From Petasospora fabianii (Eukaryota; Ascomycota; Saccharomycetes; Phaffomycetales; Wickerhamomycetaceae), in assembly GCA_022641835.1 (NCBI GenBank), contig CP048722.1, positions 248,001 through 312,000 of the forward strand: a DNA stretch of 64,000 nucleotides. Direction: 5' to 3'. The number at the start of each line of letters is the position of its first letter. Position 1 is the first letter of the stretch. The position numbers and the translations under genes are program-made. The notes beneath the pieces are model-generated. The model was not told where the DNA came from. It made no database searches and saw only the letters and a program-made list of their open reading frames with translations. Shown here piece by piece: positions 1 to 64,000 of the stretch.

Positions 1-2
1 TC

Positions 3-170
3 ACAGCGAGGGAACTCGTTGAGAAGTTAGGTGAACCAGAGGAGAAAGGTGGAGGAATCAACTCAAAGATGGACATTTGGCTACGATGGAAACATCTACA
101 AGTTGAAATTGATGAAAGAAGTTGGGAAGCTGCACATAATGCCACGTGTAAGTCCTTCACCATCTTTTGA
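3..170 (+). CDS. C-terminal fragment of an unidentified protein
   Basis: An open frame enters from the left edge and ends at a TGA at 168-170, giving 55 residues with no start in the window. The peptide is rich in Trp, Glu and Lys (MDIWLRWKHLQVEID in the middle, CKSFTIF at the end) and looks like genuine protein. I do not recognise the family. A second forward frame (31-222) overlaps it but has a less protein-like composition. The fragment converges on the aldo/keto reductase gene with about 60 bp between the two stops, which suits a real gene end. Confidence 0.4.
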   Translation, partial: TARELVEKLGEPEEKGGGINSKMDIWLRWKHLQVEIDERSWEAAHNATCKSFTIF

Positions 171-233
171 AGGAGTGTTTGATTGGTACAGCACAATATC
201 ATACCAGTGCTTTAAGATATGACTGATATCTAT

Positions 234-1154
234 TCACTGGAAGATTGGGAAGGGATACACATCTTCACGCTTAACAAGTCTGAATTCACCAAGGGTCTTT
301 GACAACTCAGAGATCTTGTCAAAGTCCTCCTCTTTCAAATCAAACGCTTCACCATTCTTAACAATTCTTGATGGATTTGAAGACTTTGGCAACACAACAT
401 AATCTCTCTTGAAAGCCCAATTGAGCATAACCTCACCTGTAGAGACTCCATACTTGTCAGCAATGGACTTGATGGTATCATTGGTGAGCAATGACGAGTT
501 ACCGGCACCCATTGGACAATAAGCTTCAAACACAATACCCTTAGACTTACAGTATTCAATCAACTCAGTCTGTGGCAATAATGGATGACATTCACACTGG
601 TTAGCAGCAGGAATGATTGTGGTAGTTTCAGCAGCCAACAATTGTTCAATGTTATTGATGGAGAAGTTGGAAACACCAATGGCCTTAGCCTTACCACTCT
701 TAAGCAGATCCTGCATCAAAGCCCAAGTCTTGACAAAGTCCCAATCAGGATCCAATGCCTTTTTACCATCTTCTGTCATTTTGGCAGCCCATGGATCCTC
801 TTCAGTTGGTTCAGCAACTTGAGACACAGGCCAATGCATCAAATATAAGTCCACATAGTCGAGTCCCAACTTTTCAAGACTTGCATCGAGCGCATCCTTA
901 GCATATCTATGCTGTGTCTCATAAAGCTTTGTAGTGACAAAGATCTCTTCACGTGGAACACCAGACTCACGAACAGCACGACCAACTGGGACCTCGTTCT
1001 TGTATAAAGCAGCAGTATCAATGTGACGATAACCGGCTTTCAAGGCATAAATAACAGAGTTATAACACTCTTCATCGGTGGCTTGCCAAGTTCCGAGAGC
1101 AAGTTGTGGGATTTTGGCCCCAGTATTGAGTGTGAAAGTCTTAGTAAGCACCAT
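234..1154 (-). CDS. Aldo/keto reductase, GCY1/YPR1-like
   Basis: This 306-residue protein is a cytosolic NADPH-dependent aldo/keto reductase that reduces aldehydes or ketones to alcohols. The catalytic tetrad is visible: Asp46 in HIDTA, Tyr51 in ALYKNE, Lys76 in VTTKL and His107 in LMHWP. The cofactor-binding VLPKSSNPSRI segment sits near the C-terminus. Length is normal for the family and the frame starts at a clean ATG. S. cerevisiae has several close paralogues (GCY1, YPR1, GRE3, ARA1), so the exact orthologue and substrate cannot be set from sequence alone. Confidence 0.93.
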   Translation of the reverse strand: MVLTKTFTLNTGAKIPQLALGTWQATDEECYNSVIYALKAGYRHIDTAALYKNEVPVGRAVRESGVPREEIFVTTKLYETQHRYAKDALDASLEKLGLDYVDLYLMHWPVSQVAEPTEEDPWAAKMTEDGKKALDPDWDFVKTWALMQDLLKSGKAKAIGVSNFSINNIEQLLAAETTTIIPAANQCECHPLLPQTELIEYCKSKGIVFEAYCPMGAGNSSLLTNDTIKSIADKYGVSTGEVMLNWAFKRDYVVLPKSSNPSRIVKNGEAFDLKEEDFDKISELSKTLGEFRLVKREDVYPFPIFQ

Positions 1155-1547
1155 GTTTGTCGATTGTTTAGTTGTTGATTGCTAAGGGTTAAGAGTTATG
1201 GTTACTCCTAAACATTTTATCTTCGTTGTTGATTATATCAGCGAGGGCGGGGGCGCGGGTGCTTTTCCTAAAACGGAAACCTACTCCTTTTGATATGTCT
1301 TTGAAGATGTCATATAACAATTAACCTATTATATATCGCACTATGCTATATGCACATATATATATATAATCGACAAAAGGGATATGGTAGACTATATACC
1401 AAACCCTATGCCATATAGCTACAACCATATAACTATCCGTCAAATATCGGATCTTACAGATTGCGACCTAATCAAGTACATATGATATATATGATATATA
1501 TGAGCAGAGCAGATGAGCAGAGCAGAAGAAAAGGGGAAGATGATATC
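1155..1547. other. Intergenic region, aldo/keto reductase promoter
   Basis: No gene is seen. The part next to the reductase start holds a short GC-rich stretch around 1240-1262. Further upstream are alternating TA runs near 1350-1370 and 1485-1500, followed by a short direct repeat of AGCAGAGCAG-type sequence near 1504-1525. The transporter gene ends at the right border, so the region holds the reductase promoter and the transporter terminator. Confidence 0.6.
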
Positions 1548-3230
1548 TCAATGTAAAGATCCTCTCTTTGCTCTCATGTCTTCGACAATTCTCCAGTATT
1601 TGTGCTTGAGTTTGTTTCTCCACCATGGACCAGTGTACCTCATAACGATAAAAGTACCCATAGATCCAAATAGTGCAAACCCAGAATTGATAAAGGCATG
1701 TTTTAGTCCCAAGTTATTAACCCATTCAGTCAAGCCATAAGAACATGCGTATGACATACAATTTCTAATCACAATAACAATCACCATTGCCTCAGTTGAC
1801 ATGTCATAGTAACAATCAGTACAGTAAGTAATAGATGTGATCGAGGAGAAGATACCAGAACCTCCGAGGACACCCATAGACAGGACTAATATGAACCAAT
1901 GGACACCATAGTAGGCACCAACACCCCATCCGATAGAGGCAAGGAGACCCAAAACCATACGGATGGTGAGGATCCATAATCTATCTTCAGCAAAGGAGAG
2001 TCCACCACGACGACGAGCAAACCAGATTTTGATTTTGTCGGACATTGGAGCAGCAAAGAAGTAGAAGATGAGGGCACAGATGACAGGAGATAAGTAAGAT
2101 AGTCCTCTTGCGCTTGCAGAGAAGTTATATGGCTCAGCAGAGAGGATCTTTGATGCTGTTCCGTTGAGTAAGTTAAACCACACGAGTGAGGAACCATTGA
2201 TGAAGCCTGCCCATAACACAGATGGGAACTGGGCCATCTTGAACATACCAACCACGAGATGAGGAAGGATGAATCTTTCGATGCGGCCTGAAGTTATTGA
2301 AAGCTTTTGAAGGAAAGTCTTAGTTGTGGTTTTCTTCTTGTTGTTATCCATTGGAGTCGACTCAGACGTATTCTCAACATCAGAGTGCTCACTGCTCTCA
2401 TTAACGACGTAATCAATCTTTTGCTCTTCATCTCCCATAGCTGGAACCTCACCATTGTTTGAATGAATGGCAATACCATCGACAACCTCAAGCTTATCAG
2501 TATTAAGATGTCTGTTGTAATTGGTTTCCTCCATGAAGAAGAACAAGAAGAGGAAGCAAGCACCATCGAAAACAGCACACCACCACATGACCCATTGCCA
2601 TCCCATACCTTGGGTGATGAAACCCGAAATGACAGAAGCCATATAGTTAGATGTTGTAAGTGCAATACCGTAAACACCAAGAGCAGTAGCACGCTCATGT
2701 TCAAAGAAGATATCAGAGATGGAGATCTCAGAGAGAGATTCCACTGGGGAACCAAAGAAACCTTGTAAGATCTTTGACCCGATCCACTCGGAGTTGGACT
2801 TTGTATATGGTGCCCATACGGACACAGCACATGTCGCTAAGGTAGAGAAGAGATACACTGGTCTTTTACCCCATTGGAGGGCAATTGGTTGGAAGAATGC
2901 ACATCCAAGCCCCAAGAATAAGAACATGTAACCGGTACCTCTATTCAACTCTGTCAATGTGAGTCCTGTTTCAGCGGACACATTACTCAACACGGAGTAG
3001 ATAGCAGCAGATGGAACACCAATTGCATAGACATAAACAACTGTGCAAAACACTGAGAGGTATTTCCTCTTCATGGTCCAATTCAAAGGATCATCTGGAT
3101 CATCGGAAGGTGTTGGGATGAGGACAATGTCCGCTTGGCCACCTTGGGCATGACGTGACTTAATGTGTCCATCAAGATCGACAAGGGTAGTGTTTCCTGG
3201 GACTGCCTCGTGGTTCACTGGGATTGCCAT
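1548..3230 (-). CDS. MFS transporter of the DHA1 family, HOL1-like
   Basis: This 560-residue protein is a plasma-membrane drug:H+ antiporter-type carrier with about 12 membrane segments split by a long hydrophilic central loop at about residues 240-310. The N-terminal signature DPDDPLNW and the MEETNY motif after the sixth segment are typical of fungal HOL1-like members. In S. cerevisiae, Hol1 imports polyamines and some cations. The ATG is followed by a hydrophilic tail of about 55 residues. Substrate assignment rests on family resemblance; other fungal relatives of this subfamily have unknown cargo. Confidence 0.82.
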   Translation of the reverse strand: MAIPVNHEAVPGNTTLVDLDGHIKSRHAQGGQADIVLIPTPSDDPDDPLNWTMKRKYLSVFCTVVYVYAIGVPSAAIYSVLSNVSAETGLTLTELNRGTGYMFLFLGLGCAFFQPIALQWGKRPVYLFSTLATCAVSVWAPYTKSNSEWIGSKILQGFFGSPVESLSEISISDIFFEHERATALGVYGIALTTSNYMASVISGFITQGMGWQWVMWWCAVFDGACFLFLFFFMEETNYNRHLNTDKLEVVDGIAIHSNNGEVPAMGDEEQKIDYVVNESSEHSDVENTSESTPMDNNKKKTTTKTFLQKLSITSGRIERFILPHLVVGMFKMAQFPSVLWAGFINGSSLVWFNLLNGTASKILSAEPYNFSASARGLSYLSPVICALIFYFFAAPMSDKIKIWFARRRGGLSFAEDRLWILTIRMVLGLLASIGWGVGAYYGVHWFILVLSMGVLGGSGIFSSITSITYCTDCYYDMSTEAMVIVIVIRNCMSYACSYGLTEWVNNLGLKHAFINSGFALFGSMGTFIVMRYTGPWWRNKLKHKYWRIVEDMRAKRGSLH

Positions 3231-4126
3231 CTTGAGATGATGGATGTAACAATGGCTAGTGTTGGGTCGTCAAAGTCCTCCTTATCTGATAGTTGAGTAA
3301 ATGGGGCTGTTTTGTACAGCTGTAGCCCTGGGGATCTCAGGGCACTTAAATAGCTCAGAAAGACGATAGATAGTGTAGATCAGACCATTAGACACTTGAG
3401 ATTATCGCAATTTGATCAAATGCAGTGGAAAAAGAGTTGGTGGAGGGTTTATGGTTTGACGATAAGAGACTCGCATCTGTTGCCTAATCAGGACAACGCG
3501 TCGCTGATTCTTTACATTTGCGGACAGATGTCAAAAGGGTCCTGTCTTTAAAACCTGGAGTTGCATGTTGCAGGATGATTACAGATAATGGTCTTGGAAG
3601 AAAATGGGAAGTTCGATAAGAGCAGAGTGAGTTTGGGTGAACTTGTCTTTTTGGAAGGTTATGTCCCGCAGAGGGGTCCTCGGATCTATTGATCAGGGGG
3701 TCGTATCATATTATACTGCTACTGGAACACCAGGACATTATGTAGAAACAATAACATCAAGAAGATATGTTTGCTTGACGTCTGGGGCCAAGACAACAGC
3801 GCTTACCTCTCTTGGATAGTTATGTATCTATACTAGTTTCCCTCGATCCATAGTGAGCTGTATGTATATATCTTTCACCTCCAGATCTAGACAGTTTGTA
3901 TTATCATTTCCATTAAGAAGATATACTGAATCGATGGGAGAGTAGGATATATGATAGATATGATGTCTTCAAGTTACGGTAGCATAAACAAGATGTACGA
4001 CCCCCACATATCTTATATGCAACCACATAATTTTTAAGCTGTGGGGCTACATCCACAAGTCTGTGATTATCTTCATGCAGAAGGTCATAAACGATTAAGA
4101 TATACAAGGAAGTTCTCCCCAAGTAC
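3231..4126. promoter_or_regulatory. Long promoter region of the HOL1-like gene
   Basis: No convincing gene lies in these 896 bp; a 60-codon forward frame at 3637-3819 looks random. Three GATAAG motifs (GATA-factor sites) occur at 3281-3286 (reverse), 3461-3466 and 3615-3620. A TATA-like TATTTAAG on the minus strand sits at about 3345-3352, some 115 bp from the start codon. One ACGCGT lies at 3496-3501. The leader between the TATA-like box and the start codon has no ATG. GATA-factor (nitrogen) control is inferred from the motifs only. Confidence 0.45.
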
Positions 4127-5014
4127 TTACAGAATGATGTTATCAATCAATCTCGTTGTTCTGTCACCTTCCGTGACATAGACGGCAATGCTGAGTATAG
4201 CACCGTTTTCATTAATTGTCTCGAGTTCTTGTAGTTCCTCCTTATCAGCAATTGAGACGTAGTCGATCTTGAAGAGTTCATCATTAAGACCAGACTTGAC
4301 TGTTTCAATGATATTTTGAGCCCTTTTTTCACCAGCTTCATAGATCTTCTTACCCTGCAACAAACTCTCATAGATTTTCTTACTGTTGTCTCTGACTTCT
4401 TCCCCCAGATATACGTTTCTTGAACTCATAGCCAAACCGGTATCTTCTCTAATGATAGGCAGCACCCTGATCTCCACTCTCATTAACAAATCCTTAACCA
4501 TTCTTTTCAAAACAACAGTCTGCTGAATGTCCTTTTGTCCAAAGTATGCTCTATCGGCATCAACAACGTTAAACAATTTCGTCACAACGGTGGCAACACC
4601 TCTAAAGAAATTTGGCCTTGTCTTACCTTCTAATTGTTCACTGAGTCCCAAGACACTGACAAAGGCACCTTTTTGCTTTTCAACTTCGAGTGTGATTCCC
4701 GATGGATACATCTCAGTTATAGTTGGGGCAAACAGGGCATCAACACCACCATTCTCTCCCAACTTGGAGAGATCATGCTCAAATGTTCTTGGATAGGCAT
4801 CCAAGTCTTCATGTGGGGCAAACTGTGATGGGTTTACAAAGATGGATACCACTGTATGTGAGTTCTCGGCCTTAGAGGCAGTGACAAGTGAAAGATGTCC
4901 CTCGTGCAGTGCTCCCATTGTTGGGACGAAACCAATTGTGGAGTCATGTGGGAGCGACTGACGCCATTTGCGTAGGGAGGCAACGGTACGGAAGATTGGG
5001 ATACCCGATGTCAT
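4127..5014 (-). CDS. PAN6: Pantoate--beta-alanine ligase
   Basis: This 295-residue enzyme condenses pantoate and beta-alanine with ATP to make pantothenate, the last step before coenzyme A synthesis. Visible motifs are PTMGALHEGHLSL with the HxGH nucleotide-binding signature at residues 37-40, VNPSQF at about 60-65, YFGQKD, and MSSRNVYL. Length matches bacterial PanC and yeast Pan6. The gene is divergent from ACB1 across a 455-bp shared promoter; both concern acyl carriers, though co-regulation is only inference. Confidence 0.96.
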   Translation of the reverse strand: MTSGIPIFRTVASLRKWRQSLPHDSTIGFVPTMGALHEGHLSLVTASKAENSHTVVSIFVNPSQFAPHEDLDAYPRTFEHDLSKLGENGGVDALFAPTITEMYPSGITLEVEKQKGAFVSVLGLSEQLEGKTRPNFFRGVATVVTKLFNVVDADRAYFGQKDIQQTVVLKRMVKDLLMRVEIRVLPIIREDTGLAMSSRNVYLGEEVRDNSKKIYESLLQGKKIYEAGEKRAQNIIETVKSGLNDELFKIDYVSIADKEELQELETINENGAILSIAVYVTEGDRTTRLIDNIIL

Positions 5015-5469
5015 TGTTATTCTTAGTAAAAAGAATGTTTTCCTTGCAGAATGAACGACCTTGGGCGTATAGGAAGACAGAAGAGATCAAATCTCCATTT
5101 TTTTGGATCGTTTCGTCGTTTAATCTTTTTTTTTTTTTATTTTACTTTTTTTAATTTTATTTATTTTTATTTATTTTTATTTAATTTTTTTATTTTATTT
5201 TATTTATTTATTTACTTATTTTTTATTTAATTCTTTTATTTAAATTTTAAATTTCCTGTGCACGTGACCAGTTACCAAATCAGGGTCAGTAGCGCCTCTT
5301 TGCGCCTCTTTGCGCCACTTTACGCCAATTTACGCCATTTGCCCCACGATTCAACAATTGGCGCAACAAAAAGAAGCCGATTCCCCCAAAAAAAAGCCAC
5401 GGGGCGAAATCATCACTTCCTTGCCACCTCCACAATTGCTTACACAAGAAACTAAAGAATATAATCACA
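5015..5469. promoter_or_regulatory. Shared divergent promoter PAN6/ACB1
   Basis: The left half (about 5125-5250) is a T-rich, TTTA-type low-complexity tract, likely nucleosome-poor. A CACGTGAC box, a Cbf1-type E-box, lies at 5261-5268. Immediately to its right is a short tandem array of 10-bp units (5291-5340), listed separately. No gene is seen. Confidence 0.5.
5291..5340 (+). repeat. Five tandem 10-bp units in the PAN6/ACB1 promoter
   Basis: Five consecutive decamers share the core (G/A)CGCC: AGCGCCTCTT, TGCGCCTCTT, TGCGCCACTT, TACGCCAATT and TACGCCATTT. The period is exactly 10 bp, close to one helical turn. The first units are nearly identical and the later ones drift. The array lies 130-180 bp upstream of the ACB1 start codon. 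Confidence 0.8.
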
Positions 5470-5835
5470 ATGTCTACTTTCCAGGAGAAGGTGAGTCTTT
5501 GCAGAGCCATTGGGATGACTTAGTAGGGAGCGTTGGATCTCCCTAGAAAGTCATCTTATATCCTGCTAAGAATCAACTACTAACGAACCCCACAGGCCGA
5601 CCAGGTCAACAAGCTCGCTACTAAGCCATCCGATGATGAGCTCTTGTCTCTTTACGGTTTGTTTAAGCAGGCCACTGTTGGTGATGTTAACACTGACAGA
5701 CCAGGTATCTTTGCCTTGAAGGATAGATACAAATGGGATGCTTGGAAGAAGAATGAAGGTTTGTCTAAGGAGGAGGCTGAGAAGAAGTACATTGATTTGG
5801 TTGATGAATTGATCAACAAGTACGGTTTGAAGTGA
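5470..5835 (+). CDS. ACB1: Acyl-CoA-binding protein, two exons
   Basis: Exons are 5470-5490 and 5596-5835, giving 86 residues. The intron (5491-5595) has donor GTGAGT, a perfect TACTAAC at 5578-5584 and acceptor CACAG. The protein is a small soluble carrier of long-chain acyl-CoA. It shows the family core LYGLFKQATVGD, the DRYKWDAW motif and C-terminal YIDLVDELINKYG. Without the first exon the N-terminal helix would be missing, which fixes the splice model. S. cerevisiae ACB1 has no intron. Confidence 0.96.
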
Positions 5836-6051
5836 AATGCTTGTTATCTTCTGCTAAAGTTGTGAATGAATTGATGTCATTGAGATGATGTTTGATGTAG
5901 AAGGTGATGAGTTGGTATGTGTTGGCATGTGCGGGGCATCATAAATGCAAGCCGAGGTATAAACACCGATGTATATTTTGCTAAGGCGAGATGTCAAATG
6001 AGCTAGATCTTGAGTATCTTTGACTTAGCTGTTCGTTCATTCGTGGCTTAA

Positions 6052-6708
6052 CTAGCTGGCTGGATGATGTTCCTTACCTTGACAATCTTTTCTACTTAAG
6101 GGTAACCCTTCAATTTCCTCGTGAATCACTTCACCAACCCTGAAATATTTATCATCAAACCATTCAATCCATCCATTCAATCTCCTTCTCTCTTCTGGTG
6201 TGATATCTCTAAGATCCCAATTCAAATGATTAAGACAATTTGTGGCAAATGCTCTTGCACAGTCCTTCCCTGCGAAGAAGGAATAACTTCCCTTAGGTCC
6301 ATAAGTGCCCCTGTTCGATGATACATCCCATACTGTGCCATTGACAGCAATGTACACCGGTATCGTCTCATCAGTACCGTTATACAATGCGAGTTGAGAG
6401 TCAGTGAGGATCTGATGCTTACCAAGGAGACAATAGTGAAGATAGTGTGGTTGTAGAAGCTTACCATTATACTTGAAGAACCAAGTCGAGGTGGTCAATT
6501 GGGAAGTAATGAAGAAGAGAAGTGAGATACCGAGAAGCATACGAATGATATCAAGAATGCTAAAATGTATCGAGTCGTTGTCTGCATTGTGTTTGGGGTT
6601 GGTATCAGTTGTGATGGTATCAGCTGTGATGGTTTCAGCTGTGACGGTGGATGGTGTTGTAGATTTACCTGAGGGAGCACGATGTTTGAGTGTTGGTAGT
6701 TCTGACAT
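6052..6708 (-). CDS. Membrane-anchored cytochrome b5-like (MAPR/Dap1-type) protein
   Basis: This 218-residue protein has a hydrophilic Thr-rich N-terminus, one membrane segment at about residues 52-72 (IIRMLLGISLLFF) and a C-terminal heme/steroid-binding domain. The domain shows YNGTDETIPVYIAVNGTVWD and TYGPKGSYSFFAGKD, matching the membrane-associated progesterone receptor family, including the Tyr that ligates heme in PGRMC1 and Dap1. Members support cytochrome P450 function in sterol synthesis. Yeast Dap1 itself is shorter, so I give no symbol. Confidence 0.8.
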   Translation of the reverse strand: MSELPTLKHRAPSGKSTTPSTVTAETITADTITTDTNPKHNADNDSIHFSILDIIRMLLGISLLFFITSQLTTSTWFFKYNGKLLQPHYLHYCLLGKHQILTDSQLALYNGTDETIPVYIAVNGTVWDVSSNRGTYGPKGSYSFFAGKDCARAFATNCLNHLNWDLRDITPEERRRLNGWIEWFDDKYFRVGEVIHEEIEGLPLSRKDCQGKEHHPAS

Positions 6709-6847
6709 GTCTATACTTTATCTCCTGTGAAGAGAAAGATGAACTCTGTCTCCTTGACTTATGTAGAGGGAAGTTGTCTTTCTTGATCTGGCTTTACCCC
6801 AGGGCATCATGTCTTTTTTATTTATTTTATTTATTTATTCATTTATT

Positions 6848-6926
<79 letters not shown>

Positions 6927-7023
6927 TTCGCGAATAAATAAAAACAAAGCTGAGAACCGTACAGACCGATCTTATCAACCAAACCAATCACTATAGATAT
7001 CTCTCTTGATTATCTTACCCACC
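6709..7023. other. Divergent promoter with ATTT microsatellite
   Basis: About 110 bp (6815-6927) are a near-perfect (ATTT)n repeat. The repeat ends in a 24-bp perfect palindrome centred on CGCG at 6919-6942. The rest holds the start regions of the MAPR gene (left) and the CDC1-like gene (right). No other gene is seen. Confidence 0.75.
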
Positions 7024-8466
7024 ATGGTCAATCTCTCTTTCAGAGGTCGAAACACTGATCAGCATAGATCAGTCTCCACCTCATCATCGAATTCAAAACA
7101 TAAAGATCCAGATTCGGTGTATCGTCCACGCAAGACCACAACTACACAGCCCATGTCACTACGACGTGTCCTCATTTCAATACGGTGGAACATTGTCCTA
7201 ACTACTCTTGTACTATGGCTCTGTGTGATCAATTTCTATGAACGTACCACTGTCAGACACGCTATCCAACAGTGTCAATGGACCCGTTGGGAGTCCTGGA
7301 ATTCAGGACATCCTCATCGTCTTGCACTCTTTGCAGATCCACAGATCATGGATGATTACTCATATCCTGGAAGACCAGCCATTGTCAATTGGTTTGCACG
7401 TCAACTCATTGACAACTACCATAAGCGTAACTATGAACATGTCATGTCCCTGCTGGACCCGGATACGACTGTGTTTCTTGGTGATTTGTTTGATGGTGGT
7501 CGTAACTGGAATGATCTTGATTGGTTTGAAGAGTTTAGAAGGTTTAATGAGATCTACTACAAGAGACCAAACAGAAGAACAATCATGTCTTTACCGGGGA
7601 ATCATGATATTGGGTTCGGTGAAACTGTTAACGTGACTAGTCTCGAAAGATTCAAAGCCATCTTTGGACCAACGTCATCTATACATGACATTGGCAATCA
7701 TACACTTGTCTTACTCGATACGATATCGTTATCAGACTATCAAAACCCCAATGTCACTAGAGATCCACTCACAGTACTCAATTCACTAGCACCAATCAGT
7801 ACAAATGAAAAACCAAGAATCCTTATGTCTCATGTCCCATTATACCGTTTCCCTGATAAACAAACATGTGGTCCTCTACGTGAATCCACCAAGAAATTCC
7901 CCATTATGAAAGGTGAACAGTATCAAACAGTCATTGACTACGAACTTTCACAAGAAGTTCTCTCCAAGATCCGTCCAAAGATTGTGTTCTCGGGAGATGA
8001 TCATGACTACTGTCATGTGACACACCCTTACAAATCACAAGGTGTTGATCAAACAGCTGATGAGATCACTGTCAAATCATGCTCAATGAACATGGGAGTC
8101 CAATATCCAGCGATTCAGCTCCTTTCACTCAACACACATGATGATGAAACCCGTGAGACTTATGAGACACAAATGTGTTATTTACCAGCTCCATATGCAG
8201 CATTGAAAGGATACCTCTTTACACTTATCTTTAATATCTCATTCTTTGCATTTGTCTTCCTCTTGCCGAGAAGTTATAATGCCATCGTTGATAGAACTTT
8301 GGATAAATTGGGGTCAATAACGAATAAGTATGACCTTCCAGTTGCACATCAAAAAGTTGGTTTACCTCAGGTGTTTGAGAGAGATCTTGTTGGGATGACA
8401 ACTACCAGTGTTATTACAGCTATTTCGGTACTTGTTGTCTTCTCAGTGTACTTTGGTGCATTCTGA
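7024..8466 (+). CDS. CDC1: GPI-glycan ethanolamine-phosphate phosphoesterase, CDC1/TED1 family
   Basis: This 480-residue ER membrane metallophosphoesterase removes ethanolamine phosphate from GPI anchors during remodelling. Metal-binding motifs are visible: FADPQIMDD, GDLFDGG, GNHDIG and GDDHDYCHVTH. A membrane segment lies near residues 47-64, with two more at the C-terminus. ITVKSCSMNMG and LLDTISLSD resemble Cdc1 more than Ted1, but the two paralogues are close, so the symbol is a best guess. The true ATG is at 7024; codons upstream in frame lack a start. In S. cerevisiae CDC1 neighbours PLP1; here PLP1 lies 17 kb away. Confidence 0.88.
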   Translation: MVNLSFRGRNTDQHRSVSTSSSNSKHKDPDSVYRPRKTTTTQPMSLRRVLISIRWNIVLTTLVLWLCVINFYERTTVRHAIQQCQWTRWESWNSGHPHRLALFADPQIMDDYSYPGRPAIVNWFARQLIDNYHKRNYEHVMSLLDPDTTVFLGDLFDGGRNWNDLDWFEEFRRFNEIYYKRPNRRTIMSLPGNHDIGFGETVNVTSLERFKAIFGPTSSIHDIGNHTLVLLDTISLSDYQNPNVTRDPLTVLNSLAPISTNEKPRILMSHVPLYRFPDKQTCGPLRESTKKFPIMKGEQYQTVIDYELSQEVLSKIRPKIVFSGDDHDYCHVTHPYKSQGVDQTADEITVKSCSMNMGVQYPAIQLLSLNTHDDETRETYETQMCYLPAPYAALKGYLFTLIFNISFFAFVFLLPRSYNAIVDRTLDKLGSITNKYDLPVAHQKVGLPQVFERDLVGMTTTSVITAISVLVVFSVYFGAF

Positions 8467-8569
8467 GAACTTCTATAGTTTCAACTACTTGCACTACGTA
8501 TTGTTTACTGATGTAACGTACCAGACATTACACATACGTATCCTAGATATAAAAACACTCAACTTATTG

Positions 8570-9613
8570 TTACATGACAATGCACTTCTTACCTTTCTTA
8601 TCCTTCTTTTGCTTTTTTTCCTTCTTGGTAACACCTTGATTTCTGCTTGTATCATTTGACTGATCACCTCTACCTCTTCTTTGATACTGTCTTTGAATAG
8701 CAGATGCAGCTCTTTGATCTTCTTCCTCTTGCATCATCATAGCTAATCTTCTATCATCATCCATTTGTTCATCACCACCATCATCGAATGGATTAGAACT
8801 ATCTTCTAATAATGGACTAAAACGACCAGTGAAGAATGAGTTATTGGCACCATTGATACTCAAGAGACTCTCCCAAACATATTGACTCTTATCAAAGAAC
8901 CCTTGGTCAGTGACCAATTGATAGATATCATTTTCAGTCTTTATGATTGTGTTGAAATGGTTATTTCTAAAGAAAACCAAGATTTGACCATCGGTCAAAT
9001 GTCCTTTCAATGCTTGAAGACCATAATCTGTCAATTGGGTTGCGGTTCTCGCAAAGAAATGCTTGATCTTGGAAGAATCATCCAAGATTTCCAAATCAAC
9101 TGCATCTTTAGTGGATTTGTTATCAACGTCATAAGCTTCAATCAATACATTCTGTGCAGCTTCATATGACTTATACTTCATCACAGCATCAAATTCTGCA
9201 TCTTCTGGACTAATAACCCATCCATGTACCATACCAACGTTGAAAACTCTAAAGAGAACCAATTCATCACTCTCTTCAAACCCACCATCAAACCTTGGGT
9301 TGATGTTAGCACCTTCATGAAGAGTCGGCAAAAGTGAAAGAGTCTTATTCACATCATCAGCAGATAATTGAAAGATCTTTGCATTTGCCAATGCAATGTC
9401 TCTTAAGCACTGGGTTAAAGTATCAAGTGTCACAGTATCCTCGCTGTTCACAAGGGCAACTAGTGTATGAACTTCAGGTGGAGAGGTGGCGTTACACGTG
9501 AGCAGTAGGGTGTTGATAAGAGCCAATAGTGCACATGGTCCATTGGCGTTCTGTGTCAAAATGTTACGCACACCATCATATTGAATGGCCTTGGTACGGT
9601 ACTCTGTTGACAT
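8570..9613 (-). CDS. MINDY-family deubiquitinase with CaaX box (MIY1-like)
   Basis: This 347-residue protein belongs to the MINDY/FAM63 cysteine proteases, which trim Lys48-linked ubiquitin chains from the distal end. The catalytic Cys lies in QNANGPCALLAL (about residue 27) and the His in FRNNHFNTI. The C-terminal third is charged, with a Gln/Arg-rich stretch and a lysine-rich tail ending in CIVM. That is a farnesylation-type CaaX box behind a polybasic region, so the protein is probably membrane-tethered. S. cerevisiae homologues are YPL191C (MIY1) and YGL082W; at least the latter is also predicted to be prenylated. Confidence 0.92.
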   Translation of the reverse strand: MSTEYRTKAIQYDGVRNILTQNANGPCALLALINTLLLTCNATSPPEVHTLVALVNSEDTVTLDTLTQCLRDIALANAKIFQLSADDVNKTLSLLPTLHEGANINPRFDGGFEESDELVLFRVFNVGMVHGWVISPEDAEFDAVMKYKSYEAAQNVLIEAYDVDNKSTKDAVDLEILDDSSKIKHFFARTATQLTDYGLQALKGHLTDGQILVFFRNNHFNTIIKTENDIYQLVTDQGFFDKSQYVWESLLSINGANNSFFTGRFSPLLEDSSNPFDDGGDEQMDDDRRLAMMMQEEEDQRAASAIQRQYQRRGRGDQSNDTSRNQGVTKKEKKQKKDKKGKKCIVM

Positions 9614-9758
9614 TGGAATGGTAATTGACCTAAGAGATGAGGAGCTCTAATGAACAAACTATGGAGATAAAGGACCAGGCGGAGTACACGGGGTTTTTAA
9701 TCGCGGGGTGGATTAATTAAAACCCGGACATCTCCAAAACAAAGACCTTTAACTTCAC

Positions 9759-9782
9759 GACGCGTAAGACGTCTTACGCGTC
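9759..9782. promoter_or_regulatory. Palindromic pair of MCB elements upstream of PSF3
   Basis: Two ACGCGT boxes (9760-9765 and 9776-9781) face each other around an AAGACGTCTT core. Together they form a perfect 24-bp palindrome. It lies about 95 bp upstream of the PSF3 start. MCB boxes bind MBF (Mbp1/Swi6) and drive G1/S transcription of replication genes, which fits a GINS subunit. Confidence 0.85.
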
Positions 9783-9875
9783 TTATGTTATCCTTAATCT
9801 CTTTATCCCCTTGATCTCTTTATCTCTTTATCTTTCTGTCACCCTGCCACTTGACAACATCTTCACCCCCACAAC

Positions 9876-10462
9876 ATGTCATACTACGATCTTGACGAAA
9901 TCATTAGTGATGGCCAGGTATGTTTAATGTTCGGCATGCCCTTCAGACCAAAACTTTCTAACACATCCAATTATAGCGAGTACCTTGTAAGTTCAACGTT
10001 ACAGTGCCCAAAGTGGGATATCTTGAAGGAACACCGGGTACTGATGTGAAAGCTGGTACAAAACTTGAATTACCCTTTTGGATTGCTGAAGTGTTAGCCA
10101 TGTCTCCATCTTCACCAAACTCTGATGAGGCCTTCTTAGACTTACTCCAACCAGATGCTTTACAAAAGAGAGTCATCAATGCTATTAAGGCCAATCCAGT
10201 ATCACTTGACGTACATTCTATATCACCACATTTCTATGCATTAGTGGAGAAATGGTGTTTACTCTTTGGTGATAAGGAGCTCAGTACAGTGGCACAGGCA
10301 ATGTTGAAAGAGAGATCTGATGAGATCAATAACTTTGCTCAGAACACAAGAGGCACGCATCAGGAAAGTGGATTCTTATTTTCACTTGATGAGTATGAGA
10401 AACAGTTGTATAAGGCTTCTCATGAGAGTTATAAAGAGTTGAAGAAATGGATGTTGGAATAA
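9876..10462 (+). CDS. PSF3: GINS complex subunit Psf3, two exons
   Basis: Exons are 9876-9917 and 9977-10462, giving 175 residues. The 59-nt intron has donor GTATGT, a CTAAC branch site near 9958-9962 and acceptor TATAG. The first exon supplies MSYYDLDEIISDG, which matches the start of known Psf3 proteins, and the join restores RVPCKFNV. Psf3 is part of the GINS tetramer that activates the Mcm2-7 helicase at replication origins. The C-terminal YKASHESYKELKKWM is typical. S. cerevisiae PSF3 has no intron. Confidence 0.95.
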
Positions 10463-10751
10463 CAGGAGAACTTAATACACTATGATAAAGTAGGATAGGC
10501 ATTACATCAAGCTTAATAGAGTATGTTTTTATCATCATGTATCTATGAGTGTATATATATATATAAACCTCACCCACCAGATCACGTGACACGGACTTTA
10601 CCCCGAAAAGGTATATACTCCCGAGCACTATAAAAGTATCAAAAAAAAAACCAGTAAAAATGATAAACCTGGGGTACTACATTGCGTTGTCTTCCCAAGG
10701 TTAGTCTCCAGAGTCCAATTACTTCAAGGCATTACAATCTTCAACTAGAAA

Positions 10752-11621
10752 ATGTCAAGTAAAAGCAGAAAGTTCCCCTGCCCAGTTGAAGGATGTCTTA
10801 AGGCTTACAACCGTCCTTCAGTATTAGATGAGCATCTTCGTTCACACACCGATACGAGACCTTTTGCATGTGATCAATGTGATAAGAGGTTTCTTAGGGA
10901 GTCACATCTCAAGTCTCATCAATGGATCCATGCAGATGAGCGACCATTAGGTTGTGATCACTGTGAGAAACGTTTCATTACAAAGCAGCAACTTCAAAGA
11001 CATTCTCGTGTTCATGATAAGAAAAGGGTTAAACTTGGGTATAAACCACCAGAATCCCCCTTTAGATGGAAATGGGAAAATGGGAAACCCAATTATAACT
11101 ATCCGAAGGATGCAATGCCTTCACCACTATGTCCTAACTCGCAGTTGCAAAAGTCACCAGAGTCTGATACCACTAGTACAACAACAACCACTGCAAATGG
11201 AAGCAGCAGAAACAGTAGCACCACGACAGCTACAATAGTCACATCATCTGAACAGTCAGATAGTCATGCATTGGAAACTGGAGAAATTCATGTTTGTCCA
11301 TATGACTGCAACACGATCTTACCATCTTCAAAAGAGCTTACCGACCACATGTTGGCGACTCATATCTTTAACGATACCATAAACGTCGATACACATCTCG
11401 ATACACTTAAGCATAAGATGCATACTAAGGATCAACATTGGGATCTGTTGAGTGAATGGGATGGTTCTGATTGGTCACAGAAGTTGTGTATGGAGGTTGA
11501 GTGTCAAGGATATGGATGTCCTGGATATAATGACTTTGAAAGTTTGGTGGCGCATTATAATGATAGTCATGGGTTTGTTCCTGAGTCGTTGTTTGAGTTT
11601 ATTAATTTGGATGGATTGTGA
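10752..11621 (+). CDS. TFIIIA-like zinc-finger protein, paralogue A
   Basis: This 289-residue protein starts with three C2H2 fingers: C10/C15/H28/H32, C40/C43/H56/H60 and C68/C71/H84/H88. Their residues RPSVLDEH, SHLKSH and KQQLQRH follow fingers 1-3 of yeast TFIIIA (Pzf1), which bind the 5S rRNA gene. A Ser/Thr-rich linker follows. Two looser C2H2-like units come near the C-terminus (CPYDC..H..H and CQGYGC..H..H). Fungal TFIIIA has nine fingers, so this is shortened or highly diverged. A paralogue lies at 29712-30818. Whether either is the true TFIIIA is open. A CACGTGAC box lies upstream at 10583-10590. Confidence 0.85.
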   Translation: MSSKSRKFPCPVEGCLKAYNRPSVLDEHLRSHTDTRPFACDQCDKRFLRESHLKSHQWIHADERPLGCDHCEKRFITKQQLQRHSRVHDKKRVKLGYKPPESPFRWKWENGKPNYNYPKDAMPSPLCPNSQLQKSPESDTTSTTTTTANGSSRNSSTTTATIVTSSEQSDSHALETGEIHVCPYDCNTILPSSKELTDHMLATHIFNDTINVDTHLDTLKHKMHTKDQHWDLLSEWDGSDWSQKLCMEVECQGYGCPGYNDFESLVAHYNDSHGFVPESLFEFINLDGL

Positions 11622-11744
11622 TTGTCATTGATTATCATATATCTACGTCCATAATGGATTGCTACGACTTGTTCATCATTGACAGATTGACAATGCAATG
11701 GGTCGAGTCCTACATCTTAGTCATACCCTTTATCATCAACATCA

Positions 11745-12488
11745 TCATTCTGGTTGGACAAAATAGTTATCCCTATACCACTTAAGTTGAGCAATTGATT
11801 CCAAGATATCAGCTCTAGCAGTGTGTGCCTCCTTTTTCTTTGGACATTTCTTAATCAAATTGAAATTATGACGTTTTCCAAACTCTGTAATGGAAGAGAC
11901 ATCAATAATTCTGTAGTGTAAGTGTTCCAATGCCTTAGGCATCTCTCTCATCATAAAGGCACGATCCATATGCACAGTGTTACCACCAAGAACTGCACTT
12001 CCTTTAACAGTGAATCTTTCCAAGTACTCAAGAAGCTCACGTTCAACAGTCTCCAAGGTCTTTTCAGACTCAATGACTTTCTTAGTGAGTCCACTATCTC
12101 CATGATGCTCAACACACCACTCATTCATAGTATCCATAACCTCCTTATCGTAATGGATCACACTCTCGTAACCTTCATCAATGATATTGAGATCACCATC
12201 TGTGATGATACAACAGATTTCAATGATATGATCATTGAATACGTCCAATCCTGTCATCTCACAATCAATCCATACAATTGGTTTGAAATCCTTGGACTCC
12301 TTGTCAAAAGTATTAGATGGATCATAGACTGGTGTCTCGAGTTCTGTGTGTTTTCTCTTGCTCATTGTAAAGTGTCTATTGATCTGGGGTGTATAACTAT
12401 AGTGTCTGAAACCTAAGGAGTTGGAGAATGGATGAATGAAGGACCTCAGTGATGATCTTGCTAATGGAAGAGGCAAACGACGGAGCAT
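11745..12488 (-). CDS. REX2: Mitochondrial oligoribonuclease (3'-5' exonuclease)
   Basis: This 247-residue DEDDh exonuclease degrades very short RNAs in mitochondria and helps mature some small nuclear RNAs. Motifs are WIDCEMTGLD, HMDRAFM and the HTARADI signature. The first 40 residues are rich in Arg, Ser and aromatic residues with no acids, a good mitochondrial presequence. An internal Met at the MSKRKH stretch (about residue 42) could give a shorter cytosolic or nuclear form. Length fits the family. Confidence 0.94.
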   Translation of the reverse strand: MLRRLPLPLARSSLRSFIHPFSNSLGFRHYSYTPQINRHFTMSKRKHTELETPVYDPSNTFDKESKDFKPIVWIDCEMTGLDVFNDHIIEICCIITDGDLNIIDEGYESVIHYDKEVMDTMNEWCVEHHGDSGLTKKVIESEKTLETVERELLEYLERFTVKGSAVLGGNTVHMDRAFMMREMPKALEHLHYRIIDVSSITEFGKRHNFNLIKKCPKKKEAHTARADILESIAQLKWYRDNYFVQPE

Positions 12489-12565
12489 TCAGTGTCTAAT
12501 GAGGGGCAATTAGTATGGAGAATGGACATATATACTTAAAAGTCTTCGTTTAGAAAAGTAGAGAG

Positions 12566-12595
12566 ATGTCCGGGTGTTTTATCTCTTATACGCGT
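12566..12595. promoter_or_regulatory. Rap1-like and MCB sites between REX2 and the EXPERA gene
   Basis: The short divergent promoter holds ATGTCCGGGTGT at 12566-12577. Its reverse complement, ACACCCGGACAT, fits the Rap1 consensus. An ACGCGT box follows at 12590-12595. The same 12-mer recurs upstream of UBI3. A TATAAAG box for the right-hand gene is at 12631-12637. Function is inferred from motif identity only. Confidence 0.5.
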
Positions 12596-12682
12596 CAACT
12601 AATCGATAATCTTTAATCCCGACTTCCACTTATAAAGTTTCCCCTAGTGCTTCAATTGACCACTGATAGTACTCCTTCCATT

Positions 12683-13207
12683 ATGACACGCTTCTACTCG
12701 ACTCAAAAGCTCTTCACGAGCAGTACAAAGCTTGACACGTTCTACTTTTGTTACTGTCTCCTTCACATCCCAATCACCATTCTCATTGACTCTGCACTTG
12801 TGATACCTACTCAATGGCAGCCGTCCTTCCAAAAGGCCATCATTGAATTCCACACTTCTTCTAATAACGATTATCTCCTGTTGAGTCCTCCTGATTGGCT
12901 TGTCGTGTTTGGTTGGGTTGAGATCTTGTTCCAACTGCCATTGTTTGGATATGCGGCATTGCAGCTTTATAAGAGATCTCCAACTATTTATCCACTCTTG
13001 TTTGTATATGGAGTCGAAGCTGCCGTCACTACTCTTTGTTGTCTCTTACACATTGTCTCTGAAGGTGGAAATCATGGATTAACGCAGATGGAGGTGATCA
13101 ATCTGTTTGGTGTTTATCTTCCAACGTTTGTTATCCCGCTCTTTATGGCTATCGATGTCTTTACAAGAGAGTGGAACTCTCCTGTTAATGAAAAGAAGAG
13201 GGATTGA
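12683..13207 (+). CDS. EXPERA-domain (TMEM97/EBP-like) membrane protein
   Basis: This 174-residue protein has four predicted membrane segments and matches the EXPERA family, which includes emopamil-binding protein and TMEM97 (sigma-2 receptor). These ER proteins handle sterols. Visible marks are the first segment with YFCYCLLHIPITILIDS, the WVEILFQLP motif and YGVEAAVTTLCC. The ATG at 12683 lies about 45 bp after a TATAAAG box; no upstream in-frame ATG exists. Catalytic sterol isomerase activity cannot be claimed. Confidence 0.75.
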   Translation: MTRFYSTQKLFTSSTKLDTFYFCYCLLHIPITILIDSALVIPTQWQPSFQKAIIEFHTSSNNDYLLLSPPDWLVVFGWVEILFQLPLFGYAALQLYKRSPTIYPLLFVYGVEAAVTTLCCLLHIVSEGGNHGLTQMEVINLFGVYLPTFVIPLFMAIDVFTREWNSPVNEKKRD

Positions 13208-13317
13208 TGTCCTCCGGGTAGTATGATATTGATTGTCTTGGCATATAGAGCTTTACTTACGACTACAACTCAGTCCATTGAACTCTACTGCATATCATCA
13301 AACTATCAATCATTAAG

Positions 13318-14265
13318 TCAAACACTCATTTTCATAGCAATTTTACCATGACATTTGTAGTCAACGATCTCAAAGTCTTCAAACTTGAAATCGTCAATGT
13401 TCTTAACATCTCTTTTAATCTTAAGCTTTGGGAATTCATAAGGTGTTCTTTGAATCTGTTCCTTAAGAGCATCAACATGATCACTGTACACATGAGCATC
13501 ACCGAGAGTGTGAATAAACTCACCACAGTCCATGTCCACCACTTGTGCAATCATCTTTGTCAAGAGAGCGTATGAGGCAATGTTAAATGGAACACCGAGA
13601 CCCATATCACATGATCTCTGATACAGTAAACAAGATAGTTGTGGCTTACCACCATCCTTTGGGAAATTGACATAGAATTGAGAAAAAACATGACATGGTG
13701 GTAATGCCATCTTTGGGAAGTCTGGTGGATTCCAAGCACTCATAATGATTCTTCTATCGTATGGGTTTGTCTTCAACTTATGGATCACTTCAGCGAGTTG
13801 ATCAACACCCTGACCCGTATAGTCAGCATCACAGTCTTTGTACTCAGCACCAAAGTGTCTCCATTGGAAACCATAAACTGGACCTAAATCACCTTCACGA
13901 CGATCGGTTAATCCAAGACTATCGAGGTATTCTCTTGATCCATTACCTTCCCAAATCTTCACTCCTTGTTCACTGAGCTTCTTACCATCAGTGCAGCCGG
14001 CAATAAACCACAATAGTTCCAAGATGATACCCTTAGTGAAGACCTTCTTAGTCGTTAACAGTGGGAAAGTGTCATCCTTCAAGGAGAAACGAAGTTGTGG
14101 GGGTCCAAATATGGAATAAGTCCCTGTTCCTGTTCTGTCTGGACGATGCTCACCTTCATTGATGATACGCTCACAGAGGTCGAGGTATGCCTGCTCCTCA
14201 GTGTTTGTAGATGTCGTTACCTTATCCTGAGTCATGTCTGTTTCTTTCAGGAATGAATAAGACAT
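13318..14265 (-). CDS. CDC21: Thymidylate synthase
   Basis: This 315-residue enzyme makes dTMP from dUMP using methylene-tetrahydrofolate. The active-site Cys191 lies in [12 protein letters not shown]; other motifs are DRTGTGT, the [14 protein letters not shown] segment, [12 protein letters not shown] and [13 protein letters not shown]. The last residues are AMKMSV, typical of the family. A second in-frame Met at residue 11 could also serve as start. The gene is divergent from UFE1, and the shared promoter has two MCB boxes, so strong G1/S expression is likely, as for S. cerevisiae CDC21. Confidence 0.98.
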
Positions 14266-14292
14266 CTAAGAGATAGACAGAGACAAGAGGAG

Positions 14293-14322
14293 ACGCGTTA
14301 ATGTTTTTAAAAGGCGACGCGT
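14293..14322. promoter_or_regulatory. Paired MCB boxes in the CDC21/UFE1 promoter
   Basis: ACGCGT occurs at 14293-14298 and again at 14317-14322, a 24-bp spacing, within 60 bp of the thymidylate synthase start codon. S. cerevisiae CDC21 is the classic MCB-driven gene. A CACGTGAC box follows at 14351-14358, nearer UFE1. Confidence 0.85.
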
Positions 14323-14471
14323 CAGTTAAGGACTTCCGACCCATCACAATCACGTGACCATACTTACCTCGGAACTTCAAGTTTATAATAAACGTCATCA
14401 GCATCAAAACCCGCAAACGATTAAGATCATTAACAATTGAACCCAATACAACGGATATTAACATCTTCATC

Positions 14472-15383
14472 ATGCCCAATCTTACAACGGACTTCTCTAG
14501 CATTGTGACGAAAGTGGAACAATCACACAAGATTGCAGCAGTGGAGCCAAGTTCGCACGCAACTCCGATCAATGACACTTTCATCACCGAATGCGTTGAT
14601 CTATTTGTTAACATTAACAAAGTCAGACGCACATTAGAGGCTCTACGACCTGAATACTTGCTTGCCGAGTCTCTCCATGATAGCTCAATGTCCGAAGAGC
14701 AGCGTGATACGCTTGATTTGAATGCTCGGAAACAGATTAGGGAATTTGATGGACGTTTGAAACATCTGGAGAAGTATGAGAAGTTGAGACAGGAGAAGAG
14801 TCAAAAAGGTGTGTTTTCATCACAAAAACAGTTGATTGGTACGATAAACAAGCATCGTGATGGTATTTTGTTATCACTTAGCTTTGAACTTCGAAACACA
14901 TCAAAGTTATTGTTAGAGATGCAAAATACGAGACTTTCAAGAAAGAGGAACATCAATACGAGTGACTTTGATGGGTTGAGAAACGTTGATTTCAAAGCGA
15001 AGAAGTATCAACCTGAGCTTGTGGAAACTTCTATAGAACCAGAGTTACAGCAATTGTCTCAAGATCAATTACAAGTGTTACAACAGGAGAGTTCAGAGAT
15101 CTTGGATGCAAAGATGGAGGACTTACAAAAAGTGGATCAAATCTTAAAATCAGTTACAGAGATTGCTCAATTGGAATCTGAATTGGCTTCTCATCTACAA
15201 GTTCAATCTGAGAGTATTAGAACAATGGTGAATGATCACGATGAAACTGAATTGTCACTTGTGGATGGTAATAAGATCCTCAAGAAGGCAACAGGGAAGG
15301 GTAATTGGTCTACAAGGATGATTACATACTTTGCTGTGTTTGGTGGTATTACACTTCTTATTGCTAATCGTTTAAAGCCATGA
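14472..15383 (+). CDS. UFE1: ER t-SNARE Ufe1 (syntaxin 18 type)
   Basis: This 303-residue tail-anchored SNARE mediates fusion of Golgi-derived vesicles with the ER. The N-terminal half is a helical domain. The SNARE heptad region lies at about residues 195-265 (LQQESSEILDAKMEDLQKVD). It is followed by a C-terminal membrane anchor, YFAVFGGITLLIANR. Gene order CDC21-UFE1-SGO1-SKI7 matches the S. cerevisiae locus YOR073-YOR076, which supports the call. Confidence 0.9.
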   Translation: MPNLTTDFSSIVTKVEQSHKIAAVEPSSHATPINDTFITECVDLFVNINKVRRTLEALRPEYLLAESLHDSSMSEEQRDTLDLNARKQIREFDGRLKHLEKYEKLRQEKSQKGVFSSQKQLIGTINKHRDGILLSLSFELRNTSKLLLEMQNTRLSRKRNINTSDFDGLRNVDFKAKKYQPELVETSIEPELQQLSQDQLQVLQQESSEILDAKMEDLQKVDQILKSVTEIAQLESELASHLQVQSESIRTMVNDHDETELSLVDGNKILKKATGKGNWSTRMITYFAVFGGITLLIANRLKP

Positions 15384-15500
15384 GCTATGTGTTAATCAAT
15401 CATATACAATTAGTGCATTGACCTATAAAGATGAGACAACGTAGTGACATAAAAACAATAACAACAACACATGCTAGCAATACTCTTAGCCAATCCCAGA

Positions 15501-17303
15501 TTACAGCACAGCACTGTGACGTCTCTCAGAGCTCTTTCTTCTTCTTGTTGTGATGTCAGGCTTTCCCTTGTATGTCTTTGGAACACCAACAGCGGTCTCC
15601 TCAACCAAATCAAAGACTGACAGTTCATCAAGAGCAAATGGCTTTGACTTTTTAAAAGATTTGTTATCAACTTTTTGAATCTTGTTCTTGGAAAGTGCAC
15701 CAAGTGGTTTACGTCTCTTTGTGATGTTGACATTGTCTTGGACAGTCAGTGGCGCCTGTCGTGATGGTGGTGCCTCTGTTGCTGGGTTTTCAACTTCCTT
15801 AGCAACCGATACTCGCTTCTGAGGTATGGCTTCAGACATCTCAGAAGCGGTAGAGATCTCCATTGATTGTTCCTCAGTTGATGGATCAACAGGGGTTGAT
15901 TCCTTACTGAGACCTGCTGATCTTGAGACTGGTCTGATATATGCGTCTTCAGCAGCAGCATCAACAAACTTCTCTGATTGTCTTCTCATTTTAGATCTCA
16001 ATGATGGTTCAGCATAGCTTACTTGCTTCCCTCTTGAGGATCTTCTTGAGCGAGATCCACTAGCGTCTTCTGAATCGATTGATCCTGGCATCTCCTCATC
16101 TGTGGAGGACTTAGATTTAAGTTTCTTGTTCTTGGTATGTTTAATCTTTGAAACATCTGGTTCCAAAGGCTTATGTTCATCCGAATCTTCGCCAGTGTTA
16201 TCATCTGTCTCTAGCGTGGAGTTATCATCAGCTTTGGTTGTGTCAACCACCTTTTCAATCTCATCAACCTTTTTAGTGCTCTTTCTGCTCTTTCTCGAAG
16301 ATGGTCTCTTGATAGCCTCCTGGGCCAATCTTTCAATCTTGGCTTCCAAGTCTGTTAATGGAGCAGTTTGTGCATCAGTAGCAACTTCAGCTGGATCAGG
16401 TGAGTCCTCATAAACCTCAATCCTTTTAGACGACTTCATTGGAGACATCGAACCAAGCTTGATTGGAGATAAGTTGGTGGCAAACAAGAAATTATCATTG
16501 GCATCATCCTCGTTCTCCATCTCTGGGATTGGGAAGTCATTCAAGCTCACATGGGAATCCTCAGAATTTGAAAGATCCTGGAATGGGCTGTCCTCGTCAA
16601 ATTGCATTGGAATGGGTTCACTTTGTGGGGCTTCTAACTGGGGAATGGCAAAGGAGAGAAGCTTTTGTTGTTGGTGCTGTTGTTGTTGAGATGGTAGTTG
16701 TGGTTGTAGGCGTTTGACAGGTATTTGGGTGTTGATATCTAAAGAGTCTTGTTTCACCGGTGAGAACAGGTGTCCCCGTGTCTCCTGTTCTTGTTGTTGT
16801 TGCTGTTGTTGTGATGGAGGTGATAGTGGGGCAATATAGATTGATTCTCTTCTGGCACTCTTGCGTCTGCGAGCTGATCTTGCACTTTTCTTAGGCGATT
16901 CGACATTATCGAATGAGACTGTCTTCTCTGAATGTGATACGGACGGATCACCAGTAATGTTTTTCATGATGCTTTGGACGGATACAGTGGACGCAGGCAA
17001 ACCTTCATTTTGTCTAATAGAGCTGAACATTTGTAGCATGTCTTCAAATCTCTGTGCGACTCCTTCTTCGATAACGTTCAATTTCTCTTCAAGATTCCTA
17101 CGATTGGAATCCTCATTCTTGGCATTCAGTGCTCTCAAATCCATGTTCTCCTGGATCAATTCGGAGACTTTTGTCTCCAAACCTGCAATCTTGGACATTA
17201 GGAAGGAGTTCTTCTTTGCAAGTGCAATGTTCTGTGCCAGGAAGCGGTTACTGTTTTGTGCGTCGCTGGAACTGTGTGGGCGGGTGTTCAACGAGAAGAC
17301 CAT
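15501..17303 (-). CDS. SGO1: Shugoshin
   Basis: This 600-residue protein protects centromeric cohesin and recruits PP2A. An N-terminal coiled coil (FLAQNIALAKKNSFLMSKI and onward, about residues 20-75) and the C-terminal basic SGO motif (SRRSSRGKQVSYAEPSLRSK) are both present. The middle is long, charged and low in complexity, with Gln runs. I chose the ATG at 17303, just before the coiled coil. The frame stays open to 17594, but the extra N-terminus is Cys/His/Thr-rich and unlike shugoshins. Position beside UFE1 and the HBS1/SKI7 gene matches S. cerevisiae. Confidence 0.88.
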   Translation of the reverse strand: MVFSLNTRPHSSSDAQNSNRFLAQNIALAKKNSFLMSKIAGLETKVSELIQENMDLRALNAKNEDSNRRNLEEKLNVIEEGVAQRFEDMLQMFSSIRQNEGLPASTVSVQSIMKNITGDPSVSHSEKTVSFDNVESPKKSARSARRRKSARRESIYIAPLSPPSQQQQQQQEQETRGHLFSPVKQDSLDINTQIPVKRLQPQLPSQQQQHQQQKLLSFAIPQLEAPQSEPIPMQFDEDSPFQDLSNSEDSHVSLNDFPIPEMENEDDANDNFLFATNLSPIKLGSMSPMKSSKRIEVYEDSPDPAEVATDAQTAPLTDLEAKIERLAQEAIKRPSSRKSRKSTKKVDEIEKVVDTTKADDNSTLETDDNTGEDSDEHKPLEPDVSKIKHTKNKKLKSKSSTDEEMPGSIDSEDASGSRSRRSSRGKQVSYAEPSLRSKMRRQSEKFVDAAAEDAYIRPVSRSAGLSKESTPVDPSTEEQSMEISTASEMSEAIPQKRVSVAKEVENPATEAPPSRQAPLTVQDNVNITKRRKPLGALSKNKIQKVDNKSFKKSKPFALDELSVFDLVEETAVGVPKTYKGKPDITTRRRKSSERRHSAVL

Positions 17304-17719
17304 GACATGACACGCCCTGATGTGTGTAGTTCGGGCGGAAGAGCGCTGGTCTGCGGATGTTGTGTCGTGTGAGGAGATCAAACTGTTGGTGATTGTTGTT
17401 GTTATTGTTTGTTGTTGTATTTGCGCTTTGTTTACATTTTGGTGAGGCCTTTTTGATCCGGGCACGCAAAGAGGCGAAATGCAAATAAAACATGTTCGCG
17501 AGAGACCTTCGCGAATGGATATCTTATGCATATTATTGCAGATGGGTACATTATATTGCATGTGCTCATTGCCATGGCAATGATCAATTTCCATTAAACA
17601 TTGGAAACGTGGATGATTTTGATCTAGACTACCTTGATATTGGGTTAATGGTTATGATGATTTTGTCTATGTTCGATGATACCATATGTAAAGCTCTATA
17701 AGATCACAATCTTGATGCA
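17304..17719. promoter_or_regulatory. SGO1 promoter region
   Basis: Two TCGCGA-type sites at 17496-17502 and 17508-17516 (TTCGCGA and CTTCGCGAA) form a small inverted pair. They contain CGCGAA, close to the SBF site CRCGAAA. No gene is supported; a 69-codon forward frame at 17492-17701 looks random. Confidence 0.45.
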
Positions 17720-19570
17720 TCAAACCTTCTCAACAACACCAGCACCAATGGTTCTACCATCTTTTCTCAACACAACTCTACCCATCAACTTGTTCTCTTT
17801 GAAAACTTGCAATGGCAACTTTCTCTCACACTCGACAATGACATATGCACTCTGTTTAGCACCTAAATGCTTAACTTTCTTCTTCTTCAAATCGGCCTGA
17901 CCAGTAATGCGATCATACACTGTGACAATCTTTGAAATCTTTGCAGGTTGTTGGACATTACCACGGAACAGAACGAATGGCATACCGACAAGCAATGGTC
18001 TATCCATATCAAACATAACAAGACGTGCTTCAAACTTGGTCACGGCTGGCACTTCATCAGTGACGATACTCATCACATCACCGACTCTCAAGTTCTCAAG
18101 TTCAACATTCTTAACCTTTAAAGTTGCAATGTCTCCAGCGAGGGCTAATGGACTCTTTGCATCTTTTAAAGTGATGGAATCCACGATACCGGCAACTCCA
18201 GAGGGCGAGAAAACAACTGTTTCACCTGGTTGAATCGACCCTGTATCAACACGTCCTGTGAACTCAGACTTTGAAGTTTCAATCTCTGTAATCTGCATCA
18301 CAAATGGTTTATGGAAATCACGATCTGGTTGTTCATGACCTTCCAATGCTTGCAGTAGTGTTGGTCCATTGTACCATTTGGTCAAGTTCTTATCCTCACA
18401 TTTCTTGGTAACGTTTGCACCAGTTAAACCTGAGCATGGGACAAACGAAGTTTGAGATTCTTGCCATCCAGTAATTCTCAAGAATTCCGACATCAAACCC
18501 TTTATATGATCAAATCTCGTTTCTTCCCAATCGACATTATCCATCTTGTTAACAGCAACAACTAGTCTTGAGACACCTAATGATCTAGCCAAGATGGTGT
18601 GTTCTTTAGTCTGACCATCGAGATTGAACCCACTTTCAAACGCATCAGTACTAGAATCAACAACCAAGACAGCTAAATCAGCCTGTGCAACACCACTAAT
18701 CATATTTGGAACGAAATCACGATGTCCTGGAGCATCAACGATGGTGAAAGATGACGAATCAGTCTCAAAGGAACTCGAACAAATGTCAATAGTGACACCA
18801 CGTTCCCTTTCTTCAGAAGATTGATCCATAACCCATGCAAGTGAGAATGATGACATACCGGCTTTATCAGCATCACGTTTCAACTTGTTATAAGTTGCCT
18901 GTGACACAGTATTACACTCTAGGAGAAGACGACCCGTCAAGGTAGACTTACCAGCATCAACGTGACCAATGACAACAAAGGATGTAGATGGCTTTGCAGT
19001 ACGCTTTGCAATTTCCACATCAAGATCAACTGGGGTCTTGGGCTTCGTTGCATGTTTTGGTGTAGTGGAGATCTTGAGATCAGCCACTTTCTTCTCAAGC
19101 TCAGCTTGCTTCTTTGTGTTGTTTTCAAAAGCAGCCCTTTGAGCATTGAGAGCGATATCATCTGGTGATGGTTTGTTAAAGTTTTCCTTGATTTGTGCTA
19201 TGAATGAGTTGTTAGAAGGTGTGAACACGGTATATAACCCATTTCGATCAATCTGTCTCCTTTTGGATGGATGTGAAGAAGAAAGTGGAGCAAACACCGT
19301 TGAGAAGTCATCTATTGGATGTGATGTCAATATGTGAGATGAGGGAATAGGCTCAATTTTAACCAGTGGCTCTTCTGCTTGACGTTTCTGTTGAACTGGC
19401 CTTGTGAGTTTCCTCTTGGGTGTTTCAGTTGATGGTGATGACGATGGTATTGGTGCTTCTGGTTGTGGTGTTGTTTGTGGTGTAGGTTCTTGTCTCTGGA
19501 TCTTGTTCTTGCTTCGTAGGGCAGCAAGGGCACCAAGAGACGGTCTCTTTCGCTGATCAGTTTGTTCTTG

Positions 19571-19641
<71 letters not shown>

Positions 19642-20362
19642 TCGGTGATGATTTATTCTCTTTCAGCTTATCAAGGATAGAGACAGAAGTTCGTTCAGGT
19701 TCCACTGATGAAGTCTGTGATCTTTGGGCAGCTCTAGCCTTTGCAAGGGCAGCAATCTTTGACATTTTAGCTAAAAGGGAGGGCAGGTTAGTAACTCCGA
19801 GCTCTCAAAAGGACAACAAGGGAAATATAAATCAAGAAATGCAGCCGTCATGGGCGGAAGAGGGAAACTGAATGAAAAGTTCTGAGAAGAGGAGTCACCA
19901 CCGCCCTCCACCCATTAGGAGGCACAGATTGATCGAGTTTGTTTTTGCGGGTTATGAAAACACAAATAGTACATACCTGGTTGCTTAGTCGTTGGCTTTG
20001 GAAGCTCTTTCTTAACCTCTTTCTTCTTAAACTTCTCTGAGACTTAGTGTTAGTATGGGGGGCAAATGAGGGCAAATGATTGGATACCAAAACATACTCT
20101 TTAATTCCTTCAAGGCAGCCTCCGGATCAAGATAGTTATACCACAGTGCCTCTCTGATGTCCTCATCAGAGTAACCAGAGTATTCAATCAACTGTTTCCT
20201 GAGCGTGAGTGTGAGTTCGTCGAGCTGTTCTTCTTCTTCTGGGGTTGGCTCTTCCACCTCGTCGTAGTCTTCAAAATCTGGAACAAAGGGTCAGTTAGTA
20301 CACTGGAAACTGTAGAAGGGATCTATGGCACACCACTTACCGTCGTCGTCAAACTTATCCAT
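17720..20362 (-). CDS. HBS1: Hbs1/Ski7 ribosome-rescue GTPase, four exons
   Basis: Exons are 20341-20362, 20098-20277, 19977-20036 and 17720-19770, giving 770 residues. All three introns (63, 61 and 206 nt) have GTAAGT or GTATGT donors and a perfect TACTAAC. Hbs1 with Dom34 splits stalled ribosomes; Ski7 links the exosome to the Ski complex. Exon 2 encodes the Hbs1 N-terminal helical domain. Exon 4 opens with MSKIAALAKARAA and carries a long linker with a poly-Ser tract. The EF1A-like GTPase follows (GHVDAGKST at about residue 355, DAPGHRDF, NKMD). The gene sits at the locus equivalent to S. cerevisiae SKI7. A single gene probably serves both roles, perhaps by alternative splicing. Confidence 0.93.
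19571..19641. repeat. GAT trinucleotide repeat coding poly-Ser in HBS1
   Basis: About 23 units of GAT on the plus strand (ATC read as TCA on the coding strand) encode an uninterrupted Ser run in the linker of the Hbs1/Ski7 protein. Such tracts vary in length between strains. Confidence 0.9.
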
Positions 20363-20555
20363 AGTCAATTGACTCTTATAGTTGTCTTATGACGTGTTTA
20401 TCTGTTGATTGTAGCTAAAGCAAATGATCTTCTCGCCAACTTTTTTCTGTCCCTGAAAAAGTATGCGCAACTCATCTGGGGGAAACCTTTCTCCACAAAT
20501 GTTCGATTAGTAACACACCCAATTGGATATCAAAGAACTCATTGAAGAGAAGAAC

Positions 20556-21170
20556 ATGACACCCACCACTAGGATATTTGTTGATCGTATTGAGAAAGTT
20601 GTTTTGGAAGCTACAGTGCGTCTTATTGCCATTCCTCCACCAACTAAGGAGCCCAATCCACGTGACGGGCTCTATGACGTTTCAGCATGGAACTTTCAGA
20701 GAGTGTGTTTTAAGGGGAAGCTTCAATTCATTGAAGAAGAGTATACGGATGATCGAGATGAACCTCTCGTGGCTAGGATCGTTCTTAGAAGTCATGATTC
20801 ACCCGATGATGGGCCAATCTATGGTGAGACACTATGTGATCCTCAAGGTGAGAACGTTAAGCAAACACATTCTCGCAGGGCATTTAGGGTATTGTTTCAT
20901 GAATTGGGTAAGACAATAGCATTAGGGATTGTCTTTGATGAGTCATCATTGGCAGGTGAGTTTGTTAGTGCCATAAGGGATTTCAAGAGGAATTATTGGG
21001 AGACGAGAGAGGTGCAGAAGGAGTTGGAGGAGGATATTGAACAAGGTGTTACTAATCTTAACATTGCCTCTGAGACGAATACAACGTCATCGTCATCATC
21101 TGAAGGATCATCATCATCACCTGCAAATGATGATGACGACGAGTTTGGTGACTTTGTTGGTAATAAATAG
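20556..21170 (+). CDS. NECAP-like (PHear domain) endocytosis protein
   Basis: This 204-residue protein resembles the NECAP family, which binds AP-2 and clathrin-coated vesicles. The match spans IEKVVLEATVRLIAIPPP, SAWNFQRVCFKGKLQF, and RRAFRVLFHELGKTIALGIV followed by FVSAIRDFKR. The C-terminus is Ser/Asp-rich and ends in DDDEFGDFVGNK, with an FGDF peptide of the kind that binds adaptor ears. The first ATG in frame is at 20556. The gene is divergent from HBS1 with a 193-bp spacer. Family assignment is by eye. Confidence 0.68.
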   Translation: MTPTTRIFVDRIEKVVLEATVRLIAIPPPTKEPNPRDGLYDVSAWNFQRVCFKGKLQFIEEEYTDDRDEPLVARIVLRSHDSPDDGPIYGETLCDPQGENVKQTHSRRAFRVLFHELGKTIALGIVFDESSLAGEFVSAIRDFKRNYWETREVQKELEEDIEQGVTNLNIASETNTTSSSSSEGSSSSPANDDDDEFGDFVGNK

Positions 21171-21266
21171 TGACTAAATCACATGCTTATGTATAGACAC
21201 TACAACATGGTTTACCTCACAGAATGATACAGATTAACTATGTACATTAGATATCCACTCCATGAT

Positions 21267-21815
21267 TTACTCATCACGATACCAAGCTTCTTTTCTCTTT
21301 TCTCTTTCAATTCTAGCCTTCTTTCTCCCCTCACTCCACATACTTTTAATCTGTCCCAATCTTGATTGCATCTCCGCACTTCTCTCAGGATTAGCATCAG
21401 CCACAAGAGAGATGGTAAACCCACTAACACCAAATCTTTCAGCTAAAGCACGTCTCGTCCATTTCTCAGGTTCATTCATACGCAAAGATCTAATCTCTTC
21501 AACTTGTTGTGGTGTCAAGTTATAATTGGTGTCGCGTGGTGTGCTTAATGGTGGAGCTAATGATGGTTTGAGCGCACTCGTTCTCCCCGAGAGATCAAGA
21601 CCCTTACGTGGATCATTCTGTGGAAGGAACACATCTGGAGTCTCAATGTGACCAGCAGATGGAGCAGGATGATGATGTAAACCTGGTGTGAATGTTGGCT
21701 TCACATTCGAAGCTGATGACTTGTTGTTGAACTTGTTTGGAACGCGCACGAGCTTTGGGATCTGTGCGCTCGTTGAAGAGTGTCTTACAAGCTTAGGCAG
21801 TTGGTGAGTAAGCAT
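21267..21815 (-). CDS. MRPL20: Mitochondrial large-subunit ribosomal protein mL58
   Basis: This 182-residue protein starts with a basic, Ser/Thr-rich presequence (MLTHQLPKLVRHSSTSAQIP). The C-terminal half carries the family core YNLTPQQVEEIRSLRMNEPE and RALAERFGVSGFTISLV, then a lysine/arginine-rich helix ending AWYRDE. This matches fungal Mrpl20. The open frame extends upstream, but the first ATG is at 21815. In S. cerevisiae MRPL20 (YKR085C) lies next to HBS1 (YKR084C), and here only the NECAP-like gene separates them. Confidence 0.82.
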   Translation of the reverse strand: MLTHQLPKLVRHSSTSAQIPKLVRVPNKFNNKSSASNVKPTFTPGLHHHPAPSAGHIETPDVFLPQNDPRKGLDLSGRTSALKPSLAPPLSTPRDTNYNLTPQQVEEIRSLRMNEPEKWTRRALAERFGVSGFTISLVADANPERSAEMQSRLGQIKSMWSEGRKKARIEREKRKEAWYRDE

Positions 21816-22244
21816 CGTTAGTGTGTTCGTCAAATGATTCAAGACTGGCCCTTCAACCTCAAAGATGATTGATGGAGAATTATGGTTGATCAAGAGTTTT
21901 TCAGTTGATCGGAAAGAGATATTTCCGAGGGTTAGATTAGTCACGTGCGCTGAGGGGAAATCCGGTCATATCTTTTAGTACTTGTACTTTAAATATAGTA
22001 TATGCTATTGTATTATTAGTATTTATACTCTGACTGTGCTATTAGCTTTGTTGGTTTGGCGAAAGGTTTGAAAGTGTCAAAAAGTTGACGTCAAACAGTC
22101 GACTCCCTCCTCTCTATTACATTGGTACTCTGTTGTACTGAATGGTGTACTACAAGTTTCTACAACCTCACTGTAATCGTAACCGTTCGAATAAAAACAC
22201 TATGTCAAAATATACTAAAGGTAACACCAGGTCACTGATCAAAC
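21816..22244. other. Intergenic region, MRPL20 promoter and GND1 terminator
   Basis: A GTCACGTG box is at 21940-21947, about 130 bp from the MRPL20 start. The right half is AT-rich and holds the 3' end of GND1. No gene is seen. Confidence 0.5.
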
Positions 22245-24126
22245 TTAAGCATCATAAGTAGAAGCGGAAACGTTACCACCCTTACCAGTCCAGTTAATGT
22301 GGATGTACTCACCCTCCTTAAGCTTGTCGTTAGCCTTCTCTGGCAAAACCTTGAAAGTGTGAGCACCAAAGTAGTCTCTCTGAGCCTGGAGCAAGTTAGC
22401 TGGCAAGTACTCAGTTCTGTAACCGTCGTAGAAGGACAAAGCGGTGGTGAAAGCTGGAGCTGGGATACCGTACTTGACACACAAGGAAACGGTCTCTCTC
22501 CAACCAGACTGAGCCTTAGTAACAGCGTCAGCAAAGAACTTGTGGAAGAGCAAGTTCTCGAGCTTTGGCTGGTCCTTGAAAGCCTTGGTGATCTCACCGA
22601 GGAAGACGGATCTAATAATACAACCACCTCTCCACATGAGGGCAATAGCTGGGAAGTTCAACTCCCACTTGTACTCACGGGCAGCCTCAGCAATGAGCAT
22701 GAAACCCTGAGCATAAGAGATAATCTTAGAAGCGTACAAAGCCTGCTCCAAGTCATCAATGAACTGCTGCTTGTCCTTAATGGCATCCTTTGGAACCTGT
22801 GGACCTGGCAAGATCTTAGAAGCCTTAACACGCTCAGTCTTAACGGCAGACAAACATCTAGCAAAGACAGCCTCACCGACAAGGGTCAATGGGATTCCGA
22901 GATCCAAAGCGTTCATAGCGGTCCACTTACCGGTACCCTTCTGACCAGCCTGATCGAGGATCTTCTCAACCAATGGAGTTCCATCATCATCGTTGAAGTA
23001 AAGAATGTCTCTTGTGATCTCAACGAGGAAAGAGTCGAGAACACCCTTGTTCCACTTGGCAAACACGTCACCGATCTCCTTGTTGGTCAAACCACCAACG
23101 GTCTTCATGATGTAGTAAGCCTCAGAGATCAACTGCATGTCACCATATTCGATACCATTGTGGACCATCTTAACGTAGTGACCGGCACCGGCTGGACCAA
23201 CCCAGTCACAACATGGCTCGCCATCAGACTTGGCGGAGATGGACTGGAAGATATCCTTAATGTGTGGCCAAGCCTCAACGGCACCACCTGGCATGAGGGA
23301 AGGACCGTAACGAGCACCTTCCTCACCACCAGAGACACCAGAGCCGACAAAGTTGATACCCTTAGCCTTAAGCTCCTCGTATCTTCTGTTAGAGTCTGGG
23401 AAGTGAGAGTTACCACCGTCAATGATGATATCATCCTTCTCAAGGTATGGAAGCAACTGATCGATAAAGGCATCGACAGCGGCACCAGCCTTAACGAGAA
23501 GAATAATTCTTCTTGGTCTCTTCAAGTTGTCAACGAGCTCTTGAATGGAGTGAGCACCAATGATAGACTTACCCTTGGCCTCATTCTCCAAAAAGTGGTC
23601 AACCTTGGAGACAGTTCTGTTGTAAGCAACCACGGTGTAACCGTGGTCGGCAGCGTTGAGGATCAAGTTCTGACCCATAACGGCCAAACCGATAAGACCA
23701 ATATCACCCCTGGGTTGTGTGTTAGTTCTGCTTCCAAGAATCCTCTGAATTTGTTGTAGTCTCTGCATAGTGTGTAGTTATGTGTGTATAGCTTATGGTG
23801 TATAGTTTATGGTGTGGGTGTACGGGTGTGTATATAGTATATGGGTGGATATGATGTTGGGTGTTTGGTGTAATGTGTATGTGATTAGGTGGAATGTAGA
23901 TGTCTTCTGTAAGTGTAATGAATAGATGAGAATAAATGAACAGGATAAAAATCTGGGGTAATCCCTATTTATAAGCATAAGATATTTGCCCCACCTTTAT
24001 AACTCCTCGGCATAAAAAAACCAACAAAAAGGTCACCCGCCTCGGCAAAGCCACCAGCGGGTAATGATCAAAGTGATTGCATAGGGGAGCATGATGCAAT
24101 GTGATAATTATTCAATTGGTGATCAT

Positions 24127-24163
<37 letters not shown>

Positions 24164-24361
24164 CATCATCATCATTGTGGATCATTGTGGATCATTGTGG
24201 ATCATTGGTGATAGGGCGGTAAGGCAGGCAATGGATGGATGACACCCGTAATACTATACTGACACATAAACCAAGCAGAGACGAGACAAAAAGACAATGA
24301 AGATCTAATAAAGACCAATGCCAATGAATAACTGAGAAAAGACTTACTGAGGAGCAGACAT
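22245..24361 (-). CDS. GND1: 6-phosphogluconate dehydrogenase, two exons with a possible alternative first exon
   Basis: The main model has exons 24348-24361 (MSAPQ) and 22245-23709, giving 492 residues, the family length. The enzyme is the NADP-dependent third step of the oxidative pentose phosphate pathway. It shows GLIGLAVMGQNL, the KMVHNGIEYGDMQ active-site lysine and a C-terminus ending KGGNVSASTYDA. The 638-nt intron (donor GTAAGT, branch AACTAAC, acceptor CCCAG) is long for a yeast. Exon 2 is also open upstream to an ATG at 23768. That start would add 19 residues, MQRLQQIQRILGSRTNTQP, in place of MSAPQ. It looks like a targeting presequence and is preceded by a TATA box and an A/C-rich leader. 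Codon use is strongly biased, so expression is high. Confidence 0.96.
23769..23980 (-). promoter_or_regulatory. Putative internal promoter and leader inside the GND1 intron
   Basis: Reading the minus strand, a TATAAATA box lies at about 23966-23973. It is followed by about 165 nt that are rich in A, C and T, poor in G and free of ATG, ending at the in-frame ATG of 23768. This is what a yeast 5' leader looks like. An in-frame stop lies just upstream of that ATG, so the extended protein needs its own transcript start. Confidence 0.5.
24127..24210. repeat. GAT repeat and 10-bp tandem units in the GND1 intron
   Basis: A (GAT)n run at 24127-24162 turns into its complement (ATC)n at 24163-24174, so it can fold on itself. 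Then ATCATTGTGG is repeated three times (24171-24200), with a fourth imperfect copy. Confidence 0.85.
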
Positions 24362-24976
24362 TATTTATAATTGATTGTGTTTAGTCAAAGAGCCAGAACC
24401 AAACAAACAATCAAGGGTTGCTCAGAAAGGGTGGGCATTTTCCATATATATACCATACAGCGCGAAAAAGTCCCCACGGGCGCTGAACGGGCGGTTGAGC
24501 TCCATCGAGGGCAAAGTCACATGTACCACCGTCATTTTCGGCACAGGTTGTCCGGGGGTATCTAAGTCTGTTTCATTACATGGGGCGCTTAACTTGGAGA
24601 TCAATATAACTACAGATTAGTTATGATTAGACTATATTCATAGAGTTTTCAATAACTATATAAAATATTCAATTGGTGTAATGAAGATTTACCCGCTCCC
24701 CTCCCTTTAACCATAGGTGAAATGGTGATGGTGTGACGACTACCCTCGGAATTGGCCACCGCAACTTCCGGCTTCCGCGAATCCGCTGGACGGGGTTTTT
24801 CCGAAGAAAAATAAATAAAAATAAATAAATAAATAAAAAAGGGTGTTTGGGTGTTTTTGCTATATAGTTTAATCTGCTTAGTAAGACGCGCGAACATAAT
24901 GGATCTATTCATTTTGTTTGATTGACGCGTCTGCGATGGCTTTTACTCCACAACAAAAGTTTTAATACTTCAAGGG
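24362..24976. promoter_or_regulatory. Divergent promoter of GND1 and the small coiled-coil gene
   Basis: A TATATATA tract at about 24442-24450 suits GND1. An A-rich AAATA-type tract lies at 24808-24840. An ACGCGT (MCB) box at 24925-24930 is about 50 bp from the start of the small gene on the right. No further gene is supported. Confidence 0.5.
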
Positions 24977-25233
24977 ATGCCCCAGTACATCGATAAACAA
25001 GAACAGGAGGTCATCGAGTTACTTCAACAGATCCTAGCATACACACAATCTATGTAAGTTATCCCGTCTTCTTTATATATCTATACATCTTACTAACACT
25101 CATCAGCAACGGGAATCTTACATCTGCCCGTAAGACACTTGAATCAAATCCACAAATCCTTGAATCACAAGTTAAGACATCACTCAATTCAATCAAACAG
25201 ATCTTAGAACTCTTTGGACAAATCACAACATAA
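24977..25233 (+). CDS. Small coiled-coil protein, two exons
   Basis: Exons are 24977-25053 and 25107-25233, giving 67 residues. The 53-nt intron has donor GTAAGT, a perfect TACTAAC at 25091-25097 and acceptor ATCAG, which is strong evidence for a real gene. The protein is almost wholly helical, with leucine/isoleucine heptads (EQEVIELLQQILAYTQ at the start, SLNSIKQILELFGQIT at the end). Size and shape recall small subunits of the DASH/Dam1 or BLOC-1 complexes, but I cannot assign it. An MCB box upstream hints at cell-cycle control. Its TAA shares a base with the PLP1 start codon. Confidence 0.75.
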
Positions 25234-25865
25234 TGACTGATAAGATCCTTGATGATTATCAACAACGGTTAGTACGTAATCAACTTGGTTACAATTCAGA
25301 ATCAGATCCTGAGGATGATGAAATCCTTGAGCTATTAGATGATGATTTCAACAATAACTACAGAGAACAACGTATTCAACAACTTAGTGATCAATTTAAG
25401 CAATCCAAGAAGCAAATAAGTCAAGAAGGTCATGGATCAGTTGAAACTATCCTTTCAGAAGAACAAATTCTAAAGATCACAACATCAACAACATTAACAG
25501 TGATTCATTTCTATCATGATACTTTTGATAAGTGTAAAAAGATGAATGATAAGCTTGAAACATTAGCTCAAAAGCATCTTTCAACAAAATTCATTAGAGT
25601 CAACGTTGATAATGCTCCGTTTCTTGTGACTCGTCTCAACATTAAAGTTCTCCCCTGTGTAGTGATGTACATTAAAGGTGTTGAAGCTGGTCGGATTGTT
25701 GGATTTGATCATTTGGATTATGATGCTAAGAGAGATGATTTCACAATTGAGAGTCTTGAGAAGTATATGTTAAGTAAAGGTGTCTTAACGAGGAAAGCTC
25801 AAAGTTATACTAGATTGGAAAGGAAAATTGAAATTGAAGATGAAGAGAGTGATCTGGATTTATAA
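25233..25865 (+). CDS. PLP1: Phosducin-like protein (TXNDC9/Plp1 type)
   Basis: This 210-residue thioredoxin-fold protein works with the CCT chaperonin in folding tubulin and related substrates. It has an acidic N-terminus, then the core VIHFYHDTFDKCKKMNDKLE and FIRVNVDNAPFLVTRLNIKV followed by LPCVVMYIKG. The redox CxxC is replaced by FDKCKK, as in other phosducin-like proteins. The ATG overlaps the stop of the upstream gene (TAATG), so there is no intergenic space. Its promoter must lie inside that gene, or the two share a transcript. Confidence 0.92.
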   Translation: MTDKILDDYQQRLVRNQLGYNSESDPEDDEILELLDDDFNNNYREQRIQQLSDQFKQSKKQISQEGHGSVETILSEEQILKITTSTTLTVIHFYHDTFDKCKKMNDKLETLAQKHLSTKFIRVNVDNAPFLVTRLNIKVLPCVVMYIKGVEAGRIVGFDHLDYDAKRDDFTIESLEKYMLSKGVLTRKAQSYTRLERKIEIEDEESDLDL

Positions 25866-25898
25866 TATCATTCTTCAATAACATAACATCATTAGCTA

Positions 25899-26183
25899 TC
25901 ATTTACATAGAAAGGTACAACAAATAATACCTTGCCACTTTGACCTATTGTCCTTGGTCTTAGTCTTAGGTTTCTTCTCATCATAACCACTCCTCATACG
26001 ATCATTAGACTCCATCTTCTCTCTGTTTGACAACACTAAATCACCAACAGTCTGAGGTTCCTCTTGATCTTCAACTAAACTGTGCATGTATGGGGTAATC
26101 AAAAGATGCATATCACGTGTATGCACTATATGTTTATCAAGATCATCAATTGAATGGAAATTGTAATGAGGTGTGTGATCCAT
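25899..26183 (-). CDS. Small unidentified protein, 94 residues
   Basis: A 94-codon frame converges on PLP1 with 33 bp between stops. It begins MDHTPHYNFHSIDDLDKHIV, is charged and Met/His-rich in the middle, has a Lys-rich stretch (KKPKTKTKDNRSK) and ends in a short Cys-rich tail (IICCTFLCK). No family is recognised. The tight spacing and non-repetitive composition favour a real gene, but chance cannot be excluded. Confidence 0.4.
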   Translation of the reverse strand: MDHTPHYNFHSIDDLDKHIVHTRDMHLLITPYMHSLVEDQEEPQTVGDLVLSNREKMESNDRMRSGYDEKKPKTKTKDNRSKWQGIICCTFLCK

Positions 26184-27181
<998 letters not shown>

Positions 27182-27228
27182 AACTTTTGTTATATTTCTT
27201 TTGAATAATATGCTTTGGTAAAGAAACT

Positions 27229-27444
27229 TGTAGCTATAAAACCTATATGAGATAATCTTATATTGAATAAAGCAATATGCTTGTGAAAATCTATATGACA
27301 TGAACATCTTATATAATATATGGTATATGGCTTTACGCTTGTACTGTAAAACCTATATAAGATAAATTCCTATTGAATAAATAAAATATATATTGGATGT
27401 AAACTTATAGAAAAACACATATGACATATGTTATATGGTTCTAC
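27229..27444. repeat. Diverged tandem duplication downstream of UBI3
   Basis: The block 27229-27336 is followed by a related block 27339-27444 at an offset of about 110 bp. Both contain AAAACCTATAT..GATAA, ATTGAATAAA and a TGACAT..ATATGG..TAC end. A weaker third match (TTGAATAATATGC) precedes them. The whole gap 27182-27625 is AT-rich and holds no gene; it lies between the 3' ends of UBI3 and the next gene. Confidence 0.7.
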
Positions 27445-27625
27445 AATCTACACTTAAAAACTCCAAACGTTATATACGTGGAATCATATGCTAAATAGAT
27501 GAAAGTCAATATGACTCTTCAATGCAAATAAGTGACAACCAATCTCATTTTGTCACTCTGGATATATTCTTCTCCTCACCTTATAATGATGCAAATATCA
27601 AACCAGGAAAAGTAATGATTTACTT

Positions 27626-28258
27626 TTAAAACTCCATGGTCATCTTAACCAAAGTCTCTTTCAATTGCTTATTCTCCTTCATCAATAACAATCTCTTCTT
27701 TTCAGACTTTTTCAATTCTTTCATTATAGTTTCCAATTGTTTATTCTTTGTCTCATATGCCTCTTTCAATTTTGAAATTTCAAATTCATTAATTGATGGT
27801 GTCTGTGGAGAACTTGAAGAATCATCAGATAACAAAGATGCAGGTGACAATGGTTTCATCTGTTGTGGTAATGGTGCCTGTGTAAGTTTATACTGTGTCA
27901 CTGGTGTAAATTCCTTTTGTTGTGTCTGTGGGGTTGAGGTTATATGACCATAGTTTTGTGATGTAGGTGTAGATGCTTGATAAGCTGATGCTTGTGGTGG
28001 TGGACGTTGATATGCCGGTTGATGATGTTGATGCTGAGTATGCTGATGGTGTGTTTGATGCTGATGATGGTACGGAGATGTTTGAAGTAATGGCAATTGT
28101 GAAGATTTGGAACTTTCATCAATCTGTGCAAGGGCATTATTGATCGCTTGATCAATATCAACGGCATTAGAGAAACCTTGTTGAAGATCTGTTTGAGTCG
28201 TTCCCAAGTCCGTGCCGAAAAAGGCATCCAAATCAATGTCTTGAACGTTATTCAACAT
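27626..28258 (-). CDS. Gln/His-rich protein with C-terminal coiled coil
   Basis: This 210-residue protein begins with an acidic segment (MLNNVQDIDLDAFFGTDLG). It continues with a His/Gln/Pro-rich low-complexity middle and ends in a strong coiled coil at about residues 155-208 (SKLKEAYETKNKQLETIMKE). There is no basic region before the coil, so it is not a normal bZIP factor. The frame is open upstream to 28387 with a hydrophobic stretch, but the first ATG is at 28258. It could be an adaptor or transcription cofactor; the family is not recognised. Confidence 0.7.
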   Translation of the reverse strand: MLNNVQDIDLDAFFGTDLGTTQTDLQQGFSNAVDIDQAINNALAQIDESSKSSQLPLLQTSPYHHQHQTHHQHTQHQHHQPAYQRPPPQASAYQASTPTSQNYGHITSTPQTQQKEFTPVTQYKLTQAPLPQQMKPLSPASLLSDDSSSSPQTPSINEFEISKLKEAYETKNKQLETIMKELKKSEKKRLLLMKENKQLKETLVKMTMEF

Positions 28259-28727
28259 TATATATATGGGTATGCTAATAATGAGTGTATGAAATGATGA
28301 TATGCAAACGATGGAAAGACAAAATGGTGCAAGAAACAAGAAAAACAGATGCAAAGAATAAATGAGCCAGTTGTGAAAGTGTGACAATCGAGACTTTCAA
28401 TATAAGATGGGAAGACACAAAAAGACACAGATCAATGACTGAGATGATCAAAGTGAGTATATAATGTGCCGTTTGTTTACATAGAAAAATTTTTTGAGCC
28501 TTTTGGAAAAGTTCCGCGATGAGCTCAAAAAAGAGTAGAGACGAAGAAAGGTACCACCATTGGTGCCACATTTTAAGGGGGTTCCCATGGGAAAATCAGA
28601 CTCTAAAACACATGGAGCTATAGATTAATGATTAATGATTATGGATATGTAATAAAAAAAGAAATAACCCCCATACAAGAGTACAAAGACAAGTATAAGT
28701 AAAGTCTATGATGTGCAAAAAAAGAAT
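28259..28727. other. Intergenic region upstream of the Gln/His-rich gene
   Basis: This AT-rich promoter region holds no supported gene. A run of seven A at 28717-28723 is the T-tract terminator of the tRNA on the minus strand. Confidence 0.55.
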
Positions 28728-28799
28728 GCTTCCACTGAGATTCGAACTCAGGATCGCTACATTACTAGTGTAGCGCCTTACCAACTTGGCCATAGAAGC
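28728..28799 (-). tRNA. tRNA-Thr(AGT)
   Basis: The 72-nt minus-strand sequence folds as a cloverleaf with acceptor GCTTCTA/TGGAAGC. The D arm contains GCCAAGTTGGTAAGGC and the anticodon stem is CTACA/TGTAG with loop CTAGTAA (anticodon AGT). The T arm is CTGAG-TTCGAAT-CTCAG. There is no intron. A and B boxes are intact, and a T7 terminator follows within 5 nt. It is close to S. cerevisiae tRNA-Thr(AGT). Confidence 0.97.
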
Positions 28800-29711
28800 T
28801 TTGGTACGGCCACTGTTATTTTTGTTATATTGTCTTCAGCTATTCTCAATATAATGGTGGTATATATATATTGTATTTTGTATATATTGTATACTTTGTA
28901 TGTTTTTTATATGAATGTATATTGTATATATGTATATATTGCATGTCATCTTTTTAGAGATACAAACAGCGTAGGTTTCAATTAAAATACCATTTTCAAC
29001 TTCAGAAACATCTTCATAGCAAGGAGGTCGATTTGATTTATAGTAAATGAATCAGATCTCTGATGAGGAAAATCATTAATCTTTCTTTGCTTGAAAGTAA
29101 ATTTATAGAATATATGAATTGGATGTTAGTGACTCAACATTTTTCAGATCTCTTACTATAAATTTTATACAATATATGATATACAAGAGATAGTGTATAT
29201 ATATTGATGAAGCTATGAGTCTACATTGCACGTGACCTGATCTCGGTTATTTTTTATTATTTTTTTTTATTTCTATTTTTTTTATTTTATTTTTTATTTT
29301 TATTTTTTTTATTTTATTCATTTTCCTCAATTTGATTAAACGGATCTCCCACAGATAAGCCACAGTATAAAGCAATTCATAAATAACAACACAACTAGAT
29401 CCAGCACTGAACATAGATATATACTACCTTCATACTAACTTAACCATACATTGAACATCCAATGAACACCCAAAGGAAGAAGGACCTAATATACACTGTA
29501 AACCGGGCAAACGGGTTGGCCCGTGTTTAACCGCTTATCTCCGCCGGGTAAATCGTGATAGGTGACCCGCATGACAAGTTCTCCTTTTTTTTTTTTTTTT
29601 TTTAAACATTTCACTGCTGACAATTTATCAAAAGAAGATATAAAGAGCACAGCCCCCGCACATACGTTGTGATCTTCGATCACCACTACACTTTTGCTCT
29701 TAACGGCAAAC
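28800..29711. other. Gene-free AT-rich region upstream of TFIIIA-like paralogue B
   Basis: No gene is supported in these 912 bp. A CACGTGAC box at 29229-29236 is followed by about 90 bp of almost pure A/T (29249-29337). A T run of about 18 occurs at 29585-29602. The right part is the promoter of the zinc-finger gene. A 90-codon frame at 28713-28985 overlaps the tRNA and is random. Confidence 0.5.
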
Positions 29712-30818
29712 ATGCTACCCACACGGCGACCGAAGAGATACAAGTGTCCCGAGAAAGGCTGTTCAAAGGCTTACTCGCGACCGTGTTTGCTAGAGCAGCA
29801 CATACGTTCCCACAGTGATATAAGGCCATTTGAATGTGATGTATGCGGTAAAGGGTTCTTTAGAGACTCACATCTTCAGTCCCATCGTTGGACTCATGCT
29901 AAGGAGAAGCCATTAGCGTGTACCCAATGCGATAAACGCTTCATTACCAACCAACAATTACAAAGACATTTGAAGACACACGAGAAGCAAAAGATGAGAT
30001 TTGGGTCTGCAATGGCGAGCTCCAGTGTTAGTTCTAGTGCTACATCTACACCAGTCTTGGCTGCAGCAGCAGCTATTGCACCAGATCCCGTTTGCATCCC
30101 TGTTCCTGCCCACGAGCAGTGGAAGGAGACACTCGATCGCATCACCAGAGAAGTTGATTCCATTGTACAAAACTCACCAATTGATGAACTTTCTACATTG
30201 GATCTTTCTGAGGTGCCTGCATATACCTATGAGGCTCCATTGACCACAACGATCCATCATGATGATGATCAATCATATACTTGCCAGTACAGTTGTGCTG
30301 GCTCTTTTGCATCAGCTGCAGAGCTGGGAATTCACCTTCTTGAGTCCCACATCCTCCAAGAGACGTTTGAAACCGATGGAATGATGTCACTTGAGACGGG
30401 TAGTAGTCTTGATATTTGTCTTGACCAATCCCCACTTGATTCCCCTCTTAATGGACCGTTGGATACTTCAATGTTTGTTGAATACCCTGGTGTTTCCACC
30501 ACCGCAATTACACTCAAAGAGCCACCCATTAAATTGGAAGACATTGATGCCTTCATTTCTGAATTTGTTCATGATACCACACAAGAGGATTATCAAATCC
30601 CGGAGTATACTCCACCACCACCAAGCTCCCATCATAGAGGTGAGCATGGTATCCCTGAGATGAGATACCAAAAGACGTTTGGTTCGCTGGACGGACATAG
30701 ACAGACAGTTAGAGCACAGGTTGCTTTGGATGAGGAGACTATGGAATGTTTCTCTCAAATACGACGATGTATAAAAAGATTACTTGTAGGGCCTATTTTA
30801 TCACTGTGGATAATATAA
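29712..30818 (+). CDS. TFIIIA-like zinc-finger protein, paralogue B
   Basis: This 368-residue protein starts with three C2H2 fingers, C12/C17/H30/H34, C42/C45/H58/H62 and C70/C73/H86/H90. They closely match those at 10752-11621 and fingers 1-3 of yeast TFIIIA (SRPCLLEQH, SHLQSH, NQQLQRH). An Ala/Ser-rich linker follows, then one loose unit (CQYSC..H..H near residue 195) and an acidic, Pro-rich C-terminus. The remaining six fingers of a normal TFIIIA are absent. The real ATG is 29712; in-frame codons before it have no Met. It may act at 5S genes or have a new role. Confidence 0.85.
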   Translation: MLPTRRPKRYKCPEKGCSKAYSRPCLLEQHIRSHSDIRPFECDVCGKGFFRDSHLQSHRWTHAKEKPLACTQCDKRFITNQQLQRHLKTHEKQKMRFGSAMASSSVSSSATSTPVLAAAAAIAPDPVCIPVPAHEQWKETLDRITREVDSIVQNSPIDELSTLDLSEVPAYTYEAPLTTTIHHDDDQSYTCQYSCAGSFASAAELGIHLLESHILQETFETDGMMSLETGSSLDICLDQSPLDSPLNGPLDTSMFVEYPGVSTTAITLKEPPIKLEDIDAFISEFVHDTTQEDYQIPEYTPPPPSSHHRGEHGIPEMRYQKTFGSLDGHRQTVRAQVALDEETMECFSQIRRCIKRLLVGPILSLWII

Positions 30819-30936
30819 CCAAGTATAGGCTGGACGTAGTATAGGATGGGTTATTGCTAACTCATTCAGCTCTATATCATTGCTTTGCACGTTTGATCAA
30901 TAGGGGAATACCTTAAGTCTCGACTGTCTGAGTCAT

Positions 30937-30958
30937 TCGTAGGGGATTACCCCTACGA
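30937..30958. terminator. GC-rich hairpin between convergent genes
   Basis: TCGTAGGGG and CCCCTACGA form a perfect 9-bp stem around an ATTA loop. It lies between the 3' ends of the zinc-finger gene (30818) and the dehydrogenase (31051). It might aid transcript ending; the AGGGG/CCCCT arms also read as stress-response elements. Confidence 0.35.
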
Positions 30959-31050
30959 TGTTGCTATGAGTAATAAGTGATATACACAGTAGAACTACAG
31001 CTCCAGTCCAAACCAATACTTTTATATGTCTGTCTAAAGACTGAAGACCA

Positions 31051-32196
31051 TCACATACGAGCAGATCTTGATGAAGAGACTCTTGTTGATGGAATCACCT
31101 CGGTCAATGGGGGAACTTTTGCAGGTAAACCAGTAGCAACAGATTCCTTAACAGCTTCAATAGCCAACATAACTCTAATACCATCATTTGCAGTACATTT
31201 TGGTTCCTCTTGACCAATGATAACACGTGCAAAGTGTTCTATTTGTAATGCAAATGGAATACCATCAAGTTCTCCACCAAGGGTCTCCTTCTTAATATTC
31301 TTCCACCAACCTGGATTTTCAACCCCTTGTTGATGGTATAGAGTCAAATCAGGTACACTTAGTGAACCTCTTGTACCGAAAAATCTGTAAAAGATACCAT
31401 CATTACTCTGATTCACTTGTGGTATTAATGGATTCTCACCAGTACCCATCTCAAAATTGTTTGGAGCAACAACGTTATCACAAACAACCATTGTTCCCTT
31501 AACACCATTTGTAAAAGTTAGATGCAAAATGACACCTTCCTCCACTGCATCTTCTTTATCATCACTTTGTCTTGTCTTTTTAACTTCTGTTGCGTAAACT
31601 TCCTCAAGGGGACCCAAGAAGTACATTAAAAGATCCAAATCATGAACAACATTGATTTGAATAACACCACCACCTTTACTCTTTTTACCTCTCCAATCCG
31701 TTTCTTCAAAATATTCATCACACTTCTTTAAACACCAAGCTGCATCAAATGCGACAATTTGACCTAATCTCGGTAAATTGTTCTTCGTTGCAACAACGAA
31801 TGGATTAAATCTTCGATGATGACCAACAAGTAATTTGACACCTCTCTTTTGAGCAAGAAGTTTCAACTCCATAGCATCCTGTAAACCAGGACACATTGGT
31901 TTTTCAACAAGGACATTAATTCCAGCTTCAATCAACTCTTTACTAACTTTGAAATGCGTATGGTTAGGTGTACACACAATAGCACCATCAATTTGAACAC
32001 CACTATCAATACATTCTTGTATAGACTCAAAGACACAAGTGTTTGGGAATTTGGATTGTGCAAGATGACGACGTTCTGGTGTTGGTGATGCCTCTATTAT
32101 GGCAAATAGATTTGTGTGGATACATGCATCAACTGATTGACAGTGACGAGGACCTATTCCACCATATCCAACCACAATGAGGTTAAGGACGGACAT
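31051..32196 (-). CDS. Gfo/Idh/MocA-family dehydrogenase, copy 1
   Basis: This 381-residue NAD(P)-dependent oxidoreductase has an N-terminal Rossmann fold with GYGGIGPRH at about residue 8, the catalytic VEKPM motif, GHHRRFNP, and GGGVIQINVVHDLDL. Relatives act on cyclic polyols, sugars or inositol. The true start is the ATG at 32196; the frame is open further upstream, but that part is low-complexity. It is a tandem paralogue of the next gene. Substrate is unknown. Confidence 0.88.
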   Translation of the reverse strand: MSVLNLIVVGYGGIGPRHCQSVDACIHTNLFAIIEASPTPERRHLAQSKFPNTCVFESIQECIDSGVQIDGAIVCTPNHTHFKVSKELIEAGINVLVEKPMCPGLQDAMELKLLAQKRGVKLLVGHHRRFNPFVVATKNNLPRLGQIVAFDAAWCLKKCDEYFEETDWRGKKSKGGGVIQINVVHDLDLLMYFLGPLEEVYATEVKKTRQSDDKEDAVEEGVILHLTFTNGVKGTMVVCDNVVAPNNFEMGTGENPLIPQVNQSNDGIFYRFFGTRGSLSVPDLTLYHQQGVENPGWWKNIKKETLGGELDGIPFALQIEHFARVIIGQEEPKCTANDGIRVMLAIEAVKESVATGLPAKVPPLTEVIPSTRVSSSRSARM

Positions 32197-32854
32197 ATTA
32201 ATGGGGGTGTGTGTAGTATGAAGGGTTGAGCGAAGGTGATGGGTGGAAGGGTTGTATAAGTACTGAATAAGGGTGTAGTTAAAGCTCGAGAGAATTTTTG
32301 AGATCGACACTTTGTTTTGAGACTCGAGACAAGTGCTGCATGAGTCAAACCCCACAGTTTTCTGCATTTTTTTTTTTTTTTCATCCGCAGCAGCCGTTAA
32401 CGCGTGCAGCATATATATATGTTTCATGTTCTGTAAGTATTGGTAGTATCTGCTGTTAATAGTTAGTAGTTGTTGATAGTAGTTGTTATTAGTTGTTATT
32501 GTCAAACTTCAAACGCTTTGCTCCATAAGGGCACACCGTAGCTTGTACCAGCAAGCTATTTGAGATAACACAAGTGATGTTCGAGATCATCAAGAAGAAC
32601 CAGAAAGCCGAAGCGCAAGAGAAAAGAAGAGAGGATTTGCAATAACATTGTTCAATTGAATAGTAACGTAGTACAAATGGGAGCCGACCCAGCAGCATCA
32701 ACCTTGTGACCATAAAATAGCAGATAGGGGAATAAAAAGATAGAAAAAGAAGAAGTAAAAGCAAAAGCAAAGCAAAGTAAAGCAAATCATAGATCATCAT
32801 GTGAATAATTTCATTGAGAAGAGGAGAGTACTATCACCAGGGATAAGAAGAAGT
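32197..32854. other. Intergenic region between the two dehydrogenases
   Basis: The left part is a promoter-like A/C-rich leader for copy 1 (minus strand). A T run of about 15 lies at 32369-32383 and an ACGCGT is at 32399-32404. No gene is supported; frames here are low-complexity. Confidence 0.5.
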
Positions 32855-33958
32855 TTAATAAGTAGCAACGTTGACAGGTAATCCTGTATCCAAAGATTCA
32901 ACAACTGCAGATATAGCTAACATAGCAGCAATACCATCTTCCGGGGTACATCTTGGTTTTTCATGTCCTCTAATAACTTTAGCAAAATGTTCAACTTGAA
33001 GTAAAAATGGGATCCCTTCAACGTTATTTTCAGTTTGTTCTTTAGTAATTGGTTCCCACCAACCTGGTTCCTTTGCATCATCTTGATGGAAGAGTCTAAG
33101 GTCAGGAACCGAGAAAGTACCACGAGTACCAAAGAACCTGTAAAAGACACCATCAATACCTTGTTCATTCTTTGGAATCAATGGGTTTTCACCTGTACCC
33201 ATTTCAAAATTGTATGGAGAAACAACGTTATCACAAACGATAAAGCTTCCCCTAGCACCACTCTTAAATGTTAAGGTTAAGACTGCACCTTCAACAACGG
33301 CATCATCACCAACATTATCCTCTCTAGTCTTTTCACACTCAGTAGCATAGACACTAGTGATTGGACCCAAGAAATATTGCAACAGATCCAAATCGTGTAC
33401 CAAGTTCAAATTGATGACACCACCACCTAGTGACTTAGAACATCTCCATGGGGTAGCTTTGAAATACGTCTCACACTTCTTTGCACACCAAACGGCATCT
33501 ACAGCGATAATCTTACCACATCTTTCCAAATGCTTCTTTGTAGCAAGAACATAAGGGTTGAATCTTCTATGGTGACCAACAATCAATTTGACATCATGCT
33601 CTAGGGCAACTTTGTTAATGGCAAGTGCATCTTCAACAGTTGGGCTGATTGGTTTCTCAACTAAGATGTTCACCTTATGCTTTGCTAGGACTTTAGTGAC
33701 ATCCAAATGGGTACGATTTGGTGTACAAACAATAGCACCATCTGGTTGAAGCCCCTGTTCAAACACTGAATCAAGAGATTTGAAAACTGGAACCTCTGGG
33801 AACTGTTTGCGAGCACGAGCACGTTTAGAACCATCTTTAGAAGTGTCAACAATGGCCAAGAGACGTGTTGTTGGACATTGATCTACTGCTTCAGCGTGGC
33901 GTGGGCCAATGAGGCCATAGCCGATAACGATGATGTTGATAGGAACTGGAACTGTCAT
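32855..33958 (-). CDS. Gfo/Idh/MocA-family dehydrogenase, copy 2
   Basis: This 367-residue paralogue of copy 1 shares the motifs GYGLIGPRH, VEKPISP, GHHRRFNPY and GGGVINLNLVHDLDL, and FRFFGTRG-type residues near the C-terminus (YRFFGTRGTFSVPDL). By eye the two copies agree at over half of positions along their length, so they arose by tandem duplication. Probably cytosolic. The reaction is oxidation of a hydroxyl on a polyol or sugar-like substrate, but the substrate is not set. Confidence 0.9.
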   Translation of the reverse strand: MTVPVPINIIVIGYGLIGPRHAEAVDQCPTTRLLAIVDTSKDGSKRARARKQFPEVPVFKSLDSVFEQGLQPDGAIVCTPNRTHLDVTKVLAKHKVNILVEKPISPTVEDALAINKVALEHDVKLIVGHHRRFNPYVLATKKHLERCGKIIAVDAVWCAKKCETYFKATPWRCSKSLGGGVINLNLVHDLDLLQYFLGPITSVYATECEKTREDNVGDDAVVEGAVLTLTFKSGARGSFIVCDNVVSPYNFEMGTGENPLIPKNEQGIDGVFYRFFGTRGTFSVPDLRLFHQDDAKEPGWWEPITKEQTENNVEGIPFLLQVEHFAKVIRGHEKPRCTPEDGIAAMLAISAVVESLDTGLPVNVATY

Positions 33959-34499
33959 GGAATGTTAAGAGAGTTGGCGGTAAAGCTTTAGAGTGGTAGA
34001 GCGGTAGAGCGGTAGAGCAGTAGAACAATATAGACTTTACCGCCGTGTGTATTTACCTTCTCTCTTATCTCTTATGTCAATCTTGACAGCGGTAGGAGGG
34101 AAAGGGGTGGCTTTTATACGTGTTTTGTTGACAGGCTCTTATCAGTTGAGACCCCCCCCGTGGCGCACGTGATGATGTCATTGCCGCGCCTAACCGTGAC
34201 AGTCTTGGCTTGCTTTGGTTGAAAGTCTTATTGGTGTATTGGTTTATTGGTATTGGTCTATTAGTTAATTGGTATATGCTTATCAGCTGGTTAGTACACT
34301 AATGTTAGGTTAATGTTTGTCTTTGGTGTGGCTGAATAGAGACCCTTATCAACTATAAATTAGACGCTTTAACTTCGCGTATCCTTATATCAACACGTAA
34401 ACAAGAGATAGATGCCCTATAACCATGTCCAACGAAAGATCACTCTCCAAGACTTCTAAAGGGTTTGTCTAACCATCAATCTTTGTTGTTCTTTGTTCT
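33959..34499. promoter_or_regulatory. Divergent promoter, dehydrogenase copy 2 and ECM11
   Basis: Near 34000-34020 the GGTAGAGC motif is repeated three times. A run of eight C occurs at about 34151-34159, next to a CACGTGATG box at 34166-34174. Several TATTGGT repeats lie at 34230-34260. A short ATG frame at 34425-34472 might be a first exon of ECM11 (see that entry). Confidence 0.45.
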
Positions 34500-35345
34500 A
34501 TGGAAACAACCGCCCTATTAGATCATCTGTTAACATCGATCATCATCAGCGCCATGGCGGCTAATCTTAAGCCAAAGGTTAAACAGGAGCAAGAGCATAA
34601 GATCATTGGCGGTGAACAAAAGAAACATGTTAAGATAAAGATGGAGCCTACAATAATGAAGGAATCTTCATATGTTATGCCGGCTAAGAATAAGATCACA
34701 CCTGTAACACCTATAGAGAAGATCACCAAGCCAAAAGAACCACCAATTAAGCCACTTGATAAGACACAGGTTGATCTTCTCTCCTCAAAGTTCTTCTTAC
34801 CACAAGTCGAAGATGATATTATTGATACGCCTACTCGTAAGAGAGAGAGACCTAGTTCTAAGGGTGATATAGTTAGAGGTGTGAAACAGAAGGTGTCTCC
34901 TACTCCTCCTCTTGTCGCTGCTGCTCAGGGGAACAACAATAGTAAACCTGCCAAGGCTTCACCATCAATTGAAGCAGATATCAAGCCCCCCTCAAAGTTT
35001 ATCCCTGCTAATGTGTCCATTCTGGATTCCGATAAGACTTCTTCTATCTTAGCCACAGCTTTCAAAGACATTGACAATGAGATAATCAAGAAGCAATGTA
35101 TTGAATTTGGGACCCTTTCATTCCAAGAATGGATTAGTAAAGGTGTAACTTTAGTTGATCAACAACATGAATTGATTAAAGATGCAGTTATTGCAAGATC
35201 CAAGTTCAATGCAAAGTTTAAACTTATCTTTAACGTCGTCAATGACTATGGTGAGAGTTTGGAAGTTAAAGATCAACAAATAAGGGCCAAATTTGAAAAA
35301 TTACAAGAGTTAGGTAAAGCTATGAAAGATTACATCATTGATTAA
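34500..35345 (+). CDS. ECM11: Meiotic synaptonemal-complex central-element protein Ecm11
   Basis: The 281-residue frame has a disordered Lys/Pro-rich N-terminus and a C-terminal helical Ecm11 domain (FGTLSFQEWISKGVTLVDQQ and following). Two SUMO consensus sites lie near the N-terminus, VKQE and IKME, as expected for a protein whose sumoylation drives synaptonemal complex assembly. The position beside RPS17-ADA2-UTP6-RPS18 equals S. cerevisiae YDR446W, which makes the call firm. The start is uncertain: ATG at 34500, ATG at 34554, or a spliced exon from 34425 joined at 34550 in frame, using a non-standard GTTTGT donor. Confidence 0.8.
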   Translation: METTALLDHLLTSIIISAMAANLKPKVKQEQEHKIIGGEQKKHVKIKMEPTIMKESSYVMPAKNKITPVTPIEKITKPKEPPIKPLDKTQVDLLSSKFFLPQVEDDIIDTPTRKRERPSSKGDIVRGVKQKVSPTPPLVAAAQGNNNSKPAKASPSIEADIKPPSKFIPANVSILDSDKTSSILATAFKDIDNEIIKKQCIEFGTLSFQEWISKGVTLVDQQHELIKDAVIARSKFNAKFKLIFNVVNDYGESLEVKDQQIRAKFEKLQELGKAMKDYIID

Positions 35346-35449
35346 AGCTACAAATACTCTTAACTTATACCTTTTTATTTTTAAAACCGAAATGTATTTT
35401 GCACTTTTCATTTATACAAAAAAACACACATCAAAGCAATGAAATGAGA

Positions 35450-36276
35450 TTAGTTTCTCTTTCTGAAACGTCTCTCTGGGACTCTCTGAGAAGAGATGGC
35501 AAAGACAGACAATGGCAACTTGAAGCCAAGGGTCTTAACCAAATCAGCAGTCTGTTGGTCAACCTCCAACTGACCCTTAGTGTGAGAAAGATCCAAAGCG
35601 GAAACCTCTGGAACGTACTGGTCCTTTCTCTCACGCTCCTCCTCCTGAAGCTTGAAAGAGATACCTCTAACTGGACCCTTCTGAATTCTCTTCATCAAGT
35701 GGGTAGTGTAACCGGCAATCTTGTTTCTGAGTCTCTTAGATGGGATCTCAGCAATCTCAGCGGTCAATCTCTTGTTAGTCTCGAAATCGAGAGTGAGCTT
35801 TGGGTAGTAACGCTCAATCAAAACCTTGGAGGCTCTCTTGACGGTTTTAGTTCTAACACGACCCTGTAATTAGTTAGTATAAGTTCTGGTTTGGTTGTGA
35901 TCTATGTGGCGTTGAAGAGTTACTGAGGGTAAACAAATGAAGCTGGTGTATGCTGGATGTAAGAGTGTAAGAGTAATGTCATATGTTTCATAGCTCATAG
36001 CTCATGGCTTGTCACCTTCTGGGAAGGAGACCTTCAAGTTTCTGGATTCCATCTTCAGATGGGGACTTGGAATATGGATAACACTTTTGCTTTCTGATAT
36101 TGATGTAGTCTGTGTGTACGGTGCTTGTGTCTACCCATGTCGACTCTTCACTTTGACGAATGCTGCTTCAAGCCTGACGGACGGTACGGTATTGATAGCT
36201 TCTTTGTATATATGATGATGGTATCTCTCTCCAAACACTATAGATCACACGTTCTCATTTGTCAAGAACATACCAT
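35450..36276 (-). CDS. RPS17: 40S ribosomal protein S17 (eS17), two exons
   Basis: Exon 1 is only the ATG (36274-36276). The 410-nt intron (35864-36273) has donor GTATGT and a perfect TACTAAC (GTTAGTA at 35873-35879 on the plus strand). Exon 2 is 35450-35863. The 138-residue product reads [13 protein letters not shown] and [12 protein letters not shown], nearly identical to other yeast eS17. S. cerevisiae RPS17 genes also split right after the ATG. The intron holds no recognised snoRNA. Confidence 0.98.
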
Positions 36277-36839
36277 TTTGTCTTGATATCAGTTGATGGC
36301 TGGAGATCCTAACAAAAGCCTCTATGTTTGATGTGTGAACAGTGAACTTTTTTTGATGTGGAAAAAGCTTTGCCCGCGACCAAACAGAAACTCAAACGCG
36401 CCCAAAACTGACAAGCGCGCGGGGACACACATCTAGTGTTTCTTATGTGGTTACGTAATGCATTATGTCAGGAAAGCAGTGAGTCTGTGGTGCGAACCAG
36501 ATAGCGGACTCAGTTGCTCGCGAAAAGGGTGGTCACATGTGGTGTCGGGGTGTTATCTGAAAAGTTTGGAATTTCTTAGGGTTGTCTAAGAGTCACGTGG
36601 TATGGTGAGGGCTTCTCATGGAACACTATCACACCCTTCACACTATAGCATAAATGTTTCTTCTGTTTAGCTACAAAGAGCTGGTAAGGGCCTATTTGAT
36701 GGTCACAGGACATACAGGAATGTATAAGTGATTCATTCTGGCTTACCCACAGTGACCATGCTGTTACTCTACCTGTGTTATAGATCTACTAGACTACAAC
36801 TATCAAACCAGTCATTAATGCATTATCTATAACGAACAG
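36277..36839 (-). promoter_or_regulatory. RPS17 promoter with Tbf1-like and Cbf1-like sites
   Basis: TTAGGGTT at 36576-36583 and GTCACGTG at 36592-36599 lie about 300 bp from the start codon. In Candida albicans, Tbf1 and Cbf1 bind such sites at ribosomal-protein promoters. The rest of the gap has GC-rich stretches near 36380-36430 and no gene. Confidence 0.6.
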
Positions 36840-38135
36840 TTAAACCCAATTCTGCTGTTTGAAGAAATCATAGAGCTTATTAGCCTTGACAGGGTCAATC
36901 TTCAGTAACTCCTTACATGCCTTCTTCTTAAGTCCACCACCGGTACGTAAGCTCTCTCTAAACAACACTTCTTTAATGGCGATGTATGGTTTGGGTAAGA
37001 TTCTTAAATCAAGACAAAGTTCTTGTTCATCAATACTTAAGAGATTGAAATCTGTAGCATGTTGGATTTCATTTAGCGTTAGTGGTTTACCTCTCTTGAT
37101 TGAATCACCATTTGATAAAGGTCTTCGAGTAGCTTGATGTTGTAATGAATTAGCAGTATGTCTTGAACTGTTGGCAACACTAAGACCATATCTTTGTAAA
37201 TTAGCATTCCTTTGGATTTTATCCTTTTCATATTTCATACCACCTTCCAAAGTTGTAATTCCATTTCTTCTCCATTCTTGTAATTGTTGGATCCTTACAC
37301 GGGCATACAATTCAGTCATCATGTCTTTAGTAAGTGATTCAAAATCTTGTGGTGTCATAAGACGAGAATATGCCTTTAATCTGTTGAACAGTTCTCTTTC
37401 CTCTTTAGTTCTCTTCTTATCAATTGCAGCGTTCTTTCTGTATTCCATCATGTTATTATCGAATAGTAATCTCTTCTTTTCAGCTCTTGAAGTTAATCTA
37501 GCATTGTAAATATCCAAAGTTGCCAATTTAAGTTCAATATCAGCTGGTGTATCATCACTATCAAATACCATTTCTCTCACTGTCATCTCGGCTTCATTTT
37601 CAAATTCATGTTCAAATTCTAAACGACCTGGCATGTAGCCTGCAATCTCATGACATAATGGTGTTGATGCCAACGTTGGTCTCGGAGGTGGTAATGGAGC
37701 ATTTCTCTTCTCATCAATTCTCTTTTGTCTATTATGTGTCAACTCCGTAGCACTGATATGTCTGAAATCTTTATCCATCTCAGGTAAGGGGTAATCACGA
37801 CTGTTTAGATAGATCTCTTCAAAATGCTTACCAACTTCTTCTTTGGATCGACCACCAATATGATCAGCTATATCTTGCCAATTACCCAAACCAAGCGTTT
37901 GACAACCGACAATCAGGGCAAGTTCTTCATCTGCCCCCCAATCAGGATCAAAAATTGGGTATGCATGAGTTTCAATAACTTTATAATCATGATATGGTTT
38001 ATGGTTCCCCGTATAGAGACCCTGTGAGAAACATGGAACACATAGATCATACTCGGGACAAATGGCACATGATATGCGTACACGGTTCGTGCAGTCCGAA
38101 GAACACACGTCACAATGGAACTTGTTACTGGACAT
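36840..38135 (-). CDS. ADA2: SAGA/ADA transcriptional adaptor Ada2
   Basis: This 431-residue protein couples Gcn5 acetyltransferase to nucleosomes in SAGA and ADA. Domains in order are a ZZ zinc finger (residues 6-50, CDVCSSDCTNRVRISCAICP), a SANT domain (about 62-112, WGADEELALIVGCQTLGLGN), a helical middle and a C-terminal SWIRM domain (from about residue 345). Length is typical. It follows RPS17, as in S. cerevisiae. Confidence 0.97.
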   Translation of the reverse strand: MSSNKFHCDVCSSDCTNRVRISCAICPEYDLCVPCFSQGLYTGNHKPYHDYKVIETHAYPIFDPDWGADEELALIVGCQTLGLGNWQDIADHIGGRSKEEVGKHFEEIYLNSRDYPLPEMDKDFRHISATELTHNRQKRIDEKRNAPLPPPRPTLASTPLCHEIAGYMPGRLEFEHEFENEAEMTVREMVFDSDDTPADIELKLATLDIYNARLTSRAEKKRLLFDNNMMEYRKNAAIDKKRTKEERELFNRLKAYSRLMTPQDFESLTKDMMTELYARVRIQQLQEWRRNGITTLEGGMKYEKDKIQRNANLQRYGLSVANSSRHTANSLQHQATRRPLSNGDSIKRGKPLTLNEIQHATDFNLLSIDEQELCLDLRILPKPYIAIKEVLFRESLRTGGGLKKKACKELLKIDPVKANKLYDFFKQQNWV

Positions 38136-38552
38136 GAGTAGTTATGTAGTTGTTTGGATGTGTAGTTGTTTAGATGTGTAGTGTGTGGGGATGATAGCTA
38201 AAGGATTGATCACTTTACGCTTAAAAGGTTACTTTTGTGCGTAGGAAAAGAGTGATCAATAAATATGATGATTCCTTAATGAATGAAACTGTCACTGGGA
38301 TGTCTCTTAGCACTTATTGTAATGAACTTTAAGTGATAAGTTGTTAAGTGTAACGTTTGAAGTTGAAAGCCTTTAGTTTCGTCTCGAGAGTTAAAGGTTC
38401 GCGATAATTGCCTAATTGGGGGAAGTTCCTTTAAATACATAGTTTAATCAAGAGATTCATTAGATAAGTCTTTCATTAAGCTCTATCATTGGTGATTAGT
38501 ATGAAGCATCATTAGATAAAGCATTAGTAATCATATAGGTATCAGAATGATA
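38136..38552. other. Intergenic region, ADA2 promoter
   Basis: AT-rich sequence containing the ADA2 promoter (left) and the terminator of the NUDT21-like gene (right). A TATA-type TTTAAATA is near 38431. No gene is seen. Confidence 0.5.
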
Positions 38553-39395
38553 TCAATCACTTGTGAAAGAGAATCGTGATAACATAAATGGAATCGAGGA
38601 TACAACTGGATCCTTCTTATCATAGATATCATATAGATCAATCATGATACAATTCTTAAAGATATGTGGGTATGTGATTTGTAATGGTTTTTTCAATTCA
38701 ACAAGGTATGTCTTTATATGTTCCTTGTATGAATTGACATACTTAGTTCTGTATGGATACAATTCATCTGATAAATCTGGTCTATACCATTGACCAACAA
38801 CATCTTTAAACTGTACTTCGTCATCGATTTGATGATCAGAAATGGACCCAGCATGAAACAGTTCCCTCCATAGTCTCTTTAACCCATCTAATTCAGATTC
38901 AGTAGCATCTAATGCACCACCGGGGATCATCTCTTGATCATATGGTTTGAATAGGATGACATGTGGATCTGGACCAACAATCACTAGAAACTGGATATAT
39001 CGACGATAATCATTATGTTTGAGGTTATACTCTTTTAGGGACTTGTGATATGCTCTTGTTCTTGGTATACGAGCATCAATAGCTTAGGCATTAGCATTAG
39101 CTTGAGCTCTACTATTAGCATTACCATTAGCTTTACTATTAGCATTACCATTAGCATTAGCATTAGCATCACCATTAGCAGATTCATTGTTAGATCTAGC
39201 AGATGTCTCAGTCACTTGCACCACCTTGAACGTAAACATCTTCAATGGAAGAAGTTTGATTGGCATTGGTAAACCATAAGAGAAATCTGATGTCTTTGTC
39301 CTTGTGCTTGACGGTGTGTCCTTACTGTCCTTATGAACTCTGCGTTTCTTCGGAACTCTTGATCCATTGAGCTGAGTAGTAGTCATCTTAGTCAT
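38553..39395 (-). CDS. CFIm25/NUDT21-like mRNA cleavage factor with an in-frame stop
   Basis: Two parts in one frame match NUDT21 (cleavage factor I, 25 kDa). The first is residues 1-103, with PIKLLPLKMFTF as in the NUDT21 N-terminus. The second covers the degenerate Nudix core: MIPGGALDATE, DGLKRLWREL, VVGQWYRPDL and a C-terminal SSIPFMLSRFSF. A TAA at 39084-39086 separates them. It lies at the end of a GCTAAT hexanucleotide repeat coding Ala-Asn, where NUDT21 has only a short loop. I found no donor/acceptor pair of matching phase to splice it out. Readthrough, a repeat-driven mutation or a sequencing error are all possible. S. cerevisiae lacks an obvious orthologue. Confidence 0.72.
39088..39184. 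repeat. GCTAAT hexanucleotide repeat
   Basis: An imperfect (ATTAGC)n repeat on the plus strand encodes the Ala-Asn run of the NUDT21-like gene and abuts its in-frame TAA. Confidence 0.85.
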
Positions 39396-39601
39396 CTCTA
39401 GTGTAGTGTAGTATTAGTATTAGGTGATAGATGATAGTATTAGTATGATAGTGGTAGTGATAGTGTGATAGATGATAGTATAGATGATGATCGCGAATCG
39501 ACATGGTGTTTTGATGTTTTGATCCATTCAAACTCTTCACTTGTTCTCTATAACAACTTCTTAGTAATACAAAGACTCTCTCAGACTTATCTTCTACCAT
39601 A

Positions 39602-40384
39602 ATGAGACTCTCAGAAGTTATCTCATTGACCACATTGATCACATTGACTAAGGCAGAAGTGTTCCCTCTTAACTCACAGTTAAAGCCACCTGTCATCTCT
39701 TCTTACTCCTATGGTGATGTCTTACCCTTAGAATGTATTCAACGTCAAATCGATAATGGTGAACATAAGTTTGATTCAGAGAATCATATCATATATGGAC
39801 CTTTCCCAACTTGTATTGAGACAGGTAAACCTTTCTCCTTGCAATATGGTGTTTCTGAAGATGTCAATTGCACAATTCAACTTGATGATACAATGTTTCA
39901 TCTATTCCAACTTTATATCCATGAAGATGCTCCATTCTCTTGCAGATTACCTCATTCTAAGGCTTATAAGGATGCCTATATCCCATTGACCTTAAACTTC
40001 CGTGGTCATCTCGAAACAAGTCATTTGGATATTGATACTACAATGAACATCATTGCACATAAGAAGCAAGATGGTTCCCTTATGGCATCTATTGGTTATT
40101 CAGCAGGTGATCAAACTGCAAGATACATCATTGGTGATAAGATGCCTATCCAATTTAGTGTTACTTGGGTTGATGAGTTCCATAAGAAAGAACCATGGCA
40201 TTATAAGCTTAAGTTAGGGTTCAGTGGTGTCTTTGTTGGGATGATTGCTTTAGTTGCAGGTATTATCGGTGCTGTATTGGCTTATGCTTTGATGTATGGT
40301 CGTTTCAACAAGAAGTTCATTAAGGATTTGGGTTATAAGCCAGGTTTTGCTACGGAGTTGGGCTTAGAAGATAAGAGGGATTGA
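39602..40384 (+). CDS. Secretory-pathway type I membrane protein, unknown
   Basis: This 260-residue protein starts with a short signal peptide (LSEVISLTTLITLTKAEVFP). A lumenal domain of about 185 residues follows, with three or more Cys and possible N-glycosylation (NCT). One membrane segment lies at about residues 209-231 (GVFVGMIALVAGIIGAVLAY), followed by a basic cytosolic tail. The repeated blocks LPLECIQRQIDNGEHKFD and YGPFPTCIETGKPF recall a conserved fungal ER protein, but I cannot name it. It is divergent from the NUDT21-like gene across about 200 bp rich in GATAGTAT-type repeats. Confidence 0.8.
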   Translation: MRLSEVISLTTLITLTKAEVFPLNSQLKPPVISSYSYGDVLPLECIQRQIDNGEHKFDSENHIIYGPFPTCIETGKPFSLQYGVSEDVNCTIQLDDTMFHLFQLYIHEDAPFSCRLPHSKAYKDAYIPLTLNFRGHLETSHLDIDTTMNIIAHKKQDGSLMASIGYSAGDQTARYIIGDKMPIQFSVTWVDEFHKKEPWHYKLKLGFSGVFVGMIALVAGIIGAVLAYALMYGRFNKKFIKDLGYKPGFATELGLEDKRD

Positions 40385-40439
40385 TAATACTACATTGATT
40401 GTCTTCTTCTTCCTGTAGATGCATATAATAGACCTTCTA

Positions 40440-41696
40440 TCACAACTTCTTAACAATAGAATGCAAGATTTGCTTCGTCTTATCGTTAATAGAATCGTCT
40501 TCCAAGAACTTTGTAGTTAAGAATGTCGACAGAAGACTCTTCAAATCAGCCTTATCATTAACATTTTGAGCCTTGGATTTGTATGCTAAGTACTTGTTTG
40601 TACAACTTTGTAAGATATCAATGAAATTGACATCATTAACACTGACATATCTCAATGGTAATGTGATATCCAACACAATAGCTTTTGGTTCATGATCAAA
40701 TTGTCTCATCAAGTAATCAACCATATGTTGACCCAAATACAATCTGTTTAACTCTTCAAACTTGGTAAACAATGTAATAAACTCCAAACATAGCTGATAC
40801 TTGAATTCAAATTCAGAAATTGTGGTATTGGTCTTCAAGGCAAACAACGTATCAATGGCAATCTCAGCAACTGTGAGTGCAACGTCACCTTTTAGTGCAG
40901 GATTTGTCTCTGGATTACCCAGCATATTCATATCAGCATCAGGTAATGTGTTTAATGCACCTTTCAACTCTTCATGTGTCACAGTTGGTAATTGAATCAT
41001 ACCATCATCATCTTCTTCATGTTGTTCAACATGAGACTGTTCACTTGCCTCATGATCACGTTGTTGCTTTTCAGTGATTAAACCAAGGATTTTACGTCTT
41101 GAAAGAAGTTTTGTGATGTATGACAGTTCAAACAAAGTGTAGGATATCCATAACTTCTTAGAATCCTTGTTGAATCGAAGTGCACGTTGGAAAAGAGTTC
41201 TTGCATTCTTTGCAGATCCAACGTATTCATATTCAAAATTGGCAGCAGAGATCCATGATGCGATAGAGGTTGGATGTAATTGAAGTAATTGTGTATAGAT
41301 CTTATAGATCTTCTTGAAAAGTTTCTGCTTTTTAGCATAGTTTAAGTATTCCTCCCATATTTGTAGATCATTTGGGAATTTTTGAACAGCACGATCATAG
41401 ATGAATAAGATTCTTCTCTCAGATGCCCAATCAGAAATTGATGGTTTAGTATTAATGAGTCCCACAGATGATAATCTTGAATATCTCTTCTTTCTTAACC
41501 GTTCAAGATTTGTTTCATAATCAACATATTTAAGATAATCACGAGTTTTGGAACCTCTTGATGCTAAACGATGTTCAAAATCTGTTCTTTTCCTCATGAT
41601 AAGATTGATTTCATTCTTATCAAAAAGACCTTTCTTTTGAAGATCTTCAAGTTCTGGAACAGTCTGCTCCAAATAGTATCTCACTTTAGCAGACAT
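40440..41696 (-). CDS. UTP6: U3 snoRNP component Utp6
   Basis: This 418-residue nucleolar protein belongs to the SSU processome, needed for 18S rRNA maturation. The N-terminus (MSAKVRYYLEQTVPELEDLQ) is diagnostic for Utp6. Half-a-TPR (HAT) repeats follow at about residues 70-190 (IYDRAVQKFPNDLQIWEEYL and similar). An acidic segment, HVEQHEEDDDG, sits mid-protein. Its place in the ECM11-RPS17-ADA2-UTP6-RPS18 block matches S. cerevisiae YDR449C. Confidence 0.95.
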   Translation of the reverse strand: MSAKVRYYLEQTVPELEDLQKKGLFDKNEINLIMRKRTDFEHRLASRGSKTRDYLKYVDYETNLERLRKKRYSRLSSVGLINTKPSISDWASERRILFIYDRAVQKFPNDLQIWEEYLNYAKKQKLFKKIYKIYTQLLQLHPTSIASWISAANFEYEYVGSAKNARTLFQRALRFNKDSKKLWISYTLFELSYITKLLSRRKILGLITEKQQRDHEASEQSHVEQHEEDDDGMIQLPTVTHEELKGALNTLPDADMNMLGNPETNPALKGDVALTVAEIAIDTLFALKTNTTISEFEFKYQLCLEFITLFTKFEELNRLYLGQHMVDYLMRQFDHEPKAIVLDITLPLRYVSVNDVNFIDILQSCTNKYLAYKSKAQNVNDKADLKSLLSTFLTTKFLEDDSINDKTKQILHSIVKKL

Positions 41697-41812
41697 TGTG
41701 TGGTTGTTGTTTAATAGTGGTTTAGAGATGATCCCTAGTTCTCTATAGGAAACTCTTCAAGAAAAAATTTAGAGCTCATCATGATGATGTAAGCACTTAT
41801 TTAAGCATGTGC

Positions 41813-41896
41813 TTATGTAAGATGTTATGTCATCTGATTATGTGATTACTTACATAATATGCTTATGTAAGTTCTTATGTAATAGGTATTACATAA
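41813..41896. promoter_or_regulatory. Cluster of five TTATGTAA/TTACATAA sites
   Basis: Exact copies lie at 41813, 41850 (reverse), 41863, 41875 and 41889 (reverse). The second and third form a 10-bp perfect inverted repeat with a 5-nt spacer (41848-41872). TTAYGTAA is the type of site bound by some bZIP dimers. The cluster is 117-200 bp upstream of UTP6. Confidence 0.75.
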
Positions 41897-42045
41897 TCAA
41901 CGACAAGGATTTTATTCCCTTAAATAGCAAATAGTTTTTTTAAAGAGTAAGTGGGGGGTTTGCTTGGGCTTAGTGTTGTAGACTGTTTATGTAGTTTCAA
42001 TCTACTGAATAACTTCATCTCAATCTATAAGACACAACATCATAA

Positions 42046-42140
42046 TGTCATAAGTCATAAAGACATAAGTCATAAAGATGTAAGTCCTGAGAGTCATAAG
42101 ACATAAGTCATAGATATAAGACATGACATAAAGACATAGA
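42046..42140. repeat. Degenerate GTCATAA/GACATAA repeat
   Basis: A 15-bp unit (GTCATAAAGACATAA) is repeated in tandem at 42054-42083. Looser copies of CATAAGTCATA and ACATAAAGACATA run to 42140. Confidence 0.75.
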
Positions 42141-42773
42141 CCTCTAATGCTTAATGGTCAAGTTAAGCTTTGCCATCCGATGATCACACGCAGGTTATTT
42201 GGGTGACGTTTGCGGGGACTATTGTTGAGGACGCATTGCGGGTATTGCCAACTCTCGAGTTGCTAAAGAGCTAGAGATGAGCTATAGTGATGGAGAAGGG
42301 GTTAGACTTAGATATATAGCTAAGAAGATATAAGACTACTCTATATACCTTAGATATCCTTTAAAGAGCTTCCCTATTGCACCTGCCTGTCAAGACCCCC
42401 CCACATATGCCCTTGTGGAGACGAGGAATGAGACAAAATGTGTGGGGCGATTGTTCGAGTCGGCCAACTTTAATACCCCAAGTGACTCGGGGACCAGTTA
42501 ACTCCCACTTATGAGCGTTTTTGAAGTCTATAGAAATAGAACAATAGCAATAGTATGGAGACAAGTAATAGTAATGATATACAATAAGATCATCAAAATG
42601 CAGATCTTTTTGTTTAATTTGAAATGGCCAAGTTTGCGAGAGAAGGGGCAGCGCGCGGGGTGGGCCCAACAATGGGGCAACATTAAAAAGGTGTCATTGC
42701 TAGTATAAATATAATGCACCCACCCAATAATCTTTTCGTATGTACTTATGTTAGAGACTAGGTAGACAATAAC

Positions 42774-44537
42774 ATGTTCAACTTTGAGAATCGACAAAGA
42801 CCGCCTAATTTGTCTGATAAGTCACAATCTTACCCAGACCAACACCAACTCGATATGCACCAAAAAGATTTGACAGCAATCACAACGCCATCGGCTGATA
42901 GTTCAGTTGAACGTTCAATTTTAGACTCTTCTGATGATAAACAACACGTTGATTGGGCAATAAACATGCTTCCTGAACAAGGACCTTTTGAACTTAACCA
43001 ATCTATTTGGTCTTCGCCTCCAGGCTCAGCACAGTCTTCTGTCTCAGTACCATTAGGTGTTGCTGGTCAGTCTATCAACACTACAAGAACATACTCACAA
43101 CAGTATCCATCTCAGACTTTCAACTTCATGGGTGCCAGAAGAGCCTCTGCCATTGAGCCATATCAACTTCAACAGATGCAAGCTCAAATGCAGCAACAAC
43201 AACAGCAACAACAGGGATTCCCACAATACATCAACTCTACTCCACTGTCCAATAACAACTATATGCTTTGGTCACAGAATAATGCATTCAATGATCTAAG
43301 TGCATCTGACTATATGATGTGGCAACAACAACATCAACAACAACATCAACATGCTAGAAACTCTGCACCAGAGACTGGATTCTTCAACATGAACAATAGA
43401 CGTCATAACTCTCTCGATGACACGTTCTCCCAGACCCATATCACTGAGCAGTCAAATGACATGTCTACAACTACAAATAATCATCATCATTCTCCACATT
43501 TCAATGAAAACATGTTTGATTCTCAAGGATCTATTGTTGAAACTACCCAAGTGCTTCTTGATGCATATGCATCAGTTGATCACTACTTCACTCATGATCC
43601 ATGCAACAGAGCCACTATTACACAAGAGACTATGGATCACTTGACTTCTGTCTTTGAAGAGATGGTTAACACCGGTGTTCAACTTCCACGGTTTTCATCA
43701 TCACAACTTCCAAGTACAAAACTTATACTCATTGCATTCAAAGCTGGACGTGTTGATGTGTTTCATCTACCGGAATCAACACATCTTATACTTAAGATTG
43801 GTGATCTTGTTGTCGTTGAAGCAGATCGTGGTCGGGACCTTGGTAAAGTTCTAAAACTTGATGTTACCATTGATGAAGCTCGTTTGTTGAAGTATATGCA
43901 ACATCAGGAACAACAAGCTGCTCTTGCATCTTTTGAAGCTTCTGGTTCAACAGTTGCTACCTCACCATCAGGTGGTAATAACAACAACAATCCACCAACT
44001 CTTCACTTCCCAAAGCCAATCTTGAGGTTTGCAATGCCCAATGAAGTGTACCAACTCACCAATAAGCAGAGTGATGAGGAGAAGGCACGCAAGATTTGTT
44101 CGCTTAAGATTGAAGCTTCGGGTCTTAAGATGCGTGTTGTTGATGCTGAATACCAATGGGATCGAAGAAAGTTGACTTTCTACTACAATGCTATGCATAG
44201 AATCGACTTTAGAGAATTGGTGAGAGAGTTATTCCGCATTTACAAGACAAGAATTTGGATGTGTGCAGTCACTTCAGATGCTATCGAGTTACCAGATGGT
44301 CAAATCACACCATTAGGATCATCATCTAACCCGGGTAATCTTCCATTGAGTCCATCAACTTCTACATCGATCCATGGTACTAGTCATGCTTCAAATGTCA
44401 ATTGGTATTCTCCATCACATCATTCACATCAACAATCATCAACACAACCATGGGGTGCCACTAAGACATTAGCTGCTCAAGATGATAAGAAGGAAGATAT
44501 CTCACTCTTGGTTCCAAGACAGTTTCAACTGTCTTGA
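42774..44537 (+). CDS. PSP1: PSP1-family protein
   Basis: This 587-residue protein has a disordered Gln/Asn/His-rich N-terminal half with poly-Gln runs. A conserved PSP1 C-terminal domain spans about residues 310-500 (ILIAFKAGRVDVFHLPE, VVVEADRGRDLGKVL, KICSLKIEASGLKMRVVDAE, KLTFYYNAMHRIDFRELVRE). In S. cerevisiae PSP1 suppresses DNA polymerase alpha mutants; the C-terminal domain is shared with bacterial RicT/YaaT. Molecular role is unclear. A TATAAATA box lies 63 bp upstream. Gln-rich repeats suggest condensate formation, which is inference. Confidence 0.88.
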   Translation: MFNFENRQRPPNLSDKSQSYPDQHQLDMHQKDLTAITTPSADSSVERSILDSSDDKQHVDWAINMLPEQGPFELNQSIWSSPPGSAQSSVSVPLGVAGQSINTTRTYSQQYPSQTFNFMGARRASAIEPYQLQQMQAQMQQQQQQQQGFPQYINSTPLSNNNYMLWSQNNAFNDLSASDYMMWQQQHQQQHQHARNSAPETGFFNMNNRRHNSLDDTFSQTHITEQSNDMSTTTNNHHHSPHFNENMFDSQGSIVETTQVLLDAYASVDHYFTHDPCNRATITQETMDHLTSVFEEMVNTGVQLPRFSSSQLPSTKLILIAFKAGRVDVFHLPESTHLILKIGDLVVVEADRGRDLGKVLKLDVTIDEARLLKYMQHQEQQAALASFEASGSTVATSPSGGNNNNNPPTLHFPKPILRFAMPNEVYQLTNKQSDEEKARKICSLKIEASGLKMRVVDAEYQWDRRKLTFYYNAMHRIDFRELVRELFRIYKTRIWMCAVTSDAIELPDGQITPLGSSSNPGNLPLSPSTSTSIHGTSHASNVNWYSPSHHSHQQSSTQPWGATKTLAAQDDKKEDISLLVPRQFQLS

Positions 44538-45070
44538 CTTGTCTTATCTTATGAACCTTATCCGCGTTTGTTTGATCTGTCCCCCAGCACAGCTTGACGA
44601 TATACACTCTGATACTAGAACTTATGACACACAGACAACTGATAATGACACAATTGATTTGCTTATACATCCAAGATGGTTTTAATATTCGTCGCAGATT
44701 GCGGAGGAACAGTTAAAGTACACTACATTACACTAGAGTACATGATAATCATGATTATGTCAAGTGGGACAGTACCGTTACAATGACTTAAATCTCTCCA
44801 ATGGGAGAGTATATGACTTATTAGTGGAGACACATTGTTTTATATTTACATAGATACGCTTTTTGAATTCGATATGACTGTTATGACTTGAAACCTTGAT
44901 TGTAGTGTATTTGATGTGCTCGGTGATATACAATGAGATAGATAACTACAACTCAATTATTTTTGCAAAATTACCATTCAATATACAAACAGTTTTTCAT
45001 GATGAAATCATAACCACAATATCATCACCACCCCCAAAAAGAAAGAAGATTATAAAGAAACCTTCTAAAT
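44538..45070. other. Intergenic region between PSP1 and RPS18
   Basis: This region lies between convergent genes. It is AT-rich with no supported gene; a 67-codon frame at 44896-45099 runs into RPS18 antisense and looks random. Confidence 0.55.
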
Positions 45071-45918
45071 TTAAGCGGACTTACCACGACGACCGGTAGT
45101 CTTGGTGTGCTGACCTCTGACACGAAGACCCCAGAAGTGTCTGATACCACGGTGAGATCTAATCTTTTTCAATCTCTCAAGGTCATCTCTGAGCTTAGAC
45201 TCCATGTTGTTGGCCAAGACGTGGTAGTCCTTACCGTCAACAATGTCCTTCTGTCTGTTCAAGAACCAAGCTGGAATCTTGTACTGAGTTGGGTTCTGCA
45301 AGATGGTGACAACTCTCTCAAGCTCTTCCTGGGTCAACTCACCGGCACGCTTGCTGAGATCAACATCGGCCTTCTTACAGACCAAGTTGGCGTAACGACG
45401 ACCGACACCACGGATGGTGGTCAAGGCGTACATAATCTTGATCTTACCGTCAACGTTAGTGTTGAGCAAACTGGGGAGAATGTTAGTAAACTTGATTCCA
45501 TTAAGTCTTTGTTGATCAGAGAGCACTTCACACTAGGGGTAAGCACATTATTGTAAAGTTGAGTAGATTTGAGTCATTGTTTTAGTTGAATGTCCCACTT
45601 ATTTGACTGTACTGATATCCTTCGCTTTGATAGATGGTAAAATGTGTGAAACGATAAATGAGATGTAAATCATCCAGTTGACGGCCAAAAAACATGATTC
45701 ACAATGTTATTCTTTGTGTAACACTGGTATGTATCGTTGTTATAATGCTTTGCCTTGCTGTGGGCCCTCTATTCATTTGTATAGTGCTTGCTCAAACTCT
45801 TCCAATAATCTGCCAACTCCCACTGTAATAACGGTGCTCTCTGGTTCTTTCGTTTGGTTCATTCGACATACCGCAAGATGTGCTGGAAAGAACCCTGTTC
45901 CTGGACAACCAAAGACAT
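45071..45918 (-). CDS. RPS18: 40S ribosomal protein S18 (uS13), two exons
   Basis: Exons are 45872-45918 and 45071-45470, giving 148 residues. The 401-nt intron has donor GTATGT and TACTAAC (GTTAGTA at 45482-45488 on the plus strand). Exon 1 codes [16 protein letters not shown], identical to other yeast Rps18, and the join gives RLLNTNVDG. The C-terminus is [10 protein letters not shown]. cerevisiae RPS18 genes are split at the same place. Exon 1 is needed; the frame upstream of exon 2 without it is not homologous. Confidence 0.98.
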
Positions 45919-46291
45919 TTTTATTGTGTTCTGTGTGTACCCTTCTACTAAGCTATCGTTGATGGTCAATGGTGCTTGATGATTTTTGAGTCGTGAAAAA
46001 AAAGCGCAGCGAGCGCCAAACCTCGCGCTGAACTGGAAAATAAAGGCAAAATGTCCCAATCGGGAAGTTCTCGGTAAGCGAGTTAATAAACATCCCAACA
46101 CCACAAAGCGCGCACTGCAGTGACTGTTTCGGTGCCCTAAATTAGTCACGTGTTTGGGATAAGGGCTCCTCCCCATCTCATCAGGTCAGATCAAAGTAAC
46201 AATGATAGAGTAAAGAGGAGCTAATGCGGGGGCTACTATTAATCATACATGTGCAGTTCGTCTATTTACATATTCGTTACGGGTTTTATAC
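45919..46291 (-). promoter_or_regulatory. RPS18 promoter with Tbf1-like and Cbf1-like sites
   Basis: CCCTAA (reverse of TTAGGG) at 46135-46140 is followed by GTCACGTG at 46145-46152, the same pair as in the RPS17 promoter but closer together. GC-rich GCGC steps occur near 46010-46030 and 46107. The right end is the terminator of YML6. Confidence 0.6.
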
Positions 46292-47205
46292 TTAGATGTC
46301 ATACTCGTCAGCCATCCATTTCAAAGATTCCAAATCAATGAGCACTTTCTGAGCATGAAGGATGTCTCTCACTTGAATACCTTCCTTTTGAATAACATCA
46401 ATCTTTTCGGCATATGGCTCAGTGGACTTGAGTAGGTTCTTGCAATGGTTATCTGTGATGAATAACAGCTTCTTGTTACTCAAAGTTGAGCTTCTCAAGA
46501 ACATCTTAGTGGCCAATGAGTCCTCAGTTGGCAACTCCATCTCATTACTTACCACAACCAAATCACCATTTCTGTACTTGTCACTAAGGGCCACTCTCAT
46601 TGCGAGACCATACACTTTCTTTGGCAAATCCGATGTGTGGTCATTTGGTGCACTTCTAGCCATGGCTCTACCACCATCGTGTCTGATTGGAGAACCACGA
46701 TCACCAGATCTAGCCTTACCGGTACCCTTCTGTGGGAGAAGCTTCTTTCTAGAGTATCCCATCTCAGCTCTACCCTTTGGATTAGAGGCACCGACACGTC
46801 TGTTATCGGCATCAAACACAACAGCCTTCCAGAGGATGTCACGACGTAATGGAGTGTTTAACACATCGGAGGAAACTGGTTGGAATGTGTGTGGCTTAAG
46901 CGATGGGAAATGACGAAGTGATGTGAGAACGTATTTTGGTGGTTCTGCAAGTGTGTTAGTAAAGCAATCTCAACTCATATCAGTGGAATTACATACCCTG
47001 AGCATGTTGTGCAACAGGAGACACTTGTGCCTCGGTAGCAAATCTAGCAACCTGCTGTCTCTGTGTGTATCATGTTAGTTGATGTTCGTGGTGATGGACT
47101 CATTCCTTAGGAGAGGAATGATAGACACATCCTCTTCAGGTGGTGTGATAAAAAAGGGTGACTTACGAGTTGCACCCGCACAGATGGAGATGCTCTTGCG
47201 AACAT
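46292..47205 (-). CDS. YML6: Mitochondrial ribosomal protein uL4m, three exons
   Basis: Exons are 47167-47205, 46997-47060 and 46292-46944, giving 251 residues. Introns of 106 and 52 nt have GTAAGT/GTATGT donors and CTAAC branch sites. Exon 1 starts MFARASPSVRVQL and exon 2 continues RQQVARFATEAQ, a mitochondrial presequence. Exon 3 carries the L4 core (RVGASNPKGRAEMGYSRKKL, GTGKARSGDRGSPIRHDGGR). S. cerevisiae YML6 (YML025C) lies between RPS17A and RPS18B, matching this neighbourhood. It is unspliced there. Confidence 0.95.
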
Positions 47206-47468
47206 TATGACGATGTAGGCTATGTAGAGACCGATTAAGTCGAGTTGAATAGTTTCTTGATGTTCTTACCCGTGCCCTCCATATGTTGACGATCTCGAAA
47301 AATTTCGAGCGCTCCGCCGGGTGACACTCTTAACTATGCACTCTGTCCTAATCAGGGAATTTTTGTGGGTTATCCTTAACACCATTTATATGCTTACTCT
47401 ACAACACTTACCTGCGTCAAAAATTAATGTACATATCTTTGCAGAATATCCACTAGAGCACAATACCT

Positions 47469-50400
47469 TCAGATCAACTTAGCCTCATTGAATCTTTGTG
47501 TTTCATTCTCAATAACAAACTCCAACGCGTTGGAAAGGTTCTTGAACAACTTCTTCGAACCTTTCAACTTTTGCAGAGTGATCTTGCGTGTTTCATAATC
47601 GAAATAGATCTGGAACTTTAGTGGACTTCCCAATGTGTAAGCACGTGGAACAACGGCCTTAATAGTCTCACCAGATTCTGAAATGGTGGTGAGCGTTCCC
47701 TCCTTACGCTTCAACTCTAACACTGTCTTGACAGCTCTCTTCAACTGCGGTAATGGGATAGAACAATCAAATTCTCTGGTGGTCTTTCTGTTCACCTTTG
47801 CTGGCTTGGTCTCCTTGCTCGTCTCAGACTCGCTCGATAAAAGATTGGAGAAGAACTTGGTGAACCAGTTACTCTTCTTCACTGGAATAGAAGATGCATC
47901 ACTGACAATTCTCTTCTCTGGGGCAGATGGGGCAAATCTCTGCGGTTGAAGATCAACCTTCTTGAACATAGTTGCACTTGGACTTGCCCTGAGATCATTC
48001 TCCTGGATTTGCTTCAACGCTGATTGTTTGATTGGCTTATGTGGCTCCTGTGGAGTCGTTGGCTCAACGGTCTCAACATGCTCCATCATACTTGATGTGT
48101 TACCGTTCCAAGGTTGGAAGTCATCAAAGATCGTTGTCACTCTCTTGGCACCACCGTACTCCATATCATCATCAGTGTTATCAGCAAACATTGATGTATC
48201 CATAATGGTACTCTTGGTCTCGTTACGTTCATCCATTTCAGAGTAGCGAGGTCTCGATAAACTGGAGATTCTTGGAACTGGTGTACCATCTCTGAGATCA
48301 CTTGGGTTATTGAACAAGCTTCCTCTGACATCCATCGAAGGAGTCAAAACAGTAGTAACATTAGATGAAGCCTTCTTGTGATGCTTGATGATAGACTCAT
48401 CAGAGTGAGAAGGTCCGAAGAAGTTCTCCTGATACACATCAGCATCGGCAAACATGCTGTCGTCTCTTCTCGGATTCTTATGCACAGTGAGATTGGAACC
48501 ATTGGCAATAGGGACTATCGTGGCCATCTCTGTCTTGGTTGGGACCTCAAAGTCGAAAGATGAATCATGGGAGTCGTTATATGATGATGCTGGTGACTCA
48601 TGCTGTGGTTGTGGCTCATCCAACTCGTCGAATGAGCCATATTTCGAGGAAGTGATTCTGCGCTCTGGAAGAGGAGGAACATCAGAGGCAATTCTGAGCT
48701 CGGACTTGGCGTCATTTTTCAAGAGAGCAGAGAGATTGATTGAGGTTGATGATTTGGAGTAGTAGATCTTAGAGTTAGTCTTTTTGTCCCTCTTCAGTGA
48801 CACGCCAAACTTCTGAAGAACCTGAGCACCATCATTACTTATGGATCTTGCTTTGTAATTTGGATCCAGAGTGTGTTGTTTCGTGCGTGGCAGTGGAGTA
48901 GAAGCATTACGTCTGTTGACCTCAAAGTTTCCAACCTGGCGTGGGAGTGGGGTCTTCTCCTGTGTCACTGCATCAGGGGCTGGTGTTGGTGCTGATACTG
49001 GTGCCGGTGATGCATTGTCCTCGACGCCGGATTTCGATGTGTTAATTTTGGTGCGATCCTGGGGCAATGGCAATGGGGATGATGTTGTGAGGTGACTCTC
49101 CTTTTGAGAGAGGGTTTGGGATGGAAGTGGAGGATGTGGTGGTTGTGGTGGAACGGCAGAGACTGGAGGCAGTGGTCTGGCACGTGGCTTCTTTGGAGAT
49201 GATTTTGGTGTTCTTGCCGGTGACTTCATGTTGAAAATCTCGTTATAGAGAGATGCAAACTCGGCAGATGGTGCATTCTCAGAATCAATATTCAACCAAT
49301 CAATCTCAAGGTCAGGAAGTGGCGGCAGAAGACTCTGACGTTTCTTCATATTGATATTAGTGTTGTTCATGCTGGAGATTGATTTTTTACTCGAGGATCT
49401 GGACATGTTATCAGTGTTGATAGTCTTATTGTTGAAAGACACACCGCGTCTGTAAGAACTTGAGGCAGGGATGCGGATCTGTCCAGCAGAACTCTTGACA
49501 ACCTTCTTCTTCGGCGTAGCTGGAAGTGGTGGCATTTCCATTGGCTCCGTCTTGACAGTAGTTGATCCATCCTCGTTCGTAATGGTGGTCTTGATCATGC
49601 TCTTAGATTTCTTGAGTGTTCCGTCACCGTCAGTCTTCTTAGGTGCCTTATTATGCATTGTCTCCTGTTTCTCTTTGATCTGATGCTGTTTCTTGTACTT
49701 GTAAAGAAGGAAGTAGAAGATTTTCTCTGGATTCGAATAAGAAGACAGGAGTTTCGGTGTCAAAGTAGCCTCTGTGGCACCATGGAACAGAATTGATAAA
49801 CTCTTGACGATGTCACGATCAATATCCTCTTTCTTGATCTGAAGCTGATCAACTTCGGAGTAGTAATCATCAAGCTTCTCCTTGTCAGATTTGTTAGACT
49901 TGGCAGTAGCGACTGTCTCGTATTTTGTCAACAATGGGTGCTTCAGGATATCATTGATCTTGATTCTCTTGGCAGGATTCACGTCCAACATCTTCCATAT
50001 CAAGTCCTTTGCCTCACCACTCAAGTAGTTTGGCATGATGAATCTCCCACTTTGGACTTTCATTAGAAGCTTTCTAATGTTCTCATCATCGAATGGGAGG
50101 TGGCCCGTGAGTAATGCAAAGAGGATGATACCACATGACCACACATCACTTGGTGAACCGTGGTAGTTTTTACCAGTGACGATCTCAGGTGAGGCATAAT
50201 GAGGAGATCCACAACTCGTCTCCAAGAGTTTTTGATTAACTTCTAGGGCAGCCATACCAAAATCAGCAATTTTGATGTTCATGTTTCTGTCAAGCAGCAA
50301 ATTTTCCGGTTTGAGATCTCTGTGACAAATGTTGAACTGATGACAGTAACTGACACCACTGATGATCTGTCTGAAGTAGTGAATAGCTTCCTTCTCAGGG

Positions 50401-50963
50401 AGTTTACCCTTCTTAATGAGATAATCAAAGAGTTCACCACCTTCAACATATTCAAGGACGAGGTAAAGTTCACCCTTGTTTTCCCAGACGTCATAGAGAC
50501 CCATGATATTTTGGTGAGAAATGAGCTTCATGATGATGATTTCTCTCTCGATTCCATATGGAGATGATTCTTTGTTGTCACCATTGCTTTCCTTCTGGAA
50601 CTTGGCCTTTGGAACAATCTTTACAGCAGCGAGCTGACCAGTTTCAGAGTGTTTAGCAAGTCTAACTCTACCGGTGGAGCCTCTGCCCAAAGTTCTCCCC
50701 AATCTCCATGGGCCAACATGGTTCTTGGACTTTCTCTTGGAAGAGTTGGTGTTTGTTGACACTTGTGAAAGTCTCTTGGTCGCATTCTCAACAGAGACAA
50801 CAATCTTGTCAATCTCAGCAGCGGTTGTGCTCTTGACAGGAGCTCCGTTGTCCTTCTTTGTTGTCTTGGACTGGATGTTCTGAATGTTGTTGTTGGGCTG
50901 AAGAGCATGTCTGGCAGCGTGTCTAGCAAAAGAGGCGCCGCTCTTCTGGGTGTGCACGATCAT
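47469..50963 (-). CDS. HSL1: Bud-neck checkpoint kinase Hsl1
   Basis: This 1164-residue Nim1-family Ser/Thr kinase sits at the septin collar and helps remove Swe1 at the morphogenesis checkpoint. The kinase domain (about residues 83-350) has LGRGSTGRVRLA, the catalytic HRDLKPENLLL and DFGMAALE, and activation loop CGSPHYASPE. It fits Hsl1 better than Gin4 (AAVKIVPK, CHQFNICHRDLK, GELFDYL). A long disordered middle follows. The C-terminal 100 residues form a KA1-like lipid-binding domain (RKITLQKLKGSKKLFKNLSN). It is shorter than S. cerevisiae Hsl1 (about 1500). An SBF-like CGCGAAA lies upstream. Confidence 0.92.
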   Translation of the reverse strand: MIVHTQKSGASFARHAARHALQPNNNIQNIQSKTTKKDNGAPVKSTTAAEIDKIVVSVENATKRLSQVSTNTNSSKRKSKNHVGPWRLGRTLGRGSTGRVRLAKHSETGQLAAVKIVPKAKFQKESNGDNKESSPYGIEREIIIMKLISHQNIMGLYDVWENKGELYLVLEYVEGGELFDYLIKKGKLPEKEAIHYFRQIISGVSYCHQFNICHRDLKPENLLLDRNMNIKIADFGMAALEVNQKLLETSCGSPHYASPEIVTGKNYHGSPSDVWSCGIILFALLTGHLPFDDENIRKLLMKVQSGRFIMPNYLSGEAKDLIWKMLDVNPAKRIKINDILKHPLLTKYETVATAKSNKSDKEKLDDYYSEVDQLQIKKEDIDRDIVKSLSILFHGATEATLTPKLLSSYSNPEKIFYFLLYKYKKQHQIKEKQETMHNKAPKKTDGDGTLKKSKSMIKTTITNEDGSTTVKTEPMEMPPLPATPKKKVVKSSAGQIRIPASSSYRRGVSFNNKTINTDNMSRSSSKKSISSMNNTNINMKKRQSLLPPLPDLEIDWLNIDSENAPSAEFASLYNEIFNMKSPARTPKSSPKKPRARPLPPVSAVPPQPPHPPLPSQTLSQKESHLTTSSPLPLPQDRTKINTSKSGVEDNASPAPVSAPTPAPDAVTQEKTPLPRQVGNFEVNRRNASTPLPRTKQHTLDPNYKARSISNDGAQVLQKFGVSLKRDKKTNSKIYYSKSSTSINLSALLKNDAKSELRIASDVPPLPERRITSSKYGSFDELDEPQPQHESPASSYNDSHDSSFDFEVPTKTEMATIVPIANGSNLTVHKNPRRDDSMFADADVYQENFFGPSHSDESIIKHHKKASSNVTTVLTPSMDVRGSLFNNPSDLRDGTPVPRISSLSRPRYSEMDERNETKSTIMDTSMFADNTDDDMEYGGAKRVTTIFDDFQPWNGNTSSMMEHVETVEPTTPQEPHKPIKQSALKQIQENDLRASPSATMFKKVDLQPQRFAPSAPEKRIVSDASSIPVKKSNWFTKFFSNLLSSESETSKETKPAKVNRKTTREFDCSIPLPQLKRAVKTVLELKRKEGTLTTISESGETIKAVVPRAYTLGSPLKFQIYFDYETRKITLQKLKGSKKLFKNLSNALEFVIENETQRFNEAKLI

Positions 50964-51662
50964 GGTGTGTCAAATGGGCCGTGTTGTTGTATATAGGATG
51001 TAGGAGAAGGATGAGGAGGCACTGAGTCTAGCGCGTGGTAGGTGGGTGGGGGAGTGTAGGGGGAATGGAGTTGGCAGCGTAGCTCTGATTTGGATAAAGC
51101 GAATGAAAGAGAGACTTGGTTAGCTCTGACTAGTGGGAGGGAGCAACTGCTGGTGATGCAGACAGCGACGGCAAATGAGCAGACGAAGGGTAAGGGCCGG
51201 TCGTTTAAAACTGTGTTTGCGTGAGTTCTGCAGTTCAGTGAAGCGAGATCAGAAGCTCAATCCTACTAAATTCTCAATTCTTCAGCAGCATCTCCAGCTC
51301 TGATCCTCTAGCCGCCGCGTTCGCGCGGCGAAGGGGTGACATTCCGCGAAAAGTAAACAAACAAACGCGCGCGCGCGGTAATATTATTAATTTGTTTTTT
51401 TGTCACCATAGTAACACAACAGTCGCTATGGTTATAAAGAAAAAAATATTTATTTATTCCACGTGAGTTATCACGTGATATTGTTTTTTTCTTTGGTTGG
51501 GCCGCAGCTCCGCCTCCACGCGACCGTTGTTACCGAGTCCTCAAAACGTTTATACATGAGTGATTAGAGGGAATATTCCGTGTTTCTTGCCACTCTTTCT
51601 TCCCACCAACCCACCACCATCTTGCTTCTTGGACCTCGTTAGACACAGCTTGCATAGACAAG
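50964..51662. promoter_or_regulatory. Divergent promoter HSL1/YPK1
   Basis: A 7-bp GC stem with TTCG loop (CGCCGCG/CGCGGCG) lies at 51313-51330. It is followed by CGCGAAA (SBF-like) at 51345-51351, a (CG)n run at 51366-51377, and two CACGTG boxes at 51460-51465 and 51472-51477. No gene is supported. Confidence 0.6.
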
Positions 51663-53561
51663 ATGATGGGATCATGGAAACTCACGAAGAAGCTAAAGGA
51701 CTTTGGTCGTTCCAAGTCCCCCTCAAAGGAGGACGACGCCGCCTCCATTACACCATCTACAGAGGCTACAGACACCAGTACCGTGTCTTCTGCAAAGGGT
51801 TCCACTCATAATCCAGAAAGCCTTGCCAGAAGAGACACTGTAACGCCTGGGGATGCCTCCGACGCGCTCAAACCGGAACCCCGTGCACTTAATCCCTCCA
51901 CGTCGCATTCATCACATCAGAACACAGACACTGTCCATTCTACCCCACAGGAGAACCTCAGTTCGTTTAAACCGGGTCTCTTGACCATCAAACTTTACAC
52001 GGGAAGTCACTTCAAGATACCTTTCGACATCAACTACGATAAGAATGTCTTGACGCGGATGTACGCTAGTGATAAGACCGACGACACGCTAACGAGAAAA
52101 CTAAACTCCCTCACAATCTCTGATGATAAGCTCGGTCCTGAGGAGTCAAGCTCCCTGATACCATCTACTGTGTCCATCCCACCATCGATCATGAAACACT
52201 CTCTCATCTATCTCACAATGGAATTCGACAAGACAATCGTGTCTCTTGATGCCGATGCCGGTACTATCGCATCACCAGTCTTTAACAAGGTTTCACAGCT
52301 TGATGTCTCCAAAGTCAAAAACGAATTGAAGCTTCAAGTGTTCCTTAAACTGCCATCAGTGCTCCTTGGTACAGAGTCCAACACGTCACAAGACATCCTT
52401 ATCTCTTCTAAGACTATCCCATTGTCGTTTAACAACATCAACAACCCTGTCAGAGTCAAGAATCACGATCGCATCGCCCTTGATAGTGAATACCCAGACT
52501 TTGAGTCCTCCATCAACGGTGACATCACCATCTCCATTGATTTCAAGCCAAATGAAAACAAGCATCTCACCATTGACGACTTCGACCTCTTGAAAGTAAT
52601 TGGTAAGGGTTCATTCGGTAAAGTGATGCAAGTTCGTAAGAAAGATTCTGGTAAGATTTATGCCCTAAAGGCCCTTAGAAAGTCACACATCGTCTCAAGA
52701 TCAGAAGTGACACATACACTGGCCGAGAGAACCGTGTTGGCACGCGTCGATAACCCATTCATTGTTCCTCTCAAGTTTTCATTCCAGTCCCCAGAAAAAT
52801 TGTACTTGGTGTTATCCTTCATCAACGGTGGTGAACTCTTCTATCACTTGCAAAAGGAGGGAAGATTTGATCTTTCCAGAGCTAGATTCTACACTTGTGA
52901 ATTACTTAGTGCCCTCGATAGCTTACACTCATATGACGTCATCTACAGAGATCTTAAGCCAGAGAACATCTTGTTGGACTTTAAAGGTCACATTGCACTC
53001 TGTGATTTTGGTCTTTGCAAGCTCAACATGAAAACTGATGATAAGACGTCAACTTTCTGTGGTACTCCTGAATACCTTGCTCCAGAATTGCTTTTGGGCC
53101 AGGGTTACACCAAGGCTGTTGATTGGTGGACATTGGGTATCTTGCTCTTTGAGATGTTGACAGGTCTACCACCATATTACGATGAAGATGTCCCTACGAT
53201 GTATAGAAAGATCCTTACAAACCCATTGAAGTTCCCGGAGAACTTTGATAGGGACGCTAAGGACTTACTAATTGGTCTATTGGCTCGTGATCCAAAACAG
53301 AGATTGGGATCCAAGGGTGCCGCAGAGATCAGAAATCACGCTTTCTTCAAGATGATTGACTGGAATAAGTTGAACAACAAAGGTTATCTCCCTCCATTCA
53401 GACCACCAGTTAGAGATGGTTCCGATACTTCCAACTTTGACCAAGAATTCACCAATGAACAGCCTGTTGACAGTGTTGTTAACGAATACTTGAGTGACAG
53501 TGTGCAGAAACAGTTTGGTGGTTGGACTTATGTTGGTACTGAGCACATGGGTGACCGTTAG
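51663..53561 (+). CDS. YPK1: AGC protein kinase Ypk1
   Basis: This 632-residue kinase is the yeast SGK orthologue, acting under TORC2 and Pkh1/2 in sphingolipid and membrane-stress control. It has a Ser/Thr-rich N-terminus, a C2-like region (LLTIKLYTGSHFKIPFDI at about 107), and a kinase domain from about residue 305 (IGKGSFGKVMQV, YRDLKPENILL, CDFGLCKL). The activation loop is TFCGTPEYLAPE, and the C-terminal hydrophobic motif is FGGWTYVG. All phosphorylation motifs are intact. The start could be either of two adjacent ATGs. Confidence 0.96.
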   Translation: MMGSWKLTKKLKDFGRSKSPSKEDDAASITPSTEATDTSTVSSAKGSTHNPESLARRDTVTPGDASDALKPEPRALNPSTSHSSHQNTDTVHSTPQENLSSFKPGLLTIKLYTGSHFKIPFDINYDKNVLTRMYASDKTDDTLTRKLNSLTISDDKLGPEESSSLIPSTVSIPPSIMKHSLIYLTMEFDKTIVSLDADAGTIASPVFNKVSQLDVSKVKNELKLQVFLKLPSVLLGTESNTSQDILISSKTIPLSFNNINNPVRVKNHDRIALDSEYPDFESSINGDITISIDFKPNENKHLTIDDFDLLKVIGKGSFGKVMQVRKKDSGKIYALKALRKSHIVSRSEVTHTLAERTVLARVDNPFIVPLKFSFQSPEKLYLVLSFINGGELFYHLQKEGRFDLSRARFYTCELLSALDSLHSYDVIYRDLKPENILLDFKGHIALCDFGLCKLNMKTDDKTSTFCGTPEYLAPELLLGQGYTKAVDWWTLGILLFEMLTGLPPYYDEDVPTMYRKILTNPLKFPENFDRDAKDLLIGLLARDPKQRLGSKGAAEIRNHAFFKMIDWNKLNNKGYLPPFRPPVRDGSDTSNFDQEFTNEQPVDSVVNEYLSDSVQKQFGGWTYVGTEHMGDR

Positions 53562-55463
53562 TTTATGTTATAAGTAAATTGAGCGAAGAATGACATGACA
53601 TGCTAGATTAGTTCGATTTTTTAGATCGTCATTAAGCTTTCCTTCCTGTGACGACTGGGTACCTAGGCTTTAAACTTTGACCTTACAGATTTTTGAAGCA
53701 TGCGGGCAGTGTGACTCCAGATCGTATCAAGGTACGTTTATGCCTCTAATCGGCAAACATCAAGTGTTCTCCGCACAACTGGAAACGGTCCCTTATCCCG
53801 CTAAATCCGTTGCTCATGTGTACCTCATCGGCACCTTCAGTGATGGCCCCTATCTTTCTAGAAACGGATTTTGAGGAGCTGCATTGCTATTAAGCTCAAG
53901 TTGACAGTGTTAGGGTTATCGGGTATTTCGCTGATGTGTTCATATACTTTTAAATTTCTTCGTCCGGGTGGCTATTGAGTTTGATGGTGGGATTATGTAT
54001 GTAAATCAGATACTTTGCTGTCTGTTGATTGATTGGATGTCGATTGATCGTAGCTGGATCGACCCACTGTAACGTTCCAAACTCATATGTAACTCTGGCC
54101 CCTAGTTGCGACGCCAATGATTCATGCCTCGGGAAATTAGCATTTCGGCAGCACAATAAAAAAGTCTCATTCTGTGCCATTAATCTGTCTATTCTCGGAA
54201 AGCACAGAGCTGACTCTTTCCGAGACCGAGACCCAAACACAAGCGGCAAAGTACCATGGGCACACCCAAAGTCGTGCTCGCAGGAGAGAGAAAGGAAACG
54301 GTCAACTTGCATGAAGCCACAGGAAGTGCATGAAGAGAAAGAAAAGAAGGCATCGATGCTGTGTCTACCATCAGCCCATTTGGTGACAACTTCTATTACG
54401 CTTTGGACAGGCAGCTAGCACTAGAATCGGTGGATTAGTACAAAACGAACCTCAGTATTCTTGTTTGTTCCATACGCTATACAACTGGAGATTGGATGAT
54501 CTCCTTCGTGCGATCGCTGGTACAGGACCACAGCTGCCTCCGAGCAACGATGATAACTGATCAAGCAAATGCTCAGAATCAATTAACAAGCACTGTAGAT
54601 TTGACGCCGCATACTATGGAGAAACCTCGCGTGCTAACTCGGATTTATCATATCGAAGCCGGGGCGGACTTAGTCGGTAACACCGCTAATTATCTATCTG
54701 TGCATCCAAGAATGTGCAGGGCGTCGATTCACCAATTTCAAGGCCAGTGATAGTCTCAGCAGTATGATCACATCATAAAAATCAGTGCCAAGGTGTCTAT
54801 GTTCTCTCCACGTTCTCTCCACAATCCCGCAACACTGTAAATTCCGTGTCAATACACCTATCGGATCCAACTATCATCTGCGTTGCAGATCACGCAGGCC
54901 AAGTAGGTGTCTCTAGTCAGGACTAGCTCGCACTAAGGAGAGGATTGCTTTTGCCCCGAAGCCTAGAAGCACATGAAGAAACCTGCTCTAGGGCTCACGT
55001 CGCCCTTTGGAAGATTGGAGAGAAACGGAAAAAAAACTTCGCCGTTGAAACCGTTTATGCAAGTATCTGCATAATGATACATAAACTGGCGGCGTCCTGC
55101 AGAAACTGTTTTTAAAATTTCTTTTTCCGCCATCGGTGTCACCACCAAAAAATCCTAGAATCTTAGCGACGTTTCCGAAAGTCGCCGGGCCGACCTGCAA
55201 GCAGAAACTGTTATATAGGAATTTCTGCACCCATTAGATTCGCTTTGGCAGAAACAAACCACAATTTAACCCGTCACACCTCGCCAACATCTTGTTCAAC
55301 AGAGAGTTCCCAGGCCCGCACAATCGATCCTAGAGCAACCACCTACAGACAAACACACACAACTCCATCTGCTTCCCCTCCTTTTTTTACTAAAAGTCTT
55401 AACGATTGTAACTGTGTTCAAATCCGTCAAACGACAGTTTTCCGCCACAGAGAATATCAAACA
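53562..55463. other. 1.9-kb gene-free region with atypical composition
   Basis: No protein gene is supported, although short frames occur on both strands (for example 54029-54418 and 53950-54312, which overlap in antisense). From about 53640 to 55200 the sequence is richer in CG dinucleotides and lacks the AT tracts typical of other gaps here. It holds an 11-bp tandem repeat (GTTCTCTCCAC at 54801 and 54812) and a 10-bp inverted repeat at 54193-54225. Repeated GCAGAAAC motifs lie just before the Ras-like gene. It could hold a non-coding RNA, an origin or decayed coding DNA. Confidence 0.5.
55099..55255 (+). promoter_or_regulatory. Repeated GCAGAAAC motif upstream of the Ras-like gene
   Basis: GCAGAAACTGTT occurs at 55099-55110 and again at 55201-55212, with GCAGAAAC at 55248-55255 and the reverse TTTCTGC at 55222-55228. 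A TATATA-like TTATATAG is at 55211-55218. This suggests binding sites for one factor at the Ras-like promoter. Confidence 0.5.
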
Positions 55464-56276
55464 ATGCTATCTCATAAGGAGAACATCAAAATCTGTGTCC
55501 TTGGCCAACTCGGCGTAGGCAAGTCCAGCTTGACGCTCCAGTTCACGCAACATCATTTCCCAACCAGTTTTGATCCATACGTTGAGGATGTCTACCAGAG
55601 AGACGTTGTCGTTGGCGACAAGACCTACACAATCCATGTCCTTGACACCGCCGTCCAGGATGAGTACTCACCTTTGAAAGACCTTCAACTCAAAGAAGCA
55701 GACGCCATCATGCTCGTTTACAGTATTGGAAGCGTTGAATCTTTCTCGAAGATCGGCGACTCATATAGACACATCATGAGAAACCATGAAACATTCCCAC
55801 CAGTTGCCCTTGTCGCTAACCAGTCTGACCTCGTTGGATCCAGACAAGTCGGAACTTCCGAAGGTGAAGAGCTTGCTAGAGAATTTGGTATTAAACAGTA
55901 CATGGAGACCAGTGCTAAGCTCAATCTGAATATTACAGAGGCTTTCATGGGTCTCATTGACCAAGTCATCGCATCTCGTGCGGAGAAGGCATCCTCTGCT
56001 TTCCTTTCCTCTTCTGAGGACGACTTTGCTGAGAAGAAGCCACTGCGTTCACACAGGGCCAGATCCCCAACTCTGTCTGAGACCTCCAAGCCCAAGACAT
56101 TCACCATCGGTGCCTCCTTGGAAAGACAGTCTACTGAATCTAGTGATGAAGCACCTGACCAGAGTGTTGCCTCTAGACAGAAGCAAATCACAAAGAGAAC
56201 TAGTCAGCAGAAGAAGCTCAACAAGACCAAGGACTCAGAAAAGGAATCCAGTGGTGGTTGCTGTATTGTCATGTGA
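55464..56276 (+). CDS. Ras-family GTPase with degenerate nucleotide-binding motifs
   Basis: This 270-residue protein is Ras-like throughout but departs from consensus in most GTPase motifs. The P-loop GQLGVGKS has Leu16 where Ras has Gly12. Switch I reads FDPYVEDVY, with Tyr39 replacing the Mg-binding Thr35. Switch II reads DTAVQDEY, with Val64 replacing the invariant Gly60. The base-binding NKxD is NQSD (residues 119-122). ETSAK is kept. A Ser-rich extension leads to a basic tail ending GGCCIVM, a CaaX box with an extra Cys for palmitoylation. I chose the first ATG in frame. It may be a membrane-anchored pseudo-GTPase or a slow, constitutively active one. Confidence 0.87.
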   Translation: MLSHKENIKICVLGQLGVGKSSLTLQFTQHHFPTSFDPYVEDVYQRDVVVGDKTYTIHVLDTAVQDEYSPLKDLQLKEADAIMLVYSIGSVESFSKIGDSYRHIMRNHETFPPVALVANQSDLVGSRQVGTSEGEELAREFGIKQYMETSAKLNLNITEAFMGLIDQVIASRAEKASSAFLSSSEDDFAEKKPLRSHRARSPTLSETSKPKTFTIGASLERQSTESSDEAPDQSVASRQKQITKRTSQQKKLNKTKDSEKESSGGCCIVM

Positions 56277-56368
56277 AGCCTGTTATAGTCTGATATCTCT
56301 GCTTTCATTTGCTCTATCATTTGTTCTGTTGTCTTTTCCTCTTTTTACTTTCATGCATATTTTTTTTC

Positions 56369-56411
<43 letters not shown>

Positions 56412-56726
56412 TCTTTTGTTTTCATCATTGGTTCGTCATATTATTGTTAATCTTTGCATCCATTTCCTCTCTCATCTTATCTGTTTTTCTGCATATCTTC
56501 TGGAGTTTTGTTTGTTTGTGTTAGTGTGTCTGCATTACATTCCTCGTTTGAATGTTCATTATACCTGTTGAAGTCTATAGAATGAATAAATCCGATCAGT
56601 ATTAAGGCGACCCATTTCGGTCATGTAATACGGCAACAGCTGTTCCATAAATTTCATGTAGAGTAACCTATGAAGTAATATAAATCTATAAATCTAACCC
56701 ACCGTCCCTTTCCATGTGTAAAACCA
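56277..56726. other. Convergent intergenic region with CT microsatellite
   Basis: A (CT)n tract at 56369-56414 lies in the 3' region of the Ras-like gene. The rest is AT-rich and holds no gene. Confidence 0.7.
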
Positions 56727-58682
56727 CTATTCCATAGCATCCTTCGTGTTCAACATTACCCTCACCTTGAAAGCAAACCAGCTTTCTAAACCATCTCTTG
56801 GCACCACAACTCCTGGGCCCTTGATTTCAAAAATGCACTTATCCACTTTGATAAATCTGATTCTCCTATTTTCTGCACTGATAGCTAGTGCGACATGCTG
56901 GACTCTCAACCAATCATCCAAAACACCATCATGAACAACCTGTAAAGCCATATGAGGAGCACCACCAGCACCGGATCCAAACAACTCAAAATACTTCAAG
57001 TTTGGCAAAGTGCTGGCCAAGGCTGGGGCACATGGTTGGAGCGAGTATCCATGAAGACGGAGTGCTTCCAAGGACTTCATCTGACTGAGTTCCATTAAGC
57101 ACTCTGGGAAGATGAGCTTATGGAAGTCAGAGAACACAGAATCCTCTTTGGTATCCAAGGAGAGTTTCTTCAAAGTTGATGAGTGCTTTAAAATGGCCTT
57201 GATGTAGTGATGACACAAATGTTTCCATGATGCGACTGAGCAGAGTTTTGTCACGTTCCAACGGATGGTGACATCCAACTCCTCAAGACCATCCAGACTA
57301 TGGATAAATGCCGGTATAGAGTCTCTCAAGCTCTCCCTGTAGTCAATAGAGAGCTTCTTCAACCCCTTCAGATGCTTACCAAAAGATCTTAAGAACCCTG
57401 TGTCAAGCTTCGTATACAACTCATTTAGAGAAAGTGGAGAATCGATATCCTCTGGAAGCTGGATTTCTGAAATATTCTTCAACTCAAGGAATTCCACACC
57501 TTTGAGATTGATAAAAGAAGCCATCCTCTGTGCATCGGCAGTGGTGATTACCATCGAGTCCAACGACAACATCTTCAACTCATTTAGCTGGGACTCGGCA
57601 GCACTAAATAAAATGAACAAGTTCAGGATACAGTTCAATTCGAACTCTGAGATTTTGATTCTGTCGTGTTCGATAATATAGTTGGTCAACACGAGTACCT
57701 GAGTTGCTGGATTCTTGAGGAACCCATGGTTACTATTGAATCTTGCAAGCCTTAACACTCTCAAGTTCAAAAAGTCATTATTTCCTTCCAACAAGTTTTT
57801 AAAAATTTGAAACAAGTTGAAGGCGTTCAAGAAGGGTTCAATCGAGAGCACATGGAGATTTGTGAACTCTCTGAATGGTGTGAAGCCTGATGGGCTGGCA
57901 ACACGTTTGAAGTCAACGTTGAGACTGAGCTCCATAAGACGGTGCTTGTTTGGGATCCGACTTAGGATCTCAAGCTGAAGTTCCTTTTCTGATTCCCAGT
58001 AGAAGCGGGTGATGTGGTCAAGCTTCTTTACCGACATGAAAGTGAAGAAGTTAAGGTCAAAGGGCGTGTAGAAGCCATCTGGTAACTCCACGAAACGCAA
58101 CTCATTGATAAAAGTTGAATAATGTGGACGTGTGGCCTCTTGACCAACTGTGAAGGGAATCTCTTGACCAATAGTTTTCAGAAAGTGCTTCAAGCTGTAT
58201 CTCAACTTGACAAAGGTGGATGTGTACACATCAACGGTAGTTGCTTCATCTTGCTCAAAGACTTCCTCGTTGAAGTGAGAAAACGAAGGATTCACAATAA
58301 CTGTATGATACAATCTTGCCACAGTAGATGCAAAAAAGGCCTTGTTCACACGAAGAAGCGATACAGCGTCATACTGGGATAACCTATTGGCAATGTGGAA
58401 ACGTACCTCAAAGGGAAGCTTATCAATGTAAGACTGCGGCCTCTGTAACCTTGAAAACAGCGTAGGACTCGTTCCTTCCAGTGATTCTGTTCTTCTGCTT
58501 CCTCCATAAGTATAGTGATTGTCTTGTAAAGCCAGACCTTGTGCTGTTAAGATGTTCCTTCCTGACGACACGAAGGGTAAGATGGATGATACTGAGTGGG
58601 GCTCTCTAGAGCGCTCACTGGATTCCCGATACGGGGCGCCTGCGTGGCCAACAGGTGCAGTGAGGCAATAAGGCGTGTACAT
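56727..58682 (-). CDS. F-box/leucine-rich-repeat protein
   Basis: This 651-residue protein has an F-box-like segment at about residues 85-125 (IDKLPFEVRFHIANRLSQYD, followed by LLRVNKAFF). About 500 residues of irregular leucine-rich repeats follow (LHVLSIEPF, LRVLRLARF, LNELKMLSLDS, LKKLSLDTK). Such proteins recruit substrates to SCF ubiquitin ligases. S. cerevisiae YDR306C is a plausible relative, but I cannot confirm orthology. The ATG at 58682 opens a Ser/Arg-rich N-terminus. Confidence 0.78.
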   Translation of the reverse strand: MYTPYCLTAPVGHAGAPYRESSERSREPHSVSSILPFVSSGRNILTAQGLALQDNHYTYGGSRRTESLEGTSPTLFSRLQRPQSYIDKLPFEVRFHIANRLSQYDAVSLLRVNKAFFASTVARLYHTVIVNPSFSHFNEEVFEQDEATTVDVYTSTFVKLRYSLKHFLKTIGQEIPFTVGQEATRPHYSTFINELRFVELPDGFYTPFDLNFFTFMSVKKLDHITRFYWESEKELQLEILSRIPNKHRLMELSLNVDFKRVASPSGFTPFREFTNLHVLSIEPFLNAFNLFQIFKNLLEGNNDFLNLRVLRLARFNSNHGFLKNPATQVLVLTNYIIEHDRIKISEFELNCILNLFILFSAAESQLNELKMLSLDSMVITTADAQRMASFINLKGVEFLELKNISEIQLPEDIDSPLSLNELYTKLDTGFLRSFGKHLKGLKKLSIDYRESLRDSIPAFIHSLDGLEELDVTIRWNVTKLCSVASWKHLCHHYIKAILKHSSTLKKLSLDTKEDSVFSDFHKLIFPECLMELSQMKSLEALRLHGYSLQPCAPALASTLPNLKYFELFGSGAGGAPHMALQVVHDGVLDDWLRVQHVALAISAENRRIRFIKVDKCIFEIKGPGVVVPRDGLESWFAFKVRVMLNTKDAME

Positions 58683-59070
58683 GATGACTTTTTGTGCTTC
58701 TCCTAATAATGATGATCCGATCTATCTTAGCCGCTCGCTATATTGTACTGGTAAAGGTGAAATAGTGTGTAGTCTTAAGACCCTTCTTTCTTATCACCTG
58801 CGCGCGCGTTACCCCAGAGAAACAGGAGACGAAGCCAAGAAGCTATTGTGGTGTCCGGATGTGCCATTGCTTAAATCACGTGCAGACAAATTTCCCGATT
58901 CGTCAAATTGTAAACAGTTGAGCCTAAACCGCGAAGTTTTGTTTGTTTACATTTGGAGCGCATCGTTTTAAACGCTCTGGAATTACTAGGCTCTCCAGTA
59001 CATACAAGTGGCGCTTGAACTTCTGAAGTCTTCTACTGTCCATACTTGCCTTTCCCACATATCACAAAGT
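58683..59070. other. Divergent promoter, F-box gene and MYO1
   Basis: A GCGCGCG run is at 58801-58807 and a CACGTG at 58878-58883. No gene is supported; a 98-codon frame at 58675-58971 has no protein-like features. Confidence 0.5.
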
Positions 59071-62000
59071 ATGGCTGGTGCCCAAAGCGTCGAGTCCACG
59101 GCCCGCAATTGGGTCTGGATTCCTCACAAGACACAAGTTTTCCGGAAAGGTTACATCCTGGAGCCCATAGATGACAACAAAGTCAAAGTGCGATTTGATG
59201 ATGGATCTGTAAGTTTTCCCTTTGGAACAAATCTTCTGGTCTACAAGCTAACATACAAAAAAAGGATGAGATCATTGAGTCGTCAAAGATGGAAGAGGTC
59301 AATCCGACCAAGTTTGACAAGGCAGATGACATTGCAGAACTCACGTACCTAAACGAACCATCCGTTCTCTACAATTTGGAGAAGAGATACAAGGAAGATC
59401 TCATCTACACATACTCAGGTCTCTTCCTCGTTGCCATCAATCCATATAACAAGCTTCAGATCTACAGTGATGACTACGTCAACATGTATCACAACGTTCC
59501 CAAGGCTGATACTAAGCCTCACATCTTTGCTGAAACGGAAGAGGCATATCAGAAACTCCTTACTGATAAGAGAGACCAGTCTATCCTTGTTACAGGTGAG
59601 TCTGGTGCAGGTAAGACCGAGAACACCAAGAAGATTATTCAATATCTTGCAGCCATCACAACGAGCAAAGGCAAGTCACAGGAGCAGTCATTCGAACAAC
59701 AGATTATCCAAGCCAATCCAATTCTCGAGGCATTCGGTAACTCTCAGACTGTTCGCAACAACAACTCTTCTAGATTTGGTAAGTTTATCAGAATTGAGTT
59801 CAATGATCGTGGAAAGATTGCAGGTGCAAAGATCGACTGGTATCTCCTTGAGAAGTCAAGAGTGATCAAACAGTCTAAGCAGGAGAGGAATTACCACATC
59901 TTTTACCAACTTCTTGCTGGTCTCACGGACTCTGAACTCAAACTCCTTGGCTTATCAAGGTCAACCTCTAATTTCAATTACCTCAAAGAGGGCAATGCCA
60001 CCATTCCAGGTGTTGACGATAAGAAGGAACTAAAAGACCTCAAGCGTGCTCTTGATACCGTTGGTATCGAGAAGTCAAAGTACTATGAAATCTTCAAGAT
60101 TATTGCAGTCATTCTCCATATTGGTAACATAGAGTTCACCTCCATGAAATCCGAGCAAGCCAATTTCAAGACCTCAATTGATACCCTATGTGACCTCCTA
60201 GGTGTCTCTACATCAGCATTCAGTGAGTCTATACTCAGACCGAAGGTAAAAGCTGGAAGAGAGTTTGTGAAACAGTCTAGAAAGCCAGCAGAAGCCAAAT
60301 TTGCTCTTGATGCGCTTTCCAAGTCGCTTTACGAGAAGGTGTTCAAATACCTTGTTGATGCCATCAATGATAACCTAGACAACGGCGAAGCTGGTTCTCA
60401 TTTCATCGGTGTGCTGGATATCGCAGGTTTCGAGATCTTCAAACAAAACTCATTTGAGCAACTATGTATCAACTACACCAACGAAAAACTTCAACAGTTC
60501 TTTAACCATCACATGTTTGTCCTCGAGCAGGATGAGTACATCAAGGAAGACATTGACTGGAAGTTCATTGACTTCGGTCAAGATTTGCAGCAGACCATTG
60601 ACTTGATTGAGAAGCAGAAACCACTAGGCATCTTCTCCATCCTTGAAGAAGAGTGCATTGTTCCAAAAGCTACAGACACATCATTCTTTGAGAAGCTCAA
60701 CCAGTATTGCAAGGGGGAAAACGAGAAGTTCCAACCATCCAAATTTGCCAATAAGTTCACAGTCAAGCACTACGCTGGAGATGTTGAATACGGCATTGAC
60801 AACTGGATCGACAAGAATAGAGACCCTCTCTCAGACAATGTTGTCGAGATGCTGGCGGGTTCCAGTGTTGAGTTCGTCTCGAGCCTATACTCTGCTGAAA
60901 TTGCTCAGAGGGGATCCAACTTCAGAACTGTCTCTCAGAGACACAAGGATGAATTGAATGAACTTCTTATTCTCTTATCCTCCACGCATCCACACTTTGT
61001 CAGATGTATCATTCCAAATCACAAGAAAAAGCCACAGGTCTTCGACAAGAGTTTGGTTCTTGAGCAGCTAAAGTGTAATGGTGTCCTCGAAGGTATCAGA
61101 ATTGTTCGTTCTGGATTCCCTAACAGAATTTTCTTTAAGGAGTTCTTCGACAGATATAAAGTGTTATCATCTGAGTCTAACTTCACTGCCACTATGAAGG
61201 AGAACTGTAAGCAAATTCTTCGTGCTCTGAGACTTGACATCGATTCCTACAAGGTTGGTTCCACAAAGGTGTTCTTCAAGGCTGGTGTGCTTGCTGACTT
61301 GGAATTGAGAAGAGATCACCAGATCAAGGAAACTTTCACTGAATTCAAGGCCCTCTGTAAAGGTGTCCTCAAGAGAAGAGTCATCAAGCAGAAACTCGAC
61401 AAAATCCAAGCTTCTCAGGTGCTTATGAAGGCCTTCAGAACCTACAATGAGTTGAACAAGAACCCATGGTTCACTTTGTATTCCGACTTGAAGCCATTAC
61501 TGAGCTCATCACAACAAGTCATCAAGACGAAGAAATTCAGTGATCAGATCAAGAGCCTTGAGCAGAAGCTGACAGATATTGAGGCTGAAAAAGCCGAAAT
61601 CAAATCCCAACATCTCTCTACTGCTGAAGAATTGACGAAGCTCGGTGCTATGCTTGAGGCTGAGAGGGCTTTGCTGAAAGAAAAGGAGTCCATCTTGGCC
61701 GAGTCTAAACAGCGTGAAGAGGAACTTGAATCGAAATTGAAGAAGACACTGAAGAGTGCAGATGAGCTTTCTGCCCAACGGGATGAGTTCACCAAGTCCA
61801 AGGTCGAGTTTGATGAAAAAATGAAAGCATATGAGTCTGATTTGGAGAAGGGCAAGACTTTGATCAAAGTACTTGAAGAAGAGAAGAAGACTCTGAGCTC
61901 TCGTATCTCAGAGCTTGAGAACTCTTTGAAAGAAACTCAAGCTACACACAAGAACTTCAAGGAGACCACTAAGAAAGTCATTGAGGAGATTAGTATGTTG

Positions 62001-64000
62001 AAGCGTCTTTTAAAGACTAAGGAGGCTCAGATTGCCGAACTCGAAGAACGTCTCAAGGCTTCTGACAGCCAACTAGAAGAAAAACTCGCCACTCTAAGCT
62101 CCAGCTACACTAGTGCCAACAAGAAGGTCAAAGAGCTTGTTGAGGAAAACAAACAGCTCAACACCAAGATGAAGAGTCTTCAGGATTCTTCCGCTCAGTA
62201 CACTTCTATCATGACAAAGAAGGAATCTGAGCTTCAGTCTCTTCGTGATCAAGTTTCTAGACAGGCTGAGCAGATCAAACTACTTGAAAAGGAGAGAGAT
62301 TCTTTGAAGAATGAACAACGTTCAGTTTCCGGTGAGCTTGAGAGTGTCAAGCGTGAGATGGAAGAACTCAAGGTCAAGCACAGACAACTCGAGCATGAAG
62401 CTAAGGAGGCCAAGGAACTTTTGCAGAAGAAGATCAGTGATGATGTTACCTTCAACCGTGGTAAACAGAAATACGACAGCGAAGTTCTTAGCTTGAAAGC
62501 TCTCATCGACTCTTTGAGGACTGAGATCAAAGAAGAGAAGGCGAAGTCATTTGGCTTGTTCGAGAAGCTCAGGGAACTCCAGGCTGAGAACGATGACTTC
62601 CAGAAGGACAAGAAGGAGGCCGGTATTCGTGCTGCTCAAGGTGCCCTCCGCACAAGATCTTTGAACTCCCACTTTGACACCGACGTTGACCGTATCAAGG
62701 ACGATAAGGAAAAGCTCATCAAGGAATATGCCAGTATGAGACTTATGCTCAACGAGCAAAGTGCCATCTTGAAGAAGGAGACCATTGAAAAGAACAAGTT
62801 AAAAGCTGATTTGAGTATGCTTCATACCAGGCTCGCATCGGAAACCTTTGACAAGCAACAACTGAAGATCCAACTGACAAGACTCAGAGAGTCTATTGGT
62901 GCTGGTGTTTCCCCAATTCTTGGTGACGAGTTATACGATCGCTTGACTGAGGCTAACCAGAAATTGGAGAAGGAGATCCAGAGTCTGAAAGTTGAGCTTG
63001 ATTTGGAGCGTAAAGCTGCAAAGAGAAGCAGTAGAGTGCAAGCTGATGATGTTCCAAGACGTGCACTCAGAGATCTCAACACTGCTCCAGTTCCACCAGC
63101 TCATGGTTCCGATAGCTACAAGGCCAAGTATGAAGCTACAGAAGCTAGAATCAGAATCTTGGAGAGAAAGCTTGCCAGTGCCGCATCTGCTGTCTCTCCA
63201 CAGAAGTCTTCAGCAACGCTAGGATCTCGTGAACTTCCACCAACGCCAACTTCTAAGTCAGATGATGACTTGCTACAGGTCTATCAGGACACAGCCAGAA
63301 AGCTCAACTCTGCTCGCTCTGAACTGTCCGAGTCGAAGCAGCAGATTATTGATCTTCGCAGAGAATTGACCGAGTCTCAGGAAACCATTGCTAGTTTCAA
63401 GACCAAGGATGTTGAGTCGCTTTCCAACCAGCTTGCCCGTGAGGAGCTTGCCAAGATTCAACTCAAGCTTCAAGCCATTGAGTCTAAGAACTCGGACCTG
63501 TCCAAAACCGTCAAACTTTACAAGTCCCGTGCTGAAGAGTATTACAACAAGCTTCAAGAGTCTGAAGCCACTGTAAGAACTGCTGTCTTCCAGGAGAAAC
63601 ACGCCAAGGAGCAACTGCAGGATGTCACTGCTGAACTTGAGAGCCTAAAGAAGGACTATAACAAGGTTGAAAATGCCAGTATGAAGCTGAATGCCACAGT
63701 GAGTCAACTGAGAGAGGCATTGGAGTCTAAGGACACTGAACTTTCTAAGTTTGAATCCTCGAATAGATTACTCAAGGAGGAGATTCATCAGTACCATGAA
63801 AGACTTATGAGAGGCTCTCAAGAGGATAAGAAGAGGTTCGAGCTCCAGCTGAAGAAGTTGAACGATGAACTTGCCCGCTCTTTGAGAAATGAGACTGAAC
63901 TTCGTAAAAATGTTGGATCTCTCGATGTTGAACTTGATCGTCTTACAACGCAGAAAAGAGAGGAAATCTCTACTTTGACTAAGGAGAAGACTTATTACGC
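59071..64000 (+). CDS. MYO1: Class II myosin heavy chain, 5' part, two exons
   Basis: Exons are 59071-59208 and 59265 to beyond the window end, with at least 1624 residues. The 56-nt intron has donor GTAAGT, a GCTAAC branch site and an AAAG acceptor, in phase 0. Myo1 drives the cytokinetic actomyosin ring. An SH3-like N-terminus (about residues 11-45) precedes the motor: P-loop GESGAGKT at about 157, switch I NNNSSRFGKF, and switch II GVLDIAGFEIF. An IQ-like segment near residue 745 is followed by a long coiled-coil tail still open at the edge. The motor CTG codon in GVLDIAGFE shows that CUG means Leu. Confidence 0.96.

Follow-up and report, generated by a model that had tools for sequence, protein, structure and literature searches.

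The window, a 64-kb stretch of DNA analyzed here from a genome that totals 12.34 Mb in 16 contigs and whose genes read as those of a yeast, contains the gene of an atypical Ras protein. We tentatively propose that its product is a rapidly evolved second Ras-subfamily protein, which is tethered to the membrane, binds nucleotide, is stuck in the off state and probably restrains Ras signalling. This reading has a real chance of being correct, and we hold it with some reserve.

Results

An open reading frame with altered GTPase motifs

The features of the gene and its surroundings are listed in Table 1. The reading frame is uninterrupted over 270 codons from the ATG to the stop and encodes a protein of the Ras family. 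The Pfam Ras profile recognizes the protein with 141.6 bits, far above the cut-off of 21.6, and K-Ras chains in the PDB match it at about 3e-32.

Table 1. Coordinates of the Ras gene, its motifs and neighbouring features in the window.
Feature	Positions	Strand	Basis
Gene of atypical second Ras, 270 aa	55464..56276	+	ORF; PF00071 141.6 bits
G1/P-loop GQLGVGKS, Leu at Ras position 12 (CTC, 55509-55511)	55503..55526	+	translation, alignment
Switch I FDPYVEDV, Phe at Tyr32 (TTT, 55569-55571), Tyr at Thr35 (TAC, 55578-55580)	55569..55592	+	alignment
G3 DTAVQ, Val at Gly60 (GTC, 55653-55655), Gln61 kept	55644..55658	+	alignment
G4 NQSD, Gln at Lys117 (CAG, 55821-55823)	55818..55829	+	alignment
G5 ETSAK, canonical	55905..55919	+	alignment
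Polar hypervariable linker, ~90 residues	55989..56258	+	translation; limits by analogy with Ras
CCIVM tail, predicted farnesylation at CIVM; adjoining Cys may be palmitoylated	56259..56273	+	motif only
Four GCAGAAA words (three +, one -), two inside the 12-mer GCAGAAACTGTT; possible regulatory sites	55099..55254	+	word count
Protein kinase with Pkinase_C domain, neighbour	51663-53561		profile match
Leucine-rich-repeat-like protein, neighbour	56727-58682		19.4 bits, under Pfam cut-off of 40

The initial annotation had listed Leu at Gly12, Tyr at Thr35, Val at Gly60 and NQSD for NKxD as departures from the Ras consensus, with Gln61, ETSAK and a CCIVM box retained. Translation and alignment of the frame confirm every one of these residues. 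The list had however overlooked a further change in switch I, Phe for Tyr32. In Ras numbering the protein keeps G10, G13, G15, K16, S17, F28, D57, T58, A59 and Q61, together with N116, D119, S145, A146 and K147. Its last residues are SGGCCIVM, in which SGG precedes CCIVM as it does in the tail of the yeast's own canonical Ras (locus L003; SGGCCVIA).

The codons for Leu12 and Tyr35 are each at least two base changes away from any Gly or Thr codon; hence a single base-calling error cannot produce them. A reassigned CUG codon was also considered as the source of the odd residues and was rejected. The altered motif codons include no CTG, and CTG occupies conserved Leu sites, for example in the FPLLTTK motif of thymidylate synthase (judged by eye). 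The latter indicates that this yeast probably does not belong to the CUG-Ser clade.

Conservation of the altered positions

The PF00071 profile gave 36 matches in the genome including the window gene; the remainder lie in 32 loci. The first alignment combined 18 small GTPases of this yeast with the window protein and seven references. Because six of these references were entered by hand, the residue counts were repeated with tool-derived rows. Loci L017, L021 and L024-L032 are outside the alignment. The trees omit L016, L018, L022 and L023; the tool-derived counts omit the same four and add the partial L014, L015 and L020.

Positions 12 and 117 are not invariant in the family. Of the 25 rows compared, 12 have Gly12 and 13 lack it, and among the yeast's 18 aligned GTPases the numbers are 6 and 12; in the aligned rows, most Rabs carry Ser at this position and Rheb carries Arg. 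Gln at position 117 also occurs in the yeast's own Cdc42. Since a residue other than Gly12 is common and Cdc42 has Gln117, these two substitutions are tolerated elsewhere in GTPases and are weak evidence. The initial view that each of the four changes is harmful by itself is thus not supported in that form.

Tyr35 and Val60, on the other hand, are radical changes. In the tool-derived set Thr35 is kept in 19/19 and Gly60 in 20/20 rows that have a letter there; in the wider set the counts are 24/25, with L023 as the exception, and 25/25. Across ten further rows of the Ras subfamily, of which six were entered by hand, 26 columns are invariant. The window protein has lost seven of these (Y32F, T35Y, I36V, K42R, G60V, G77A and K117Q) and keeps 19. 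If only the six tool-derived rows are used, 8/32 invariant columns are lost, namely the same seven and G115A. The chance that positions 32, 35 and 60 all fall among 7/26 lost columns is 0.013, a value computed post hoc. In place of the Thr35, Gly60 and NKxD that mark the Ras subfamily, the window protein thus has Y35, V60 and NQSD. Its effector loop reads FDPYVEDVY where a canonical Ras has YDPTIEDSY, and 5/9 of its residues are identical to L003, which sets it apart from a canonical Ras; D33, P34, E37, D38 and Y40 are kept.

L023 (G000:C2:1757205-1757687, minus strand) is a Rho-like protein with a CTVM CaaX box. Thr35 is replaced by Phe and Gln61 by Ser, and neither an NKxD nor a SAK motif can be recognised, which makes L023 a stronger candidate for a pseudo-GTPase than the window protein.

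Phylogenetic position

A phmmer search over the ORFs of the 32 GTPase loci matched 25 ORF pieces. The canonical Ras L003 scored 130 bits, Rsr1 (L008) 94 and Rheb (L019) 85. The window protein and L003 are 39% identical over 167 columns. The yeast's Rheb ends in KCIVM, unlike the SGGCC tails of the window protein and L003.

Two trees place the window protein in a Ras/Rsr1/Rheb clade that is separate from Rho and Rab (starred support, 100/97). Its end branch, about 2 changes per site, is about 14 times longer than that of L003. Within the clade its partner in both best trees is Rheb, but the support is unstarred (60/78 and 66/82), and a weak join of this sort is typical of long branches. AU tests rejected none of the other unions: with L003 and a hand-entered ScRas2 (p 0.378), with L003, R-Ras2 and KRAS in the second tree (p 0.137), with Rsr1 (p 0.161) and with a hand-entered Neurospora Ras-2 (p 0.338). 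As the order within the clade is weakly supported, the term Ras paralogue follows from the tail and the pairwise scores and not from the tree. The window protein is a member of the Ras/Rsr1/Rheb subfamily and, by its tail, most probably a Ras paralogue. It was rejected as the genome's Rheb orthologue, for which L019 is the better candidate (best PDB match Rheb), and as its Rsr1 orthologue, L008 being a clear Rsr1 (best PDB match Rap1b).

Four pattern matches in viral contigs included no relative. The 253 pattern matches in prokaryote genomes included one relative, an archaeal Ras-like protein. This protein (L045, JAEOSI010000001.1) comes from a Wukongarchaeum, carries GQGRVGKT and DTGGQE, and is the sole relative in the prokaryote collection.

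Constraint and codon use

The window gene differs from L003 by 0.497, 0.377 and 0.671 at codon positions 1, 2 and 3, while neutral runs to equal identity, with point changes only, gave a difference of about 0.35 at each position. Part of the third-position excess stems from the L003 branch. Of 500 neutral runs that began with L003 and ended at 39% identity, not one kept its frame open (mean of 6.9 stops); an intact frame at such divergence is therefore not expected by drift.

The initial annotation had described the frame as intact, which it is, and the codons as normal, which holds in part. Codon use departs strongly from a random choice among synonymous codons (z 6.3), but the gene ranks in the bottom quarter of the window genes when each is scored for its likeness to the others: -1.11 per codon, where the others range from -1.15 to -0.89 with a lower quartile of -1.07. 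When two highly expressed genes of the window serve as reference, its codon adaptation is 0.409, the third highest among the 27 window genes other than these two. The raised GC3 of the gene is common to nearby genes. The open frame, the third-position excess and the codon adaptation argue against long neutrality, although they are no substitute for dN/dS.

Upstream words, neighbours and pathway genes

The promoter had been called unusual in vague terms, and the only feature that could be matched to this description is the GCAGAAA cluster. With both strands counted, the 64 kb contain 17 copies of the word, four of which form the cluster upstream of the gene (Table 1). Of the three genomic copies of the 12-mer GCAGAAACTGTT, two lie upstream of the window Ras at a spacing of 102 bases; the reversed control likewise has three copies. 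A looser form has seven genome matches versus 22 for the reversed control. Since the reversed controls are as frequent or commoner, the word is not enriched genome-wide. Only the local clustering of GCAGAAA is notable, and it was seen post hoc.

A CT-rich run (56366-56418) follows the stop codon of the Ras gene at a distance of about 90 bases. Elsewhere in the window, a MINDY deubiquitinase on the minus strand (8570-9613; PF04424, 252.6 bits) ends in KKCIVM and so has the same CaaX box as the window Ras and the yeast's Rheb. Two adjoining and similar GFO/IDH-type-like oxidoreductases, also on the minus strand (31051-32427 and 32855-33958), are by eye an apparent tandem duplication.

Besides the canonical Ras, Rsr1 and Rheb, the genome has profile matches to four RasGEF domains, four RasGAP domains in three genes and one adenylyl cyclase. 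By eye and by layout these appear to include Cdc25-, Ira-, Bud2-, IQGAP- and Cyr1-like proteins. A search with the RA profile PF00788 found a match in one gene only and none in the adenylyl cyclase.

Discussion

The altered residues suggest in which direction the switch may be blocked. In active Ras, Thr35 and Gly60 are described as hydrogen-bonding the gamma-phosphate, and the H-Ras mutants Y32F, T35S and G60A as residing predominantly in the inactive state 1 (PMC4867591). The same three positions are altered in the window protein. The H-Ras mutants are single and made in the laboratory, whereas the window protein has all three changes naturally, as Phe, Tyr and Val. A narrow search of the open-licence literature on these sites found no report of the F32/Y35/V60 combination in a natural Ras. 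The laboratory variant Rheb-G63V, with the same Gly-to-Val change, gave no rise in S6 phosphorylation and is described as inactive; GTPgammaS beads pulled down substantially less of it than of Rheb-G63A, and the proposed GEF ATP6AP1 bound it more than the wild type (PMC11061317). Val60, Tyr35 and Phe32 are all expected to disfavour the GTP-on shape, so that the direction of a lock is probably off. Reportedly, the original Rheb study found that Val at Gly63 blocks GTP binding and not GDP binding. The initial annotation had offered a pseudo-GTPase or a permanently locked form. The former is probably too strong a term, since the tabulated phosphate and base contacts are kept except T35, G60 and K117; a lock is plausible, with off as its probable direction. 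Of the readings considered, the likeliest is thus a membrane-anchored Ras held off, as opposed to a Ras held on or a nucleotide-free pseudo-GTPase.

On this basis we propose the following mechanism. A farnesyl group, and perhaps a palmitoyl group too, would tether the protein to the membrane. It would bind guanine nucleotide yet be unable to adopt the GTP-on shape: Val60 would crowd the gamma-phosphate, and Tyr35 with Phe32 would remove the contacts that close switch I. The protein would then remain in the GDP or state-1 shape. Located at the same membrane as the normal Ras, it would most likely restrain Ras signalling, for instance by occupying a Cdc25-like RasGEF or other partners, comparable to the lowering of cAMP by C. 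albicans Ras2. The firm placement in the Ras/Rsr1/Rheb clade, the signs of constraint on the gene and the presence of RasGEF, RasGAP and adenylyl cyclase genes also speak for this model. That it is a natural, constitutively off Ras in which selection put the changes at 32, 35 and 60, among them Y32F exactly as in H-Ras and the Gly-to-Val change that inactivates Rheb, and serves as a membrane-anchored Ras inhibitor in a yeast probably outside the CUG-Ser clade, is possible but less likely than not. Several observations stand against the off model. Leu12 alone would favour the GTP form, and the retained D33, P34, E37, D38 and Y40 would be needless for a pure decoy. The codons of the gene resemble those of the other window genes less than most do, and the one RA match lies outside the adenylyl cyclase. 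A kappaB-Ras with G64A, the Gly60 equivalent, still hydrolyses GTP (PMC12314375), and Rheb-G63A is described as active (PMC11061317); the effect of a change at the Gly60 site hence varies with the protein and the residue. Only 6/14 presumed GEF-contact residues match L003, and GEF trapping is consequently not specially supported.

The substitutions can also be read as those of a constitutively GTP-loaded or fast-cycling Ras-like protein, in which Leu12 would block hydrolysis, Gln117 would speed exchange and compensation would lead to a private effector. Such a protein is unlikely: it would account for Leu12 and for the 5/9 effector-loop residues kept, and Rnd and RhoH, which lack Gly12, as well as the fast-exchanging kappaB-Ras are described as constantly GTP-bound, but Val60 and Tyr35 occupy both gamma-phosphate contacts. 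The inactivity of Rheb-G63V and its recovery on GTPgammaS beads, lower than that of G63A (PMC11061317), point in the same direction, and kappaB-Ras itself retains Thr and Gly at the equivalents of 35 and 60 (PMC12314375). A nucleotide-free pseudo-GTPase that acts as a membrane-anchored scaffold would be consistent with substitutions in G1, G2, G3 and G4. A structure model built from a two-row alignment, and weak (mean pLDDT 66.6, pTM 0.67), has low confidence at the P-loop, switch I, G3 and near G4/G5. The retention of K16, S17, F28, D57, N116, D119, S145 and A146 makes a scaffold of this kind quite unlikely, and the same genome holds a clearer motif-loser in L023. Among the 50 PDB matches listed, GDP- and GTP-bound chains of Ras, Rap, Rheb and Rab are mixed, so they are uninformative on the nucleotide state.

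A long end branch (1.96 changes per site versus 0.14 for the canonical Ras) and codon use in the lower quarter by likeness would suit a relic, a duplicated Ras on which constraint has relaxed and which is decaying into a pseudogene. We consider this very unlikely in view of the open frame, the largely kept G1, G4, G5 and CaaX motifs and the third-position excess of changes, to which the complete loss of open frames in the neutral runs and the high rank in codon adaptation can be added. The join to Rheb in both best trees, the union with Rsr1 that the AU test did not reject and the fact that Rheb, too, lacks Gly12 could all indicate a divergent extra Rheb or Rsr1, in which the position-12 change would be ordinary. 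This is highly improbable: a clear Rheb and a clear Rsr1 exist elsewhere in the genome, the pairwise scores and the SGGCC tail favour Ras, and long-branch pull is likely. An off-locked Ras that still binds nucleotide would fit the pattern better than a dead or an always-on form.

Compared with the canonical fungal Ras L003, the window protein shares the Ras domain, G5, the SGGCC tail and the long polar linker, and differs by F32, Y35, V60, L12 and Q117 and by its longer end branch. It resembles Rheb as a Ras-subfamily protein with a residue other than Gly at position 12 and a CaaX box, but natural Rheb keeps Thr35 and Gly60 and the genome has its own Rheb. Leu at position 12 is also present in kappaB-Ras (NKIRAS). 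This non-canonical member of the Ras family is described as limiting a Ras-type pathway; unlike the window protein, it is without Gln61 and a membrane-targeting motif and keeps the Thr35 and Gly60 equivalents (PMC12314375).

The closest parallel is C. albicans Ras2, and by its description the window gene is of the same kind. Published accounts call C. albicans Ras2 an atypical Ras, with variant conserved motifs and a CCIIT tail, and ascribe to it a negative effect on Cyr1 activity. Its deletion in a ras1 background brought cAMP back to about 30% of wild type and yet made the hyphal defect worse, and in the proposal of one group it feeds a MAPK pathway after activation by Cdc25 (PMC9959987, PMC5798406). 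In both yeasts a second, divergent Ras with altered motifs and a dual-Cys CaaX tail (CCIIT there, CCIVM here) is present beside a canonical one. In contrast, C. albicans Ras2 is given as 25-30% identical to other fungal Ras proteins, where the window protein reaches 39% with its own Ras, and by BLAST the sole close relative named for it is a protein of C. dubliniensis (PMC5798406). The CTG codons at conserved Leu sites are a further difference from the C. albicans setting.

If the off model is true, this yeast would have a natural dominant-negative Ras beside its normal Ras, which would show how a frozen switch can serve cells as a brake on Ras. Ras proteins with a dominant-negative effect are well known from laboratory mutants, and H-Ras G60A is termed dominant negative in the title of one paper. 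The finding would also be relevant to what Ras state 1 does, about which little is said to be known (PMC4867591), and would suggest by what mechanism C. albicans Ras2 acts negatively on cAMP.
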